Source: Mycolicibacterium phocaicum
Lineage (GTDB): Bacteria; Actinomycetota; Actinomycetes; Mycobacteriales; Mycobacteriaceae
Length of the DNA stretch: 64,000 nucleotides
Direction of reading: 5' to 3'
NCBI RefSeq assembly: GCF_010731115.1
Contig: NZ_AP022616.1
Location: 186,001-250,000, forward strand
Below the pieces are notes generated by a model. The model was not told where the DNA came from, searched no databases, and saw nothing but the letters and a program-made list of their open reading frames with translations. Of the stretch, positions 1 through 64,000 are shown piece by piece (within the stretch, counting starts at the first letter, position 1; every line of letters begins with the position of its first letter). The translations under genes and the position numbers were made by a program.

Positions 1-1830
1 CCGCTGATGCGTTCGGCTGTCTACCGTGCGGCCGATGTGAACCAGCGCCGATCGGTCCACCGGGCGCTGGCCGAGGCCACGGATCCACGGCACGACCCCG
101 ACCGGCGCGTCTGGCATTTCGCCCACGCGGCAGCGGGGCCCGACGACACGGTGGCCGCGGATCTGGAGCGATCCGCCGGACGGGCCCAGCGCAAGGGCGG
201 CGTCGCCGCGGCAGCGGCCTTCCTGGAACGCGCGACGGTGCTGACCGCGGACCCGGCCCTGCGTGCGGCCCGGGCGCTTGCGGCGGCACAGGCCAAACGC
301 GACGCGGCGGCACCGGCGGCGGCGTACGAACTCCTGGCGATCGCCGAACTCGGTCCGCTGACGAAACTGCAACGGGCACAAGTGGATCGGTTGCGGGCCC
401 AGATGCAGTTCGCCCGCAGTCGAGGCGGCGGGCCGGGCGTGCCTCCGCTGAGCGATGCCGTGCAGAAGCTGCTTGCCGCGGCCAGAGATCTCGAGACGCT
501 CGATGACGGACTTGCCCGCGAGACATATCTCGAGGCGCTCGCCGCCGCCATGTACGCCGGGCGGCTGAGCCGGCCCGACACGCTGCCGGAGGTGGCCGCG
601 GCCGCGGCCGCTGCCCTCGGCGATGCGGCGGAGTTGCACCGGCCGGTGGATCTGTTGCTGAGCGGCGTGGCGAGCCGGATCGTCACCGGTGGTGGTACCG
701 AACAGATGCGCACCGCGCTGGAGCTCATCTGCCGGCACGCGCAGGACGCCGACGGGCAATTCCTGCGGTGGATGCCGTTGGGGCTGGCCATCGTTCAGGA
801 ATCGGCCGTCGGCGAGATTTGGGACGACGGCATCCACCGGCTGCTGGCCACCGCCGCGATCCGCCAGGCGCGCGACGCCGGTGCATTGGCCGTGCTTCCG
901 TCCGCACTGGCCTTCGGTGCCGGAGTGCATCTGCTTGCCGGCGAATTCGACACGGCGGCAGCGCTTATCGCCGAGGCCGCCGTGATCTCGGCGGCGACCG
1001 ACTACGCCCCGTTGCGGTACCACTCGCTGTCGCTGGCGGCGTTTCGTGGGGTCGCGGGTGACGCGGTGTCCATCATCGAGTCGGCAGCGGCCGACGCGGC
1101 GGCACGCGGCGAAGGCCGGGTGCTCGGCGTCACGGGGTTTCTTTCGGCTGTGCTCTACAACGGACTCGGGCGCTACGCGGAAGCCTTCGCCGCGGCCAGG
1201 AACTGTTGCGAGTACGACGATCTGGGCTTCTACAGCTGGGGTCTGGTTGAGCTCGCCGAAGCCGCATCACGCATCGGGGACAAGGAAACCGGGGGGTGGG
1301 CCGCGCAGCGGCTGGCTGCTCGTGCGGGTACCAGCGGCACCGACTGGGGGCTGGGTGCACTCGCCTACGTACGTGCCCTGGTTGCGGAGGACGAGGACGC
1401 AGATGCCCTGTACGCCGAGGCCATCGAACGGCTCGGGCGCACCGGTGTCGTCTTCCTCCTGGCCCGGGCTCATCTGTGTTACGGAGAATGGCTGCGCCGC
1501 TTGAATCGTCGCGTGGCAGCGCGGGAGCACCTCGGCACGGCATTCGAGATGTTCAACCGCATGGGGGCCGAGGCGTTCGCGGAGCGGACCCGCCGCGAGC
1601 TGATCGCGGCCGGCAAGAAGGTCCGCAAGGAGCCGGTCAGTTCCGGTGACGAGCTGACGACGCAGGAGGCCCAGATCGCCGAACTTGCCGCCGGCGGTCT
1701 GACCAACCAGGAGATCGGTGCGCAGCTGTTCATCAGCACGCACACCGTGGAATGGCATCTGCGCAAGGTCTTCGTCAAGCTCGGCATCACGTCGCGGCGA
1801 CAGCTGCGCACGCTCTTCCCCTCAAGCTGA
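1..1830 (+). CDS. Large LuxR-family transcriptional regulator, C-terminal part
   Basis: The reading frame is open from the first base, so the gene begins upstream of the window. About 609 residues are visible. Most of it is an alanine-rich helical repeat region of the kind found in MalT/LAL-type regulators. The last ~60 residues form a LuxR HTH, recognisable by TNQEIGAQLFISTHTVEWHLRKVF and the following KLGITSR. In this family an N-terminal ATPase domain is usual; if present here it lies outside the window. The protein should be a cytoplasmic DNA-binding regulator. It ends only 11 nt before a repeated upstream element (1842), so it may regulate the island that follows; that is inference. Ligand unknown. 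Confidence 0.85.
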   Translation, partial: PLMRSAVYRAADVNQRRSVHRALAEATDPRHDPDRRVWHFAHAAAGPDDTVAADLERSAGRAQRKGGVAAAAAFLERATVLTADPALRAARALAAAQAKRDAAAPAAAYELLAIAELGPLTKLQRAQVDRLRAQMQFARSRGGGPGVPPLSDAVQKLLAAARDLETLDDGLARETYLEALAAAMYAGRLSRPDTLPEVAAAAAAALGDAAELHRPVDLLLSGVASRIVTGGGTEQMRTALELICRHAQDADGQFLRWMPLGLAIVQESAVGEIWDDGIHRLLATAAIRQARDAGALAVLPSALAFGAGVHLLAGEFDTAAALIAEAAVISAATDYAPLRYHSLSLAAFRGVAGDAVSIIESAAADAAARGEGRVLGVTGFLSAVLYNGLGRYAEAFAAARNCCEYDDLGFYSWGLVELAEAASRIGDKETGGWAAQRLAARAGTSGTDWGLGALAYVRALVAEDEDADALYAEAIERLGRTGVVFLLARAHLCYGEWLRRLNRRVAAREHLGTAFEMFNRMGAEAFAERTRRELIAAGKKVRKEPVSSGDELTTQEAQIAELAAGGLTNQEIGAQLFISTHTVEWHLRKVFVKLGITSRRQLRTLFPSS

Positions 1831-1841
1831 ACTGGACCACG

Positions 1842-1890
1842 GACCACGAACTTCCAAGGGTCCGCCGCGGTGCGCGATCGGTCATGCTGA
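1842..1890 (+). promoter_or_regulatory. Bipartite conserved upstream element, copy A
   Basis: Left box (GACCACGAACTTCCAAGGGT, then CC) starts at 1842. Right box ATGCTGA starts 42 nt later at 1884. The same two boxes at the same distance recur at 4644 and 5501. Consensus left box is GACYACGRACTTYCAARGGT; right box is AKGCTGR. This copy ends 38 nt upstream of the GTG at 1929. An 11-bp palindrome CCCTTGAAGGG, which may serve as the ribosome-binding region, lies between. It is probably a promoter or operator; the cognate factor is inferred to be the ECF sigma factor at 4745 or the LuxR protein. Confidence 0.6.
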
Positions 1891-1928
1891 GCGCATTCCG
1901 CGAAAACCCTTGAAGGGAAAAGATTTCT

Positions 1929-2837
1929 GTGTCCCGCATCCTGTTGCAGACGACGATCACCGAGTGCGCCGACGATTGGGATGTCAGCCGGTTTTCGATG
2001 TTGGCGGACGAACTGAGGGCGTGTGGTCATCACGTGACCGCACGGAACCGGTCGTGCCTTGCCGACGACCCGGTGCTGAGCCGGCTGGACGCGCTCGATT
2101 TCGACCAGGTGTGGCTGCTGGCGGTCGACGTCGGTAACGGGCTGACGGCGGCCGACGCCGACGGCATCCGGCGGTTTCGCGAGCGCGGTGGTGGCGTACT
2201 CACCGCACGCGATCACCAGGACCTCGGGTGTTGCCTGAACCGCCTCGGATTCCTCGGTGTGGTCAACGAATTCCACGACCCGACCCTCGATCCCGGCGAC
2301 CTGTGCGACGACCAGGACAACCCGGACATCTCCTGGCCCAACTACCACTCCGGAGCCAACGGCGATTATCAGCCGGTGCTGGTCGACGGCGAGCCGCACG
2401 AACTGCTGCGGACGAACCGCACAGCCAGCGGGCACATCGAATGGTTCCCCGCGCATCCGCACGAGGGCCTGGTGTCCGCGAAAGGTCCGCTCGTCCAGGC
2501 TATTGCGACGGGTCGCAGCACCGCGACCGGCCGGCATTTCAATCTTGCCGTCGTGATCGACGGTGAACGGTCGCCGGACGGCCGGCCGATGGGCCGCGCG
2601 ATCGCCGAGTCGACCTTCCATCACTTTGCCGACTACAACTGGGATCTCGCCGCGGGTGCACCGTCGTTCGTGTCCGATGTTCCCGGCACACAGATCAAGG
2701 ACGACCCGTCGCGACTGGCGGTCTTCAAGGACTACATCGCCAATATCGCTGCCTGGCTTCAGCCGCCGGCTGCAGGTACTGCGACGAAGAGTGTCAAACC
2801 GATGATCCGATCTGGATCAAGTGAGGAGCAACAATGA
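1929..2837 (+). CDS. Hypothetical protein, possible class I amidotransferase-like (ThuA-like) fold
   Basis: GTG start after an AAGGGAAAA stretch; 302 residues. No signal peptide or membrane segment is apparent. The alternation of hydrophobic strands (ILLQTTI, QVWLLAVDVG, GGVLTARDH) and the sequence FRERGGGVLTARDHQ resemble the nucleotide-free alpha/beta core of ThuA or class I GATase-like proteins, but I see no certain catalytic triad and do not assign a reaction. The last codons overlap the start of the following SDR gene (ATGA at 2834), so the two are probably co-translated. Expression is likely driven from the bipartite element at 1842. Confidence 0.75.
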   Translation: MSRILLQTTITECADDWDVSRFSMLADELRACGHHVTARNRSCLADDPVLSRLDALDFDQVWLLAVDVGNGLTAADADGIRRFRERGGGVLTARDHQDLGCCLNRLGFLGVVNEFHDPTLDPGDLCDDQDNPDISWPNYHSGANGDYQPVLVDGEPHELLRTNRTASGHIEWFPAHPHEGLVSAKGPLVQAIATGRSTATGRHFNLAVVIDGERSPDGRPMGRAIAESTFHHFADYNWDLAAGAPSFVSDVPGTQIKDDPSRLAVFKDYIANIAAWLQPPAAGTATKSVKPMIRSGSSEEQQ

Positions 2838-3553
2838 CGGAACTGACCGGACTCACCGCGCTCGTGACCGGGGGAACCGCGGGCATCGGGTTCGAGACCG
2901 CGCGGCTGCTGGCCGTCGAAGGCGCTACGGTGATCATCACCGGACGCTCGGCCGCCCGCGGTGCCGCGGCGGCCGCCGAACTCGGGGTGCGGTTCATCGC
3001 CGCCGATCTCGCCGACCTGGAATCCGTGAAATCCCTTGCCCCGCAATGCGGTGACGTCGACATCGTCGTCAACAACGCCGCCAGCTTTCCGGGGGCGCTC
3101 ACCGTGGAGCAGGACGTCGCGTCGTTCGAGTCGACGTTCGACACCAACGTGCGCGGCGCCTACTTCCTGGTGGCGGCACTGGTACCGGGCATGCTGCGCC
3201 GCGGACGCGGGAGCATCGTCAACGTCACCTCCATGGTGGCGTTCAAAGGGGTGCCGGGGGCGTCCAGTTACAGCGCCTCCAGGGCGGCGCTGGAATCGTT
3301 GACCCGCACGTGGGCAACTGAATTCGGGCCGAGCGGGGTTCGCGTCAACAGCGTCGCGCCGGGGCCGACGGCGACGCAGGGTGTGGTGGCCGAGTGGGGT
3401 GACACCAATGATGAACTCGGTCGTGCGCTGCCGCTGGGCCGCACCGCACAGCCGGCAGAGATCGCGCAGGCGGTGCTGTTCCTGGCGTCGCCGCGATCGA
3501 GTTTCATCACCGGCTCGACGTTGCACGCCGACGGCGGCGGCGCGGCGGCCTGA
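2834..3553 (+). CDS. Short-chain dehydrogenase/reductase (SDR)
   Basis: 239 residues, the classical SDR length. The nucleotide-binding motif TGGTAGIG is near residue 12, the NNAA motif near residue 81, and the active-site region SYSASRAALESL near residue 150. The catalytic pattern is therefore Y-S-A-S-R: the usual lysine of YxxxK is arginine, which is unusual and could lower or change activity. The C-terminal LFLASPRSSFITGSTLHADGG is typical of oxidoreductases of the FabG/glucose dehydrogenase type. Its start overlaps the preceding gene by ATGA, and the ribosome-binding block TGAGGAGCAAC is identical to that of the cupin gene at 5589. Substrate unknown. Confidence 0.88.
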   Translation: MTELTGLTALVTGGTAGIGFETARLLAVEGATVIITGRSAARGAAAAAELGVRFIAADLADLESVKSLAPQCGDVDIVVNNAASFPGALTVEQDVASFESTFDTNVRGAYFLVAALVPGMLRRGRGSIVNVTSMVAFKGVPGASSYSASRAALESLTRTWATEFGPSGVRVNSVAPGPTATQGVVAEWGDTNDELGRALPLGRTAQPAEIAQAVLFLASPRSSFITGSTLHADGGGAAA

Positions 3554-3573
3554 ACGCACCGAAGCACGCCGAA

Positions 3574-3606
3574 AACGGCCCCCGGACAACATGTCCGGGG
3601 GCCGTT
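3574..3606. terminator. Bidirectional hairpin terminator
   Basis: Perfect 14-bp stem (AACGGCCCCCGGAC and its complement) with a 5-nt loop AACAT. It lies between the stop codons of two convergent genes (3553 on + and 3621 on -). The stem ends in TT on one side and begins AA on the other, so it can act on both strands. Confidence 0.85.
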
Positions 3607-3620
3607 CTCGTGGTCAGCGG

Positions 3621-4535
3621 TCAGTAGTCCCAGGACGCAGGCACACACCGGAAGGTGTCGCCGGTCGCCGCCACGTGGCACACCGATGGGAACGGCAGGT
3701 GTGTGGCGACCAGGGCCGATCGGGTCGCCGCGACCTCCCGCAGCAGGCCGCCGCGGACGCGGGCCGCTTCCACCGGGTCGTGCTCGAAGCCGTTCTGCCA
3801 CTCGGGGTTGTCGAACCCGGGAGCGAACACGGCATCGCCGGCGAACATCAGCTTCTCGCCGCGGGACTCCAGCCGGACCACACTGTGGCCGGGCGTGTGA
3901 CCGCCGGTGCGGGAGATGAGCACGCCCGGTGCGATTTCGTAGTCCGCCTCGAAAGTCCGCAGTTGGCCACGGTATTCGTTCAGGAACTGCGTAGCAACCC
4001 GCTTCAGCACGTCCGGAATGGGCTGCGGCATGACCGTGCGCGAGAAGTCCGGTGCCTCCCAGAACTCGGCTTCGGCGGTGGCGGCGTGCACCCGCAGATC
4101 GGGCCGCAGCCGGTCCTTGACCCCGTCGGTGATCAGCCCACCGACATGATCCATGTGCATGTGGGTCAGCACGACGTCGGTCACGGACCCGAGGTCGACG
4201 CCGGCAGCCTCGAGGCGATGGATGGTCTGGCCGGCACGGGGGAAGTCCGGGAACTCCAGGCCCAGCCCCGCGTCGACCAGGATGGTCCGGTCCCCGCTCC
4301 GGACGACGACCACGTTCAGCGGCCAGTCGATGATCTCCGGCGGCAGGAAGTTGTCGTTCAACCAGCCCGCCAGGTCGGCCGGAGGGGTGGTGGTGGCCAG
4401 CGTCGATGCGGTGATCGGCAGGACGCCGTCGCTGATCACCAGTACCTCGATGTCGCCGACCTGCACCGCGTAGCGCGACGGCACCAATTCGTCGAGCCCT
4501 GTCTGACCGAGGTGGGAAATGTTGTCCACGCTCAC
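3621..4535 (-). CDS. Metallo-beta-lactamase-fold hydrolase
   Basis: 304 residues from the GTG at 4535, chosen because AGAAGGAG sits just upstream; longer in-frame extensions lack a ribosome-binding site. The metal-binding motif HMHMDH is near residue 125, GGHTPGHS near 213, FAGDAV near 230, and a late histidine in VATHLPFP. This is the dinuclear-metal hydrolase set of glyoxalase II, lactonase and quorum-quenching families. No signal peptide. It is transcribed divergently from the ECF sigma gene, and the intergenic region contains element copy B. Substrate cannot be told from sequence alone; lactone or thioester hydrolysis is plausible. Confidence 0.88.
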   Translation of the reverse strand: MSVDNISHLGQTGLDELVPSRYAVQVGDIEVLVISDGVLPITASTLATTTPPADLAGWLNDNFLPPEIIDWPLNVVVVRSGDRTILVDAGLGLEFPDFPRAGQTIHRLEAAGVDLGSVTDVVLTHMHMDHVGGLITDGVKDRLRPDLRVHAATAEAEFWEAPDFSRTVMPQPIPDVLKRVATQFLNEYRGQLRTFEADYEIAPGVLISRTGGHTPGHSVVRLESRGEKLMFAGDAVFAPGFDNPEWQNGFEHDPVEAARVRGGLLREVAATRSALVATHLPFPSVCHVAATGDTFRCVPASWDY

Positions 4536-4643
4536 GTTGTCTCCTTCTGGTCGTTCGGCAGTGGATTTGCCCCTGCGCAGGGTTGAACGCGCACCGATCA
4601 GCGAAGTCATCCATGCCGTCACACACCACGGATTCATGTTTTC

Positions 4644-4692
4644 GACTACGGACTTTCAAAGGTCTCCTGCGGCCGCCGTGCGACGAGGCTGG
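4644..4692 (+). promoter_or_regulatory. Bipartite conserved upstream element, copy B
   Basis: Left box GACTACGGACTTTCAAAGGT at 4644, right box AGGCTGG at 4686, with the same 42-nt offset as the copies at 1842 and 5501. It precedes the GTG of the ECF sigma gene (4745) by about 50 nt, suggesting autoregulation. The divergent lactamase gene starts at 4535 and could share the region. Confidence 0.6.
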
Positions 4693-4744
4693 ATGCGGCG
4701 GGACGAGATCACCGCCACCGGTTGAGCGAGGGGAGGCTTCGATC

Positions 4745-5308
4745 GTGACGGCAGCGCCGGTGCCGGACTCCGAACTTGCTGCCCGGTTCGTCATCGAGGC
4801 CGTCCCGCTGCTCGACGCTCTGGGCCGCGGTGCCCGCCGGCTGACGCGCTGTGAGGCTGACGCCGAAGATCTGTTGCAGGACACGCTGTTACACGCGTTT
4901 CAGGGCTTCGCGTCGTTCCGCCAGGGCACCAATCTGAACGCGTGGCTCTTCCGAATTCTGCACAACCGGTGGATCAGCAGGCATCGCTATCGGGAAGCTC
5001 GCCCGTCCGAGGTCTCACTCGAGATCATCACCGCCGGTGGCCATGAACCGTCGGCCGTCCGCCGTTCGGCCGAAGCGGAAGTGCTCGACTTCATGCCGGA
5101 CGACGACGTCGAGGCAGCTCTCGCGGAGCTGTCGGAAGGCGCCCGGATGGCGATGTTCTACGTCGGGGTCCAGGGGTACACATTTGCCGAGACCGCCGCA
5201 CTCATGGACGTGCCCATGGGCACCGTCATGTCACGGGTGTCGCGTGGGCGCAGGCAGTTGCGTGTCGCGTTGGCGCACTTGGACCATCAACCCGGTTCGG
5301 CGCGCTAG
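4745..5308 (+). CDS. ECF-type RNA polymerase sigma factor
   Basis: 187 residues from the GTG at 4745, preceded by GGGGAGG; an earlier in-frame ATG would place the conserved upstream element inside the gene. Region 2 is clear (DAEDLLQDTLLHAFQGF, then GTNLNAWLFRILHN), the linker is acidic and variable, and region 4 ends in YTFAETAALMDVPMGTVMSR followed by SRGRRQLR. The region 2 wording resembles the SigH/SigR group. No zinc-binding anti-sigma gene follows, which is unusual for that group. The upstream element it carries is repeated in front of two other local units, so it probably reads its own promoter and theirs; this is inference. Confidence 0.92.
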   Translation: MTAAPVPDSELAARFVIEAVPLLDALGRGARRLTRCEADAEDLLQDTLLHAFQGFASFRQGTNLNAWLFRILHNRWISRHRYREARPSEVSLEIITAGGHEPSAVRRSAEAEVLDFMPDDDVEAALAELSEGARMAMFYVGVQGYTFAETAALMDVPMGTVMSRVSRGRRQLRVALAHLDHQPGSAR

Positions 5309-5365
5309 CCGGCCACCCGCAGGTGCGTGCGGGCGGCGAGTTCCGCGTCGTCGACAGGGGTGAGC

Positions 5366-5494
5366 ATGTCCCAGATCGAGGGATACAGCTACGCCGAGAC
5401 TGCCGCGATTCTGGGGATTCCGCACGGCACCGTCATGTCCCGGGTGTCCCGTGGCAGGCGACGGCTGCGCGTCGCCCTGGCTCACATCTCGTGA
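5366..5494 (+). pseudogene. Orphan sigma-factor region 4.2 fragment (partial duplicate)
   Basis: 42 codons from an ATG (a GTG lies 6 nt earlier). They read IEGYSYAETAAILGIPHGTV, then MSRVSRGRRRLRVALAH, nearly the same as the C-terminal end of the sigma factor just upstream. The fragment is in the same frame as that gene, separated only by its TAG (5306-5308) and 19 sense codons. It lacks regions 2 and 4.1. It is either the relic of a second ECF gene, a partial tandem duplication, or a small free HTH protein. No clear ribosome-binding site is visible. Confidence 0.7.
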
Positions 5495-5500
5495 CCCACC

Positions 5501-5549
5501 GACTACGGACTTCCAAGGGTCCGGCGAAGCAATGTGCAGGGCAGGCTGA
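5501..5549 (+). promoter_or_regulatory. Bipartite conserved upstream element, copy C
   Basis: Left box GACTACGGACTTCCAAGGGT (then CC) at 5501, right box AGGCTGA at 5543. It contains GGAC and GTCC arms around eight bases. It lies 88 nt (box to start) from the cupin gene at 5589, matching the 87 nt of copy A to its gene. Confidence 0.6.
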
Positions 5550-5588
5550 TTGACAGGCCGTCCGTCTGAATTCAACTGAGGAGCAACG

Positions 5589-5990
5589 ATGTTCGCCACG
5601 TCCGACGACATAGCCAAAGCCATCACGACCATCCAGACCGTCACGCCGCCGTTCATTCCGGCCGACGCGCACGTGATGACGGTGATCATCGAATGGCCGC
5701 CGGGAGGGGTCGGAGCCCCGCCGCACAGGCACCCCGGCGGACCGGCGTTCGGCTATGTGCTGGAGGGGGAGATGCTCTTCGAGCTCGAAGGCGAGGCCCC
5801 ACGAGTGGTCAAGGCCGGGGAGGCGTTCTGGGAGCCCGGGGGCGACGTCATCCACTATTCGGACGGCAACAATCGCGCGGACATCCCGGTGCGCTACCTC
5901 GTCACGATGGTCTGCAACCCGGACATGCCGATGCTCGTGGTCGTCGACGACGACGAGCTCGAAGCCCGCAAGAATCGTCGAGTCCGCTGA
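5589..5990 (+). CDS. Single-domain cupin protein
   Basis: 133 residues with one cupin barrel: GAPPHRHPGGPAFGYVLEGE supplies the first metal-binding motif and KAGEAFWEPGGDVIHY the second. Start ATG after the strong block TGAGGAGCAAC. No signal peptide. Cupins of this size act as small dioxygenases, isomerases or ligand sensors; ChrR-type anti-sigma factors also carry a cupin, but the zinc-binding anti-sigma domain that precedes it in ChrR is absent here. The stop overlaps the start of the nitroreductase (TGATG). It is driven by element copy C and is probably in one operon with the next gene. Confidence 0.85.
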   Translation: MFATSDDIAKAITTIQTVTPPFIPADAHVMTVIIEWPPGGVGAPPHRHPGGPAFGYVLEGEMLFELEGEAPRVVKAGEAFWEPGGDVIHYSDGNNRADIPVRYLVTMVCNPDMPMLVVVDDDELEARKNRRVR

Positions 5991-6649
5991 TGGCCGAGTT
6001 CGGCGACGTCGTCCGGTCGCGGCGGTCGGCGCGGAAGTTCTTGCCGGACAAGGTCGTCCCGCATGAGCTGCTCGAGGAAGCTCTGACGCTGGCAGTACGA
6101 GCGCCGTCGAACTCCAACACCCAACCCTGGCACGTGTTCTTCGCTACGGGTGCGGCACGTGCCCGCCTGTCCGAAGCGCTGCTCGCCGCCGTCGAGTCGA
6201 CGCCTCCGGCGATGGACGCCGCCGGCCTGCCGCAGAGGTTCGCGCACCTGCGCCGAGACAGTGGAGCGCTGGTCTACGGCGCGATGGGAATCACTCGTGA
6301 TGATGCGGAGGGCCGCTGGGCCGCTCGGAGGCGAAACTGGGAGTTCTTCGGCGCCCCGGTTGCCGCAGTGGTGTGCATGCATCGCGATTTCGGGGACGTC
6401 GATGCACTCGGTGTGGGGATGTTCCTGCAGACCCTGCTGCTGGCGCTGGAAGAACGGGGCGTGGGCAGCTGCGTGCAGGTCTCGATTGCGTTGTACCCGG
6501 ACGTGCTGCGCGCACAGTTGGACATCCCCGAGGAACTCACCATCCTGTGCGGGATATCGATCGGCTATGCCGATCCGGGATTCCCGGCGAACAACCTGGA
6601 CATTCCGCGCAATCCACTCAACGAGAACTTCGTATTCCACGACCAATGA
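5990..6649 (+). CDS. Nitroreductase-family flavoprotein
   Basis: 219 residues. The N-terminal VVRSRRSARKFLPDKVVPHE followed by APSNSNTQPWHVFF is the FMN-binding start of the nitroreductase family. The region GVGMFLQTLLLALEERGVGS and a C-terminal SIGYADPGFPANN also match. The expected role is NAD(P)H-dependent reduction of nitro compounds, quinones or enones in the cytoplasm. The start is fixed by the one-base overlap with the cupin stop. Co-transcription with the cupin and the surrounding oxidoreductases suggests detoxification of electrophiles. Confidence 0.88.
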   Translation: MAEFGDVVRSRRSARKFLPDKVVPHELLEEALTLAVRAPSNSNTQPWHVFFATGAARARLSEALLAAVESTPPAMDAAGLPQRFAHLRRDSGALVYGAMGITRDDAEGRWAARRRNWEFFGAPVAAVVCMHRDFGDVDALGVGMFLQTLLLALEERGVGSCVQVSIALYPDVLRAQLDIPEELTILCGISIGYADPGFPANNLDIPRNPLNENFVFHDQ

Positions 6650-6712
6650 CCCGCTGCGCAGCTGTCAGAGCTGCTGCAGCACAACAGAAATCAAAGATGA
6701 AAGGGCAGTCTC

Positions 6713-7456
6713 ATGAAGATCACCGTGATAGGGGCCAGCGGCCAGATCGGCTCGAAGGTCGTCGCGCTGCTGGGCGCCGCCGGCCACGAGACCGTGGCCG
6801 CCTCCCGTGAGTCCGGTGCTGACGTGCTCACCGGAGCGGGCCTTGCCGACGCTCTTGCCGGCACCGATGTACTCGTCGACGTCGTCAACTCACCCGACTT
6901 CTCCGACGGCCCGGTGCTCGACTTCTTCACCAAGTCGGCGACGAACCTGACGACCGCCGCCAAGAACGCGGGCGTCGGCCACTACGTCGCCTTGTCCATC
7001 GTGAACTGCGACGGTCTGCCGGACAGCGGTTACATGCGGGCCAAGGTCGCCCAGGAACGCATCATCACCGGATCGGGGTTGCACTACACCATCGTGCGGG
7101 CCACGCAGTTCCATGAATTCGCCGAGGCGATCACGGCGTCGCTGGTCGTCGACGGCGTCGTGCGCGCGCCGGAAGGCCTCATCCAGCCGATGGCCGGCAA
7201 AGACGTTGCGGCCGAAGTCGCCCGCGCGGCGCAGGCCGCACCGATCGACGGGATCACCAATATCGGCGGACCCGAGAAGATGACCTTCGCCCGACTGGCC
7301 GAGCTGGCCCAGGCGCACAGTGGCAGCACCCTGCCGATCGTGGTCGACCCGGCGGCCGTCTACTTCGGCACGAAGGTCGGCGACACGGGCCTGGTCACCG
7401 GTGCTGACGCCACCATCGCCACGACCCGCCTGCAGGACTGGCTGGCGGAGCACTGA
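6713..7456 (+). CDS. NAD(P)-binding NmrA-like protein
   Basis: 247 residues. The N-terminal ITVIGASGQIGSKVVALLGA is the GxxGxxG Rossmann motif of atypical SDR/NmrA proteins. HYVALSIVNCDGLPDSGYMR followed by AKVAQERIITGSG carries the family pattern around the central strands. It may be a redox-sensing or quinone/NAD(P)H-dependent reductase. Start ATG after GAAAGGG. It lies 63 nt after the nitroreductase on the same strand and is probably the last member of this unit. Confidence 0.85.
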   Translation: MKITVIGASGQIGSKVVALLGAAGHETVAASRESGADVLTGAGLADALAGTDVLVDVVNSPDFSDGPVLDFFTKSATNLTTAAKNAGVGHYVALSIVNCDGLPDSGYMRAKVAQERIITGSGLHYTIVRATQFHEFAEAITASLVVDGVVRAPEGLIQPMAGKDVAAEVARAAQAAPIDGITNIGGPEKMTFARLAELAQAHSGSTLPIVVDPAAVYFGTKVGDTGLVTGADATIATTRLQDWLAEH

Positions 7457-7498
7457 TCGCTTGCCGCCGCCGCGGCGCGAAAGGTCCTTGCCAGAAAC

Positions 7499-7512
7499 TG
7501 AAACGTGTTCCA
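7499..7512. promoter_or_regulatory. KstR-like operator
   Basis: TGAAACGTGTTCCA fits the KstR (TetR family) motif TNNAACNNGTTNNA, known in mycobacteria for sterol-catabolism genes. It overlaps the GTG at 7505 and ends 10 nt before the ATG at 7523. It may control the monooxygenase/aldehyde dehydrogenase operon. A single short match; another TetR protein could bind it. Confidence 0.45.
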
Positions 7513-7522
7513 ATATGCATCG

Positions 7523-9301
7523 ATGAGGCATGGCGGGAGTTCGGACAGCGACGGCACGACGTTCGACCCTGACGCGCTGCGGCAGCGGTACGCCGAGGAG
7601 CGCGCGCGACGGCTGCGGTCCGACGGCATCGGGCAGTACGTAGAGATCGCCGGCCGGTTCGCGGCGTTCGGTGAAGATCCTTGGGCCGAGCCGGGTTTCA
7701 CCCGGGAGCCGCTCACAGACGAGGTCGACGTCGCGATCATCGGAGCCGGCTTCGGCGGGCTGCTCACCGGCGCCCGGCTGCGGGAACTGGGTGTGGCCGA
7801 TATCCGGCTGATCGACAAGGCAGCCGACGTGGGCGGCACCTGGTACTGGAACCGGTATCCGGGGATCGCCTGCGACGTCGAGTCGTACGTGTACATGCCG
7901 CTGCTGGAAGAACTGGACTACGTTCCGACCGAGAAGTACGCCAAGGGTGCCGAGATTTTCGCGCACTGCCAGGCCATCGCCCGGCACTACGACCTGTACC
8001 GCAACGCCTGCCTGCAGACCGAGGTGCGGGAAATCCGTTGGGACCCGTCCGATTCGCGGTGGGTGATCGCCACCAACCACGGCGACGCCATCCGGGCCCG
8101 GTTCGTCTCGATGGCCAACGGTTACCTGCAGAAGCCCAAACTGCCCGGGATCGAGGGCATCACCGAGTTCGCAGGCCATGCGTTCCATACCAGCCGCTGG
8201 GACTACGCCTATACCGGCGCGGGCCTGGAAAATCTGGCCGACAAACGCGTCGGCATCATCGGCACCGGCGCGACGGCGATTCAGTGTGTGCCGCGGCTGG
8301 CACCGGCCGTCGGGGAGTTGTTCGTGTTCCAGCGGACACCGTCGACGGTCGACGTGCGGGCCAACGCACCGACCGACCGGCAGTGGGCGGCGGCGCTGGA
8401 ACCCGGTTGGCAGCAGCGCCGCATCGAGAATTTCCAGATCCTCACCGCCGGTGGGCAGGCCGATGAGGATCTGGTCGCCGACGCCTGGACCAGCCTGGCG
8501 AAAGCCATGCCGATCGCCAGAGAGGGCACCGATCCGCAGGCGTCGACGGCGGAACTGGCCGACTTCGCCAAGATGGAGCAGATCCGGGCGCGCATCGACG
8601 CGCTGGTGACCGACCCGGCCACTGCCGAGGGCCTCAAGCCCTGGTACGGCTACTACTGCAAGCGGCCCTGTTTCCACGACGAGTATCTGCAGACCTTCAA
8701 CCGGGACAACGTCACCCTGGTCGATACCCGGGGCCGCGGTGTCGAGCAGATCAGCGCACGCGGGGTCGTGGTGGACGGCACCGAATACCAATTGGACTGT
8801 CTGATTTTCGCCACCGGCTTCGAGGTCGGCACCGACTACACGCGGCGCACCGGGTTCGAGGTGATCGGCCGCGACGGAAAGACGTTGACCGACAAGTGGT
8901 CCGATGGGGTGCGCACGCTACATGGGTTGCACGTCAACGGTTTTCCGAACTGCTTCATCGCCAGCATCGCGCAGTCTGGCTTCACGGTGAACTTTCCGTA
9001 CCTGATCGACACGCAGTCCCGGCACACCGCGTGGGTCATCGCGTGGTCGCTCAAGAATGACATCGCGGAAGTGGAGGCTTCGGCCGACGCCGAGGACAGC
9101 TGGGTTCGCGATGTGGTGGCGCGCTCCGTGGTGATCTCCGGCCGGCGCGAGGCCTGCACGCCCGGCTATTACAACCGTGAGGGACAGCCCAGCGACAGGC
9201 TGAACCAGGACAGCTTCTTCTTCGGCAGCCCCACCGAATATGCCGACATCCTCGCCGCCTGGCGGGAAGCGGAAACCCTTGAGGGGCTGGTGATCACATG
9301 A
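7523..9301 (+). CDS. Flavin-containing Baeyer-Villiger-type monooxygenase
   Basis: 592 residues from the ATG at 7523; a GTG at 7505 would add six residues but falls in the putative operator. There are two Rossmann motifs, VAIIGAGFGGLLTGARLREL (FAD) and RVGIIGTGATAIQCV (NADPH). Between them FAGHAFHTSRWDY matches the FxGxxxHxxxW Baeyer-Villiger fingerprint. The length fits the cyclohexanone/phenylacetone monooxygenase class. Expected reaction: NADPH- and O2-dependent insertion of oxygen next to a ketone. The end overlaps the aldehyde dehydrogenase start by ATGA, so the two form an operon. Natural substrate unknown. Confidence 0.9.
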   Translation: MRHGGSSDSDGTTFDPDALRQRYAEERARRLRSDGIGQYVEIAGRFAAFGEDPWAEPGFTREPLTDEVDVAIIGAGFGGLLTGARLRELGVADIRLIDKAADVGGTWYWNRYPGIACDVESYVYMPLLEELDYVPTEKYAKGAEIFAHCQAIARHYDLYRNACLQTEVREIRWDPSDSRWVIATNHGDAIRARFVSMANGYLQKPKLPGIEGITEFAGHAFHTSRWDYAYTGAGLENLADKRVGIIGTGATAIQCVPRLAPAVGELFVFQRTPSTVDVRANAPTDRQWAAALEPGWQQRRIENFQILTAGGQADEDLVADAWTSLAKAMPIAREGTDPQASTAELADFAKMEQIRARIDALVTDPATAEGLKPWYGYYCKRPCFHDEYLQTFNRDNVTLVDTRGRGVEQISARGVVVDGTEYQLDCLIFATGFEVGTDYTRRTGFEVIGRDGKTLTDKWSDGVRTLHGLHVNGFPNCFIASIAQSGFTVNFPYLIDTQSRHTAWVIAWSLKNDIAEVEASADAEDSWVRDVVARSVVISGRREACTPGYYNREGQPSDRLNQDSFFFGSPTEYADILAAWREAETLEGLVIT

Positions 9302-10758
9302 GCACGGCCCTGCTGATCGACGGGAAGCTGGTGCCGGGCCGGGGCGGCGAATTCGCGACGATCAACCCGGCCACCGAGGAGGTGCTTGGCCACGCCGCCC
9401 ACGCGGACGGCGACGACATGGACCGGGCCATCGCCGCGGCCCGCACCGCATTCGACGACACCGACTGGTCGCGCGACACCGCATTCCGTGTGCACTGCCT
9501 GCGGCAGTTGCGCGATGCGCTGGGCGACGAGATCGAGCACCTGCGGACCATCACCGTCGCGGAGGTCGGGGCGCCGGTGTCGCTGACGTACGGCGGCCAC
9601 CTGCAAGCGCCGATCGACGGTCTGGGCTATGTCGCCGATGTCGCCGAAAACTACCAGTGGACAACCGATCTCGGAGAGGCGACGCCGTTCGGTAAGCCGA
9701 CGCGGCGCACCGTTGTCCGCGAGCCCTGCGGCGTCGTCGGTGCCGTCACGCCGTGGAATTTCCCGCACCAGATCAACTTCGCCAAGCTCGGCCCGGCGCT
9801 CGCCGCCGGCAACACCGTCGTGCTCAAGGCAGCGCCCGACACCCCGTGGTGCGCCGCCGAGGTCGGCCGGATCATCCACGAGCGCACCGACTTTCCCGCC
9901 GGCGTCGTCAATGTCGTCACTTCGGCCGATCATGCGCTCGGCGCGCAGCTCACCGAGGACCCCCGGGTCGATCTGGTGTCGTTCACCGGCTCGACGGCCA
10001 CCGGCCGGGCCGTCATGGTGGCCGCCTCGCACACCATCAAGAAGGTGTTCCTGGAACTGGGCGGCAAGTCGGCCTACATCGTGCTCGACGACGCTGACCT
10101 GCCCGCGGCGTGTGTCGCCGCGGCCGCCGGTGTCGCGATGCACGCCGGGCAGGGCTGCGCCTTCACCACGCGGCTCCTGGTGCCCCGCGCACGATACGAC
10201 GAGGCCGTCGCCGCGGCGGCAACAGCCTTGTCCGGCATCGGTTTTGGCGACCCGACCGATCCGAAGACCCTGTGCGGTCCGCTGATCTCCGCGCGCCAGC
10301 GCGACCGCGTCGAGGGCTACCTTCGGCTGGCGCTGGAGGAGGGTGGCCGGTTCGCGTGCGGCGGCGGCCGGCCGGCAGACCGAGCCAGTGGCTTTTTCAT
10401 CGAGCCGACCGTCATCGCCGGACTCACCAACGATGCCCGCGTGGCCCGCGAGGAGATCTTCGGCCCGGTGCTCACCGTCATCGCCCACGACGGTGACGCC
10501 GACGCCGTGCGCATCGCCAACGACTCGCCGTACGGGCTGTCGGGCGCGGTGGTCGGCGCCGATCAGGACCGCGTCGACTGGGTGGCGTCACGGCTGCGGA
10601 CCGGGACCATCAACGTCAACGGTGGGGTCTGGTACTCACCCGACGCGCCGTTCGGCGGCTACAAGCAGTCCGGGATCGGCCGGGAGATGGGCCTGGCAGG
10701 GTTCGAGGAGTACCTGGAGACCAAACTCATCGCCCGCGGTATCGCCGGAACCCGTTGA
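9298..10758 (+). CDS. Aldehyde dehydrogenase
   Basis: 486 residues. The NAD-binding and catalytic features are VTPWNFPH near residue 155, FTGSTATGR, the glutamate motif LELGGKSAYIVLDDADL near 252 and the nucleophile in HAGQGCAFTTR near 286, then EEIFGPVLTV and FGGYKQSGIGRE at the C-terminal end. It oxidises an aldehyde to an acid with NAD(P)+. Translationally coupled to the monooxygenase before it, so it likely acts on an aldehyde derived from the lactone or ester product, or from the alcohol dehydrogenase product encoded convergently. Confidence 0.92.
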   Translation: MSTALLIDGKLVPGRGGEFATINPATEEVLGHAAHADGDDMDRAIAAARTAFDDTDWSRDTAFRVHCLRQLRDALGDEIEHLRTITVAEVGAPVSLTYGGHLQAPIDGLGYVADVAENYQWTTDLGEATPFGKPTRRTVVREPCGVVGAVTPWNFPHQINFAKLGPALAAGNTVVLKAAPDTPWCAAEVGRIIHERTDFPAGVVNVVTSADHALGAQLTEDPRVDLVSFTGSTATGRAVMVAASHTIKKVFLELGGKSAYIVLDDADLPAACVAAAAGVAMHAGQGCAFTTRLLVPRARYDEAVAAAATALSGIGFGDPTDPKTLCGPLISARQRDRVEGYLRLALEEGGRFACGGGRPADRASGFFIEPTVIAGLTNDARVAREEIFGPVLTVIAHDGDADAVRIANDSPYGLSGAVVGADQDRVDWVASRLRTGTINVNGGVWYSPDAPFGGYKQSGIGREMGLAGFEEYLETKLIARGIAGTR

Positions 10759-10760
10759 CC

Positions 10761-10787
10761 CTGTAGCTACGGCGCATTTGTGCGAGT
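10761..10787 (+). repeat. Direct repeat, copy 1
   Basis: 27-bp unit beginning CTGTAGCTACGGCG, repeated at 10843 with about 23 of 27 positions identical. This copy can fold (GCTAC...GTAGC around CGCA-TTTG-TGCG) and starts 2 nt after the aldehyde dehydrogenase stop, so it may act as a weak terminator. Confidence 0.5.
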
Positions 10788-10842
10788 AGCGACCGCCCTG
10801 GTTTCAGGGTCAACGCGAGGTGGGGGCGCGAGCGCGTCGAGG

Positions 10843-10869
10843 CTGTACCTACGGCGAACTTTTGCGAGT
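10843..10869 (+). repeat. Direct repeat, copy 2
   Basis: 27-bp unit beginning CTGTACCTACGGCG, same orientation as copy 1, ending 4 nt from the stop codon of the convergent alcohol dehydrogenase gene. The two copies bracket the 115-bp intergenic region. Confidence 0.5.
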
Positions 10870-10873
10870 GCGC

Positions 10874-12016
10874 CTACACGCCGTAATCGATCACCGCGCG
10901 AATCACCCGGCCGCCCAAGAGGTCATCGAACGCCTCGTTGATGTCGTCGAGTCGGTAGCGCCGGGTGATCATCTCGTCGAGCTTGAGCCGACCCTCTTGA
11001 TAGAGCTGCGCCAGCGCCGGGATCTCGGTGGTCGGGTTGCACGAACCGAACAACGTTCCGCAGAGGTTCTTGTTCATCAGGATCAGGTCCTGCAGGTCGA
11101 GCTGCACGGCGCCAGCTGACCCAGCCGCCATCCCCGTCAGCACGCAGGTGCCGCCTTTTCGGGTCAGGGACAGGGCATCGGAGACGTCACCGTCACCGAT
11201 GAGCGACGGCGATACGACCACGGCGTCGGCCATCACGCCGCGCGTCAGATCCCGTACCAGCTCAAGAGCTTCGGCGACGGTGGCCGCGGCGTGGGTGGCA
11301 CCGAACCCGACTGCGGACTCCCGCTTGAACGCCACCGGGTCGACGGCCACAACATGAGCAGCCCCACCCAACGCGGCCCCCTGCAACGCCGCAGTACCGA
11401 TCCCGCCGACCCCGATCACGACGACGGTGTCGCCGGCACGCACCCCGGCGCGCCGCACCGTCGACCCGTAGCCCGTGGGCACCGCGCAGGACAGCAGCGC
11501 GCTGGGCACCAGCGGCAATGCCGGGTCGATCTTCACCAGCGAATCCGCCGCCACCACAGTGTGTTCGGCGAACGCGCCGATCTTCGAGGTGTGTCGCAAC
11601 TCTTCACCGGCGAGGCTGTGATGACGGAACGTGCCATCGGTGGGCATCCCGGGAATCAGTGTGCCGGCGCCGACGTCGCACAGGTACTCCATACCGCTTG
11701 TGCACCAACGACATTTCCCGCACACCGCGAGGAACGACGTCACCACATGGTCGCCGGGGGAGAACCGGGTGACGCCCGGACCGACTTCGAGCACCACCGC
11801 CGAGCCCTCGTGACCGCCGATGGTGGGCGGCATGCTCGGCACCGCAGCGCCTTTGGGCGCGGCCAGTTGGCCGGCGCGGATGTGATCGTCGGAGTGGCAC
11901 AGCCCGGCCGCGGCCATCTGCAGCAGAACCTCACCGGCGCGCGGCGGGTCGAGCTCGAATTCCTCGACCGACCAGTCTCCGCCGACCTCACGGACAATCG
12001 CGGCGCGGCTTCTCAT
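10874..12016 (-). CDS. Zinc-dependent alcohol dehydrogenase (NDMA-dependent type)
   Basis: 380 residues from the ATG at 12016, whose ATGA overlaps the stop of the LacI gene. The MDR fold is evident: catalytic zinc ligand in AAAGLCHSDDH near residue 37, GGHEGSAVV, structural zinc cysteines in CGKCRWCTSGMEYLC near 95-108, and the Rossmann motif VVVIGVGGIGTAALQGA. The wording EELRHTSKIGAFAEHTVV resembles the actinobacterial NDMA-dependent alcohol dehydrogenases that keep their nicotinamide cofactor bound. It oxidises primary or secondary alcohols. Coupling to a regulator gene indicates substrate-induced expression. Confidence 0.88.
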   Translation of the reverse strand: MRSRAAIVREVGGDWSVEEFELDPPRAGEVLLQMAAAGLCHSDDHIRAGQLAAPKGAAVPSMPPTIGGHEGSAVVLEVGPGVTRFSPGDHVVTSFLAVCGKCRWCTSGMEYLCDVGAGTLIPGMPTDGTFRHHSLAGEELRHTSKIGAFAEHTVVAADSLVKIDPALPLVPSALLSCAVPTGYGSTVRRAGVRAGDTVVVIGVGGIGTAALQGAALGGAAHVVAVDPVAFKRESAVGFGATHAAATVAEALELVRDLTRGVMADAVVVSPSLIGDGDVSDALSLTRKGGTCVLTGMAAGSAGAVQLDLQDLILMNKNLCGTLFGSCNPTTEIPALAQLYQEGRLKLDEMITRRYRLDDINEAFDDLLGGRVIRAVIDYGV

Positions 12017-13053
12017 CGCGGCATCATAGGCCGGGTGGAGCCGCGGGTGATGAGGCGGCCGCACAGGTCGCCGTTCGGGATCGGGCGGTCCACGGCGTCA
12101 AGGCGATTGGCGAGCGTGGTGACCGCGACGCGGGCCAGGAGTTCGGGGCCCAGATCCACCGCGGTGATCGCGGGAACGGCCGAGCGGGTCTGCTCGGAAT
12201 CCGAACCGGCGACGAGTTGCACATCGTCGGGCACCCGAAGGTCGTGACCGGTGAGGGCGCTAAGCATGCCGGCGGCGTGGCGGCCGGTGAGGCAGTAGAC
12301 GGCGTCGGGAGTCGTTGCGGCACTGAAGAGTTCGTCAAAAGCCGCGGTTCCGCCGACCTGGCCCGCGGTCTCGGGTTGATGCACGACGAGCGGTTCCTGC
12401 CCGTGTTGCGCGGCCCAGTCGCGGTACGTCGACTCAGTGTCGAGGTTCCACGAGTTCCGATCCGTTCCTGTCACCAACGCGATACGCGTCGCGCCCGCGT
12501 CCTGAAGATGCTGCAGCACTTGCCGTGTCATCGACGCGGTGCCGGTATCGAGCCAGCTGTCATAACCGGCGTTCTCGGGATCCCGTCCGACGCTCAGGAA
12601 CGGTATGTGCTCCTCGGAGAGCATGGCGACGAGCGGGTCGTTCGAAACCGGTTCGGTGATGAGGAAACCATCGCACGCCAAGGCAGCTGCGGGCGAGTCC
12701 TCCCGCGTCGGATCGGCGACGAGCATGAGCCCGTAGCCCAGCTCCATCGCGGCCAGGGCGGCTTGCCCGGCGAACCGGAGGAAATAGTCGACGCCCTCGG
12801 GAAGGAACGAATCCAGGGTCTCCAATGGCCGCAGGACGAGGGCCAGCACGCCGAGCCTGCTGTTGCGCAGGCCTTGCGCGACGACATCGGGCCGGTAGCC
12901 CAATTGCCGGGCGACCTCGCGGACATGCTGGCGGGTAGGGGCAGCGACCACGCCCTTGCCGCTGAACGTATGCGAGACGGTAGTCGCGGACACTCCGGCG
13001 CGGCGAGCCACGTCGTGGATGGTGGGACGGGTCCGTCGTTGTGTCACCACCAC
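12013..13053 (-). CDS. LacI-family transcriptional regulator
   Basis: 346 residues from the GTG at 13053. The N-terminal HTH is textbook: PTIHDVARRAGVSATTVSHT followed by the hinge region with GYRPDVVAQGLR. The rest is a periplasmic-binding-protein-like effector domain. Two palindromes with the CG-centred symmetry typical of LacI operators lie upstream (13079, 13115), between this gene and the divergent NCS1 permease operon. It should repress that operon and its own transcript, which also carries the alcohol dehydrogenase. The effector is probably the transported substrate or a product; its identity is not visible. Confidence 0.93.
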   Translation of the reverse strand: MVVTQRRTRPTIHDVARRAGVSATTVSHTFSGKGVVAAPTRQHVREVARQLGYRPDVVAQGLRNSRLGVLALVLRPLETLDSFLPEGVDYFLRFAGQAALAAMELGYGLMLVADPTREDSPAAALACDGFLITEPVSNDPLVAMLSEEHIPFLSVGRDPENAGYDSWLDTGTASMTRQVLQHLQDAGATRIALVTGTDRNSWNLDTESTYRDWAAQHGQEPLVVHQPETAGQVGGTAAFDELFSAATTPDAVYCLTGRHAAGMLSALTGHDLRVPDDVQLVAGSDSEQTRSAVPAITAVDLGPELLARVAVTTLANRLDAVDRPIPNGDLCGRLITRGSTRPMMPR

Positions 13054-13078
13054 ACGCTAGCAATGCAAAGACCTGCAC

Positions 13079-13090
13079 CAAATCGATTTG
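13079..13090. promoter_or_regulatory. LacI-type operator 1
   Basis: Perfect 12-bp palindrome CAAATCGATTTG. It lies 26 nt upstream of the LacI gene start. Its centre is 37 bp from operator 2. Confidence 0.8.
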
Positions 13091-13114
13091 AAGATAGTTC
13101 GTTCCACCCGTTGT

Positions 13115-13128
13115 CCAAATCGATTTGG
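13115..13128. promoter_or_regulatory. LacI-type operator 2
   Basis: Perfect 14-bp palindrome CCAAATCGATTTGG with the same core as operator 1, 50 nt upstream of the permease ATG. The pair suggests cooperative repression of both divergent promoters. Confidence 0.82.
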
Positions 13129-13177
13129 TTCCGTACGGTGATCGCCATCACACGCCCTGCAAGTCCCCGGAGGAGTC

Positions 13178-14590
13178 ATGTCTCTGATGACGCCCACAAC
13201 TGACCAGCCGTCCGCCGATCGGTTGGGACAGGTCGAAACCCACGGCATCGACTACATCCCGGAAACCGAGCGGCACGGCCGGGCCCGCGAGCTGTTCGCG
13301 GTCTGGGCCGCGCCCAACGTCGGATACCTCGCACTGGTGGTCGGCGGCACGCTCATCCTGATGGGGCTGAGCCTCTGGCAGGCGCTGGCCGTCATCGTCG
13401 TCGGTAACCTGTTCTCCGTCCTCACCGGCATCGTCGCCGTCAGCGGCCCCGCGTCGGGCACCCCGAGCGAGGTCATCAGCCGGGCGATGTACGGCATCCG
13501 CGGCAACCGGGTCAACATCCTCGTGACCAGCTGGTTCATCAGCGTGTGTTACCTCGCGCTGAACTGGGCGGCCGCCTCCTACACCGCGTTCCGACTGGCC
13601 GAGCGATTCGGCGTCGAGGTGACCGTCCCCGTCAAGGTCGTGCTGATCCTGGCCGTTGCCGGAGTCACCCTCGTCATCGGTGTCTACGGGCACGCCACCA
13701 TCGTCCGGCTGTACCAGCCGCTCGCACTCGTGCTCACCGCGGTCTTCGTCGTGATGGCGTTTTTCGTTCTGGGCAAGGCGGACTGGGCATATCACCCCGC
13801 CGAGCCTCTGCACGGCGTCGGGCTGTGGGCGGCCATCGCTGCCGGATTGACCATCGTCGCGTCGGCGCCGCTGTCGTACACCAACAGCGCCGACTTCGCC
13901 CGCTACCTGCCGTCGGACACGTCGCCGGTCGCCGTGGCCGGGTGGACCTCGCTCGGTGCGTTCGTCCCCAGCGTCTTGACCACCGGGCTCGGCGCCCTCG
14001 CCGGGACGGCGTTGAACATGGCCGATCCGGAGTCCGCGATCGAGGGCGTCCTGCCGTCGTGGTTCATTCCCGTCTTCCTCGTCGCGGTCATCGTGGGCAC
14101 CATCGCCAATAACGCCATGACGGCCTACAGCTCCGGGCTGGCGCTGCAGTCGGTGGGCCTGAAGCTGCGCCGCTCGCGGAGCGTACTGCTGGACGGCAGC
14201 ATCGGCACCGCAATGACGATGTATGCCCTGCTCGTATCGAATTTCCTTGACACCGTGAGCAATATGATGCAGCTCGTGGTCACCGTGATGGGGCCGGTGA
14301 TGGCCGTGTATGTCGCCGATGTGCTGTGGCGCCGCAACACCTACGACGGGCCCGGCCTCAGCGACGAGACCAGTGCCAGCCCCTACTGGTACACCGCCGG
14401 GGTCAATTGGGCGGGCGTCGTCGCCGTGGTGGTCGGGATCGGCCTGAGCCTGATGTGCGTCGCCGCCCCGGTGTTCACCGGTCCGGTGGCCAAAGCGGTT
14501 GGTGGCGTCGATCTTTCGCTGCCGGTCGGGCTCCTGGTGCCCGCGGTGGTCTACGTCGTGCTGATGAGCCGCCGGCAGGTCACACGATGA
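13178..14590 (+). CDS. NCS1-family nucleobase/allantoin-type permease
   Basis: 470 residues, about 12 hydrophobic segments. The N-terminal HGIDYIPETERHGRARELFA then VWAAPNVGYLALVVGGTLIL is the characteristic entry into helix 1 of the NCS1 (CodB/PurP) symporters. Start ATG follows GGAGGAG. It is an inner-membrane importer of a nitrogen-rich small molecule such as a purine, pyrimidine, hydantoin or allantoin; the exact ligand cannot be read. It heads an ATGA-linked operon with two hydrolase genes and is divergent from the LacI regulator with two operators between, so import and hydrolysis are likely induced together. Confidence 0.9.
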   Translation: MSLMTPTTDQPSADRLGQVETHGIDYIPETERHGRARELFAVWAAPNVGYLALVVGGTLILMGLSLWQALAVIVVGNLFSVLTGIVAVSGPASGTPSEVISRAMYGIRGNRVNILVTSWFISVCYLALNWAAASYTAFRLAERFGVEVTVPVKVVLILAVAGVTLVIGVYGHATIVRLYQPLALVLTAVFVVMAFFVLGKADWAYHPAEPLHGVGLWAAIAAGLTIVASAPLSYTNSADFARYLPSDTSPVAVAGWTSLGAFVPSVLTTGLGALAGTALNMADPESAIEGVLPSWFIPVFLVAVIVGTIANNAMTAYSSGLALQSVGLKLRRSRSVLLDGSIGTAMTMYALLVSNFLDTVSNMMQLVVTVMGPVMAVYVADVLWRRNTYDGPGLSDETSASPYWYTAGVNWAGVVAVVVGIGLSLMCVAAPVFTGPVAKAVGGVDLSLPVGLLVPAVVYVVLMSRRQVTR

Positions 14591-15669
14591 GCACCCGGCT
14601 GATGGTCACCGTCGACGCCGCCTCGCCCGCCGAACGCGGGGTGGCCCGCGGACACGCATTGCGTGCCGAGCTACCCGCGGCCGTCGACCTGTATTTCGAG
14701 CTGTTCCACACCGTCGGAATCGCTGACGCGACAGCGCATTCCGACGCGGACCGCATCGCCGACATCATCACCGGGTGGGACGCCCGGTACACCGACGAGA
14801 TCCTCGGCGTGGCCGACGGTGCGGGTCTGGAACCCTGGCGGGTCATCGCGGTCAACGCCCGCACCGAGATCCTGTCGCAGGCGCTCGGTAGCCGGCCCGG
14901 TGAATGTTCCACCATCGGGCACCTGCCGCGGGCGGGATCGCCGTTCGGCATCCAGACCTGGGACTGGCACCAGGAGATGGACCCGTTCTGGCATCTGCAC
15001 ACCGTGAGCGGCCCGACGTACTCGTATGTGGGCCTGACGGAGCACGGCATGCTCGGCAAGATCGGCGTCAACAGCGCGGGGCTCGGCTTGTTCTTCAACA
15101 TCCTCGGCCACCGCGACGACGCTCCCACCGGGGTGCCGGTGCACGTGCTGGCCGCGGCGGTGCTCGGCAACGCGGGCAGCGTCGCCGAGGCACTGGAGTT
15201 GTTGCGTGGGGCGCCGATCAGCACCTCGGGCGCCTTCACCCTGCTCGATACCGAGACGGCCGTCTGCGCCGAGCTCAGCCCCCGCGGCGTCTGTGTACTG
15301 CCACCGTGTGACGGCTATCTGCCCCACACCAACCACTTTCTCGATGCGCGGAACACGCCGTTCGAAAAGCCAGGGCTGTACGACCCGGATTCGCAGGAAC
15401 GGTTGCAGCTCATCATGTCTAAGCTCGGGAGCTACCCGACGCCGCGGCAGCCCGACGATCTCGTCCACTATCTGCGGTCCGATCCCGGTGAGCCGCAACT
15501 GTGTTGCGTACCCGCGCCGGACGCGGTGTTCGGGCAGCGTTGGGCGACCCTGGCGACCGTGCTGCTGGAACCCGAGCACCGCCGCGCCGGCATCCTGGCG
15601 GGCACACCTCTTCAGGCCCGGGACGGCGCCTGGACCACCCTGGAATGCACGGAGGTCGTCGCCCGATGA
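14587..15669 (+). CDS. C45-family (acyl-CoA:6-APA acyltransferase-like) Ntn hydrolase
   Basis: 360 residues. The region GECSTIGHLPRAGSPFGIQT followed by WDWHQEMDP contains the presumed nucleophile Cys-107, which becomes N-terminal by self-cleavage in this peptidase C45 family, and the family's downstream pattern GIQTWDW. GKIGVNSAGLGLFFNIL and the C-terminal MHG-like region also fit. Members cleave or form amide bonds between acyl groups and amino compounds. The start overlaps the permease stop and the end overlaps the amidohydrolase start, both by ATGA. It probably hydrolyses the imported amide. Confidence 0.8.
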   Translation: MSTRLMVTVDAASPAERGVARGHALRAELPAAVDLYFELFHTVGIADATAHSDADRIADIITGWDARYTDEILGVADGAGLEPWRVIAVNARTEILSQALGSRPGECSTIGHLPRAGSPFGIQTWDWHQEMDPFWHLHTVSGPTYSYVGLTEHGMLGKIGVNSAGLGLFFNILGHRDDAPTGVPVHVLAAAVLGNAGSVAEALELLRGAPISTSGAFTLLDTETAVCAELSPRGVCVLPPCDGYLPHTNHFLDARNTPFEKPGLYDPDSQERLQLIMSKLGSYPTPRQPDDLVHYLRSDPGEPQLCCVPAPDAVFGQRWATLATVLLEPEHRRAGILAGTPLQARDGAWTTLECTEVVAR

Positions 15670-17276
15670 CAACGCACTATCGCGGCGGACGGATCTTCAC
15701 CGCTGCCGAACCGGAATGGGCCCAATCCCTCGTTGTGGACGGAACGGAACTGGTCTTCGTCGGCGACACGGCGTCCGCCGACGGATGGCCCGGCATCACG
15801 CGCACCGTCGAACTCGACGGCGCGCTGGTGTTGCCCGGCTTCATCGACGCGCACACGCATCTGGTGTCGATGGGACAGTCGCTGCAACAGGTGGACCTGT
15901 TCGACGCCGTCGACCTCGCCGACATCCAAAACCGTTTGGCTGCAGCGGCTTCCGACGATCCGTCTGCTGCGAGGATTCTGGGCCGCAGTTGGCTCTACGC
16001 GCCACTGGCCGGCCAGGCCCCCGACCGGCACATGCTCGACGCGGCCGTCGCCGACCGGCCGGTGTACCTGGCGTCCAACGACGTGCACTCGGCGTGGGTG
16101 AACACCGCGGCGCTGCGCGAGCTGGGCATCGACGCCGACACCCCGGATCCCATCGGTGGCACCATCGAGCGTGACGCCGAGGGCAATGCCACCGGGATGC
16201 TGTACGAAACGGCCGCACTGGGTTTGATGCGCACGTTCCTCGACGGCACCGTCACCGACGCCGAACGCGACACGGCGCTCGCCGCCGCCTTCACGCACTA
16301 TCTGGCAGCCGGTGTGACGGGTGCCGTCGACATGGGTCTCGATGGCGCCGATCTGCCCGCCCTGGAACGTGCCCTCGCGGCAGGTGACGGCACGCTGCCA
16401 TTGCGGATCGCCGGACACTGGATCATCAACCGCACGTCCTCGGCTGCCGAGAATCTGGCCCAGGTGCGCGAAGCCGTCGAGCTCAACCGGCGACTGTCCG
16501 GGCCGTGGCTGCGCATCACCGGCATCAAGATCCTGGTCGACGGCGTCATCGACAGCTGTACCGCCGCGATGAAAGAGCCGTACGCCGACGGCAGCCATCC
16601 CGGCCCCATCTGGGATCTGGAAGCACTCGCGCCGGTGGTGGCCGCCGCCGATGCCGCGGGACTGCAGGTGGCCATGCACGCCATCGGTGACGAAGCCTCT
16701 GACATCGCGCTGTCGGCGCTGGAGCACGCGATCGAGGTGAACGGGCCGCGGGACCGCAGGCATCGCATCGAGCATCTGGAGACCGTCACCGAGGCCAACG
16801 TCGCGCGGCTGGCCCGGCTCGGTGTCATCGCTTCCATGCAGCCCGTCCACGCCGACCCCGCCATCGCCGACAACTGGCGGGCCATGCTGGGTGACCACCG
16901 GGCCGATCGGGGGTTCCCGTGGCCTGAATTCACTTCTGCCGGTGCGACATTGGCGTTCGGCTCGGATGCGCCGACCGCGCCGTACCCGCCGCTGCCCAAC
17001 ATGTTCGTCGCGACCACGCGGCGGTCCGCGTCCGATCCGGCCCTGGCAGCGCACCTGCCGCAGTATGCGTTGCCGTTGGCCGAGGCGCTGGCACACGGAA
17101 CGCGTGACGCCGCCTACTCATGCCGGTGGGAGGACGTGACGGGCCGGCTGGTCGCCGGGCATGCGGCCGATTTCGTTGTGCTGGATCGCGATCCGTTCAC
17201 CGTCGGTGTCGATGCGTTATTGACGGCCCGCGTGCGGACGACGGTGATGGCGGGCCGCGAGCATCACGTGGGCTGA
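15666..17276 (+). CDS. Amidohydrolase-superfamily metal-dependent hydrolase (YtcJ type)
   Basis: 536 residues. The metal motif LPGFIDAHTHLVSMG is near residue 60, GIKILVDGVIDSCTA near 285, AMHAIGDEASD near 340, HRIEHLETV near 365 and the final aspartate in AFGSDAPTAPYPP near 440. These are the YtcJ/exoenzyme-regulatory-type amidohydrolases. It would act after the C45 hydrolase on an amide or cyclic amide. A second protein of the same family is encoded at 43464. It closes the permease operon. Substrate unknown. Confidence 0.87.
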   Translation: MTTHYRGGRIFTAAEPEWAQSLVVDGTELVFVGDTASADGWPGITRTVELDGALVLPGFIDAHTHLVSMGQSLQQVDLFDAVDLADIQNRLAAAASDDPSAARILGRSWLYAPLAGQAPDRHMLDAAVADRPVYLASNDVHSAWVNTAALRELGIDADTPDPIGGTIERDAEGNATGMLYETAALGLMRTFLDGTVTDAERDTALAAAFTHYLAAGVTGAVDMGLDGADLPALERALAAGDGTLPLRIAGHWIINRTSSAAENLAQVREAVELNRRLSGPWLRITGIKILVDGVIDSCTAAMKEPYADGSHPGPIWDLEALAPVVAAADAAGLQVAMHAIGDEASDIALSALEHAIEVNGPRDRRHRIEHLETVTEANVARLARLGVIASMQPVHADPAIADNWRAMLGDHRADRGFPWPEFTSAGATLAFGSDAPTAPYPPLPNMFVATTRRSASDPALAAHLPQYALPLAEALAHGTRDAAYSCRWEDVTGRLVAGHAADFVVLDRDPFTVGVDALLTARVRTTVMAGREHHVG

Positions 17277-17386
17277 GGGCATTTCAGACCCCAGATCACG
17301 GTGAAAGCCAACCGTTTCGCAACCGGTCATCAACGCGTTACGTGATTGATGCCGCCGCGCTGATCGGCTCCGTCACCGTGCTGAGC

Positions 17387-18220
17387 ATGAGCACTAGTTC
17401 TGTACTCATCGCCCCCGACGACACTGCTGCTTCGACCGACACCCCGAGGTACACCCTCCTGTTGTCGGCCGATCCCGAACACATCGACGCCGCGCAGCGG
17501 CTTCGTCACCACGTGTTCACCTCCGAGCCGGGTTACACCCTCACCGACGACAGCCCCGGATTCGAAAGCGGCCGCGACGCCGACCGATTCGACGAGTTCT
17601 GCGACCACCTGCTGGTCCGCGAGGACCACACCGGCGAGTACGTCGGCTGCTACCGCATGCTGCCGCCGCCCGGCGCCATCGCCGCCGGCGGACTGTATAC
17701 CGCAACGGAATTCGACGTCACCGCGCTCGACCGCCTGCGCCCGTCGCTGGTGGAGATGGGCCGCGCCGTGGTCCGCGCCGACCACCGCAACGGCGCCGTC
17801 GTGCTGCTGATGTGGGGCGGCATCCTGGCCTACCTGGACCACAGCGGCTACGACTACGTCACCGGCTGCGTGTCGGTGCCCATCCAGGGCAGCCCCGACG
17901 AGCCACCGGCCACCCAGATTCGCGGCGTGCGCGACTTCGTCAACAAGCGGCACGCCTCCGAGTACAAGGTGCGGCCGTACCGCCCGGTGATCATCGACGG
18001 CAAGTTGCTCGACGACATCGAGCCGCCGGCCCGGGTGACCGTGCCGCCGTTGATGCGCGGCTACCTGCGCCTCGGCGCCAAGGTGTGCGGTGACCCGGCC
18101 TACGACCCGGACTTCGGTGTCGGCGACTTCCCGGCCCTGCTGGACAAGCGCGAAGCCGACGTTCGGTACCTGACCCGGCTGCGGTCGGCGGCCGCGGCGA
18201 CCGACAAGGCCGCCCAGTGA
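17387..18220 (+). CDS. GNAT-fold acyltransferase (OlsB/hemolysin-like)
   Basis: 277 residues from the ATG at 17387. The protein has the pattern of ornithine-acyl-ACP acyltransferase/hemolysin-type GNAT proteins: QRLRHHVFTSEPGYTL, a conserved DRFDEFCDHLLVRE, then VGCYRMLPP, VEMGRAVVRADHRNG and a C-terminal arm LMRGYLRLGAKVCGDPAYDP. It is followed with a GTGA overlap by a PlsC-type acyltransferase, the same pairing as OlsB/OlsA in lipid-forming operons. As I recall, the M. tuberculosis counterparts are Rv3027c and Rv3026c. Probable role: N-acylation leading to an amino-acid lipid; not proven. Confidence 0.82.
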   Translation: MSTSSVLIAPDDTAASTDTPRYTLLLSADPEHIDAAQRLRHHVFTSEPGYTLTDDSPGFESGRDADRFDEFCDHLLVREDHTGEYVGCYRMLPPPGAIAAGGLYTATEFDVTALDRLRPSLVEMGRAVVRADHRNGAVVLLMWGGILAYLDHSGYDYVTGCVSVPIQGSPDEPPATQIRGVRDFVNKRHASEYKVRPYRPVIIDGKLLDDIEPPARVTVPPLMRGYLRLGAKVCGDPAYDPDFGVGDFPALLDKREADVRYLTRLRSAAAATDKAAQ

Positions 18221-19071
18221 CAACGCCCGTGACACCGCAGGAGCACGCCTGGCTGCCGAAGGCGTCGTGCGACACCAGCTGCATCCGGGTCGATGCCGTG
18301 CACGTCAGCCGCCCGATCGTCGTGGTGCTGCGCACGACCGTCCGGCTGATCATGACGATGCTGCTGCTGCCCGCGCTGCCGCTGCTGGCGGTACCGCTGC
18401 CCGGCAAGTCCCGCATCCAGCGGATGTACTGCCGCCTGATGCTGCGGTGCCTGGGCGTGCGGATCACCGTCTCCGGTGGCCCCATCCGCAACCTGAGCGG
18501 CGTCCTGGTGGTCGCCGGGCACGTGTCGTGGGTGGACATCTTCGCCATCGGCGCGGTCATGCCCGGCTCGTTCGTGGCCCGCGCCGACCTCATCGAGTGG
18601 CCGGCCCTGGGCTTCGTGGCCCGGCTGCTGAAGGTCATCCCGATCGACCGGCACAGCCTGCGTCGCCTGCCCGACGTCGTCCGCACCGTCGGGGACCGGC
18701 TCACCGCAGGTCAGACGGTCGTCGCGTTCCCCGAGGGCACCACGTGGTGCGGGCTGGGGCACGGCACGTTCGCCCCGGCCATGTTCCAGGCCGCCATCGA
18801 CACCGGTCGCCCCGTGCAGCCGCTGCAGCTGACCTACCGGCACCCGGGCGGCGCGCAGTCGACCATCCCGGCGTTCATCGGCGACGATTCGCTGCTGACG
18901 TCCATCAAGCGCGTCGTCACCGCCAAGCTGACGGTGTGCCACATGCAGGTGCAGTCGCTGCAGCTGCCCGGCACCGACCGCCGGGATCTGGCCGCCCGGT
19001 GCCAGGCTGCGGTGCACCAGGTGGGTCCGCTGCCCGTCGCCGCTGTTCACGGGCACGTGCTGGCAGCCTGA
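18217..19071 (+). CDS. 1-acyl-glycerol-3-phosphate acyltransferase family protein (PlsC-like)
   Basis: 284 residues. There is an N-terminal hydrophobic anchor (LIMTMLLLPALPLLAVPLPG), then the acyltransferase box HVSWVD (HX4D) near residue 101, the acyl-acceptor region FVARADLIEWPALGFVAR and FPEGTTWCG (EGT motif) near 171. Peripheral or integral inner-membrane enzyme. The GTG start overlaps the stop of the GNAT gene, so the two proteins likely act in sequence, as OlsB then OlsA do. A simple role in phospholipid synthesis is the alternative. Confidence 0.87.
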   Translation: MTTPVTPQEHAWLPKASCDTSCIRVDAVHVSRPIVVVLRTTVRLIMTMLLLPALPLLAVPLPGKSRIQRMYCRLMLRCLGVRITVSGGPIRNLSGVLVVAGHVSWVDIFAIGAVMPGSFVARADLIEWPALGFVARLLKVIPIDRHSLRRLPDVVRTVGDRLTAGQTVVAFPEGTTWCGLGHGTFAPAMFQAAIDTGRPVQPLQLTYRHPGGAQSTIPAFIGDDSLLTSIKRVVTAKLTVCHMQVQSLQLPGTDRRDLAARCQAAVHQVGPLPVAAVHGHVLAA

Positions 19072-19104
19072 CCGGTTTGGCCTGGCCGGTATCCTGGACA
19101 GGCC

Positions 19105-20292
19105 ATGAGCCCCGCATACCTGGACCACGCCGCCACGACCCCGATGCACCCCGCTGCCATCGAGGCGATGACGGCGGTCCTGGCGGCAGGCGGCAACGCG
19201 TCCTCGTTGCACACCTCCGGCCGGGCAGCCCGGCGCCGGATGGAGGAGGCCCGCGAGTCCCTGGCCCAGCAGTTGGGTGCCCGGCCCTCCGAGGTGATCT
19301 TCACCGCGGGTGGCACCGAGAGCGACAACCTGGCCGTCAAGGGCATCTTCTGGGCCCGCCGGGGCAGCTGCCCGGGACACCGTCGGATTGTCGTGTCGCC
19401 CGTCGAACACCACGCGGTACTCGATGCCGTCGAGTGGTTGGTCGAGCACGAGGGTGCAGAGGTGACGTGGCTGCACGTGGACAGTTCGGGTGCCGCCTCC
19501 GCGGAAGCCCTGCGTGAGATTCTCGAAACCCATGACGACGTCGCGCTGATCAGCGTGATGTGGGCCAACAACGAGGTCGGCACCATCCAGCCGGTCGCCG
19601 AATTGGCAGCTGTCGCAGCTGAATTCGGTGTGCCCATCCACAGTGACGCGATCCAGGCGGTCGGTGCCGTGCCGGTCGATTTCGCGGCGAGTGGGCTGTC
19701 CGCCATGAGTGTGGCGGCACACAAGTTCGGCGGCCCGACCGGGGTCGGGGCGCTACTGCTGCGCCGGGATGTCGCCTGCGTGCCGCTGCTGCACGGTGGT
19801 GGTCAGGAACGTGACGTGCGTTCGGGCACGCCGGATGTCGCGGGGGCGGTGGCCATGGCTGCCGCAGCGCGCGTCGCGGTCGAGGGCCTGGACGCTTACC
19901 GCATCCGGATCGGCGCCCTGCGGGACCGCCTGGTCGACGGCGTGCTGTCCGGCATCGACGACGTGGTGCTCAACGGCGGCACCGGCGAGGATCGGCTCCC
20001 GGGCAACGCGCACTTCACTTTTCGCGGCTGCGAGGGCGATGCCCTGCTGATGCTGCTGGACGCCAAGGGCGTCGAGTGTTCGACGGGTTCGGCCTGCACC
20101 GCCGGCGTCGCACAGCCGTCACATGTGTTGATCGCGATGGGTGCCGATCCGGCGAGCGCCCGCGGATCACTCCGATTTTCATTGGGGCACACCAGTTCTG
20201 ACGCCGACGTCGATGCCGCGCTGGCCGTGCTGCCGGCCGCGGTCGAGCGGGCCCGTCAGGCCGCACTGGCCAGTGCCGGGTTGGGAAGGTAG
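19105..20292 (+). CDS. iscS: Cysteine desulfurase
   Basis: 395 residues. The PLP lysine lies in [12 protein letters not shown] near 207, the catalytic cysteine in [11 protein letters not shown] near 334, and the N-terminal [15 protein letters not shown] is the family signature. It mobilises sulfur from cysteine for Fe-S clusters and tRNA thiolation. mnmA follows after 2 nt, so sulfur donor and tRNA thiolase are made together. A TATCCT hexamer 9 nt before the ATG (19090-19095) could be a separate -10 for a nearly leaderless iscS-mnmA transcript. Corresponds to Rv3025c in M. tuberculosis. Confidence 0.95.
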
Positions 20293-20294
20293 TC

Positions 20295-21362
20295 ATGCGG
20301 GTTCTGGTAGCGATGAGCGGGGGAGTGGACTCCTCGGTGGCCGCGGCGCGCATGGTCGACGCGGGCCATGACGTGGTGGGCGTGCACCTGGCGCTGTCCA
20401 CCGCGCCCGGCACCCTGCGCACCGGGTCACGCGGCTGCTGCTCCAAAGAGGACGCCGGGGATGCCCGCCGGGTCGCGGACATCCTCGAAATCCCTTTCTA
20501 CGTATGGGATTTCGCGGACCGCTTCAAGGAAGACGTCATCGACGACTTCGTCGAGTCGTACGCCCGTGGCGAGACGCCGAACCCCTGCGTGCGCTGCAAC
20601 GAGAAGATCAAGTTCTCGGCGCTGTCGGCCCGGGCGCTGGCGCTGGGATTCGACGCCGTGGCGACCGGGCACTACGCGCGACTGGAGGACGGCCGGCTGC
20701 GTCGTGCCGTCGACGCCGACAAGGACCAGTCGTATGTGCTCGGCGTGCTGACCGCCGAGCAGCTCAGCCACGCACTGTTCCCGATCGGCGACACCCCCAA
20801 GCCGCAGATTCGTCAGGAGGCCGCCGAGCGTGGGCTGGCGGTCGCCGACAAGCCGGACAGTCACGACATCTGCTTCATCCCGTCGGGTGACACCCGGGCC
20901 TTCCTCGGCGCGCGCATCGGCATCCGGCCGGGCGCGGTCGTCGATGCCGGCGGCACGAAGCTCGCCGAGCATGACGGCGTGCACGGGTTCACCATCGGTC
21001 AGCGCAAGGGGCTGGGCATCGCGGGTCCGGGGCCGGACGGCCTGCCGCGCTATGTCACGGGTATCGACGCCGAGACCGGGACCGTGCATGTCGGTGGGGT
21101 GGAGGATCTCGAGATTCACGCGCTGACGGGCGAGCGTCCGGTGTTCACCTCCGGTGTGGCGCCCGAGGGTCCGGTCGAGTGCCTGATTCAGGTGCGGGCG
21201 CACGGGGGTCTGGCGGATGCGGTCGCCGAGTTCCGGGACGGCGTGCTCGATGTGCAGCTGCGCACGCCGCTGCGCGGTGTCGCCCCAGGTCAGACCATGG
21301 TGCTGTATCGGCGTGACCCGGACGGTGACGAGGTCATCGGCAGCGCCACGATCGCGCGCTGA
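20295..21362 (+). CDS. mnmA: tRNA-specific 2-thiouridylase MnmA
   Basis: 355 residues. The PP-loop [14 protein letters not shown] at residue 4 binds ATP. The catalytic cysteines are in [12 protein letters not shown] near 97 and in [11 protein letters not shown] near 193, followed by [12 protein letters not shown]. It adds the 2-thio group to the wobble uridine of Lys, Glu and Gln tRNAs, using sulfur relayed from IscS encoded 2 nt upstream. M. tuberculosis name trmU (Rv3024c). Confidence 0.96.
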
Positions 21363-21373
21363 CCCCTTCAAAA

Positions 21374-21389
21374 GCAACCAAAAGGTTGC
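21374..21389. promoter_or_regulatory. Inverted-repeat operator 1 for the ArsR/SRPBCC pair
   Basis: GCAACC-AAAA-GGTTGC, perfect 6-bp arms. The same arms recur 46 bp downstream (centre to centre). It is probably bound by the ArsR protein at 21923. Confidence 0.7.
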
Positions 21390-21419
21390 GCTTGGCGCTG
21401 GTGCGTCGTAGCGTAAAAG

Positions 21420-21435
21420 GCAACCAGGAGGTTGC
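21420..21435 (+). promoter_or_regulatory. Inverted-repeat operator 2 enclosing the Shine-Dalgarno
   Basis: GCAACC-AGGA-GGTTGC. The AGGAGG ribosome-binding site of the gene at 21438 (21426-21431) is made of the loop plus the first bases of the right arm. The same sequence can therefore be both a DNA operator and an mRNA hairpin that hides the ribosome-binding site. Confidence 0.7.
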
Positions 21436-21437
21436 TT

Positions 21438-21926
21438 ATGAATTCCGATCGCATCGAAAAAGAAGTCACCCTGCGTGCCCCGCTGGGCCGCGTGTGGCGC
21501 GCCATCTCCAACGCCGATGAGTTCGGTCGCTGGTTCGGCGTGCGCTTCGACGGCCCGTTCGTCGCGGGCCAGTCGGTGACCGGCGTGATCACCCCGACCG
21601 AGGTCGACGACGAGGTCGCCGCCGCGCAGGAACCGCACGCGGGGAAGTTGTCCGTCTGGCACATCGTCGCGGTGGAGCCGTCGCGCCGACTGGCATTCCG
21701 CTGGCATCCGTACGCCGTCGAACCCGGCGCCGACTACGACGCCGAGCCGACCACGCTGGTCGAGTTCACCCTGACCGAGACCGCAGACGGCGTGCTGCTG
21801 CAGATCGTCGAATCCGGGTTCGACAGCATCCCGGCCGACCGTCGCGCGGCGGCGTTCGAGGCCAACAGCGGCGGTTGGGAAGCCCAGACGAAACTGGTAC
21901 GCAAGTACCTGGACGAGCTCGTGTGA
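21438..21926 (+). CDS. SRPBCC/AHSA1-domain protein
   Basis: 162 residues from the ATG at 21438 (AGGAGG 6 nt upstream; a TTG two codons earlier is unlikely). EVTLRAPLGRVWRAISNADEF, then FGRWFGVRFDGPF and the late tryptophan-rich GGWEAQTKLVRKYLDEL show an AHSA1/START-like hydrophobic-pocket fold. Such proteins bind lipophilic ligands or act in Hsp90-like assistance; no reaction is assigned. It is coupled by a GTGA overlap to an ArsR regulator, a common pairing in actinobacteria where the pair autoregulates. Confidence 0.87.
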   Translation: MNSDRIEKEVTLRAPLGRVWRAISNADEFGRWFGVRFDGPFVAGQSVTGVITPTEVDDEVAAAQEPHAGKLSVWHIVAVEPSRRLAFRWHPYAVEPGADYDAEPTTLVEFTLTETADGVLLQIVESGFDSIPADRRAAAFEANSGGWEAQTKLVRKYLDELV

Positions 21927-22267
21927 GTACCGCCGTGGAGGCCCGGGCGCCGCTGTTCGACGCGCTCGGCGACGCCAACCGGCTGCGCATCGTCGTACGC
22001 CTCTGTGAGGCCGGTCCGTGCTCGACTTCGCAAGTGACACAGGTGATCCCGGTGACCCGGCAGGCGGCCACCAAACATCTGCTGTTGCTGGAGGCGGTGG
22101 GGTTGGTGACCAGCAGTCGGCACGGGCGTGAGCGCATCTGGCGGATCCAGCCGGACCCGCTCGCCGAGGCCAGCGAGTATCTGATTGCGCTGTCGAAGCG
22201 GTGGGACCGCGCCCTGGACCGGCTGCGGAGCTACGTGGAAGAGGGGTCCGGGGAAGCCATCGAATAG
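21923..22267 (+). CDS. ArsR-family transcriptional repressor
   Basis: 114 residues from a GTG that overlaps the stop of the SRPBCC gene. The winged helix is DALGDANRLRIVVRLCEAGP, then STSQVTQVIPVTRQAATKHL and the wing SSRHGRERIWRI. I see no CxC metal-binding motif, so it is probably not a metal sensor. It likely binds the two GCAACC(N4)GGTTGC repeats upstream of the operon and represses it. Confidence 0.9.
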   Translation: MSTAVEARAPLFDALGDANRLRIVVRLCEAGPCSTSQVTQVIPVTRQAATKHLLLLEAVGLVTSSRHGRERIWRIQPDPLAEASEYLIALSKRWDRALDRLRSYVEEGSGEAIE

Positions 22268-22277
22268 TGTTGGCGGC

Positions 22278-23288
22278 GTGACTGTTTTCGCTCAGGCAAC
22301 CGGTATCGGCTCGTGGCCGGGGACGGTCGCCCGGGAAGCGGCGGCGGTCGTGGTCGGTGAGCTGCCCGCCCTGCCGCATCTGGTGGAGCTGCCGGCGCGT
22401 GGCATCGGCGCCGACATCATCGGACGGGCGGGCGCACTGCTCGTCGACATCGGCATCGATACCGTCCCCCGCGGTTACCGCATTGCACCCGGCCGCAGTG
22501 CCGTCGTGCGCCGCGCCACGGGCCTGCTCGACGAGGATGTCGACGCGCTCGAGGAGGCGTGGGAGAAGTCCGGCTTGCGCGGGACGGGACGGACCATCAA
22601 GGTGCAGGTCCCGGGTCCGCTGACGCTGGCGGCCGAACTCGAGTTGTCCGGCGGCCACCGGGCAATCACCGATCCGGGCGCCCTGCGGGACCTGACGGGT
22701 TCGCTCGCCGAGGGCGTCGCGCACCATCGCGCCGAGGTTGCGCGCCGCTGTGACGCCGAGGTGGTGGTGCAGTTCGACGAACCGGCGTTGCCCGCAGCCC
22801 TGGCCGGGCGGCTTACCGGGGTGACCCGGATGTCGCCGGTGGCGCCGGTTGACGCGCTACTGGCCGCGAGTCTGCTCGACGAGTGCATCGCGACGGTCGG
22901 CGGACCGGCGAGCATTCATGTCTGTGCCACTGAGGTGCCGTGGAAAACCCTGGCGCGCACCGCTTTCAGTGCCATTTCCGTCGACGTGACCAAGCTGATC
23001 GCGGCCGACCTGGATGGCATCGGTGAGTGGGTCGAGGCGGGCCGGACGATCATGCTGGGGGTCGTGCCGGGCGTGGCACCCGACCGCCCGGTGCCGGTCG
23101 AGACCGTGGCCGCCGCGGCCGCGAGCGTCACCGACCGGCTCGGGTTTCCCCGGACGGTGCTGCGCGAGCGCGTCGGCCTCACGCCCTCCTGCGGCCTGGC
23201 CGGCGCCACAGAGAAGTGGGCCCGTACGGCGCTGACCGTGCTCCGCAAGGCCGCCGACGGCATTGCTCAGGACCCGGATGCGGCGTGA
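22278..23288 (+). CDS. MetE-like protein (cobalamin-independent methionine synthase C-terminal domain family)
   Basis: 336 residues from a GTG. It has a single MetE-type barrel, opening with GIGSWPGTVAREAAAVVVGE, with VQFDEPALPAAL near 165, HVCATEVPW near 215 and a final LTPSCGLAGAT that holds the late cysteine of the zinc site. Full MetE is twice as long, so this is the shorter actinobacterial form of uncertain activity; M. tuberculosis Rv3015c is the likely counterpart. A TAGTGT hexamer ends 7 nt before the GTG, fitting a leaderless transcript separate from the ArsR operon. Confidence 0.8.
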   Translation: MTVFAQATGIGSWPGTVAREAAAVVVGELPALPHLVELPARGIGADIIGRAGALLVDIGIDTVPRGYRIAPGRSAVVRRATGLLDEDVDALEEAWEKSGLRGTGRTIKVQVPGPLTLAAELELSGGHRAITDPGALRDLTGSLAEGVAHHRAEVARRCDAEVVVQFDEPALPAALAGRLTGVTRMSPVAPVDALLAASLLDECIATVGGPASIHVCATEVPWKTLARTAFSAISVDVTKLIAADLDGIGEWVEAGRTIMLGVVPGVAPDRPVPVETVAAAAASVTDRLGFPRTVLRERVGLTPSCGLAGATEKWARTALTVLRKAADGIAQDPDAA

Positions 23289-23404
23289 GTTCTGCCGTGT
23301 CCAGCGAACCGCGGAAATCGTCAATCTCGGCGCGGTGACGTGCCATGATGAAGGTCCAGAGTGCGCTGCGGGGTGCCACTCAGCGGAAGTGATCGGGGGC
23401 GGAC

Positions 23405-24100
23405 GTGCGCCGTGACGATGCGCTGCTGACGGTCGCCAGCCTTTCGGTCGCGGCGTTTCTGGCGCTGGCCGGTCCCTCGCCGGCCGTCGCGGCCGCGGAC
23501 CCCGGCGGGTCTCACGGCAATGGCGGGAACGGTAAGTCGGGGAGTTCCCAAGGCGGCTCCTCCCGCGGCAATCCCGGCAACGGCAATTCCGGCAACGGCG
23601 GCTCCGCGACGCGCGGCAATCCCGCCGGCAATTCGTCGGTGTCTGGCCAGACCAACTCCGGCAGTTCGTCGAACGGCAAGGGCGGCGGCAATGGAAATGG
23701 CAATGGAAACGGCAACGGAAACGGCGCGAACGCCCAGTCGAACAGAGGTTCCGACGGCCCCGATGCCGCGCCCCTCACGCCACCCAACGCGATGGTGCCC
23801 GTCGTCGTAGCCGAACAGCACACCGGTACGACGGCAGGACGTTCGTGGTGGGCGGCGCCGGCGGCGGCCCCACTGGCCGTCGAGATGCATGCGCCGGCCG
23901 CGCCGCGCATGGAGGGCGACGCGGATCTGCTGGCGGCCGACCACACCGGTATCCCGGTATGGGCCGCCGCCGAGCCGGTCGGGTTGCGGGGCGACCTGTT
24001 CGGGCTGGCGGGCTTGGTGTTGATGCCGCTCATCGGGCTCGCGGTCGGCTATCGCCAGGCCCGGGCCGCGCGCGACATCGGCCAGACGCTGCCGGGCTAG
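23405..24100 (+). CDS. Secreted or membrane-anchored Gly/Asn/Ser-rich protein
   Basis: 231 residues from a GTG. An N-terminal signal peptide (LLTVASLSVAAFLALAGPSP, cleavage likely after AVAA) leads into about 80 residues made mostly of glycine, asparagine and serine, including a run of Gly-Asn pairs coded by a 6-bp tandem repeat near 23688-23730. A Pro/Ala region follows, then one C-terminal membrane helix (LFGLAGLVLMPLIGLAVGY) with a basic tail. The layout suggests a cell-wall-spanning anchored protein. No LPXTG motif. Function unknown. Confidence 0.75.
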   Translation: MRRDDALLTVASLSVAAFLALAGPSPAVAAADPGGSHGNGGNGKSGSSQGGSSRGNPGNGNSGNGGSATRGNPAGNSSVSGQTNSGSSSNGKGGGNGNGNGNGNGNGANAQSNRGSDGPDAAPLTPPNAMVPVVVAEQHTGTTAGRSWWAAPAAAPLAVEMHAPAAPRMEGDADLLAADHTGIPVWAAAEPVGLRGDLFGLAGLVLMPLIGLAVGYRQARAARDIGQTLPG

Positions 24101-25716
24101 ACCTCGCGGATGTCGCGCAGTTCGCGGCGCAGAATCTTGCCCGCCGCGGACTTCGGGATCGCATCGATGAACGCGACCCGCCGGACCTTCTTGTACGGCG
24201 CCACCTGACCGGCGACGAAATCCATGATCTCGTCGCCCGTCAACGCCGACTCCGGTTGCAGCACCACGAACGCCTTGGGTACTTCCTCGCCCGATTCCGG
24301 ATCGCGCACCCCGACCACTGCCGTATCGGCGATACCGGGGTGCGTCAGCAGCACGGCCTCGAGTTCGGCCGGCGGTACCTGGTAGCCCTTGTACTTGATG
24401 AGTTCCTTGAGCCGGTCGACGATGTAGATGCAGCCGCTGGCGTCGACCCGGGCCAGGTCACCGGTATGCAGGAAGCCGTCGGCGTCGATGGTCTCGCTCG
24501 TGGCGGCGTCGTTGTTGAGGTACCCGGCCATGACGTTGGGGCCCCGGAAACACAGTTCGCCGACCTCGCTGAGGCCGTGCTCGGGTCGGCCGATCTCGGC
24601 TCCCGTATCGGGGTCGACGATCTTGCTGACGGCGTTCGGCACGGTCCAGCCGCACGAGCTCAACGGTGCGACGGCGCCGACGAGTTCGCGGCCGCCGTCG
24701 AACGGCATGCAGTGGCTCACCGGGCTCAGCTCACTCATGCCGTAGCCCTGCACGATGGGACAGCCGAGGCGGTCGGAGACCGCCATCCCGAGGTCGTCAT
24801 CGAGCGGCGCGGCGCCCGACATCAGGCCCTTCAGCGAATCGAGCCGGTAGGAGTCGACCATCGGATGCTTCGCCAGGGCCACCGCGACGGGCGGCGCGAT
24901 GAACGCGAACGTGCACTTGTGGTCCTGGATGGTCTTGAGAAAGAGCGCCAGGTCGAAGCTCGGCATGATGACCAGCCGGGCCCGGGCGTGCAGCACCGAG
25001 TTGAGCAACACCGTCATGCCGTAGATGTGGAAGAACGGCAGCACCGCGAGCACGCGGTCCTCGGGGATCAGGCCCTGGATGGGCCGAATCTGCGCCACAT
25101 TCGCCGCCAGATTCTGGTGGGTCAGCATGACGCCCTTGGGATTTCCCGTGGTACCCGAGCTGTAGGGCAGGGCCGCCAGGTGCGTGGCCGGGTCGAAGCT
25201 GACCTGCGGCGCGGGCGACGCCGCCTCCAGCAGTTCGGCGGCATTCGGATGGCCGTCGGCCGCCGTGCCGGGACCGTCGAGCACGACGACACGATCGGCG
25301 GGCAGCCCAACCTCGGCGGCGGCCTGCAGCGCCTGCGGCGCCAGCGACGTGACGGTGATCAGCATGGCCGCACGGGAGTCGGTCAGTTGTTTGGCGATGT
25401 CCTTGGCCGTGAACAGCGCGTTGATCGTGGTGGCGGTGGCGCCGGACCGCAGGATGCCGTGGAAGGCGATGGCAAACGCGGCACTGTTGGGTGCCAGCAG
25501 GCCGACCACGTCGCCGACGCCCAGACCACGGGCGGCCAGCGCGCCGGCGAAGGCCTCGATCCGGGTGATGAGCTCGCGGTAGGTGTACTCGGCACCGGTC
25601 GCGACCTCGGTGATCGCGATGCGATCGGCATCCTGTTCGGCCAGCGAACCGAAGATGTACTCGTAGACGGCCGACGTCGGGATCTGGACCTCGGGGAAAG
25701 GGCTCGCGATAGTCAT
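24097..25716 (-). CDS. Acyl-CoA synthetase / 4-coumarate-CoA ligase-like (FadD/4CL family)
   Basis: 539 residues. The AMP-binding P-loop LPYSSGTTGNPKGVMLTHQN is near 185, GYGMSELSPV near 335, the hinge TGDLARVDASGCIYIVDRLKEL near 425 and the catalytic lysine in PKSAAGKILRRELRD at the end. It activates an acid (fatty, aryl or similar) as an adenylate and transfers it to CoA. Its stop overlaps that of the convergent gene at 23405 in the bases CTAG. A 12-bp palindrome TGACGTGCGTCA lies 28 nt upstream. Substrate not assignable. Confidence 0.9.
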   Translation of the reverse strand: MTIASPFPEVQIPTSAVYEYIFGSLAEQDADRIAITEVATGAEYTYRELITRIEAFAGALAARGLGVGDVVGLLAPNSAAFAIAFHGILRSGATATTINALFTAKDIAKQLTDSRAAMLITVTSLAPQALQAAAEVGLPADRVVVLDGPGTAADGHPNAAELLEAASPAPQVSFDPATHLAALPYSSGTTGNPKGVMLTHQNLAANVAQIRPIQGLIPEDRVLAVLPFFHIYGMTVLLNSVLHARARLVIMPSFDLALFLKTIQDHKCTFAFIAPPVAVALAKHPMVDSYRLDSLKGLMSGAAPLDDDLGMAVSDRLGCPIVQGYGMSELSPVSHCMPFDGGRELVGAVAPLSSCGWTVPNAVSKIVDPDTGAEIGRPEHGLSEVGELCFRGPNVMAGYLNNDAATSETIDADGFLHTGDLARVDASGCIYIVDRLKELIKYKGYQVPPAELEAVLLTHPGIADTAVVGVRDPESGEEVPKAFVVLQPESALTGDEIMDFVAGQVAPYKKVRRVAFIDAIPKSAAGKILRRELRDIREV

Positions 25717-25796
25717 GGCGTCTTAGATCGAACCATGCCGGGGTGACGTGCGTCATGCCGGTTGGTTGCCGTTGTCAGGCCGGTTGGCGGGCCGCG

Positions 25797-25886
25797 TTAC
25801 ATGTCGTCGGCCATGCGCAACGCACCCGTCGGGCACGCCGCCACGGCGCGTCCATTTCGCTGACCGGACGCCGGCCGGCGGCCAGT
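25797..25886 (-). pseudogene. Decayed ferredoxin C-terminal fragment
   Basis: On the minus strand a short frame ends GRAVAACPTGALRMADDM and stop. This matches the C-terminal end of small 3Fe-4S/4Fe-4S ferredoxins (last Cys-Pro followed by GAL). The frame is closed by TGA at 25887-25889, and no upstream cysteine cluster is visible in any frame, so only the tail survives. It points the same way as the acyl-CoA ligase and may be the remnant of a co-transcribed redox partner. Short match; moderate to low confidence. Confidence 0.35.
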
Positions 25887-25992
25887 TCATGCTGTTCTGA
25901 ACGGCCACCGCGAGAAAAACTTTGGTCACTTTGTTTGCGCTGGTCACAGTGGGTAACTGGTGTCACACGTGCCGCGGTTTCTTGTCGGTGCT

Positions 25993-26008
25993 TCGAACTA
26001 TTGTTCGA
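25993..26008. promoter_or_regulatory. SOS box (LexA operator)
   Basis: TCGAAC-TATT-GTTCGA, identical to the mycobacterial LexA consensus TCGAAC(N4)GTTCGA. A TATTGT -10 hexamer (25999-26004) lies inside it, 6 nt before the ATG at 26011, so LexA binding would block the promoter directly. Confidence 0.9.
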
Positions 26009-26010
26009 TT

Positions 26011-27417
26011 ATGGGGTTGACCGATCCGGCTGTCATCGAGGAGGCGTACGCCGCGTACGAGGCTTCGCAGGCTCGGCTCGCGTCCCTGGATTACAGCGGG
26101 CTGCCCATCAAAACGTTGTTGGCGTTGCAGTCGCGCCGCGAAACCCTGAAGTGCGCGGCCGAGGCGGTCGATCAGCAGATTCTGGCCGCCGCCCAAACTC
26201 AGGCCACCGCTAAAGAGATCGGGGCCAAGAATTGGCCTGAGGTGTTGCATATCCGGCTCCGCGTCAGCCGCGAGGAGGCGCGTCGCCGGGTTCGGGACTG
26301 TGACCATCTGGGTCCGCGGTCGGCGATCACCGGGGAGGCGTTGGGCCCGGTGTGGGAGCTGGTGGCCGCCGCGCTGGCTGAGGGTGCGATCAACAGTGAG
26401 CACGTGCAGGTGATCACCTGGTTTTTCCAGAAGCTGCCGCTGTGGGCGGCCGACCCGATCACCGTCGCCCAGTGCGAGAAGGATTTGGTGGCCGGCGCCC
26501 GGGTCAAAACCCCTGAAGAGCTTCGGCGTGCGGCCGCGGATTTGTTGTACCGGCTGGATCAGGACGGTCCCGAACCCGATGACGCCGAACGTGACCGCAA
26601 ACGGGGCATCGCCCACGGTAAGCAACGCGCCGATGGCACCAGCGAGGTGTCCGGCACGATGACCCCCGAGGCTCGGGCGTATTGGGATGCGATCTACGAC
26701 AAGTACGCCGCGCCCGGGATGTGCAACCCGGCTGATGAGACGCCCTGCTACTCGGGGACACCGACGGCCGAGCAGATCGCGAACGACACCCGCACCCTGG
26801 CGCAGCGTCAGCATGATGCGCAGATGTGGGTGGCCCGCATGGCCCTGACCTCGGGCATGTTGGGCGAGCACAACGGGCTCCCCGTCGCGGTGGTTGCCAC
26901 CTGCACCGTCGCCGACCTGGAAAAGCGCACCGGGATGGCTGTGACCCACACCGGGACGAAGCTGCCGGTGAAGGATTTGGTGCGGATGGCCGCACAGGGG
27001 TCGGACAACTACCTCGCGGTGTTTGATGACCACACCGGCCAGCCGCTGTATCTGGGTCGGGCGGCGCGCACCGCCAGCGCCGCGCAGCGGCTGGCCCTGT
27101 TCGCCCGGGACCTGGGTTGCACCAAACCCAACTGCACCGCCCCGGCCTCGCGCAGCCAGGCCCATCACATCACCAACTGGCGCGAGGACGGCCTGACCAA
27201 TGTTGACGCCATGACCCTGGCCTGTGGCTGTGATAACCGGCTGGTCGACACCGGCGGCTGGAGCACCACCATGGGCCCCGACGGCCGCACCCACTGGACC
27301 CCACCACCACTGCTCGATGTCGGCCAACCAAGGACGAATCAGTACCACCGCCCGACGCTCTACCCGGCCGAGGGCGAAGGCGGCGGCGATGGCGAAACCG
27401 ACAGTCCCGCAAGCTGA
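26011..27417 (+). CDS. 13E12-type DUF222/HNH endonuclease-domain protein
   Basis: 468 residues from the ATG at 26011, chosen because the SOS box and its -10 sit immediately upstream. The N-terminal two thirds are the DUF222 helical region (RLRVSREEARRRVRDCDHLG). The C-terminal part has the HNH-type motif CTKPNCTAPASRSQAHHITN followed by LACGCDNRLV. This is the REP13E12 protein family of mycobacteria, several members of which are DNA-damage-induced in M. tuberculosis. It may process DNA during repair or mobility. It sits between unrelated conserved blocks. Confidence 0.9.
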   Translation: MGLTDPAVIEEAYAAYEASQARLASLDYSGLPIKTLLALQSRRETLKCAAEAVDQQILAAAQTQATAKEIGAKNWPEVLHIRLRVSREEARRRVRDCDHLGPRSAITGEALGPVWELVAAALAEGAINSEHVQVITWFFQKLPLWAADPITVAQCEKDLVAGARVKTPEELRRAAADLLYRLDQDGPEPDDAERDRKRGIAHGKQRADGTSEVSGTMTPEARAYWDAIYDKYAAPGMCNPADETPCYSGTPTAEQIANDTRTLAQRQHDAQMWVARMALTSGMLGEHNGLPVAVVATCTVADLEKRTGMAVTHTGTKLPVKDLVRMAAQGSDNYLAVFDDHTGQPLYLGRAARTASAAQRLALFARDLGCTKPNCTAPASRSQAHHITNWREDGLTNVDAMTLACGCDNRLVDTGGWSTTMGPDGRTHWTPPPLLDVGQPRTNQYHRPTLYPAEGEGGGDGETDSPAS

Positions 27418-27644
27418 TCCAGCGCCAACGGCGCCGGAACGCCACGCCGACCAACCGCGGCGGCGGTACCGCACGCCCCGCGGCACCACGCGCCGCGGGA
27501 TCTGCACGCCTGGCCGTAGCCGACCGCGGATCGGCCCACTCCGCCGCCCCGAGCCGTTATCCGCAGAGCGATTGAGTGTCAGATGGTGGGAGTCGAACCG
27601 TCACCACGATCAGCAGGTCGCCGGAGAAGAACCTGAAAAGTTGA

Positions 27645-28058
27645 CTAAGCCTCGCCGCGGTCCAGCAGCTCACTTGAGCCGAGGACACGCTCGACCCGGA
27701 CCTCGATCACGACGCGACGGGGATTCACCCGCGGGGTGCGGTAGCGCTGGGCGTAGCGCAGCTCGGCGTCGCGGACGTCGTCGGCGTCGTTGCTGACGGT
27801 CGACTTGCCTTCCAGGGACAGCCAGCGGGCGCCGTCGACCTGGCTCAGCACGGCGACGCCACGCTGGGCCGCGTTGAGGGCCTTCTGGGAACCGCCGGTG
27901 GTGATGACACGCGCGATGTGGGTCTTCGGGTCGAAGGTGAATCCGACAGCCACGACGTGCGGGGAGTTGTCCGACCGCAGGGTGGTCAGCATGGCCAGAT
28001 GACGCTCGGTGAGGAATGCCAGCGCGTCACTGGTGAGCCGTGTCGTTGCCTTCGCCAT
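27645..28058 (-). CDS. F420-dependent PPOX-class reductase (Rv2074-like)
   Basis: 137 residues from the ATG at 28058. The split-barrel pattern [20 protein letters not shown], then [20 protein letters not shown] and GARWLSLEG, closely matches my recollection of M. tuberculosis Rv2074, which has the same length and is reported as an F420H2-dependent biliverdin reductase. The lysine/arginine-rich strand region fits F420 phosphate binding. No Shine-Dalgarno is present; TACTTT ends 8 nt before the ATG, so the mRNA is probably leaderless. The start lies 35 nt from the divergent SDR gene. Confidence 0.88.
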
Positions 28059-28093
28059 CGTGATCAAAAGTAGCGCAGGTGATAATCGCAGCC
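28059..28093. promoter_or_regulatory. 35-bp divergent promoter region with two leaderless starts
   Basis: On the + strand GATAAT (28081-28086) ends 7 nt before the GTG at 28094. On the - strand TACTTT ends 8 nt before the ATG at 28058. Neither start has a ribosome-binding site, and the spacing puts both transcription starts on the start codons. Confidence 0.6.
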
Positions 28094-28852
28094 GTGAACG
28101 ACACGGCGGAGACCAGTAGCGAGGTGGTCGTCATCTTCGGCGGCCGCAGCGAAATCGGCCTGGAACTGGCCGTCCGGCTCGCGCCGGGCAACACGGTGGT
28201 GCTCGCCGCGCGCCGGGCCGACCAGCTGACCGGCGAGGCGCAGGCTGTCCGCGCGGCAGGCGCCGCCGACGTGCGGACCTGCGAGTTCGACGCCGACGAC
28301 CTGACGTCGCACGCCGCGCTGGTCAACGCGATCGAAGCCGAACACGGGCCCATCGGCACCGCGGTCCTGGCCTTCGGTGTCCTCGGGGACCAGGCGCGCG
28401 CCGAGGACGACGCGGCGCACGCGGTGGCCGTCGTACACACCGACTACGTGGCCCAGGTGAACTTGCTGACGCTGCTCGCACAGCACATGCGCGCCGCCGG
28501 CCGAGGTCGGCTGGTGGTGTTCTCGTCGATCGCCGGGGCGCGGGTCCGCCGCGCCAACTACGTGTACGGGTCGGCCAAGGCAGGGCTGGACGGCTTTGCC
28601 TGCGGGCTGGCCGACGCGCTGCACGGCACCGGCATCCAATTGCTCATCGTGCGACCCGGCTTCGTGATCGGGCGGATGACCGAGGGCATGGACCCGGCGC
28701 CGATGTCGAGCACGCCGGCGCAGGTCGCCGAGGCGGCCGGGGCAGCACTGCGAAAGGGCAAGTCCGCCGTCTGGGTGCCGTGGGGTATCCGCCCGCTGAT
28801 CTTCACGACTCGTTTCGTGCCGAAGGCGATCTGGCGGAAGATGCCGCGATGA
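28094..28852 (+). CDS. Short-chain dehydrogenase/reductase (Rv2073c-like)
   Basis: 252 residues from the GTG at 28094, selected because it lies 7 nt after GATAAT; a GTG at 28079 would precede that hexamer. The cofactor motif is [11 protein letters not shown] near residue 14, and the active site [20 protein letters not shown] has the intact Y-G-S-A-K. As I recall, gene order Rv2074 / Rv2073c / cobL is kept in M. tuberculosis. Probably co-transcribed with cobL, which begins 28 nt downstream. Substrate unknown. Confidence 0.87.
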
Positions 28853-28880
28853 GCGCTTGCGTGAAGAGCCGAGGACGCGG

Positions 28881-30068
28881 ATGAGCGAGAGCGAAGGGAA
28901 GATCACGGTCGTCGGTATCGGCGCCGACGGCATGGCCGGGCTCGGCCAGGCTGCTCGTGACGAACTACTCGGCGCCACAGTGATTTTCGGCGGTCCGCGG
29001 CAGCTGGACCTGCTGGACGCGGACGTCACCGCCGAGCGGAGGGCCTGGCCGTCGCCGATGCTGGCGGCCCTGCCCACGTTGTTCGACGGGTTGGGGGATG
29101 TCCACGCGGTGGCATCCGGCGACCCGATGCTGCACGGCATCGGCGCCACCCTGATCCGGCTGTTCGGTCGGGATCGCGTCACGGTGCTGCCGCACGTGTC
29201 CTCGGTGACCCTGGCGTGCGCGCGCCTGGGCTGGAGCGTCCAGGACACCGAGGTGATCAGCCTCGTCAATGCCGCACCCCACACCGCGATGCGACTGGGC
29301 GGACAAGCCATCGTGCTGTCGAAGGGAGCCGACACCCCGCGGGCGTTGGCCCGACTGCTCACCGAAACCCGACGCGGCTATTCGGCATTCACCGTCCTGG
29401 AACAACTCGGCGGGCCGGCCGAACGCGTCACCACGATGACAGCGCAGGAGTGGGACATCAGGGGCCCGCGTGTCGACGCACTCAATGTCATCGCCGTGCG
29501 GTACGCACCCGATCTCCGCATCGGGGCGGTGTTGGCAGACAACGCCTTCGACCACGACGGGCAGATCACCAAACAGCACATCCGCGCGGTGACCATGGCC
29601 ACGCTGCAGCCGCGCCCAGATCAAATCCTCTGGGACGTCGGCTCGGGTTCGGGCAGTGTGGCCATCGAATGGTGCCGAGCCTCGGGCGGCCGGGCGGTCG
29701 CCTTCGAGAGCGACGACGTGCGCCGTCAGCGAATCACCACCAACGTCACCACGTTCGGCGTCCGCGTCGATGTCCGTGGCGCGGCGCCGGAGAGTTTCGC
29801 CGACGTGGCCGGCCCGGACACCATCTTCATCGGTGGCGGCCTGACCCGGCCCGGGCTGTTCGACGCCTGCTACGACGCCCTCGAACCCGGTGGCCGGCTG
29901 GTCGCCAATGCGGTGACGGCAGAGTCGGAAGCCTTTGTGGTGCAGCTTTATTCGAAGCTGGGTGGCGATCTGCGTCGGTTCCAGCACTATCACGGCGAAC
30001 CGATCGGTGGCTTCACCGGTTGGCGCCCGGCATTGCCGATAACCCAGTGGACGGTGGTCAAAGAATGA
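28881..30068 (+). CDS. cobL: Precorrin-6Y C5,15-methyltransferase (decarboxylating)
   Basis: 395 residues from the ATG at 28881. This is the CbiE-CbiT fusion. The N-terminal tetrapyrrole methylase half carries ITVVGIGADGMAGL and the phrase VASGDPMLHGIG. The C-terminal half carries the SAM motif LWDVGSGSGSVAIEWCRASG near residue 251. It methylates C5 and C15 and decarboxylates the acetate side chain at C12 in aerobic B12 synthesis. The stop overlaps the cobM start (ATGA). Confidence 0.93.
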   Translation: MSESEGKITVVGIGADGMAGLGQAARDELLGATVIFGGPRQLDLLDADVTAERRAWPSPMLAALPTLFDGLGDVHAVASGDPMLHGIGATLIRLFGRDRVTVLPHVSSVTLACARLGWSVQDTEVISLVNAAPHTAMRLGGQAIVLSKGADTPRALARLLTETRRGYSAFTVLEQLGGPAERVTTMTAQEWDIRGPRVDALNVIAVRYAPDLRIGAVLADNAFDHDGQITKQHIRAVTMATLQPRPDQILWDVGSGSGSVAIEWCRASGGRAVAFESDDVRRQRITTNVTTFGVRVDVRGAAPESFADVAGPDTIFIGGGLTRPGLFDACYDALEPGGRLVANAVTAESEAFVVQLYSKLGGDLRRFQHYHGEPIGGFTGWRPALPITQWTVVKE

Positions 30069-30820
30069 CGGTGTACTTCATCGGCGCGGGTCCCGGCGCC
30101 GCCGATCTCATCACGGTGCGCGGGCAGCGGCTGCTGCGGTCGTGCCAGGTCTGCCTGTACGCCGGCTCGATCATGCCCGACGATCTGCTGGCGGACTGCC
30201 CGCCGGACGCGCGGGTCGTCGACACCGGCCCGCTCAACCTGGAACAGATCATCGGTGAGTTGGTCGCCGCGCACGAGGCTGGACTCGACGTGGCGCGCCT
30301 GCACTCGGGCGATCCCTCGATCTACAGTGCGGTGGCAGAACAGTGCCGCCGGCTGGACGAGCTCGGTATCGCCTACGAAATCGTCCCTGGTGTACCGGCA
30401 TTCGCCGCCGCGGCCGCGACACTCGGGCGCGAGCTGACGGTGCCCGGCGTGGCCCAGACCGTCACCTTGTCCCGGGTGGCGACGCTGTCGACCGCGATGC
30501 CCGACGGCGAGGACCTGGTGGCCCTCTCCAAGCCCGGCGCCACCCTGGTGCTGCACCTGGCGGCCGCCCAGATCGACAACATCGTCCCGCAGCTGCTCGA
30601 AGGCGGGTACCGTCCGGAAACCCCTTGTGCGGTGGTAGCTTTCGTGAGCTGGCCGACCGAGCAGGTCATCACGTGCCCCCTGGCCGAACTGGCCGAGCGG
30701 ACCAAGGCAGCGGGCATCACCAAGACCGCGGTCATCTTTGTCGGAGATGCCTTGGGCGCTCAAGGGTTTGCCGAGAGCTACCTGTATTCCAGCGGCCGCC
30801 GCCGCGGGGCCACCCACTGA
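30065..30820 (+). CDS. cobM: Precorrin-4 C11-methyltransferase
   Basis: 251 residues. VYFIGAGPGAADLITVRGQR, then LYAGSIMP, RLHSGDPSIYSAVAEQ and GVPAFAAAAATLGRELTVPG are the conserved stretches of the tetrapyrrole methylase family in its CobM branch. It transfers a methyl from SAM to C11 of precorrin-4. Overlaps cobL at its start (ATGA) and cobK at its end (TGATG), so the three are translationally coupled. Confidence 0.94.
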   Translation: MTVYFIGAGPGAADLITVRGQRLLRSCQVCLYAGSIMPDDLLADCPPDARVVDTGPLNLEQIIGELVAAHEAGLDVARLHSGDPSIYSAVAEQCRRLDELGIAYEIVPGVPAFAAAAATLGRELTVPGVAQTVTLSRVATLSTAMPDGEDLVALSKPGATLVLHLAAAQIDNIVPQLLEGGYRPETPCAVVAFVSWPTEQVITCPLAELAERTKAAGITKTAVIFVGDALGAQGFAESYLYSSGRRRGATH

Positions 30821-31545
30821 TGAAGCTACTGCTCCTGGGCGGCACGTCCGAGGCACGGGCACTGGCCAAGCGGCTGCACCCCGGCATCGAGCTCATCAGT
30901 TCTCTGGCCGGCCGCGTCCCCGACCCGGCGCTGCCGGTCGGCCCGGTACGCATCGGCGGCTTCGGTGGCGTGGCCGGCCTGCGAACGTACCTGCAGGACA
31001 ACGGCATCACCGCCGTCGTCGACGCCACGCACCCGTTCGCCGCCAACATCACCGCCAATGCCGCCCAGGCCTGCGCCGGCCTGCGCCTGCCGCACCTGGT
31101 GCTGGCCCGGCCGGCGTGGCCGTACGGTGACGCCATCGTGGTCGCCGATGACCGGCAGGCCGCACAAACCGTCAAAGACCGCGGCTCCCAACGGGTCTTC
31201 CTCACCACGGGGCGCTCGGGCACGACGGCCTTCCGCGGCTCCGACGCCTGGTTTCTGATCCGCGCCGTCACGCCGCCGGACGCCGAGACGCTGCCGCGGC
31301 ATCATCACATCCTGCTGTCCCGTGGCCCGTACGACTACGACAACGAGCTGGCGCTGCTGCGTGACCATCGCATCGATGCCTTGGTCACCAAGAACAGCGG
31401 CGGCGGCATGACGCGCGCGAAAATCGATGCGGCACAAGCGCTCGGCGTTCCGGTGATCATGGTGGACCGGCCGGCGCTGCCCGACGGCGTGGCGACAGCC
31501 GCCACCGTCGACGAGGCGGAAGCGTGGGTCAGGGCGCGCCGATGA
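30820..31545 (+). CDS. cobK: Precorrin-6A reductase
   Basis: 241 residues. The N-terminal LLLLGGTSEARALAKRL binds NADPH; VVDATHPFAANITANAAQAC and LVTKNSGGGMTRAKIDAA are family hallmarks. It reduces precorrin-6A to precorrin-6B. The start overlaps the cobM stop by one base. Its last 17 bases overlap the 3' end of the convergent DUF4139 gene. Confidence 0.94.
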   Translation: MKLLLLGGTSEARALAKRLHPGIELISSLAGRVPDPALPVGPVRIGGFGGVAGLRTYLQDNGITAVVDATHPFAANITANAAQACAGLRLPHLVLARPAWPYGDAIVVADDRQAAQTVKDRGSQRVFLTTGRSGTTAFRGSDAWFLIRAVTPPDAETLPRHHHILLSRGPYDYDNELALLRDHRIDALVTKNSGGGMTRAKIDAAQALGVPVIMVDRPALPDGVATAATVDEAEAWVRARR

Positions 31546-33409
31546 GCCGCTGGAGTTCGTCCCAGGCCGCCTGCCGGTGCGCTTCCGCGTCGTCGCGGAG
31601 CTGACGCACCTTCTGGCCCTGCTCAGTGCTGCGGTCCCGCAGCGCCTCGAGGTCCACGATGAGCCGACGCCGCAGCTCGCCTTCGGGCCCGTCGGTGCCG
31701 AGAACGTTGAGCTGCTCCGAGATTCGGCTCTGCGCCTCGTAGTCACCCGAACGCGCGGCCTCGACCTGCTCGGCGCCCGATTCCAGCCGCTCGGCGACCG
31801 CCCACTTGTCCAGGACATCGCCGAGCGCGGTGATGGTGGCCTCGTCGAGGGACCGGTCGGCGAGCCACTCCTCGAGCTGACCCGGCGCGAGGTGCTCGTA
31901 GTCGATCTCGCTCGACAGCGGCCAGCTTTCCAGCACCGTGGCTTCGACCGCCCCGTGGCCGGCCGCGGTGACGGTGATCCGGTGGTTGGTCCCGTCGTCG
32001 GCGATCGCGGTGACGTTGTCCCGCGGTTCGACGCGGTGCCCCTGCACACGGGGGACTTCGAAGATCACGTCGACCGGTTCGGCATGGTCATTCTCGACTC
32101 GCAAGGTGTGCAGCCTCTCGCGGCGCTGCTCGTGCACCAGCGCGGCACGGGCAAGGCGCACGCGGGCGGTGACGTCGCTGACGGTCGAGGTTTGCCGGCA
32201 GCGCACCGCAAGGTCTTTCGCGAACGGCAGGCGCACCTTTGCATCGCGGGCCGTGAAGGGCACCATCGCTTCACCGGCATAGGCGTCCTGCTCGTAAATC
32301 ACGGCGGGACCTTCCTCGAGCACGATGCCCGCGGTATTGGTGAAGACGAGGACGATCACGGGGGAGCGGTCATGGCCGTTCCAGACCAACTCGCGCCGGA
32401 CCTCGTCGACGGCCTGTACCGCCAGCGGAATCATCGACGCGCCGCCGCGCTTGAGCGACACCGGGGTACTCAGTCGGTACTCGAAATACTCACCGCGGTC
32501 GGCGGTTTCGACATCGTCGACGGCATCGGCATACGCGTCGAAGTACCCCGCTCCGGCAGGCGCGGGCATCGCCATCGCCACCGGGGCCGCAGCCGGAGAT
32601 CGCGTCTTCGCCAGGGCTACCACGGGAGCCGCGCCGCGGCGGCTTTCCTCGACGACCTCCCGGCGCGCGTGCTTGCTCTCGTACAGGTCGATGTCGAAGG
32701 AGACCGGTTCACCGGTGGTCAGGGTCAGCGCGATGTCGGTGAGGTCTTCGTCGACCGGGTTGTGCACGATGCCCATCGCCGTCAAGACGAGCGTGTCACC
32801 GTCGCGGACCAGGCGGTACGACAGCCGCCACAACGGGGCCGGCACCACATACGACACTTGGACGGTCCCGCTGCCCTGCACCTGTACGCCCAGTTGGCAA
32901 TGCTGGCCCGCGGTCAGCGCGCGGGACCGGTCCAGTAGGTACTCGAGGTTCTCGCGCGACGGCCCTTCCGTCAGCGTCACGGCGCCGACGTCGGCGAGCT
33001 CTATCAGGCTGACCGCCCCGGCGTCGGTGCGCAGGACCAGCACCTGCCGATACTTCGCGGATTCGTCGACACCGATGACCTCGCCCCGATGCCGGGTGTC
33101 GCCGCAGTCGACTTCGACCGTCCGGCCCCGCAACCCGTCGAACAGTCCGCGCAGCGCGTTGCCCGACTCGATCTGCACCCCGCGGCCACCCAGTTGGGTA
33201 TGCGGATCGGTCGGGGTGTCGAACGAGACCGCCCCGACGGCCAGCTCGCCGCCGCCGACGCTGGTCACCGAAAGCGACTTCAGCACGTCCTTCATCTGGG
33301 CGTGGCGGAACGTCAGGGCGAAATCGCCGTCGACCGGGCCACTGCGTTCGACCAGCGCCATGCCGTGCTTGTACATGACCAGGCGCGTGACTCGAGGGCT
33401 TTCGCTCAT
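31529..33409 (-). CDS. DUF4139 domain protein of unknown function
   Basis: 626 residues. The N-terminal third contains VTRLVMYKHGMALVERSGPV typical of the DUF4139/DUF4140 families. The centre is a beta-rich DUF4139 core (LWRLSYRLVRDGDTLVLTAM, then GIVHNPVDEDLTDIALTL). There is an Ala/Pro-rich linker near residue 275 and a long charged helical C-terminal region likely to be a coiled coil. No signal peptide or membrane segment. It is 27 nt after cobIJ on the same strand and in the cobG-cobH-cobIJ direction, so it is probably the last gene of that operon. A role in cobalamin is only suggested by context. Confidence 0.8.
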   Translation of the reverse strand: MSESPRVTRLVMYKHGMALVERSGPVDGDFALTFRHAQMKDVLKSLSVTSVGGGELAVGAVSFDTPTDPHTQLGGRGVQIESGNALRGLFDGLRGRTVEVDCGDTRHRGEVIGVDESAKYRQVLVLRTDAGAVSLIELADVGAVTLTEGPSRENLEYLLDRSRALTAGQHCQLGVQVQGSGTVQVSYVVPAPLWRLSYRLVRDGDTLVLTAMGIVHNPVDEDLTDIALTLTTGEPVSFDIDLYESKHARREVVEESRRGAAPVVALAKTRSPAAAPVAMAMPAPAGAGYFDAYADAVDDVETADRGEYFEYRLSTPVSLKRGGASMIPLAVQAVDEVRRELVWNGHDRSPVIVLVFTNTAGIVLEEGPAVIYEQDAYAGEAMVPFTARDAKVRLPFAKDLAVRCRQTSTVSDVTARVRLARAALVHEQRRERLHTLRVENDHAEPVDVIFEVPRVQGHRVEPRDNVTAIADDGTNHRITVTAAGHGAVEATVLESWPLSSEIDYEHLAPGQLEEWLADRSLDEATITALGDVLDKWAVAERLESGAEQVEAARSGDYEAQSRISEQLNVLGTDGPEGELRRRLIVDLEALRDRSTEQGQKVRQLRDDAEAHRQAAWDELQRLIGAP

Positions 33410-33436
33410 TCCGGAAACCCTAGTGGCCCAAGCGAA

Positions 33437-34906
33437 TCAGTGTGGGTAATACCGCGGGGTGAACACCCGGTCGCCCTCGGGGGTGGAGTGCCACACCGTC
33501 TGCGACGATCCGATGATCAGCAGGCAGCGCATGTCGATCTCGGTGGGCTTGAGGTCGGCCAGGCGCACCACGCGCACCGTTTCGTTCGGCCCTGCCACGT
33601 CGCGACCGATGATCACGGGGGTGTTCGGGTCCCGGTACTCCAGCAATAGGTCCTGCATCGCGGCCACCTGCCAGGTGCGGGTCTTCGATGCCGGGTTGTA
33701 GATCGCGAGCACGAAGTCGGCGCGGGCGGCGGCGGTGACGCGCTGGGCGATGATGTCCCACGGCTTGAGCCGGTCGGACAGCGAGATCACCGCATAGTCG
33801 TGGCCGAGGGGCGCACCGACCCGGCTGGCCACGGCCTGTGCGGCGGTCATCGCCGGGATCACCCGGACGTCGACACCCGGCCACTGCCGCGCCTCCTCGA
33901 GTACCGCGGTCGCCATCGCGAACACGCCGGGGTCACCCGAGGACACCACGGCGACGGTCCGGCCCTCCTGGGCCAGCTTGCAGGCCAGCTCGGCGCGGGC
34001 GCGTTCGTCGGTGTTGTCGCTCGGATGCCGCTGCTGACCGGGACGCTCGGGCACCCGGTCCAAGTACGGCCCGTAGCCGATCAGGTCGGTGGCGGCGGCA
34101 AGTTCCCGACGGGTCTGGGTCGTCGTCCACTCCGGATCGCCCGGCCCCAGCCCGACCACGACCACGCTGCCGGCTGTGGCCTGATCCTGCCGGCCGCCCG
34201 GCAGGATCGCGATCGAGAAGTACGGCACCGTCGTCTCGTCGACGTCGGCGGCCGGCAGCACCCGCTGCGCCTCGGTGCTCGCGCGCTCCACGTAGAACGC
34301 CTCGTCCAGCCGTCCGGCCGACGAGAGTGCCTGCCGCACAGCCGGGTACGAGCGGCCCAGCTTCATCACGACGGCGGCGTCGGTGTCGGCCAGACGGCGC
34401 TGCAGCTCGCCGGCCGGCAGCGTGCCGGGCAGGATGGTGAGTACCTGTTCGCCCTGCACCAACGGCGTCGAGATCGCCGCCGACGCGGCGCTCACGGACG
34501 TCACGCCCGGCACGATGACGGCGTGGAACCGCTCGGTGAGCCGGGTGTGCATGTGCATGTACGAGCTGTAGAACAGCGGGTCGCCCTCGGCCAGCAGCGC
34601 GACGTTGCGGCCCGCGGCCAGGTGGCTCGCGATGCGTTCGGCGGCCTCGGTGTAGAAGTCCTCGATCGCGCCGTCGTAGCCGCCGGGATGCGACGTGGTC
34701 TCGGTCGTGACGGGGTAGACGAGGTGCTCCTCGATCTGGCCGGCGCGCAGATACGGTTCGGCGATGCGGCGCGCGATGCTGTGGCCGTGGCGCGCACTGT
34801 GGTACGCCACCACGTCGGCCTCACCGATCACGCGCGCGGCCTTGACGGTCACCAGTTCCGGGTCACCCGGACCCAGGCCGACACCGAAGAGAGTTCCCGT
34901 TGTCAT
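33437..34906 (-). CDS. cobIJ: Precorrin-2 C20- / precorrin-3B C17-methyltransferase fusion
   Basis: 489 residues from the ATG at 34906, preceded by AGAAGGTGG. Two tetrapyrrole methylase domains lie in tandem. CobI occupies about 1-240 (LFGVGLGPGDPELVTVKAAR, LLAEGDPLFYSSYMHMHTRL). CobJ starts near 247 (VVVVGLGPGDPEWTTTQTRR) and holds VSSGDPGVFAMA and LAIYNPASKTRTWQ. It carries out the C20 and then the C17 methylation with ring contraction. The fusion is usual in mycobacteria, where it is often named cobI. cobH precedes it by 28 nt. Confidence 0.94.
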   Translation of the reverse strand: MTTGTLFGVGLGPGDPELVTVKAARVIGEADVVAYHSARHGHSIARRIAEPYLRAGQIEEHLVYPVTTETTSHPGGYDGAIEDFYTEAAERIASHLAAGRNVALLAEGDPLFYSSYMHMHTRLTERFHAVIVPGVTSVSAASAAISTPLVQGEQVLTILPGTLPAGELQRRLADTDAAVVMKLGRSYPAVRQALSSAGRLDEAFYVERASTEAQRVLPAADVDETTVPYFSIAILPGGRQDQATAGSVVVVGLGPGDPEWTTTQTRRELAAATDLIGYGPYLDRVPERPGQQRHPSDNTDERARAELACKLAQEGRTVAVVSSGDPGVFAMATAVLEEARQWPGVDVRVIPAMTAAQAVASRVGAPLGHDYAVISLSDRLKPWDIIAQRVTAAARADFVLAIYNPASKTRTWQVAAMQDLLLEYRDPNTPVIIGRDVAGPNETVRVVRLADLKPTEIDMRCLLIIGSSQTVWHSTPEGDRVFTPRYYPH

Positions 34907-34934
34907 CGTCCACCTTCTGCTCGTTCGGCGAACC

Positions 34935-35561
34935 TCACTCGCGTTCACTCGCAATCGCGTTCACCGCGGCGGCAGCCATGGCGCTACCGCCACGCCGCCC
35001 CGTCACCACCAGATAGTCCATGCCGCGCGGTCGCGCGATCAGTTCGTCCTTCGACTGCGCCGAGCCGACGAAGCCCACGGGGCCGCCCAATACCGCGGCA
35101 GGCACCGGCGCGCCCTCGTCCAGTAGCTCCAGCAGCCGGAACAGTGCGGTCGGCGCGTTGCCGACGGCCAGCACGGCACCGCCGAGCCGGTCCGCCCACA
35201 GATCGACCGCGGCCGCCGACCGCGTGCTGCCCAGCTTGGCCGCCATCGCGGGTGCACCCGGGTCGGCGACCAGCGACACCACTTCGTTGTCCGCGGGCAG
35301 CCGTGAGCGCGTGATGCCCGCCGCCACCATCGACGAGTCGCACAAGATCGGGGCTCCGGCGGCCAGCGCGGCGTGCGTGCGGGTCACCACGTCGTCGGTG
35401 AACGCGACGTGCTCGGTGACATCGACCTGGCCGCAGGTGTGGATCAGACGGACGACGACGCGTGAGACGTCGTCGGGAAATCGCGCCAGATCCGCCTCGG
35501 CGCGGATCGTGGCGAACGACTGCCGGTAGATCTCCGCAGCGTCGCGGACGTAGTCGAGCAC
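34935..35561 (-). CDS. cobH: Precorrin-8X methylmutase
   Basis: 208 residues from a [23 protein letters not shown], a conserved histidine in [11 protein letters not shown] (the proton donor), [11 protein letters not shown] and [13 protein letters not shown] are family signatures. It moves the C11 methyl to C12 to form hydrogenobyrinate. Lies 9 nt after cobG and is followed by cobIJ. Confidence 0.95.
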
Positions 35562-35570
35562 GCGATAACC

Positions 35571-36716
35571 CTACGGGTGGCGCGGTTCGTACCCCGAGTT
35601 GGTCGCCACCAGCACCTCGCCGACGGCCGGACTGCCGCATGCGCGCTCACAGCCGACGAAATGCCGGCGGCCGCCGGGCTCGCCCGACTCCGCGGCTGCG
35701 GCGGCGTCACTGCGCACGTCGGACAGTGACTTGGCGCACCCCGGGCTGCCGGTGCACGAACTGATCGACAGCCAGGGCGAGTGCTCGTCGAAGATGAGGC
35801 CCATGGGGGCCAGCACCCGCAGCGAGGTGTCGGCGATGCCCTCTTCGAGGTCACAGATCAGTAACGAGCGCCATGGTGTGACCACCACGGGAGCGGTGAT
35901 CGCCGCCACAAACTCGGCGGTACGGGCCTGCAGCACACCCAGCGGGACAGCGGCGCCCAAGGTGATCCGGCCGTCGTCCTGGGGTATCCAGCCGACCGGT
36001 GGAACGTCGATTGGTGACCAGGTCGCGCCGGCGGGTTCGGTGGGATTCAGCCCGGCGCCGGCCAAGAGCTCACCGGTGCTGTCCAGTTCGCTTGTCCGCC
36101 AGCGGTTCCCGCGAATGGCCTGAAAGGCGCCGGCCAGGTTCAGCAGCGTGTCGGCGGCCTGCGCAGCGGGTATGTGGACCCCGGTATCGCGGCCTGCGAT
36201 CAGCACGGCGGCGGTGTCGGAAGACACCAGGTGGGTGCTCACGTCGGGCGCGAGACCCGAGATGTCACCGCGGCCGTCGTCGACCCCGAACCAGAACCTG
36301 CCAGGTAATTCGGCCAGGTCAGGACGGTTTTGCAGGCCGGTGTCGAGGTCTCGCACGGCGGCCCGGACGTCGCCCAGTCCGCCGCTGCGGCCCGACAGCG
36401 GGGATGCCACGATGTTGCGGACGCGCTCATGGGTTGCCGAGGGCAGCAGACCCGCGGCCCGGACCGCCGCGGCCAGGCCCGCGGCATCGTGGATCCCACG
36501 CACCTGGATGTTGCCGCGCGAGGTCAGTTCCATTGCCGGCGAACCGAATTCGGGTGCGGCGTGGGCCAGCGCCTCAAGTTGCGCAGCGGTGATCATGCCG
36601 CCGGCCAGGCGGATGCGGGCCAGGTCCCCGTCGGCCGCCTGGTGCACCTGAAGGGCGCCGGGGCAGGCGTCGTCGTCACGGCTGCGAATCACCTTGTCCA
36701 CGTTACGTTGTGCCAC
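35571..36716 (-). CDS. cobG: Precorrin-3B synthase
   Basis: 381 residues. It has a sulfite-reductase-like fold with the ferredoxin-like repeat region ARIRLAGGMITAAQLEAL and ELTSRGNIQVRGI. The cysteines of the Fe-S/siroheme-like site are in SSCTGSPGCAKSLSDV and FVGCERACGSPA near the C-terminal end. It inserts oxygen at C20 of precorrin-3A, so it marks the aerobic B12 route. GTG start at 36716; first gene of the minus-strand cob operon, divergent from cobN. Confidence 0.92.
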   Translation of the reverse strand: MAQRNVDKVIRSRDDDACPGALQVHQAADGDLARIRLAGGMITAAQLEALAHAAPEFGSPAMELTSRGNIQVRGIHDAAGLAAAVRAAGLLPSATHERVRNIVASPLSGRSGGLGDVRAAVRDLDTGLQNRPDLAELPGRFWFGVDDGRGDISGLAPDVSTHLVSSDTAAVLIAGRDTGVHIPAAQAADTLLNLAGAFQAIRGNRWRTSELDSTGELLAGAGLNPTEPAGATWSPIDVPPVGWIPQDDGRITLGAAVPLGVLQARTAEFVAAITAPVVVTPWRSLLICDLEEGIADTSLRVLAPMGLIFDEHSPWLSISSCTGSPGCAKSLSDVRSDAAAAAESGEPGGRRHFVGCERACGSPAVGEVLVATNSGYEPRHP

Positions 36717-36854
36717 CGGAAGTGAAGTAGGTCACTGCCGTTTCCGGCCTGTTCCGTGCCTTACAAGTCCCTTGTTTTCGACCTGTCGACCCGTACCGTG
36801 GAACGCGAACTTCCGCTTGCTACACCGCATTCGGATGACATAAGGAGGGACGCA

Positions 36855-36965
36855 ATGTCCGATTTCGCTCTGTACGTTGGTGGCGTCTTCGCCCTCATCG
36901 TCGCTGCGGGCCTGCCCTACCAGGGCAAGACGTGGTACCAGCGCTGGGAGACCAACCAGCGCTGA
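36855..36965 (+). CDS. 36-codon single-span membrane microprotein
   Basis: 36 residues from an ATG preceded by AAGGAGGG. One hydrophobic helix (ALYVGGVFALIVAAGLPY) is followed by a polar, basic and aromatic tail (QGKTWYQRWETNQR). Its own strong terminator begins 25 nt after the stop, so it is a complete small gene between the divergent cobG and cobN. I do not recognise a family. The context suggests a membrane partner of cobalt insertion or transport, but this is inference. Confidence 0.7.
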   Translation: MSDFALYVGGVFALIVAAGLPYQGKTWYQRWETNQR

Positions 36966-36990
36966 TGTCAGCGACGTAGAAAAGACCGCC

Positions 36991-37030
36991 GGCGGGCGGG
37001 TTGCACAGCAACCCGCCCGCCGTTGCTTTT
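36991..37030 (+). terminator. Rho-independent terminator
   Basis: Perfect 13-bp stem GGCGGGCGGGTTG / CAACCCGCCCGCC with loop CACAG, followed by GTTGCTTTT. It separates the microprotein gene from cobN. Confidence 0.88.
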
Positions 37031-37087
37031 TGCGCCTCAGTGAAGGGCCGGGACCGCGCGACCCTGCCCGTGCGGTACGAATAGTCG

Positions 37088-40000
37088 GTGCCGACCGTAC
37101 TGCTGCTCTCGACGTCCGACACCGATCTGATCACCGCCCGCGCCAGCGGCGCCGAGTACCGGTGGGCCAATCCGTCGCGGTTGATCGACGGCGAACTGGC
37201 GGACCTCCTGGCCGGTGTGGACCTGGCCGTGGTTCGAGTGTTGGGCGGTTATCGCACCTGGCAGGACGATATCGACGCCGTCGTCGCGACCGGTGTTCCG
37301 ACCGTGGTGCTGTCGGGGGAGCAGACACCCGATGCCGACCTGATGAGTCACTCGACCGTCCCCGCCGGCGTCGCGCTGCAAGCGCACATCTACCTGGCGC
37401 AGGGCGGCGTGACCAACCTGCGTCATCTGCACGCCTTCCTCTCCGACACCGTCCTGATGACCGGCTTCGGCTTCGGTGAACCCGAATCGACCCCGAGCTG
37501 GGGGCTGCTCGAGCGCTCGTCGGACGCTGATGGTCCCACCGTCGCGGTGCTCTACTACCGCGCCCAGCAGCTGGCCGGCAACACCGCCTACATCGACGCG
37601 CTGTGCCGGGCCATCGAGGCGGCCGGCGGGCGTCCGCTGCCGATCTTCTGCGCCTCGCTCCGCACCGCCGAACCCGAGCTCATCGAACTGCTGGGGACCG
37701 CCGACGCCCTCATCACCACGGTGCTGGCGGCCGGCGGTGCGACGCCGGCCCTGGCCAGCGCCGGCGGCGACGACGACAACTGGAACGTCGCGCACCTGGC
37801 TGCCCTCGACATCCCGATCCTGCAGGGCCTGTGCCTCGCCAGCTCGCGTGCCCAATGGGACGACAACGACGACGGTCTGACGCCGCTGGATGTCGCGTCG
37901 CAGGTGGCGGTGCCGGAGTTCGACGGCCGCATCATCACCGTCCCGTTCTCGTTCAAGGAGATCGACAGCGAGGGCCTGATCTCGTACGTTGCCGACCCCG
38001 AGCGCTGCGAGCGCGTCGCGCGGCTGGCCGTCCGCCACGCTCGACTGAAGCACATCTCGCCGGCGGAAAAGCGCGTCGCGCTGGTGTTCTCGGCGTACCC
38101 GACCAAGCACGCCCGCATCGGCAACGCCGTCGGCCTCGACACCCCGGCCAGCGCCGTCGCGCTGCTGCGCGCCATGCGCGACGCCGGCTACCGCATCGGC
38201 GACATCCCCGGCGTCGACGCCGAAGATGGCGACGCGCTGATCCACGCCATGATCGAAAAGGGCGGCCAGGACCCCGACTGGCTCAGCACCGAGGCGCTCG
38301 AGGCCAACCCCGTCCGCGTGTCGGCCAAGGACTACCGGGCGTGGTTCGCGACCCTGCCCGCCGAACTCACCGACGCGGTCACCGAACATTGGGGCGAGGC
38401 GCCCGGTGAACTTTTCGTCGACCGCTCGCAGGACCCCGACGGCGAAATCGTCATCGCGGCAATGGTTTCCGACAACATCGTGCTCATCGTCCAGCCGCCC
38501 CGCGGCTTCGGCGAGAACCCCGTCGCGATCTACCACGACCCCGACCTGCCGCCGAGCCATCACTATCTGGCGGCCTACCACTGGATCAACAAGCACTTCG
38601 GCGCCGACGTGATGATCCACCTGGGCAAGCACGGCAACCTCGAATGGCTGCCCGGTAAGACGCTCGGCATGTCCGCGGCCTGCGGCACCGACGCCGCGCT
38701 CGGCGACCTGCCGCTGGTGTACCCGTTCCTCGTCAACGACCCCGGCGAGGGCACGCAGGCCAAGCGCCGCGCGCACGCCGTCCTGGTCGACCACCTGATC
38801 CCGCCGATGGCCCGCGCCGAGACCTACGGCGACATCGCCCGGCTGGAACAACTGCTCGACGAGCACTCGACCATCTCGGCGCTGGACCCCGGCAAGCTCC
38901 CGGCGATCCGGCAGCAGATCTGGACGCTGATGCGCGCCGCCAAGATGGACCACGATCTGGGGCTGGAGGACCGGCCCGACGAGGACGTCTTCGACGACAT
39001 GCTGCTGCACGTCGACGGCTGGCTGTGCGAGATCAAGGACGTCCAGATCCGCGACGGGCTGCACATCCTGGGCCAGGCGCCGGACGGCGAGGCCGAACTG
39101 GACCTGGTGCTGGCCATCCTGCGGGCGCGGCAGCTGTTCGGTGGCGAGCAGTCGGTGCCGGGCCTGCGCGAGGCCCTGGGGCTGGCCGAAGACGGATCTG
39201 CCGAACGTGAGGCCGTCGACGCGGCCGAGGGCCAGGCCCGGGATCTGGTTGCGGCACTGCAGAAGTCCGGCTGGGACGCTGCCACCGTCGACAGCATCAC
39301 CGACAACGCGGAGGTCGCCAAGGTGCTGCGGTTCGCCGCCACCGAGGTCGTGCCGCGGCTGCGCGCGACCAGCCGCGAGATCGACCAGATTCTGCACGCC
39401 CTCGGCGGCGGCTTCATCGCGGCCGGACCGTCGGGCTCACCGTTGCGTGGTCTCGTGAACGTGCTGCCCACCGGGCGCAACTTCTATTCCGTCGACCCCA
39501 AGGCCGTCCCGTCGAAGCTGGCGTGGGAAACCGGTGCGGCGATGGCGGATTCGCTGCTGGAGCGCTACCGCACCGACTACGGCCGCTGGCCCGAGTCGGT
39601 GGGGCTCTCGGTCTGGGGCACGTCGGCCATGCGCACCGCGGGCGACGACATCGCCGAAGTGCTTGCGCTGCTCGGTGTTCGGCCCATCTGGGATGACGCG
39701 TCGCGCCGCGTGGTCGGGCTGGAGCCCATCGCGCTGGCCGAGCTGGGCCGCCCGCGCGTCGACGTCACCGTCCGCATCTCCGGTTTCTTCCGCGACGCCT
39801 TCCCGCATGTGGTGACCATGCTCGACGACGCCGTCCAGCTGGTGGCCGGACTCGACGAATCGGCCGAGGACAACTACGTCCGCGCCCATTCGCAGGTCGA
39901 CATCGCTGACCACGGCGACCAGCGGCGTGCCACCACAAGGATTTTCGGTTCCAAGCCGGGAACCTACGGCGCCGGTCTGCTGCAGCTCATCGACAGCCGC

Positions 40001-40651
40001 AACTGGCGTGACGACGCCGACCTGGCCGAGGTGTACACCGCGTGGGGTGGCTTCGCGTACGGCCGCGGCCTCGACGGCGCCCCGGCGACCGACGACATGA
40101 ACCGGGCGTACCGGCGAATCTCGGTGGCGGCCAAGAACACCGACACCCGCGAGCACGACATCGCCGACTCCGACGACTACTTCCAGTACCACGGCGGCAT
40201 GGTCGCGACGGTCCGGGCACTGACCGGCAAGGACCCCGCCGCGTACATCGGCGACAACACCCGGCCCGACGCCGTCCGCACCCGCACGCTTTCCGAAGAG
40301 ACCACGCGGGTGTTCCGGGCGCGCGTCGTCAACCCGCGCTGGATGACCGCCATGCGCCGGCACGGCTACAAGGGCGCCTTCGAGATGGCGGCCACCGTCG
40401 ACTACCTGTTCGGGTACGACGCCACCGCGGGCGTGATGGCCGACTGGATGTACGAGCAGCTGACGCAGAGCTACGTCCTGGACCCGGAGAACCGCAAGTT
40501 CATGAGCGAGTCCAATCCGTGGGCGCTGCACGGCATGGCCGAGCGGCTGCTGGAGGCCGCCGGCCGCGGTATGTGGGCCGAACCGGAATCCGCCACGCTC
40601 GACGGACTCAAGCAGGTGCTGCTGGAGACCGAAGGGGAGTTGGAGGGCTAG
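37088..40651 (+). CDS. cobN: Cobaltochelatase large subunit CobN
   Basis: 1187 residues, the full length for CobN, from a GTG. Recognisable stretches include VALVFSAYPTKHARIGNAVG, then HHYLAAYHWINKHFGADVMI followed by HLGKHGNLEWLPGK, VDVTVRISGFFRDAFPHVVT and GYKGAFEMAATVDYLFGYDA. It is the ATP-dependent chelatase subunit that inserts cobalt into hydrogenobyrinate a,c-diamide, working with AAA+ partners not encoded in this window. It lies downstream of a terminator, so it has its own promoter. Its stop shares CTAG with the convergent gene. Confidence 0.96.
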   Translation: MPTVLLLSTSDTDLITARASGAEYRWANPSRLIDGELADLLAGVDLAVVRVLGGYRTWQDDIDAVVATGVPTVVLSGEQTPDADLMSHSTVPAGVALQAHIYLAQGGVTNLRHLHAFLSDTVLMTGFGFGEPESTPSWGLLERSSDADGPTVAVLYYRAQQLAGNTAYIDALCRAIEAAGGRPLPIFCASLRTAEPELIELLGTADALITTVLAAGGATPALASAGGDDDNWNVAHLAALDIPILQGLCLASSRAQWDDNDDGLTPLDVASQVAVPEFDGRIITVPFSFKEIDSEGLISYVADPERCERVARLAVRHARLKHISPAEKRVALVFSAYPTKHARIGNAVGLDTPASAVALLRAMRDAGYRIGDIPGVDAEDGDALIHAMIEKGGQDPDWLSTEALEANPVRVSAKDYRAWFATLPAELTDAVTEHWGEAPGELFVDRSQDPDGEIVIAAMVSDNIVLIVQPPRGFGENPVAIYHDPDLPPSHHYLAAYHWINKHFGADVMIHLGKHGNLEWLPGKTLGMSAACGTDAALGDLPLVYPFLVNDPGEGTQAKRRAHAVLVDHLIPPMARAETYGDIARLEQLLDEHSTISALDPGKLPAIRQQIWTLMRAAKMDHDLGLEDRPDEDVFDDMLLHVDGWLCEIKDVQIRDGLHILGQAPDGEAELDLVLAILRARQLFGGEQSVPGLREALGLAEDGSAEREAVDAAEGQARDLVAALQKSGWDAATVDSITDNAEVAKVLRFAATEVVPRLRATSREIDQILHALGGGFIAAGPSGSPLRGLVNVLPTGRNFYSVDPKAVPSKLAWETGAAMADSLLERYRTDYGRWPESVGLSVWGTSAMRTAGDDIAEVLALLGVRPIWDDASRRVVGLEPIALAELGRPRVDVTVRISGFFRDAFPHVVTMLDDAVQLVAGLDESAEDNYVRAHSQVDIADHGDQRRATTRIFGSKPGTYGAGLLQLIDSRNWRDDADLAEVYTAWGGFAYGRGLDGAPATDDMNRAYRRISVAAKNTDTREHDIADSDDYFQYHGGMVATVRALTGKDPAAYIGDNTRPDAVRTRTLSEETTRVFRARVVNPRWMTAMRRHGYKGAFEMAATVDYLFGYDATAGVMADWMYEQLTQSYVLDPENRKFMSESNPWALHGMAERLLEAAGRGMWAEPESATLDGLKQVLLETEGELEG

Positions 40652-41025
40652 GCGGCGTTTCGTGGCCAGAACTCCTCGAGTCGACGTTCGATCACTGTCC
40701 CGGTCTCGAATGCTGCAGCCATGGCGAGGTTCTCGTCGGCGATCTCTTCAGCCCACTCGGGTGGCCATCCGCCGTCTGTGAGGCTGGTCCGCATTGCGAG
40801 CACCAGCTCTTGCCGGGTCATCTCCGCATCAATGACCTGAGCAGTGGTGGTGGCGCGATGCGATGCCAGACCGGCAAAACCCCGGCCGCATCCGCATCCG
40901 CCTTCGGGATCGAGACGGTCGCGGTCGCATGCATCCTGAACCCACACGAGTTCCCCCGGGACGCAGTAGTTGTAGTCGTTTCCGCGAGCACCCTGAGTAA
41001 GCGCCGTCGCCACAAGGATTTTCAT
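40648..41025 (-). CDS. Small conserved actinobacterial protein with cysteine cluster
   Basis: 125 residues from the ATG at 41025, set by AGGAGGACAGACG upstream. It starts MKILVATALTQGARGNDYNY and holds a cysteine-rich stretch (DACDRDRLDPEGGCGCGRGF) that could bind zinc, followed by a helical, acidic C-terminal half ending EEFWPRNAA. I know it only as a mycobacterial conserved protein without a function. It overlaps the convergent cobN stop by four bases. Confidence 0.75.
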   Translation of the reverse strand: MKILVATALTQGARGNDYNYCVPGELVWVQDACDRDRLDPEGGCGCGRGFAGLASHRATTTAQVIDAEMTRQELVLAMRTSLTDGGWPPEWAEEIADENLAMAAAFETGTVIERRLEEFWPRNAA

Positions 41026-41104
41026 CGTCTGTCCTCCTGATCGGTTTGTCCGGGACGCTACGACTGGCCACTGACAAGAGGGCCGGTTGACACTGCCGCG
41101 GTGA

Positions 41105-41162
41105 CCGAACGCAACTGGGTGGCGGCAGAACCGCCGAACTACCGCCGTCCAGTTGCGTTCGG
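41105..41162. repeat. Long inverted repeat with nested hairpin
   Basis: Perfect 14-bp arms CCGAACGCAACTGG and CCAGTTGCGTTCGG separated by 30 nt, which contain a second hairpin GGCGG-CAGAA-CCGCC. No T tract. It lies in the 229-bp region between two divergent genes, so it is not a terminator for either. It could be a MITE-like relic or a regulatory structure. Confidence 0.75.
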
Positions 41163-41254
41163 CGACGTCTACGACGCGGTGACGCGGTACGGTTTCGCGG
41201 CCGGCGAACCAGTTCGGAGCGCTGGCCTGACAGCGGCCGACTAACCTCATCGCC

Positions 41255-41635
41255 ATGGCTCTCACCTTCGCCGATGTCGCCACCGCGAACTACGTCCTGC
41301 TGACCACGTTCACCAAGGACGGCCGGCCCAAGCCGACCGCCGTCTGGGCGGTCCCGGACGGTGACCGGCTGCTGGTCATCTCCGAGGCCAAGGCTTGGAA
41401 GGTCAAGCGGATCCGGAACACCCCGCGCGTGACGGTCGCCAAGTGCGACATGCGCGGCAACCCGAAGAGCGAGGCCGTCGAGGCGACGGCGGCGATCCTG
41501 GACAAGTCGCAGCTGGGCACGGTCTACGACGGCATCGGCAAGCGCTACGGATTGCTCGGCAAGGCCTTCAACTTCTTCTCCAAGCTGCGCGGCGGTATGG
41601 AGAACAACGTCGCGCTGGAGCTGCGGGCGGCGTGA
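41255..41635 (+). CDS. PPOX-class F420-dependent protein, copy 1
   Basis: 126 residues. FADVATANYVLLTTFTKDGR, then PKPTAVWAVPDGDRLLVISE and KVKRIRNTPRVTVAKCD show the flavin/F420 split barrel. TAACCT ends 7 nt before the ATG, fitting a leaderless mRNA. The stop overlaps purU by GTGA. A paralogue with the same opening motif lies directly after purU. Function unknown; F420-dependent reductase likely. Confidence 0.87.
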   Translation: MALTFADVATANYVLLTTFTKDGRPKPTAVWAVPDGDRLLVISEAKAWKVKRIRNTPRVTVAKCDMRGNPKSEAVEATAAILDKSQLGTVYDGIGKRYGLLGKAFNFFSKLRGGMENNVALELRAA

Positions 41636-42522
41636 GTCAATTCCCTGCCGGCGCGCCAAAGCTGCCGCGCCACAAGGACATCGGGCGGCTACTGCTGAAC
41701 TGCCCGGATCGTCGTGGTGTCATCGCCGCGGTGTCGACGTTCCTGACCCGCTCCGGCGCCAACATCATCTCGCTGGACCAGCACTCGACGGCTCCGGAAG
41801 ACGGTGTCTTCCTGCAGCGCACCGTCTTCCATCTGCCGGGGCTGGCCGCGGCGCAGCCCGACCTGGAGCGCGAATTCCAGGCCGTGGCAGACGAATTCGA
41901 CATGGACTACCGGTTCGCCGACGCGTCCAAGCCGAAGCGGGTGGCGATCATGGCGTCGACCGCCGACCACTGCCTCCTCGACCTGCTGTGGCGCAACCGT
42001 CGCGGCGAACTCGACATGACCGTGGTGATGGTGATCTCCAACCACGCTGACCTCGCCGAGCAGGTCCGGGCGTTCGGGGTGCCGTTCGTGCACATCCCGG
42101 CCAGCCGCGACATCCGGGAGCAGGCCGAACAGCGCCAGCTCGAGCTGCTCAAGGGCAACGTCGATCTGGTCGTGCTGGCCCGCTACATGCAGATCATCAC
42201 GCCCGAGTTCCTCGGGGCCATCGGGTGTCCGCTGATCAACATCCACCATTCGTTCCTGCCGGCGTTCGTCGGCGCCACGCCGTACCGGCGGGCCAAGGAG
42301 CGCGGCGTGAAACTGGTCGGTGCCACTGCGCACTACGTGACCGAGGACCTTGACGAGGGCCCGATCATCGAGCAGGACGTGGTCCGCGTCGACCACACCC
42401 ACAGCGTCGAGGAACTCGTCCGCCTCGGCGCCGATGTGGAACGCGCCGTGCTGTCGCGGGCCGTGCTGTGGCACTGTCAGGACCGCATTCTGCGCCACGG
42501 CAACGAAACCGTGGTCTTCTAG
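41632..42522 (+). CDS. purU: Formyltetrahydrofolate deformylase
   Basis: 296 residues from a GTG. An N-terminal ACT domain (RLLLNCPDRRGVIAAVSTFL) precedes the formyltransferase fold with the catalytic stretch NIHHSFLPAFVGATPYRRAK near residue 203 and the aspartate region HYVTEDLDEGPIIEQDV. It releases formate from 10-formyl-THF, balancing one-carbon units and feeding PurT where present. It sits between two PPOX paralogues in one transcription unit. Confidence 0.95.
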   Translation: MSQFPAGAPKLPRHKDIGRLLLNCPDRRGVIAAVSTFLTRSGANIISLDQHSTAPEDGVFLQRTVFHLPGLAAAQPDLEREFQAVADEFDMDYRFADASKPKRVAIMASTADHCLLDLLWRNRRGELDMTVVMVISNHADLAEQVRAFGVPFVHIPASRDIREQAEQRQLELLKGNVDLVVLARYMQIITPEFLGAIGCPLINIHHSFLPAFVGATPYRRAKERGVKLVGATAHYVTEDLDEGPIIEQDVVRVDHTHSVEELVRLGADVERAVLSRAVLWHCQDRILRHGNETVVF

Positions 42523-42526
42523 AGCC

Positions 42527-42919
42527 ATGGCTCCGACATTCGAAGACGTGTACCGCGAGAAGTACCTGTTGCTGACCACCTTCACGAAGGACGGCCGGCC
42601 CAAGCCGACGCCGGTGTGGGGCGTGCCGCACGAGGGCAAGCTGCTGATCAGCACCGACGACGGCTCGTGGAAGACCAAGCGGATCAAGAACACGCCGCGG
42701 GTCACCATCCAGAAATGCGGCGCGCTCGGAAAGGTCAAGGGTGAACCGGTCGAGGCCATCGCCCGCAATCTGCCGAAGTCCGAGACCAAGCGCGTTTTCG
42801 ACATGGTGACCAGGCGCTACTGGTGGCACGCCTGGTGGTGGATTCCGCAGGCCATCATCCGCGGCGGTGTCGACAAGGTGCACGCCGCCATCGAGGTCGA
42901 GCCGCTTCCCGGCGGCTAG
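42527..42919 (+). CDS. PPOX-class F420-dependent protein, copy 2
   Basis: 130 residues. FEDVYREKYLLLTTFTKDGR, then PKPTPVWGVPHEGKLLISTD and KTKRIKNTPRVTIQKC match copy 1 at 41255 across most of the barrel. A tryptophan-rich segment RYWWHAWWWIPQAI near the C-terminal end is unlike copy 1 and could contact a membrane. Begins 4 nt after the purU stop. Confidence 0.86.
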   Translation: MAPTFEDVYREKYLLLTTFTKDGRPKPTPVWGVPHEGKLLISTDDGSWKTKRIKNTPRVTIQKCGALGKVKGEPVEAIARNLPKSETKRVFDMVTRRYWWHAWWWIPQAIIRGGVDKVHAAIEVEPLPGG

Positions 42920-42953
42920 GAACCAATTCCGGCGTTTCCGCGTTGTCCAGTGC

Positions 42954-43442
42954 ATGGCGATGCGACTATTTCTGGTTTATGCCCTGGTCGAGGTCGCGGT
43001 GCTGGCAGCCCTGGCCTCGACCATCGGTGTGGCTTGGACGTTGCTGGCGCTGCTGGCCACTTTTGCCGTCGGCCTGGCCATCGCGGGCACGCAGATCACC
43101 CGGCATTTCAGCAGGTTGTCCGACGCGCTGAGCGCTCGATCCGCCGACCCGACACTGGCCACCGACAGCCTGTTGGTGGCGCTCGGCACGGTCCTGGTCG
43201 TGGTGCCGGGGCTGGCCAGCTCCGTACTCGGCGCGCTCATGCTGGTGCCGTTCACCCGGCGCGCGGTGCGCCCGGCGGCCAACGCCCTGTTCGGCCGTCG
43301 GCTCACCCCGATGGACTTCCCGACCCAGGTGATCTACATCAATCACGACGAGCGCTACCGCGGCCGCGGCGAGTACATCGACGGCGAAGTGATCGAGGTC
43401 ATCGACAGTTCACCGGTCGCCGTGCACCGGCACGCCGGCTGA
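42954..43442 (+). CDS. fxsA: FxsA-family membrane protein
   Basis: 162 residues from the ATG at 42954 (a second ATG two codons later is possible). Helices are MRLFLVYALVEVAVLAALAS, TLLALLATFAVGLAIAG and TLVVVPGLASSVLGALMLVP, the topology of FxsA. The charged tail follows the last helix. FxsA relieves phage F exclusion in E. coli; its mycobacterial role is unknown. Gene order fxsA, amidohydrolase, lnt/ppm1, rbpA matches M. tuberculosis Rv2053c to Rv2050. Confidence 0.85.
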   Translation: MAMRLFLVYALVEVAVLAALASTIGVAWTLLALLATFAVGLAIAGTQITRHFSRLSDALSARSADPTLATDSLLVALGTVLVVVPGLASSVLGALMLVPFTRRAVRPAANALFGRRLTPMDFPTQVIYINHDERYRGRGEYIDGEVIEVIDSSPVAVHRHAG

Positions 43443-43463
43443 ACGGACTAACCTGTCACCTTC

Positions 43464-45080
43464 GTGACCACCTTTGCGACGACGCTGCTGCTGGGCGGTC
43501 GTATTCACAGCCCTGCGGCGCCCGACGCCACCGCGATCGCGATCCGCGACGGCGTGGTGGCCTGGCTCGGTTCCGATGACGTCGGCCGGGCGCTGCACCC
43601 CGACGCCACCGTCGTCGACCTCGAGGGCGCGTTCGTGGCGCCGGCGTTCGTCGACAGCCATGTGCATCTGACCGCCACCGGGCTCACCGTGGTCGGGCTC
43701 GACCTGCGTACCGCGACATCGCTGCCGCACCTGCTGACCTTGCTGGCCGAACACGCCGCACAGCATCCGGACGGCATCATCTGGGGCCACGGCTGGGACG
43801 AATCCGGCTGGCCAGAGCGCGTCGTTCCGACCACCGCCGACCTCGACGGTGTCCTCGGCGGCCGGCCTGCGTACCTGGCCCGGGTCGACGTGCACTCGGC
43901 CGTCGCCACGACCGGCCTGCGGCAGCTGGTGCCGGGGCTCGCCGACGCCGCGGGCTTCTCCGCACAGGGACCGCTGACCGCCGACGCCCACCACCGCGTG
44001 CGCGCCGCGGCCCGCAATCTGCTCAGCGCGGCGCAGCGCCGCGACGCCCAGCGCGCCGCGCTCGACCTGGCCGCCCGCAACGGCATCGTCGCGGTGCACG
44101 AGTGCGCCGGCCCCGAGATCGGCGGCCTCGACGACTGGGCCGACCTGCGCGCCACCGAACACGGCGTCGACATCGTCGGCTACTGGGGCGAGGCCGTCGA
44201 CGACGCGGCCGCGGCCCGCGACCTGATGGCCCGGACCGGCGCCCAGGGCCTGGCCGGCGACCTCTTCATCGACGGTGCGCTGGGCTCCCGCACCGCCTGG
44301 CTGCAGCAGCCCTACACCGATGCGCCCGACTGCTGTGGCAACACCTACCTGGACACCGACGCCGTCACCGCACACCTGCTGGCCTGCACCGAGGCCGGCA
44401 TCACCGCGGGCTTCCACGTCATCGGCGACGCCGCCGTCGCGACCGTCGTCGAAGCCCTGGACCGGACCGTGGCCGTGTTCGGGGCACCCGCGGTGGCGCG
44501 CTGTGGGCACCGGCTGGAGCACCTCGAGATGGTCGACGCGGAGCAGGCGCGCAAGCTCGGCGCGTGGGGCGTGGTCGCCAGCATGCAGCCGAATTTCGAC
44601 GCGCTCTGGGGCGGTGCCGACGGCATGTACGCGCAGCGTCTCGGTGTCGATCGAGCGCGGGGTTTGAACCCGTTTGCGCTGTTAGCATCGCAAGGCGTGC
44701 CCCTCGCCTTCGGTTCGGACAGTCCTGTCACCAGCATCAATCCATGGGAATCGGTGCGCGCGGCCATCAGTCACCGCACGGCCGGCAGTGCCATCTCGGC
44801 GCGGTCGGCATTCCTGGCGGCCAGCCGCGGCGCCTGGCGGGCCGGCGGTGTCCGTGACGGCATGACGGGGACGCTGGTGCCCGGTGCCGTCGCGTCGTAC
44901 GCCGTGTGGCAGGTTCCAGGCGGTGCCGAGGCATTGGACGTCACCGCACCGGCCGACGCCGTGCAGCGCTGGTCGACCGATCCGCGGTCGCGGGTACCGG
45001 CGCTGCCGCCCCTGGGGCCCGATGACGAGCTGCCGACCTGCCTGCAGACCGTGCACCGCGGTGAGCTGATCCATGGCTGA
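43464..45080 (+). CDS. Amidohydrolase-superfamily metal-dependent hydrolase (YtcJ type)
   Basis: 538 residues from a GTG; TAACCT ends 9 nt before it. Metal motif [16 protein letters not shown] near residue 65, [14 protein letters not shown] near 270, [18 protein letters not shown] near 315, [11 protein letters not shown] near 350 and [19 protein letters not shown] near 415. Related to the protein at 15666 but in a conserved housekeeping neighbourhood. Its end overlaps lnt by 8 bp. Substrate unknown. Confidence 0.87.
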
Positions 45081-46857
45081 GGGCACCGAAGAGGTACAGG
45101 AAGAAGTACCGGAAGCGGCCCCGGCCGAGCCGCAGCCGGAAACTCCCGACGCACCCGAAGAGCCACTGGGGCCCGGCCGCGGTGCGCGCATCGTCGCCGG
45201 CCTGCGCCGGTTCTTCGAGCCCCGGTTGATCCGGCTGGCCGCCGCCGTCGTCGCCGGTCTGCTGCTGTGCGCGAGCTTCCCGCCGTTCGACCTCTGGTAC
45301 CTGTCGTTCGTCGCGCTGGCGCTGCTGGCTTGGGTACTGATCGACGAACGCACCACGCCCGCAGGCGGTTTCGGCTACAGCATGCTGGCCGGGATGGTGT
45401 TCTACGCGCTGCTGCTGCCGTGGATCAGCAACTTCGTCGGCCCCGTGCCATGGCTGATGCTGGCGGCGTTGGAGGCGTTCTTCACCGGGGTGTTCGGCGT
45501 GACCGCGGTGCTGGTGCGGCGCCTGCCGGCTTGGCCGCTGTGGTTCGCCGCGCTGTGGGTATTTGCCGAATGGCTCAAGTCGACGGTGCCGTTCGGCGGC
45601 TTCCCGTGGGGCGTCGTCGCCTTCAGCCAGACCGACAGCCCACTGCTGCCGCTCGCGCAGCTCGGCGGCGCGCCGCTGGTGTCGTTCGCGGTGGCGCTCA
45701 TCGGTTTCAGCGCAACGGCCATCGTGCTCGAGGCGGTCAGGCACTGGCGGCACGATCACCGCACGGGTGCCGCGGCTCCGCCGGAGGTGTTCATCCCGGG
45801 CATCTGCATCGCCGTGGTGCTGCTGCTCACCGTGCTGGCGTGGCCGCACGTCCGCAAGGCCGGTGCCGGTGCGGGTGACGACCCCGCGATCAACGTCGCC
45901 GCGGTCCAGGGCAACGTGCCGCGTCTCGGCTTGGACTTCAACGCCCAGCGGCGCGCAGTGCTCGACAACCACGTCCATGAAACCAAGCTGCTGGCCGAGG
46001 ACGTCCGCGCCGGGCGCGCACCGCAACCGACGGTGGTGATCTGGCCGGAGAACTCGTCGGACATCGACCCGCTGGTCAATGCCGACGCCGCGGAACTGAT
46101 CTCGGCCGCATCCTCCGCGATCCACGCGCCGATCCTGGTGGGCACCGTGCTGGCCGCACCGGAGTACACGCCGGAGCATCCGGTGACCACCAACTCGGTG
46201 ATCGTCTGGAACGGGACGGACGGGCCGGGGGAGCGCCACGACAAGGCCATCGTCCAGCCGTTCGGGGAGTACCTGCCCTGGCGCAGCTTCTTCCGGATGT
46301 TGTCGCCGTACGCCGATCGGGCCGGCTACTTCGTACCGGGCAACGGCACCGGCGTCGTCACCGCCGCGGGGGTGCCGATCGGGGTGACGACCTGCTGGGA
46401 GGTCATCTTCGACCGCGCCGCCCGGCAGTCGGTACTCAATGGCGCGCAGCTGCTGGCGGTGCCCGCGAACAACGCGACGTTCGACGAACCGATGAGCGTG
46501 CAGCAGCTGGCGTTCGCCCGGTTGCGTGCCGTCGAACACGACCGGTACGTCGTCGTCGCGGGTACCACCGGCATCAGCGCCGTGGTCGCGCCGAACGGCC
46601 AGGTCCTCGAGCGCACCGAGTTCTTCCAGCCCGGTTATCTGGATCGCCAGGTGCGGTTGAAGACCGATCTGACCTTCGCCACGCGGTGGGGACCGGTCAT
46701 CAACAGTGTGCTCATCGGGGTCGGCGTTTCGGCTCTTCTGGCAGCCATGTTGCACAATAGGAAGCTCGTGCGCCGCCGCCAGGCGGCTGCGGAGCGTCAG
46801 GACGGCAGTACAGCCGGGCCTGACACCGACACCGACACCGAGAACGAACAGGGGTAA
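45073..46857 (+). CDS. lnt: Apolipoprotein N-acyltransferase
   Basis: 594 residues. An acidic N-terminal tail, then about six to seven membrane helices, then the nitrilase domain. The catalytic set is Glu in [10 protein letters not shown] near 327, Lys in [15 protein letters not shown] near 390 and Cys in [15 protein letters not shown] near 441. It adds the third acyl chain to lipoproteins at the outer face of the inner membrane. In M. tuberculosis it is fused to Ppm1 (Rv2051c); here the two are separate genes joined by a TAATG overlap, as in M. smegmatis. Confidence 0.94.
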
Positions 46858-47618
46858 TGACCATGGGCGAGGACCGTCCGAGTCAGCGCACGCTGGTCAT
46901 CATTCCGACCTACAACGAGCGCGAGAACCTGCCGTTGATCGTCGGCCGGGTGCACGCCGCCCGTCCGGACGTCCACGTGCTCGTCGTCGACGACGACAGC
47001 CCCGACGGCACCGGCCAGCTGGCCGACGAGCTGGCACTGGCCGATCCCGACCGCGTGCACGTCATGCACCGCGCCGGCAAGGGCGGTCTGGGCGCCGCGT
47101 ACCTCGCCGGGTTCGCCTGGGGCCTGGGCCGCGGCTACAGCGTGCTGGTCGAGATGGACGCCGACGGCAGCCACGCGCCCGAGGAGCTGTACCGCCTGCT
47201 GGACGCCGTCGACGCCGGCGCCGACCTGGCCATCGGGTCGCGGTACGTCCCGGGCGGCGCCATCCGCAACTGGCCGCGTCGCCGGCTCGTCCTGTCGCGC
47301 ACCGCGAACACCTACGCCCGCGTGCTGCTGGGCGTCAAGATTCACGACATCACGGCCGGCTACCGCGCCTACCGGCACGACGTGCTGGAGAAGATCGGCC
47401 TCGATGACGTCGATTCGAAGGGCTACTGCTTCCAGATCGACCTGACGTGGCGCGCCATCAACGCGGGCTTCACCGTCGTCGAGGTGCCCATCACGTTCAC
47501 CGAGCGCGAACTGGGCGTCTCGAAGATGAGCGGGTCCAACATCCGCGAGGCCATGTCGCAGGTGGCGAAGTGGGGCATCCGCGGCCGGCTGGACCGGGCC
47601 CGCGGCGTCGTCCGCTAG
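46857..47618 (+). CDS. ppm1: Polyprenol monophosphomannose synthase
   Basis: 253 residues. It is a GT2 family enzyme: [20 protein letters not shown], the nucleotide-metal region [13 protein letters not shown] near 45, [19 protein letters not shown] near 100, and [20 protein letters not shown]. It transfers mannose from GDP-mannose to polyprenyl phosphate, the donor for LM/LAM and protein mannosylation. It lacks its own membrane domain and is coupled to Lnt, which may anchor it. A terminator lies after its stop. Confidence 0.93.
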
Positions 47619-47638
47619 CGACACCGGCCACAAGCACG

Positions 47639-47668
47639 AAAAAGCCCCGCCTCGCGGCGGGGCTTTTT
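47639..47668. terminator. Bidirectional rho-independent terminator
   Basis: AAAAAGCCCCGCC-TCGC-GGCGGGGCTTTTT: a 13-bp perfect stem with A and T runs at its ends, between the convergent ppm1 and rbpA. Confidence 0.92.
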
Positions 47669-47682
47669 GTTTGACCAGGCGA

Positions 47683-48018
47683 TCAGCCGCGGCGGCGGGT
47701 CTTGATCAGCTCCAGGCGCTCCTTGAGCAGCTCTTCGAGCTCTTCGACGGAACGACGCTCGAGCAGCATGTCCCAGTGGGTACGCGGCGGCTTGACCTTC
47801 TTGGGCTCGGGCACGTCACCCTCGAGCAGGGTGCCTTCCATGCCGTTCTTGCACGCCCAGGTGCCGGGGATTTCCGCGTCGTCGGCGAAGGGAACTTCGA
47901 ATTCCTCGCCGTTGTCGGTGCGGTAGCGGGCCACCTGCCGCGGTGCCAGGTCATGGTTGCGGTCGGTCTCGTAGCTCACAGCTCCGAGGCGACTACCTCG
48001 CAGAACACGATCAGCCAT
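47683..48018 (-). CDS. rbpA: RNA polymerase-binding protein RbpA
   Basis: 111 residues from the ATG at 48018 (AAGGGAG upstream), nearly identical to my recollection of M. tuberculosis Rv2050. The core domain reads VSYETDRNHDLAPRQVARYR, then PGTWACKNGMEGTLLEGD; the basic linker is PKKVKPPRTHWDMLLERRS; the sigma-interacting helix is ELEELLKERLELIKTRR. It stabilises the sigma-A/RNA polymerase open complex. A GGAACT-N16-CGTTGA promoter of the SigH/SigE type lies upstream. Confidence 0.97.
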   Translation of the reverse strand: MADRVLRGSRLGAVSYETDRNHDLAPRQVARYRTDNGEEFEVPFADDAEIPGTWACKNGMEGTLLEGDVPEPKKVKPPRTHWDMLLERRSVEELEELLKERLELIKTRRRG

Positions 48019-48051
48019 CGTCAATCACTCCCTTGGTATAGCGACAGGGAA

Positions 48052-48079
48052 TCAACGCAGTCCAGCGCCGTGAAGTTCC
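48052..48079 (-). promoter_or_regulatory. ECF (SigH/SigE-type) promoter of rbpA
   Basis: On the minus strand GGAACT (48079-48074) is followed after 16 nt by CGTTGA (48057-48052), 33 nt before the rbpA ATG. This fits the GGAAY-N16-18-CGTT consensus of SigH/SigE. In Streptomyces rbpA is in the SigR regulon, so stress induction is expected. Confidence 0.6.
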
Positions 48080-48135
48080 CGACTCGATTGTCCATGATAC
48101 CGGCGTTCGGCCGCCCGGCGGATACAGTCACGACC

Positions 48136-48150
48136 GTGAGGCGGACATGA
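48136..48150 (+). CDS. Four-codon leaderless uORF
   Basis: TACAGT (48123-48128) ends 7 nt before GTG AGG CGG ACA TGA. The TGA overlaps the ATG of the next gene (ATGA at 48147). A ribosome starting at the 5' end of a leaderless mRNA would translate MRRT, stop, and could restart on the following gene. Confidence 0.45.
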   Translation: MRRT

Positions 48151-48473
48151 AGCGCTCGAAGGCCCAGCCATGCCGGTGGTGTGGCCGGGAGGTGGCCGAC
48201 GCGGGCATGGGCCGTCGGCGCCAGTACTGCCGCCAGTCGTGCCGCCAGCGGGCCTATGAACAGCGGGCCATGGTCAAGGGGACCAACCTGGCCGAGGATT
48301 CGGTGGTACTCAGCGCCGAGGAAGCGGCGGCGCTCTCGGACCGCGTTTATCAGGTACGGTGTGCGGCCGAGGACGTCGCGACGGCTGTTGCCGAAGGCGC
48401 CGGACCCACCGAATTGAAAGAACTGTGTGAGGTGCTGCTGCAGGCCGCCAAAGACGCCGACGGTTGGCGTTAG
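48147..48473 (+). CDS. Small zinc-ribbon-like conserved protein
   Basis: 108 residues. The N-terminal half has CRWCGREVADAGMGRRRQYC and then RQSCRQRAYEQRA, giving a C-x2-C ... C-x3-C pattern likely to hold zinc, in a very basic context that suggests nucleic acid binding. The C-terminal half is acidic and helical. It is divergent from rbpA; the M. tuberculosis gene at this place is Rv2049c. No Shine-Dalgarno, so translation probably depends on the overlapping uORF. Confidence 0.8.
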   Translation: MKRSKAQPCRWCGREVADAGMGRRRQYCRQSCRQRAYEQRAMVKGTNLAEDSVVLSAEEAAALSDRVYQVRCAAEDVATAVAEGAGPTELKELCEVLLQAAKDADGWR

Positions 48474-48505
48474 GGGCGAGCGCGGCGGCGGGAAAGAACT
48501 GGTGC

Positions 48506-49144
48506 ATGACTGACGACCGTCGGCGGATACACAAGCCGACCAAGTTCCTGGGCCGCGGCTTCGAGGCGTTCCACGATGTCGAGGATCCCGTGCAGGACAG
48601 TCGCGTTGCCCACGAGACCGCGGCGGCGCTGCTGGAACGTGTGCGCAGCTATCCGGACCCCGACGTGGTCTCCCGGCTGGTGGCGTACACCGACGAGCAC
48701 GGCATCGAGACCATCGCCGAGTTGTGGGCCGGGGCCGGGCCGCGCAGTCTGCCCGGTGCGCTGTGGCGCGTCTATCTGCTGCGGCTGTCGATCCGCACCG
48801 ACCCCTATGCGGCGAGTCTGATGTTCGGCCGCGGCACGGAGGTGCTGCATTCGATCTACCCGGTGGTCGCCGGTGCGGAGACGCCCGTCGGGCCGACGGA
48901 GATCCGTGAGCTCGCCGACCGGATTCTGCGCGGCGTCTTCGAGGGCGATTTCGCCGTGGCGCTGGAACGCGCGGCGGCGTACTGCCGCGTGAGTGCGGCC
49001 GGCTGCACCAGCCTGGCCGAGGATGCGACGAACACGGCGCCCGAGCGCGCCGCGGAACTCACCGACCGTGCCGTGACGTTCACCCGCATCGCCAACGAAC
49101 TGCACGCCGCGGCCGGGTTGTGGCGCAGCGATTCGCTGGATTGA
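48506..49144 (+). CDS. Conserved mycobacterial protein of unknown function
   Basis: 212 residues from the ATG at 48506, weak GGGAAAG upstream. It is all-helical by appearance, with LLERVRSYPDPDVVSRLVAY, then IAELWAGAGPRSLPGALWRV, a region containing TDPYAASLMFGRG and a C-terminal alanine-rich helix. No membrane segment, no catalytic motif recognised. It lies 32 nt after the zinc-ribbon gene and is probably co-transcribed. Confidence 0.75.
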   Translation: MTDDRRRIHKPTKFLGRGFEAFHDVEDPVQDSRVAHETAAALLERVRSYPDPDVVSRLVAYTDEHGIETIAELWAGAGPRSLPGALWRVYLLRLSIRTDPYAASLMFGRGTEVLHSIYPVVAGAETPVGPTEIRELADRILRGVFEGDFAVALERAAAYCRVSAAGCTSLAEDATNTAPERAAELTDRAVTFTRIANELHAAAGLWRSDSLD

Positions 49145-49188
49145 CGCTGTCACCGCCGATGTCGGCGGGAAACAGCTGAGAAGTTAAA

Positions 49189-49266
49189 GCCAGACCGCAG
49201 AACGCCTCTCGGCGGTAGGCCGCTCGTGGCGGCGAAATTTGGGGCCCGGGGTTACTGCGGCCTGGC
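49189..49266 (+). ncRNA. Candidate structured RNA (closed multi-hairpin)
   Basis: The ends pair: GCCAG-A-CCGCAG (49189-49200) with CTGCGG-C-CTGGC (49255-49266), 11 pairs and one mismatch. Inside are two further hairpins, CGCC-TCTC-GGCG (49203-49214) and GCCGC-TCGTG-GCGGC (49219-49233), and an unpaired A/T-rich AAATTT. The rest of the 277-bp gap holds no gene. I do not recognise an Rfam family. The orientation is assumed to be that of both flanking genes. Confidence 0.4.
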
Positions 49267-49421
49267 GGTCTTCACTCTAGCCGAAGTTCCGGTGAGGTGA
49301 GCAATTCAGTGACGGGTGGCACTGGGCGTCGAGGCCGTCTGCGGGGCGCGCGCGACGACAGATCTTCGCGAGCATGAAGCAGGGTGCGCGATTCGGGCCC
49401 GGCGGGGCTTAGTGTGTCGAC

Positions 49422-50879
49422 GTGGGAGACGTCAGTGGTGACCTGCAGCAGTGCCTACCAGAGGAACTGAAGGCACTGTTCCTGTTCGAGTCGCTGACGC
49501 CCGAGCAGCTGGCGCAGCTGTGTCACGCCGGTCACATCGAGGTCTTCGGCCCGGGTCCGGTCATCACCGAGGGTGATCCCGTGACGCCGCTCCGGGTTCT
49601 CATCGATGGCGAGTTGGTGCTCTCGAAGCGTGCCGGTGGCCGGGAACTCGAGATCGATCGAACGTCGCAGCCCGGTGTCTACTTCGGTGCCCGGTCGGCG
49701 TTCAGTCCCGTCGGGCATGACCGGAACCGGTTCTCGGTGCGGGCCACCCGGCCGAGCCGGTTTTTCGTCATGCCTGCCGACGAATTCGGTGCCTTCGTCA
49801 AGACCCAGTTCCCGATGGCGGTCCATCTCATCGACGGGCTGGCGGAGACCGCGGAGAAGCAGCACCGCGTCGCCGACGAACGGGACCGGATGCTGGCACT
49901 CGGACAGCTCTCGGCCGGATTGACACACGAACTCAACAACCCGGTGGCAGCCGTCGCCCGCGCCGCGACCGACCTGCGCGGCCGCTTGGATGCTCTGACG
50001 GTGCCGCTCATGGACGGCGAATTCGACAGCGCGGCGCTGACTTTCCTCGCCGCGGCGCAGGCCGACGTGGTCGCGAAGGTGGCCGCGACGTCCGGACGGC
50101 GACTGTCGGCGATGCGGGCGAGCGACCTCGAGGACGAGGTCTGTGAATGGTTGTCGAGCCAAGGTGTAGCCGACGCCTGGGACATGGCGCCGACGTTCGT
50201 CGAGGTCGGACTGGATTGTGACTGGCGCGAGCAGTTGCTGCCGGGTGACGACCGGCCGGACTGGCTGCCCCGCGCCATGACGTGGTTGCGGCACCGGGCC
50301 GAGGCCGAACTGCTGACGCATCAGCTCAATGATGCGGCGCACCGGATTTCGGGCCTGGTCGCCGACGTCAAGCAGTACACCCAGCTGAACAGCGCGCCGT
50401 TCCAGTTCGCGGAGGTCGGCGCCCTGCTGACCAGTACCCTGCGGATGTTCGCCGGACGGATCGGCGCGGGTACGCCCGTGGAAGTGATCACGGACTTCGA
50501 TCCGTCGGTACCCGAATTACTCTGTTACCCAGCCGAACTCAATCAGGTGTGGACGCGCATCATCGAGAACGCGATCGCCGCGATGCGACCGTTCGGCTCG
50601 GGGACGCTCACGGTGCGGAGCCGATTCGAGGACGATGCGGTCCGGATCGAGATCAGTGACACCGGCAGCGGGATTCCCGCCGATGTCCGCGGGCGCATCT
50701 TCGACCCGTTCTTCACCACCAGACCGCTCGGCGAAGGTACCGGCCTGGGCCTGCATCTGGCCAGGCAGATCGTCGTCAACCGGCACGGCGGAGATTTGTT
50801 CGCGGTCTCACAACCGTGGCACACCACCTTCGTCGTCCGGCTTCCGTTACGGCCCGCGCCGGAGGGCGAAGGATCATGA
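49422..50879 (+). CDS. Soluble sensor histidine kinase with cyclic-nucleotide-binding domain
   Basis: 485 residues from a GTG; TAGTGT ends 6 nt before it. The N-terminal cNMP domain spans about 15-135 (LFESLTPEQLAQLCHAGHIE, FGPGPVITEGDPVTPLRVLI). The dimerisation box LGQLSAGLTHELNNPVAAVA places the phospho-histidine near 169. The ATPase motifs are RIIENAIAAMRPFG near 382, ISDTGSGIP near 411 and GEGTGLGLHLARQI near 439. No membrane segments. No response regulator is nearby. The stop overlaps a patatin-like gene (ATGA), so the partner may be a lipase rather than a DNA-binding protein. Confidence 0.9.
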   Translation: MGDVSGDLQQCLPEELKALFLFESLTPEQLAQLCHAGHIEVFGPGPVITEGDPVTPLRVLIDGELVLSKRAGGRELEIDRTSQPGVYFGARSAFSPVGHDRNRFSVRATRPSRFFVMPADEFGAFVKTQFPMAVHLIDGLAETAEKQHRVADERDRMLALGQLSAGLTHELNNPVAAVARAATDLRGRLDALTVPLMDGEFDSAALTFLAAAQADVVAKVAATSGRRLSAMRASDLEDEVCEWLSSQGVADAWDMAPTFVEVGLDCDWREQLLPGDDRPDWLPRAMTWLRHRAEAELLTHQLNDAAHRISGLVADVKQYTQLNSAPFQFAEVGALLTSTLRMFAGRIGAGTPVEVITDFDPSVPELLCYPAELNQVWTRIIENAIAAMRPFGSGTLTVRSRFEDDAVRIEISDTGSGIPADVRGRIFDPFFTTRPLGEGTGLGLHLARQIVVNRHGGDLFAVSQPWHTTFVVRLPLRPAPEGEGS

Positions 50880-51721
50880 CGACGGCGTTCGTGCTGTCCG
50901 GCGGCGGCAGCCTGGGGTCCGTCCAGGTGGGCATGCTGCTGGGGCTGGCCGAGGCGGGAATCAAGCCGGACCTCATCGTCGGCACCTCTGTCGGGGCCCT
51001 CAACGGCGCGTGGATCGCCGGGCGGTCCGACCACGACGGGGCCCTGGCGCTCGCCGACCTGTGGCGGACCCTGTCGCGCCGGAAAGTGTTCCCCACCAGC
51101 CCGAGCATGGGGTTGCTCGGCGTTCTCGGGCGTCGGCCGCACCTGGTGTCCGACATCGGGATCCGCACGATCCTGAAGCAGCACCTGAGGTTCGGGCGCC
51201 TGCAGGACGCGCCCACGCCGCTGCACGTGGTGGCCACCGACGTGCTGTCCGGACAGGACGTCCTGCTGTCGTCGGGTGACGCCGTCGACGCCATCGTCGC
51301 CAGCGCGGCCATCCCGGCTGTCCTGCCGCCGGTCCGGATCGGCGGACGCGATCTGGTCGACGGCGGCGTGGTGAACAACACACCGCTGTCGCACGCGGTT
51401 GCGCTCGGCGCAACCGAGGTGTGGGTGTTGCCCACCGGCTACTCGTGCGCCATGCCCCAATCACCCACGGGCGCACTCGCGATGGCCATGCACGCCTTCA
51501 CGCTGGCGATCAATCGGCGGCTGGCCACCGACGTCGAACGGTTCGAGGGGCTGGTCGAGCTGCACGTGGTGCCGCCGTTGTGCCCGGTGCGGGTGTCGCC
51601 GGTGGACTTCTCGCGGTCGGCCGAACTCATCGACCGGTCGCTCAACTCGACGCGACACTGGTTGCCGACCGACCGCACGGGAACGCGGCAGTCCGAGGTG
51701 CTCGAGTTCCACCGGGATTGA
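50876..51721 (+). CDS. Patatin-like phospholipase
   Basis: 281 residues. The oxyanion motif SGGGSLGSVQVG at residue 7, the nucleophile elbow VGTSVGALNGAW near 36 and the aspartate motif DLVDGGVVNNTPLS near 160 form the Ser-Asp dyad of the patatin family. It hydrolyses acyl chains from lipids; no signal peptide. It is translationally coupled to the cNMP-domain kinase, which suggests it is controlled by, or an output of, the same signal. Confidence 0.9.
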   Translation: MTTAFVLSGGGSLGSVQVGMLLGLAEAGIKPDLIVGTSVGALNGAWIAGRSDHDGALALADLWRTLSRRKVFPTSPSMGLLGVLGRRPHLVSDIGIRTILKQHLRFGRLQDAPTPLHVVATDVLSGQDVLLSSGDAVDAIVASAAIPAVLPPVRIGGRDLVDGGVVNNTPLSHAVALGATEVWVLPTGYSCAMPQSPTGALAMAMHAFTLAINRRLATDVERFEGLVELHVVPPLCPVRVSPVDFSRSAELIDRSLNSTRHWLPTDRTGTRQSEVLEFHRD

Positions 51722-51724
51722 CGC

Positions 51725-52468
51725 CTACTTCAGCACGTTGACGGCACGCGCGATGACCAGCGCGGTCGTCGAGATCGACACCAGCGACTGCAGCGTCATC
51801 ATCATCTTCGCCCATCGGGACAGCGGCATGGTGTCGGTGGGGGAGAACGCCACGACGTTGGTGTAGCTGACGTACAGGTAGTCGACGAACGTTGGGCGCC
51901 AACCGGGTTCGGCGTTCTGCGGATCGCTCATCTGGGGGAACTGGAAGTCGGGGTACGGGTCGTCGCCGGCCCGGCGGGCGAACGGACCACCGCGGTCCAG
52001 TTCCCAGAACCAGATGCCGAACACGATGACGTTGGTGATGAAGATCGCTGCCCCGCTGCCGAGCAACAGCCCGGCGTTGTTGGAGACCTGACCGGACAGG
52101 ATGTGGACGTCGAGGACGATCGCCGAGGTGGTGTTGTCGGCGGTGATGGCCGCGGTCAACACCCACATCGCCCACTTGCCGACGGTGGTCTCGCGGGACA
52201 TCCGCACCGGGTTGATGATCAGCAGCACGACCACGAGCAGCAGCTCCAGGCCGATCAGCGGCCACCGGGGGACCACGGTGTACTGCTCGGGCACGGCCCA
52301 TTGCAGTAGGACCGCGCCGAGGATGGCGGCGATCACCGGCAGCCGGTTCTCCGGTGCGCCGGGCCGCAGCCACGACGGCACGTGGTGTTCGGCGCTGCTC
52401 GTCAGGCGGTGCGTGCGCTCGACGAACGTCCTGACCGCCGGCGGCACCGGTTCTGGGGTGGGGTCCAT
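51725..52468 (-). CDS. Polytopic membrane protein (DUF1345-like)
   Basis: 247 residues from the ATG at 52468. Five to six hydrophobic stretches: PVIAAILGAVLLQWAV, LIGLELLLVVVLLIINP, MWVLTAAITADNTTSAIVL, GSGAAIFITNVIVFGIWFWE and a C-terminal LQSLVSISTTALVIARAV. VDYLYVSYTNVVAFSPTDTM near 200 resembles the conserved loop of DUF1345 proteins and also ion-channel pore-like turns. The stop is 3 nt from the convergent patatin gene. Function unknown. Confidence 0.78.
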   Translation of the reverse strand: MDPTPEPVPPAVRTFVERTHRLTSSAEHHVPSWLRPGAPENRLPVIAAILGAVLLQWAVPEQYTVVPRWPLIGLELLLVVVLLIINPVRMSRETTVGKWAMWVLTAAITADNTTSAIVLDVHILSGQVSNNAGLLLGSGAAIFITNVIVFGIWFWELDRGGPFARRAGDDPYPDFQFPQMSDPQNAEPGWRPTFVDYLYVSYTNVVAFSPTDTMPLSRWAKMMMTLQSLVSISTTALVIARAVNVLK

Positions 52469-52504
52469 GCGCTCAGTTTTGCACCGAGATGACACCATTA
52501 GACG

Positions 52505-53788
52505 GTGTCTGCCGAGCTGAGCCAGGGAACCCACAGGACGTCGCCGCTTGCCGCGGCCGACATCGATGCGGCTGCCCGGCGAATTTCCTCGGTCGTGACC
52601 CGCACCCCGCTGCAGTACAGCGACCGGCTGTCGGCGCTGACCGGTGCCCAGGTGTACCTCAAGCGCGAGGACCTGCAGGCGGTGCGCTCGTACAAGCTGC
52701 GCGGTGCCTACAACCTGCTGATGCAGCTCTCCGATGAGGAGAAGGCCGCCGGCGTGGTGTGCTCGTCGGCCGGTAACCACGCCCAGGGCTTCGCGCTGGC
52801 CTGCCGCTCGATGGGTGTGCACGGCCGCGTGTACGTGCCGGCCAAGACGCCGAAGCAGAAGCGCGACCGCATCCGCTATCACGGCGGCGACTTCATCGAG
52901 CTGATCGTCGGCGGCGCCACCTACGACCTGGCCGCGGAGGCGGCACTCGAGGACGTCGCCCGGACCGGTGCCACGTTGGTGCCGCCGTACGACGACCTGC
53001 GCACCATGGCCGGCCAGGGCACCATCGCCGTCGAGATCCTCGAGCAGCTGGACGGCGAACCCGACCTGGTGATCGTGCCGGTGGGTGGCGGCGGGTGCAT
53101 CAGCGGCATCACCACCTACCTGACCGCGCACACCAAGGCGACCGCCGTGCTCGGGGCCGAGCCCGCCGGCGCGGCGTCGATGATCGCGGCGCTGGCCAAG
53201 GGCGAGCCCGTCACGCTGGAGCACGTCGACCAGTTCGTCGACGGCGCGGCGGTGGCCCGGGCCGGGGAGCTGACCTACGCGGCGCTCGCCGCCGCCGGTG
53301 ACATGGTGTCGGTGACGACGGTCGACGAGGGCGCGGTGTGCACCGCGATGCTCGACCTGTACCAGAACGAGGGCATCATCGCCGAGCCCGCGGGCGCGCT
53401 GTCCGTTGCGGCGTTGATGGAGAACGGTGTCGAGGCCGGGTCGACGGTGGTCTGCCTGATCTCCGGCGGCAACAACGACGTCTCGCGCTACGGCGAGGTG
53501 CTCGAGCGGTCGCTGGTGCACCTGGGTCTCAAGCACTACTTCCTGGTGGACTTCCCGCAGGAGCCCGGCGCGCTGCGGCGATTCCTCGACGAGGTGCTCG
53601 GGCCGAACGACGACATCACCCTGTTCGAATACGTCAAGCGCAACAACCGAGAGACCGGCGCGGCGCTGGTCGGCATCGAACTCGGTTCGGCCGCGGGCTT
53701 CGACGGGCTGCTGGAGCGGATGCACGATTCGGGCATCCACGTGGAGCCCTTGGAGCCGGGGTCGCCGGCGTACCGGTACCTGACCTAG
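52505..53788 (+). CDS. ilvA: Threonine ammonia-lyase (biosynthetic)
   Basis: 427 residues from a GTG. The PLP lysine is in VRSYKLRGAYNLL near 63, followed by SSAGNHAQGFALAC near 96 and the phosphate loop VPVGGGGCISGITT. The C-terminal regulatory domain (YFLVDFPQEPGALRRFLDEV, then FEYVKRNNRETGAAL) binds isoleucine or valine in the family. It deaminates threonine to 2-oxobutanoate for isoleucine. Length matches M. tuberculosis Rv1559, where the treZYX block also follows. Its stop overlaps treZ within CTAG. Confidence 0.95.
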   Translation: MSAELSQGTHRTSPLAAADIDAAARRISSVVTRTPLQYSDRLSALTGAQVYLKREDLQAVRSYKLRGAYNLLMQLSDEEKAAGVVCSSAGNHAQGFALACRSMGVHGRVYVPAKTPKQKRDRIRYHGGDFIELIVGGATYDLAAEAALEDVARTGATLVPPYDDLRTMAGQGTIAVEILEQLDGEPDLVIVPVGGGGCISGITTYLTAHTKATAVLGAEPAGAASMIAALAKGEPVTLEHVDQFVDGAAVARAGELTYAALAAAGDMVSVTTVDEGAVCTAMLDLYQNEGIIAEPAGALSVAALMENGVEAGSTVVCLISGGNNDVSRYGEVLERSLVHLGLKHYFLVDFPQEPGALRRFLDEVLGPNDDITLFEYVKRNNRETGAALVGIELGSAAGFDGLLERMHDSGIHVEPLEPGSPAYRYLT

Positions 53789-55503
53789 TCGTCTCGGCGC
53801 AGCACCGCGAAGCTGTGGCCGGGCAGTGTCGTGGCGCCGGCACCGCATTCGGGGGTCTGTGAGCTCAGCACCACCTCGCCGGTGACGGGTACGGCGACGG
53901 GCCGTTCGCCGAGGTTGCACGCCACGGCGAACGCGCCGCGGTGCATGACGATCCAGCGGTCGGCTTCGTCGAACTCGACGCGCAGGTGGTCCAGCCACGG
54001 GTCGGCGAAGTCGGGTTCGGTGCGCCGCAACGTGATCAGGTCGCGGTAGAGCTGCAGCAACCGGGCGTGCTCACCCGTGCCCATCTCGTCCCAGTCGAGT
54101 TTGGAGCGCCGGAACGTGGCGGGGTCCTGCGGATCGGGAATGTCGTCGGCGGCCCAGCCGTGATCGGCGAACTCGGCCTTGCGGCCCTCGGCCGTCGCGC
54201 GCGCGAGTTCTGGTTCGGGATGTGAACTGAAGAACTGGAACGGTGTCGACGCGCCCCACTCTTCGCCCATGAAAAGCATTGCCGTATACGGTGATCCGAG
54301 GACCAGCGCGGCCTTGACCGCCAGCTGCCCGAAGTCGAGGTACTGCGACGGGCGGTCACCGATCGCCCGGTTGCCCACCTGGTCGTGTGTGCAGGTGTAG
54401 GCCAGCAGCCGGGTCGCCGGAATCTGCGCGGTATCGAGCGCGCGGCCATGCCGGCGGCGCCGGAACGACGAGTAGGTGCCGGCGTGGAAGAAGCTGCGGG
54501 CGAGAGTGGTCGCAAGGGTCTGCATCGACCCGAAATCGGCGTAGTAGCCCTGTCGTTCGCCGGACACCGCGGTGTGGATGGCGTGGTGGATGTCGTCGTC
54601 CCATTGGGCGGCGAGGCCGTAGCCGCCGTGGTCGCGCGGGGTGACCAGCCGCGGGTCGTTGAGATCGCTCTCGGCGATCAGGGACAACGGGCGGCCCAAT
54701 TCCCGTGCCAGCGCGTCGGTTTCGCCGGCCAGCTCCTCCAGCAGATGCACGGCCGTGGTGTCGACCAGAGCATGCACCGCGTCCAGTCGCAGGCCGTCGA
54801 TACCGAAATCCCGCATCCAGCGCAGCGCGCAGTCGATGATGTACCGGCGCACCGGGTCGGAGTCGGCGGCGGCGATGTTGATCGCTTCACCCCACGGAGT
54901 CCGGCCCACCGTCAGGTACGGACCGAACTTGGGCAGGTAATTCCCGGACGGGCCAAGGTGATTGAACACCGCGTCGAGCAACACACCCAGACCGCGGCGG
55001 TGGCAGGCGTCGACGAAGCGCACCAGACCTGACGGGCCACCGTAGGGCTCGTGCACGGCGTACCACAGCACGCCGTCGTAGCCCCAGCCGTGGTTGCCGC
55101 TGAAGGCGTTGACCGGCATCAGTTCGACGAAGTCGACACCGAGGCCGATCAGGTGGTCCAGCCGCTCGATGGCGGCGTCGAACGTCCCGGCCTCGGTGAA
55201 CGTGCCGACATGCAGTTCGTAGATCACCGCGCCGTCGATGGTGCGGCCGGGCCAGGGCGCGGGCGGCTCGGACGTCCACAGCTGCGAAAGTCCGTGCACG
55301 CCATCGGGTTGTCGCGGCGAACGGGGGTCGGGCAACGGATCGGAATCATCCAGGACGAATCCGTAGCGGGTATCGGCCGGCACGTCGACGGTGACGCGCC
55401 ACCAGCCGTCGTCGGAGCGGGTCATCGGGTGTCGGGCCCCGTCGACGTCGAGTGCGACGTCGTCCGGCGCGGGCGCCCAGACCGAGAATTCGTGGTCAGG
55501 CAC
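53785..55503 (-). CDS. treZ: Malto-oligosyltrehalose trehalohydrolase
   Basis: 572 residues from a GTG. It is a GH13 enzyme with an N-terminal beta domain (EFSVWAPAPDDVALDVDG), barrel motifs LLDAVFNHLG, GIDGLRLDAVHALVD with the nucleophile Asp, SLIAESDLNDPRL with the acid Glu and TCTHDQVGNRAIGDRPSQ. It releases trehalose from maltooligosyl trehalose made by TreY. The start overlaps treY by 8 bp; last gene of the operon. Confidence 0.94.
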   Translation of the reverse strand: MPDHEFSVWAPAPDDVALDVDGARHPMTRSDDGWWRVTVDVPADTRYGFVLDDSDPLPDPRSPRQPDGVHGLSQLWTSEPPAPWPGRTIDGAVIYELHVGTFTEAGTFDAAIERLDHLIGLGVDFVELMPVNAFSGNHGWGYDGVLWYAVHEPYGGPSGLVRFVDACHRRGLGVLLDAVFNHLGPSGNYLPKFGPYLTVGRTPWGEAINIAAADSDPVRRYIIDCALRWMRDFGIDGLRLDAVHALVDTTAVHLLEELAGETDALARELGRPLSLIAESDLNDPRLVTPRDHGGYGLAAQWDDDIHHAIHTAVSGERQGYYADFGSMQTLATTLARSFFHAGTYSSFRRRRHGRALDTAQIPATRLLAYTCTHDQVGNRAIGDRPSQYLDFGQLAVKAALVLGSPYTAMLFMGEEWGASTPFQFFSSHPEPELARATAEGRKAEFADHGWAADDIPDPQDPATFRRSKLDWDEMGTGEHARLLQLYRDLITLRRTEPDFADPWLDHLRVEFDEADRWIVMHRGAFAVACNLGERPVAVPVTGEVVLSSQTPECGAGATTLPGHSFAVLRRDD

Positions 55504-57772
55504 GGGATTGCTCCAGAAGTACGCCGGGCAGTTCGGCGAAGAGCGCGTCGACGGCGACGACGCCGGACCACACGCGCCCGGTCAGCCGGTCGGTCCACTC
55601 ACCAGCCGGCAGCTCGACAGCCGTGTCGGCGCAAGCTGATTCGTCGAGCTTCAGCGTCCAGCGGGGCACGACCACCAGCACATCGGTGCCGCGCCGGAAC
55701 GCGACGATGTGGTCGGCGGCAGGTCCCTCGGCGACGACGGGTGTGTAGTCACCCGACAGGTACGTGTCCGGCCGTTCCCGGCGTGACCGCAGCGCTGCCG
55801 CGACCACCCGGATCTTGGGGTGGCTCAAGGTGTTCAGTTCGGTCCGCCGGAGAGCGAAATCCACCGGGCGGCGATTGTCGGGGTCCACCAGGCTGTCGTC
55901 GAACAGCTCGGTGCCCTGATAGACGTCGGGGATCCCCGGCACGGTGAGCGCCAGCAGCTTCTGTGCGACGGCATCGCAACGTGCGGCCTCGTCGAGCTGC
56001 TGGACCAATGCGGTGACCTCTCCCGCGACCGGCCCGTCGATCAGCGCATCGATCCAGTCGCGGACCGCATCTTCGAACTCCCGGTTCGGCTGCTCCCAAT
56101 TGGTGTGGAGCTCCGCTTCGCGGATCGCCTTCTCGGCATAGGCGTGCAGGCGCGCGCGGACGGCGTCGTCGACCTCGCCGGCGGCCGGCCATACGCCGAT
56201 GATGTTCTGCCACAAGAACAATCCGGTGCCTTCGTCCGGCGGTACGCACACGGCGTTCCAGCGGCGGACGCGCTCGGCCCAGCGCTCGGCGCACTGGGAC
56301 AGCACCGTGATGCGGGCGCGCACATCCTCGCCGCGCTTGGTGTCGTGGGTGGACAGCGTCACCATGGTGGCCGGCCAGTCGCGTGCGCGGGCCGCGGTGC
56401 GCTGGTGGAACTCGGCCGTGCTCATGCCGAAACGTTCGGGGGTGCCGCCGACCTCGTTCAGCGACACCAGCCGAGCATCGCGGTAGAACATGGTGTCCTC
56501 GATCGCCTTGGCCGTCATCGCACCGCACAACTGCTGCAACCGGGACGCCGGTTCGGGCTGCTCGAGGGCGGTGACGACCAGCTGCAGAGCCGATGCCAGT
56601 TCTGGTGCCGCGCCGAGGGTTTCGTTGATGGCTTCGGGCAGCACCGCGGACAGTACCGGGTAGTCGGTGCGATACATGCCGACCCGGCTGAGCAGTTGGG
56701 TGACGGCGGTCGGGAGGGCAGGATCGTCGCTCCCGGCGGCCCGCAAGATCACACGGCACAGCCGGGCCAGCTCGCTGGCCAGTGTCTCGGTGACGGTCCT
56801 GATCTTGAGTTCGCGGGCATCGCATCGGGTTTCGCGGGCCAGCTCCGTCAGCGCGTCGGCTCCCTCGGGGTCGACGAAGAGCCCGCCGATCTCGCGCAGC
56901 ACGTCGTAACCGGTGGTGCCCGCAATGGGGAGGACGGGGTCCAGCGGCTCGTCGGCGGCCAGGATCTTCTCGGCGACGATCCAGGCGTCGGGCCCGGCCA
57001 ACTCGCGCAGCCGGGTGACATAGCCTGCCGGATCGGTCAACCCGTCGATGTGGTCGACCCGCAATCCGTCCACCAAGCCCTCACGGAACCAGCGCCCGAT
57101 CTCGGCGTGGCTGGCGTCGAACACGTAGGGATCCTCCTGGCGCACGGCCGCCAGTGACGTGATGGAGAAGAACCGCCGGTAGCCGCAGGAACCGGACTGC
57201 CAGCCCGTCAGGCGGTAGGCCTGCCGGGCGTAGACCTCGGCGGCCGTGCCCGTGCCGGTGCCGGGCCGGATCGGCCACGTTCGGTCGCCGAGCCGGAGCA
57301 CGTCACCGTCGACGGTGAGGTCGTCGACGTCGGAGTCGGAACCCAGGACCGGCAACACGATTCGGCCGTCGGGGTCCAGGTCCCAGTCGATGTCGAAGTA
57401 GCTCGCGTACCGCGACGATCGGCCGTACGTCAGGAGGTCCCACCACCACGGATTCTGCTCGGGGTGTTCGACGCCGACGTGGTTCGGCACGATGTCGACG
57501 ACGAGCCCCAGGCCGCGCGCCCGCGCCGCGGCGGACAGCCGGGAAAAGCCTTCCGGCCCGCCGAGCTCCGCCGAGACGGCCGTGGGGTCGGTGACGTCGT
57601 AGCCGTGCGTCGACCCGGAGGCCGCCGTCAGCACCGGCGACAGGTAGAGGTGCGAGACACCCAGCTCGTCGAGGTAGGGCAGCAGGGCCAGCGCGTCGTC
57701 GAAGGTCATTCCGTCGCTGCGCATCTGCAGTCTGTACGTGGAGACAACGGGCATGACCGGCATCGTGTTCAC
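55496..57772 (-). CDS. treY: Malto-oligosyltrehalose synthase
   Basis: 758 residues from a GTG that overlaps the treX stop (GTGA). GH13 motifs: STYRLQMRSDGMTFDDALAL at the start, LVVDIVPNHVGVE near 90, DGLRVDHIDGLTDPAGY near 235 and AWIVAEKILAADEPLDP near 265. It converts the reducing-end bond of maltodextrins to an alpha,alpha-1,1 bond. Works on chains debranched by TreX. Confidence 0.95.
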   Translation of the reverse strand: MNTMPVMPVVSTYRLQMRSDGMTFDDALALLPYLDELGVSHLYLSPVLTAASGSTHGYDVTDPTAVSAELGGPEGFSRLSAAARARGLGLVVDIVPNHVGVEHPEQNPWWWDLLTYGRSSRYASYFDIDWDLDPDGRIVLPVLGSDSDVDDLTVDGDVLRLGDRTWPIRPGTGTGTAAEVYARQAYRLTGWQSGSCGYRRFFSITSLAAVRQEDPYVFDASHAEIGRWFREGLVDGLRVDHIDGLTDPAGYVTRLRELAGPDAWIVAEKILAADEPLDPVLPIAGTTGYDVLREIGGLFVDPEGADALTELARETRCDARELKIRTVTETLASELARLCRVILRAAGSDDPALPTAVTQLLSRVGMYRTDYPVLSAVLPEAINETLGAAPELASALQLVVTALEQPEPASRLQQLCGAMTAKAIEDTMFYRDARLVSLNEVGGTPERFGMSTAEFHQRTAARARDWPATMVTLSTHDTKRGEDVRARITVLSQCAERWAERVRRWNAVCVPPDEGTGLFLWQNIIGVWPAAGEVDDAVRARLHAYAEKAIREAELHTNWEQPNREFEDAVRDWIDALIDGPVAGEVTALVQQLDEAARCDAVAQKLLALTVPGIPDVYQGTELFDDSLVDPDNRRPVDFALRRTELNTLSHPKIRVVAAALRSRRERPDTYLSGDYTPVVAEGPAADHIVAFRRGTDVLVVVPRWTLKLDESACADTAVELPAGEWTDRLTGRVWSGVVAVDALFAELPGVLLEQSRA

Positions 57773-59892
57773 GCCGTCTTACGCAGCACCAGCAGGGAGC
57801 GGGCCTGTAGCGAGATCGTCGCGCCGGCCTCGGCCACGAGTTCGGTGTGACCGTGTGGGTCGGCGGTGTCCAGTGCCGCCGCCCAGCTCGCGCCGTAGTC
57901 CTCGCCGGGGATCACGAAATCGAGGGCCTCGTCGTGGGCGTTGAAGCACAACAGGAACGAGTCGTCGGTGACCCGCTCACCGCGGGCGTTGGGCTCGGGT
58001 ATCGCATCGCCGTTGAGGAACACCGAGATGCTCTTGCCGAAACCGGAATCCCAGTCCTCGAGCGTCATCTCCTCGCCGGCCGGGGTCAGCCACGCGATGT
58101 CGCGGACCTGCCCGGTGCTGCGCACCGGTTGACCGGCCAGGAACCGGCGGCGCCGGAAGACGGGATGTTTGCGCCGGAACGCCACCACGGTGCGGGTGAA
58201 TTCCAGGAGGGCGGCGTTGGTCTCGCACATGGTCCAGTCCATCCAGGACAGCGGGTTGTCCTGGCAGTAGACGTTGTTGTTGCCCTGCTGGGTGCGGCCG
58301 ATCTCGTCACCGTGGCTGATCATCGGGGTGCCCTGCGACAGCATCAGTGTCGCGAAGATGTTGCGGCGCTGCCGTTCCCGGAGCTCGAGGATTTCGGGGT
58401 CGTCGGTGGGGCCTTCGACGCCGCAGTTCCACGACCGGTTGTGGCTCTCGCCGTCGCGGTTGTCCTCGCCGTTGGCCTCGTTGTGCTTCTCGTTGTAGGA
58501 CACCAGATCGGTCAGCGTGAAGCCGTCGTGACACGTGACGAAGTTGATGCTCGCGCTCGGCCGCCGGCCCGTCGCCTCGTACAGATCCGAGGAACCGGTC
58601 AGCCGCGAGGCGAACTCGCCCAGGGTCGCGGGCTCGCCCCGCCAGTAGTCGCGCACAGTGTCGCGGTATTTCCCGTTCCACTCGGTCCACAAACCTGGGA
58701 AGTTGCCGACCTGGTAGCCGCCCTCGCCGACATCCCACGGCTCGGCGATGAGCTTCACCTGGCTGATCACCGGATCCTGTTGCACCAGATCGAAAAACGC
58801 CGACAGCCGGTCCACGTCGTAGAACTCCCGGGCCAGGGTAGAGGCGAGGTCGAAGCGGAAGCCGTCGACGTGCATCTCCAGCACCCAGTACCGCAGCGAA
58901 TCCATGATCAGCTGCAGCGTGTGGGGATGGCGGGCGTTGAGGCTGTTGCCGGTCCCGGTGAAATCCTTGTAGAGCGACGGGTCGTCGTCGTCGAGCCGGT
59001 AGTACGCGGCGTTGTCGATACCGCGGAAGTTGAGCGTCGGGCCGAGGTGATTGCCCTCGGCGGTGTGGTTGTAGACCACGTCCAGGATGACCTCGATGCC
59101 CGCTTCGTGGAACGACTTCACCATGGTCTTGAACTCGGCGACCGCGCTGCCGGCATGCTGGTTCCACGAGTACTGGTAGTGCGGCGCGAAGAAGCCGAAC
59201 GTGTTGTAGCCCCAGTAGTTTCGCAGGCCCAGGTCCAGCAGCCGGTGATCGTGCAGGAACTGGTGCACCGGCATCAGCTCGATCGCGGTGACGCCGAGGG
59301 ACTTCAGGTGCTCGATGATCGCCGGGTGGGCGAGTCCGGCGTAGGTGCCGCGCAGTTCTTCGGGGATCGCCGGGTGCGTCTGCGTCATGCCCTTGACATG
59401 GGCCTCGTAGATCACCGTCTCGTGATACGGCGTCCGCGGTAGGCGGTCGTTGTCCCAGTTGAAGAACGGGTTGATGACCACGCTCGTCATGGTGTGCCCC
59501 AGCGAATCGATGCCGGGCGGCTCCCCGGTGGCCGACGGCGCGGCCATGTCGTAGGAGTACAGCGCCTGGGTGAAGTCGAAGTCGCCGTGGAACGACTTGC
59601 CGTAGGGGTCGAGCAGGAGCTTGCTCGGATCGCAGCGATGTCCGTTGGCCGGATCCCACGGCCCGTACACCCGGAATCCGTAGCGCTGCCCCGGCGTCAC
59701 GGCCGGCAGATAGCAATGCCACACGTAACTGTCGACCTCATCGAGGTTGACGCGTTCCTCGCTGCCGTCCTTGGCGATCAGGCACAGCTCGACGCGCTCG
59801 GCGACCTCGGAGAACAGTGAGAAATTCGTGCCGGACCCGTCGTAGGTGGCACCGAGGGGATAGGCGCTACCCGGCCAGACGCCAACAACCAT
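57769..59892 (-). CDS. treX: Glycogen debranching enzyme (isoamylase type)
   Basis: 707 residues. An N-terminal CBM48-like domain (GTNFSLFSEVAERVELCL), then the GH13 barrel: VILDVVYNHTAEGNHLGPTL, VDGFRFDLASTLAREFY with the nucleophile Asp, VKLIAEPWDVGEGGYQVG with the Glu, and NFVTCHDGFTLTDLVSYNEK. It cuts alpha-1,6 branches of glycogen to supply TreY; also named glgX. First of three overlapping genes, 9 nt after the acyltransferase gene. Confidence 0.94.
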   Translation of the reverse strand: MVVGVWPGSAYPLGATYDGSGTNFSLFSEVAERVELCLIAKDGSEERVNLDEVDSYVWHCYLPAVTPGQRYGFRVYGPWDPANGHRCDPSKLLLDPYGKSFHGDFDFTQALYSYDMAAPSATGEPPGIDSLGHTMTSVVINPFFNWDNDRLPRTPYHETVIYEAHVKGMTQTHPAIPEELRGTYAGLAHPAIIEHLKSLGVTAIELMPVHQFLHDHRLLDLGLRNYWGYNTFGFFAPHYQYSWNQHAGSAVAEFKTMVKSFHEAGIEVILDVVYNHTAEGNHLGPTLNFRGIDNAAYYRLDDDDPSLYKDFTGTGNSLNARHPHTLQLIMDSLRYWVLEMHVDGFRFDLASTLAREFYDVDRLSAFFDLVQQDPVISQVKLIAEPWDVGEGGYQVGNFPGLWTEWNGKYRDTVRDYWRGEPATLGEFASRLTGSSDLYEATGRRPSASINFVTCHDGFTLTDLVSYNEKHNEANGEDNRDGESHNRSWNCGVEGPTDDPEILELRERQRRNIFATLMLSQGTPMISHGDEIGRTQQGNNNVYCQDNPLSWMDWTMCETNAALLEFTRTVVAFRRKHPVFRRRRFLAGQPVRSTGQVRDIAWLTPAGEEMTLEDWDSGFGKSISVFLNGDAIPEPNARGERVTDDSFLLCFNAHDEALDFVIPGEDYGASWAAALDTADPHGHTELVAEAGATISLQARSLLVLRKTA

Positions 59893-59901
59893 GAAGGCAG
59901 C

Positions 59902-62055
59902 TCACCACCAGCCGGTGGCAGCCCCGACCTGGCGGCCGAGTTCGGCGGTCATGGTGCGCATGTAGGTGGCGGACAGGTGATGAGAGTCGTGATACAGCAA
60001 CACATTTCCCTCCACAGCGCGGCAGATGTCAGGGCGGCACACCGCGTCACTCATGTCGAGCGGTTTCAGCAGTGGGAACTGCGCGACGAAATCGAGGGTC
60101 GGGTTGTGGTCGGACAGTACCTCGGAGCGGGCGATACCGCATGACGTCGAATTGCCGCCGCTGGCAAGGCAGTCCGCCGGGAAGAACGGCTTACCGTCCC
60201 GCACCAGCCACGGGGTGTCGCGCATGGCCAGGATCGGGATGTTCGCATCCGACAAGCGCTGCCAGATGCCGATGTACGTGCCCGGCATGACGTCACCGGA
60301 CTTGATGTTCCAGGGACGCGTGGAGGTGGTGAAGACGAAACTCGGATGGTCGGCCACCAGCTTCGGCATGACCAGCTCGTTCCACTCGTAGCACTTCGGG
60401 TACGGCCGGTTGTCGCCCATCACGAGCGGGTTCTGCTCGGTCGACAGTGGGCAACCCATCTTCAGATAGGTGACCACCTTGAAGTGGTAGCGCTTGCCGA
60501 GCAGGTCCAGCGCGGTGATCCAGTGCTCGGCGTGCGAGCCGCCGGCGAGCGCCACAGTACGGGTCGCGGCGATGTCACCGTAGGAGCAGTTGCGGATGGA
60601 CAGGTCGTCGAAGTCCGCGATACAGCTGTCGGCCGTCGTGGCCGGTACGTCGTCCTTGGCTTCGAGCACCGTCGGGCGGAAGGGCAGCTTCGGCACCTTG
60701 AGGTGCCGCAACAGCGAGCGCGCGCCCGGGTAGTCGACCGGGTTGAGCGTGGCGAGCTCCTTGCCGTTGGCCCGCTCGATGTTCATGTGCTCGCGCCAGG
60801 TGAACGCGGTGGCGGTGAGCGACACGCCCAACACGGCGACGAGCGTCCCCAGCACGGCGGTGGGCCGCCGCAGCCCGGCCAGCCCGGCGGAACCCGTCGT
60901 CGACGGCCGGCGCAGCGGGTTCTCCACGTAGCGGGTGGTCAGCCAGGCCAGCACCCCGGAGACGAGCAGCACGATGGTGCCGTCGACGAAATGGGCCCGG
61001 CTGTGGCCGCTGTACGCCAGCCAGAAGATCAGCAGCGGCCAGTGCCAGAGGTACAGCGAGTAGGCCATGGTGCCGAGCGACAGGAACGGGCCGGTGGCCA
61101 GGAGCCGGTTCGGCGCGGGCAGTCGCTCGGTGTGATTTGCGGCACTGAGGATGAACAGCATGGTCGCGCCGACCGGGACCAGCGCCCAGGGGCCGGGGAA
61201 TTCGCGGACACCGTCGAGCAGCGCGCCGCACGACAGGATGGCCGCCAGTGCGACCACCGACACCACGTTGCGCAGCCACATGGGCCACCGGACCGACGGC
61301 ACCAGCGCGCCGACGAGCGCGCCCAGCAGCAACTCCCAGGTGCGGGCGAAGCTGTCGTAGTAGGCGCTGACCTGGTCGGCCTGGTGCGCGAAGATCGCGT
61401 AGACGAACGACGCGACGGTCAGCACGCTGAGCAGCGCGATGAACGCCGGGCGTAGTCGGTCGCCGAGCCGGCGCCGGAACAGATACGCGAAGCCGAAGAT
61501 CAGCGCGAGGAACGCGACGTAGAACTGGCCCTGCACCGACATCGACCAGAGGTGCTGCAGGGGGCTGACGGATTCGCCGGCCCGCAGGTAGTTCGAGGCG
61601 GTCTCGGCCAGCTCCCAGTTCTGGTAGTAGCCGAGGCTGGCCAGGCTCTGGTCCGCGAACGTCTCCCAGCGCGTTTCCGGCTGGATCACGATGGTCAGCA
61701 CGGCGCCGGCGGCCAGGACGACGATCAGGGCGGGCAGCAGGCGACGGACCAGCCGGCGCAGTTGCGGCCCGGGGGACAGCGGCGCGCCGGGCGTCAGCGC
61801 AATGCGCAACAGTTTGCCGCCGAAGAAGAATCCGGACAGCGCGAGGAAGACGTCGACACCACCGGAAACGCGGCCGAACCAGACGTGAAAGGCGGCGACC
61901 ATGGCGATGGCGATGCCGCGCAGACCGTCCAGGTCGTGGCGGTAGAACCCGCTCGGCGCGTTGCCCGCAGCAGAGTCCGCACCGCTGTCGGTGACGTGCA
62001 CGGCGTTGCCCGACCCGGGCTGCGACGCCGGCCGCGGTGCTGCAAGAGTCGTCAT
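59902..62055 (-). CDS. Membrane acyltransferase with C-terminal SGNH domain (OafA/YrhL type)
   Basis: 717 residues. RHDLDGLRGIAIAMVAAFHV opens the acyltransferase-3 domain with about ten helices to near residue 400. The C-terminal SGNH hydrolase-like domain faces outward and has ALAGGSHAEHWITALDL near 500 and LLYHDSHHLSATYMRTM near 690 with the Asp/His pair. Proteins of this build O-acylate cell-surface sugars. The M. tuberculosis counterpart (Rv1565c) sits in the same place. It may acylate a trehalose- or arabinogalactan-linked product; inference. Confidence 0.88.
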   Translation of the reverse strand: MTTLAAPRPASQPGSGNAVHVTDSGADSAAGNAPSGFYRHDLDGLRGIAIAMVAAFHVWFGRVSGGVDVFLALSGFFFGGKLLRIALTPGAPLSPGPQLRRLVRRLLPALIVVLAAGAVLTIVIQPETRWETFADQSLASLGYYQNWELAETASNYLRAGESVSPLQHLWSMSVQGQFYVAFLALIFGFAYLFRRRLGDRLRPAFIALLSVLTVASFVYAIFAHQADQVSAYYDSFARTWELLLGALVGALVPSVRWPMWLRNVVSVVALAAILSCGALLDGVREFPGPWALVPVGATMLFILSAANHTERLPAPNRLLATGPFLSLGTMAYSLYLWHWPLLIFWLAYSGHSRAHFVDGTIVLLVSGVLAWLTTRYVENPLRRPSTTGSAGLAGLRRPTAVLGTLVAVLGVSLTATAFTWREHMNIERANGKELATLNPVDYPGARSLLRHLKVPKLPFRPTVLEAKDDVPATTADSCIADFDDLSIRNCSYGDIAATRTVALAGGSHAEHWITALDLLGKRYHFKVVTYLKMGCPLSTEQNPLVMGDNRPYPKCYEWNELVMPKLVADHPSFVFTTSTRPWNIKSGDVMPGTYIGIWQRLSDANIPILAMRDTPWLVRDGKPFFPADCLASGGNSTSCGIARSEVLSDHNPTLDFVAQFPLLKPLDMSDAVCRPDICRAVEGNVLLYHDSHHLSATYMRTMTAELGRQVGAATGWW

Positions 62056-62167
62056 GGTCGGATGTCAATCTACCCAAGATCCAGGTCTGGTTCATGTAAC
62101 GGCGAGTCGCCCGCCCGCTGAGTAGGCCGGTTTCGACGTGCCTGCGGGGCGATTAGGCTCGGTCCTC

Positions 62168-63460
62168 GTGCCAGCGCTGAACCCTGCCGAAATCTCGGCG
62201 ATCGACACCGCCCACATCTGGCACCCGTACAGCACCATCGGCGACGAGGCTTTGCCGGCGGTGGTTGCCACCGAGGCGCACGGCATCATGCTGACCCTCA
62301 TCCACGAGGGCCGCCCGGTGCAGGTCATCGACGCGATGAGCTCGTGGTGGACGGCGGTGCACGGACACGGGCACCCGGTGCTCGACGCCGCGATCACGCA
62401 GCAGCTGAGCCGGATGAACCACGTCATGTTCGGCGGCCTCACGCATGAGCCGGCGGCACGACTGGCGCAGCTGCTCGTCGAGATCACCCCGGCCGGTCTG
62501 GACACGGTGTTCTTCTCGGACTCGGGCTCGGTGTCCGTCGAGGTCGCCGCGAAGATGGCGCTGCAGTACCAGCGCAGCCTCGGCCGTCCCGGCCGGCACA
62601 AGCTGATGACGTGGCGCGGCGGGTACCACGGCGACACCTTCACCCCGATGAGCGTCTGCGACCCCGACGGTGGCATGCACTCCATCTGGACCGATGTCCT
62701 GATGCCCCAGATCTTCGCGCCGCGGGTACCCGCCGAATTCGACCTCGCCTACGTCGAGGCCTTCGAGGCCCAACTGGCCGCGCATGTCGATGAACTCGCC
62801 GCCGTCATCGTCGAGCCGGTGGTCCAGGGCGCCGGCGGCATGAGGTTCCACGACCCGCGGTACCTGACGGCGCTGCGCGACATCTGCACGCGGCACGGCG
62901 TGCTGCTGATCTTCGACGAGATCGCGACCGGTTTCGGGCGCACCGGGGAGTTGTTCGCCGCGGACCACGCCGGCGTCAGCCCCGACATCATGTGCGTCGG
63001 CAAGGCGCTGACCGGTGGCTATGTCACGCTGGCGGCGACGCTGTGCACCGGGGAGATCGCGCGGGTGATCAGCTCCGGCGAGCCGGGCGCACTGATGCAC
63101 GGGCCGACGTTCATGGCCAACGCGCTGGCGTGCGCGGTATCGGTGGCAGCCGTCGAGCTGCTGCTGAGTCAGGACTGGAAGGCGCGGGTCGCGGAGATCG
63201 CGGAGGGGCTGCGGCGTGGTCTGGCGCCGGCCGCCGACCTGGCGTCGGTCGCCGATGTGCGCGTGCTGGGCGCCATCGGCGTCGTCGAGATGCGTGAACC
63301 GGTGAACATGGCGCTCGCCACGGTCACCGCGATCGAGCATGGGCTGTGGCTACGGCCCTTCGGCAAGCTGGTGTACGTGATGCCGCCCTTCATCTGCACG
63401 CCGGAGGAGATCGACCAGATCACCTCCGGTGTGGTCGCCGTTGCCCGTGCGTTAACCTGA
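62168..63460 (+). CDS. bioA: Adenosylmethionine-8-amino-7-oxononanoate aminotransferase
   Basis: 430 residues from the GTG at 62168, chosen by comparison with M. tuberculosis BioA and because TAGGCT (62154-62159) ends 8 nt before it. [68 protein letters not shown] and the PLP lysine in [13 protein letters not shown] near 278 are all present. It makes 7,8-diaminopelargonate for biotin, using SAM as amino donor. A BioQ-type palindrome overlaps its stop codon. Confidence 0.96.
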
Positions 63461-63470
63461 ACACCGTTCA
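63458..63470. promoter_or_regulatory. BioQ-type operator
   Basis: Perfect palindrome TGAAC-ACC-GTTCA, 26 nt before the bioF ATG, its first three bases being the bioA stop. It matches the TGAAC(N3)GTTMA pattern described for the TetR-family biotin regulator BioQ in actinobacteria. Confidence 0.65.
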
Positions 63471-63496
63471 ATAGCCCTTGAGTCAGGAGCGCGCCG

Positions 63497-64000
63497 ATGA
63501 CCGAGCACTCGCCGCTGGCCTGGCTCGCTGATGTCGAACGCAAGCGCCGAGCCGCGGGCCTGCGCCGGTCGCTGCGGGTCCGGCCCGCGGTGGCCACCGA
63601 ACTGGACCTGGCGTCCAACGACTATCTCGGCCTGACGCAGCATCCCGCCGTCATCGAGGGCGGCGTGACGGCGCTGCACACCTGGGGTGCGGGCTCCGGC
63701 GGATCGCGTCTGGTGACCGGCAACACCGAATTGCACGAGGACTTCGAGGCCGAGCTGGCCGCATTCATGGGCGCCGAGTCGGCGCTGGTGTTCTCGTCCG
63801 GCTATACCGCCAACATCGCCGCGGTGGCGGCGCTGTCGGGCCCCGGCTCTCTGGTCGTGTCCGACGCCTACAGCCACGCGTCGCTGGTGGACGCCTGTCG
63901 GCTGTCCCGGGCGCGGGTGGTGGTATCCCCGCACAACGATGTCGGCGCCGTCGAGACCGCGCTGGTCAGCCGGTCCGAGGAGCGCGCCGTCGTGATCACC
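63497..64000 (+). CDS. bioF: 8-amino-7-oxononanoate synthase, N-terminal part
   Basis: 168 codons visible; the gene runs off the window. WLADVERKRRAAGLRRSLRV, LDLASNDYLGLTQHPAVIEG, GAGSGGSRLVTGNTELHEDF and SDAYSHASLVDACRLSRARV are the standard BioF start. It condenses pimeloyl-ACP/CoA with alanine. AGGAG lies 8 nt before the ATG. It follows bioA by 36 nt with a BioQ-type palindrome between, so it may be transcribed both with bioA and from its own regulated promoter. Confidence 0.95.
   Translation, partial: MTEHSPLAWLADVERKRRAAGLRRSLRVRPAVATELDLASNDYLGLTQHPAVIEGGVTALHTWGAGSGGSRLVTGNTELHEDFEAELAAFMGAESALVFSSGYTANIAAVAALSGPGSLVVSDAYSHASLVDACRLSRARVVVSPHNDVGAVETALVSRSEERAVVIT

Follow-up and report, generated by a model that had tools for sequence, protein, structure and literature searches.

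Large ATP-binding regulators of the LuxR family (LAL) have been defined, in the part of the source available, as large proteins with a C-terminal LuxR-type helix-turn-helix that bind an operator and are controlled by a ligand (PMC3282765). For one of the closest described systems, MalT of Actinoplanes sp. SE50/110, the accessible sections place the end of the motif 34.4 +/- 1.0 nt from the start, where it overlaps the -35 region (PMC7567727). For another, TpdR of Rhodococcus jostii TMP1, the inducers are known to be methylpyrazines, according to the available text (PMC6099782). A survey of actinobacterial LuxR proteins groups the mycobacterial AAA+ LuxR proteins together, and its available portion gives no binding sites for them (PMC3466318). 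Our searches for literature on LuxR proteins with mycobacterial target genes, on sigH paralogues and on the letters of the box described below returned no description, most subscription papers lying outside their reach; in the original prediction, too, this motif is not known from any described mycobacterial system.

Here we analyze a stretch of 64,000 nucleotides from Mycolicibacterium phocaicum (contig NZ_AP022616.1, positions 186,001 to 250,000; hereafter the window), in which a bipartite element is repeated upstream of three different gene units. We conclude that these are very probably activator-dependent promoters, the left box serving as operator of the adjacent LAL-type LuxR protein in class II activation.

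The repeated element in the window and its genome

The window opens within the gene of this regulator, the 3' part of which occupies positions 1..1830; its 5' part extends beyond the window edge, and the whole gene was read at L166:7024-9831. All features given here with coordinates as genes, boxes or hexamers are on the forward strand. The protein comprises 935 aa, the unusually large size typical of LAL proteins. It carries an AAA_16 domain at residues 16-164 (73.1 bits against a cut-off of 32.6), with GEAGVGKT readable in the sequence, and ends in a GerE helix-turn-helix domain at residues 877-928 (53.3 bits against 23.5). Its nearest species-named relative in a protein search was from Mycolicibacterium mucogenicum, at 94%.

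The left box, GACYACGRACTTYCAARGGT, occurs three times without mismatch in the window (1842..1861, 4644..4663 and 5501..5520), as had been predicted, against an expectation of 0.00 in 100 shuffles, and no further copy was found there at up to three mismatches. Across the whole genome (5,853,197 bases) only one match was added to these, with three mismatches and without an A at offset 42 or 43. The right box, AKGCTGR, takes the forms ATGCTGA at 1884, AGGCTGG at 4686 and AGGCTGA at 5543, its start following that of the left box by 42 nt in all three copies; it reads better as the -10 hexamers CATGCT (1883..1888), GAGGCT (4685..4690) and CAGGCT (5542..5547). The corresponding predicted transcription starts, near 1895, 4697 and 5554, would give leaders of 34, 48 and 35 nt. 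A chance or mobile repeat was considered and rejected, since the copies share the promoter parts alone and precede different genes.

The first copy, the proposed LuxR operator directly 3' of the regulator gene, precedes a gene for a 302-aa protein (1929..2837) followed by a short-chain dehydrogenase (SDR) gene (2834..3553). The second precedes a SigH-like ECF sigma gene (4745..5308), identified by family scan and comparison with SigH. The third precedes a cupin gene (5589..5990) and a nitroreductase gene (5990..6649), so that the three distinct downstream units of the original prediction are as described. The gene that follows, for an NmrA-like NAD(P)-binding protein (6713..7456), might be guessed from its 63-nt gap to belong to the third unit. 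The 302-aa protein had no Pfam or NCBIfam match in the family scan; it was aligned with 13 relatives, a PDB profile search found no match up to E 1, and a structure model reached a mean pLDDT of only 39.7 and was set aside.

Some further features of the sequence were observed. A strong inverted repeat at 3570-3610 (19 nt, 95% complementary, 3-nt loop), where the SDR and MBL genes converge, is probably a bidirectional terminator. Partial copies of the first half of the box (GACYACG or CTACGGACT) lie directly 5' of several boxes, at L010, L012, L016, L030 and, in the window, at 1834-1841; possibly they reflect slippage or a second half-site. A possible likeness between GGACTTTC and the DosR box was also considered.

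Conservation and promoter geometry of the element

Matches to the box at up to three mismatches were present in 247 of 297 genomes of the same genus, many of them by chance, as a reversed-pattern control indicated. A refined pattern allowing no mismatch (RACYACGRNNNNYCMRGGGT; hereafter strict), which covers offsets 0-19 only, gave 307 matches in 181 of the 297 genomes, as compared with 120 matches for the reversed control; the genomes being related, counts across them are not independent. Around matches among those of the 307 that were listed, 120 regions were taken, and with the window these make up the 121 regions examined below; as they were chosen around box matches, the target tallies they yield are not a census. 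From the matches listed, 23 were left out, 16 as resembling coding sequence (for example GACTACGAGCTGTCCGGGGT) and 7 others. One of the 16, G037:C2:675926, lies 41 nt 3' of a LuxR gene and is probably genuine, which indicates that the coding-like filter lost true sites. Beyond the genus, an exact scan for GACYACGGACTTTCMRGGGT in one genome from each of 84,980 species returned 71 stretches, all from records mycobacterial by name except one metagenome-assembled genome labelled only Actinomycetota (L222).

Drawn from the matches listed, the 121 regions hold 129 strict boxes; 75 of these share their region with a LuxR homologue, and 42 with a sigma homologue. For 111 of the boxes, 109 of them unique, a gene homologous to one in the window starts 20-320 nt further 3'. 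Among the 109, ANNNT occurs at offset 42 (83 boxes) or 43 (25 boxes) in all except one (L073), positions lying outside the offsets 0-19 by which the boxes were selected, and at any other offset from 24 to 79 it is found in 0 to 8 boxes. The element is thus conserved genus-wide, the point that the search of related genomes proposed with the original prediction was to check. In 23 boxes from the matches listed, homology of the next gene starts within 75 nt, and in every one of these short-leader genes a start codon lies 7-9 nt past the T of ANNNT; 20 were found by script, in frame, at 7, 8 or 9 nt, and the other three (L066, L106 and L110), where the script itself offered TTG at 4 nt for two and nothing for the third, show, when read by eye, ATG or GTG in frame at a distance of 7 nt. 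This is the distance at which a transcription start is expected, and ANNNT therefore fits a -10 element; judged by this spacing, the start codons of the short-leader genes should coincide with the predicted transcription starts, making these transcripts leaderless.

With the start so placed from the leaderless genes, ANNNT lies at -6 to -13, as in SigA-type promoters, in 108 of the 109 boxes from the matches listed. In M. smegmatis, the available part of the report finds ANNNT at these positions in 79% of mapped promoters, of which 63% have a preceding T and the remainder are weaker, and counts about one quarter of transcripts as leaderless (PMC6448022). The base preceding ANNNT in our 108 boxes, again among the matches listed, is C in 64, G in 35, A in 9 and T in none, so that the bare promoter should be weak. 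The left box then falls at about -53 to -32 of the predicted start; it forms an imperfect dyad with its centre at offset 10, scoring 2.38 against 1.40 for the next best, and direct repeats within it score no higher than the dyad. Both the offset of ANNNT and the start-codon geometry bear out the view that boxes at fixed spacing resemble a promoter, and the three upstream sequences of the window look like real promoters.

Candidate readers of the box

The regulator and the box are distributed together. A LuxR match was counted as strong when full-length with E below 1e-250, and as absent when there was no match at E 1e-100. The strict box was present in 145 of 152 strong-LuxR genomes (reversed control 48 of 152), in 12 of 33 with a weaker match (control 14 of 33) and in 24 of 112 without LuxR; the control figure for the last group, 38 of 112, places its 24 genomes at background. 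Of the seven strong-LuxR genomes lacking a strict box, six have variant boxes, all with ANNNT at 42 or 43, five of them bearing GACTACGGACTTTCAAGGGC adjoining LuxR and one more diverged (L275); the matrix threshold used, 14, gave no match in 1.4 Mb of shuffled loci. The full element accompanies the strict box in 5 of the 12 weak-LuxR genomes and in 2 of the 24 LuxR-less ones, G013 and G295, the latter looking like coding sequence. Of the 30 LuxR loci that matched best, 23 have a box within 1.5 kb, and the genomes of the other seven have a strict box elsewhere; the LuxR gene has a box at most 2.6 kb downstream in 75 of 87 cases examined. Unlinked copies are found in many genomes, and the regulon is not a local one as the original prediction had it.

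These observations favor the second option of the original prediction, that the upstream LuxR protein may bind the boxes, and it is on co-occurrence with LuxR that we propose the left box as its operator. The GerE helix, HTVEWHLRKVF, is identical in all but one of the 75 box-near LuxR proteins, whereas the whole proteins are about 50-92% identical to that of the window. The same helix is found in 11 of the 12 LuxR proteins without a box within 2.6 kb, so that its conservation reveals constraint and not box specificity. Outside the genus the picture is mixed: L304 and L306 have RTV in place of HTV and L299 has nearly the same helix; no box was found within 1.5 kb in these three.

That another regulator reads the box, luxR being a mere neighbour carried along with the regulon, we regard as improbable. 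Such a reading could draw on the so far predicted nature of LuxR binding, on the convincing full element before a cupin gene in G013, a draft 96% complete in which no LuxR was found even at E 1e-20, and on G019, where LuxR is present and no box was seen in the 14 kb read around it (L273). Against these single cases stand the almost one-to-one association of LuxR and box over 297 genomes, maintained also when they are unlinked, and a geometry that matches LAL activators. It is quite unlikely that LuxR binds the box and represses, blocking RNA polymerase at -35 until a signal arrives: a box overlapping -35 is compatible with both activation and repression, but the -10 lacks the consensus T in front of ANNNT in all 108 boxes (matches listed), so that the bare promoter should be weak, and the LAL cases MalT and TpdR are both described as activators in the available portions of their reports (PMC7567727, PMC6099782).

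The sigma factor encoded at 4745-5308 is a paralogue of SigH: it matches mycobacterial SigH (PDB 5zx2) at E 1.7e-49, its region 4 is close to that of SigH, including TVMSR.xRGRRQLR, and it scores 166.8 bits in NCBIfam TIGR02947 (SigH), below the cut-off of 251.55. No anti-sigma family was found among the neighbouring genes scanned. SigH-like matches, counted at E 1e-30, occur in 288 of the 297 genomes. In 31 strong-LuxR genomes there is a single such match, presumably the canonical SigH, and the box is present in all 31 (27 strict, 4 variant), showing that this sigma factor is not needed. Conversely, the 92 genomes with a best sigma match of at least 183 bits all have LuxR (90 strong, 2 weak), so the sigma is nested inside the LuxR distribution and the reverse fails. 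Among the matches listed, 87 of 129 strict boxes have no sigma homologue in the region (121 regions, mostly about 7 kb each side). The presence of the box, therefore, does not depend on the sigma gene as under ECF-sigma autoregulation, and the expectation that this sigma reads its own regulon is not supported; the locus sigma, related to mycobacterial SigH, is most likely a target of the box and not its reader, and its gene is an optional member of the regulon. It is extremely unlikely that this sigma recognizes the two boxes as a -35 and a -10 of its own. The idea could appeal to the box found ahead of its gene both here and in relatives (30 of 109, matches listed); but the 21-22 nt from left-box end to -10 are too long for a sigma spacer, and the boxes are unlike the SigH promoter that its SigH-like region 4 would lead one to expect.

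Between the intact sigma gene and box 3, a 42-aa open frame (5366-5494) matches sigma region 4 only (Pfam Sigma70_r4_2); it is 69% identical to the end of the neighbouring sigma and 80% to that of the sigma in L158, is identical in the close relative L269, and is what is left of another, distinct sigma gene. Two sigH copies have been reported in M. mucogenicum, the available part of that report making no mention of LuxR (PMC6917791).

The proposed regulon and its relation to known systems

In the favored reading, that of activation by LuxR, a left box of 20-22 nt (consensus GACYACGGACTTTCAAGGGTTC), an imperfect dyad near -43, would be the LuxR operator, and the right box a weak SigA-type -10 (VANNNT). 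Once its signal is sensed, LuxR would occupy the stretch from about -53 to -32, covering the -35, and recruit RNA polymerase, switching on genes for NmrA-like, SDR, nitroreductase, cupin, metallo-hydrolase and 302-aa proteins, presumably of redox or detoxification type; in part of the genus the SigH-like ECF sigma would be switched on as well and relay the signal. Among the 109 targets from the matches listed, NmrA homologues are commonest (46), followed by sigma (30), nitroreductase (11), the 302-aa protein (8), SDR (7), cupin (4) and MBL (3). The role of this set can only be guessed from its protein families, which suggest that it deals with organic compounds that are foreign or reactive.

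The membership of the cluster varies. In the close relatives L146 (G223), L270 and L271, orthologous clusters have four strict or scored boxes, and additional MBL, nitroreductase or cupin genes are linked to boxes there; box-linked modules are thus gained and lost between near species. The remaining 18 of the 129 strict boxes, among the matches listed, have no window-gene homologue within 320 nt; 8 of these have ANNNT at 42/43, with the next open frame at offset 53 or 54 in 7 (L076, L097, L107, L109, L134 twice and L162), and the other 10 look like chance matches. At L076:7054 a box is followed after 53 nt, again with leaderless geometry, by the ATG of a gene whose 171-aa product resembles, by eye, an ECF sigma of a different kind. 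In L107, L109, L134, L097 and L162, further possible targets start at offset 54; judged by eye, their products resemble an AhpD-type peroxidase, an alpha/beta hydrolase and an MmpS-like protein.

More tentatively, and with rather less than even confidence, these elements could be viewed as a widespread, unevenly kept regulon in which an ATP-binding sensor of an organic signal acts through one conserved operator to turn on redox enzymes in varying combinations, some from leaderless mRNAs, and has recruited ECF sigmas (SigH-like, and a second kind in L076) in part of the genus. The analysis offers a putative operator, target set and predicted starts for a large mycobacterial regulator that roughly half of the 297 genomes encode; the proposed link from an ATP-binding sensor to the gene of an ECF sigma lends itself to direct testing.

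From the perspective of described systems, this is a new regulon of an already known kind. TpdR, as far as the available text describes it, is a LAL activator of a promoter for degradation genes, and its repeat (-51 to -37) overlaps the -35 region, as the left box does here; but the site proposed for it, TnnAAnnGCGGAnTC, is a direct repeat of 15 nt and serves a single operon (PMC6099782). The MalT motif, TCATCC-5 nt-GGATGA, is unrelated to the present box and controls other genes in another bacterial family; nevertheless, in the accessible sections of its description, MalT is a LuxR-family activator encoded inside its region and acting through one dyad before many genes, as proposed here, at a distance of 34.4 +/- 1.0 nt that closely parallels the 34-35 nt to the predicted start in our promoters (PMC7567727).
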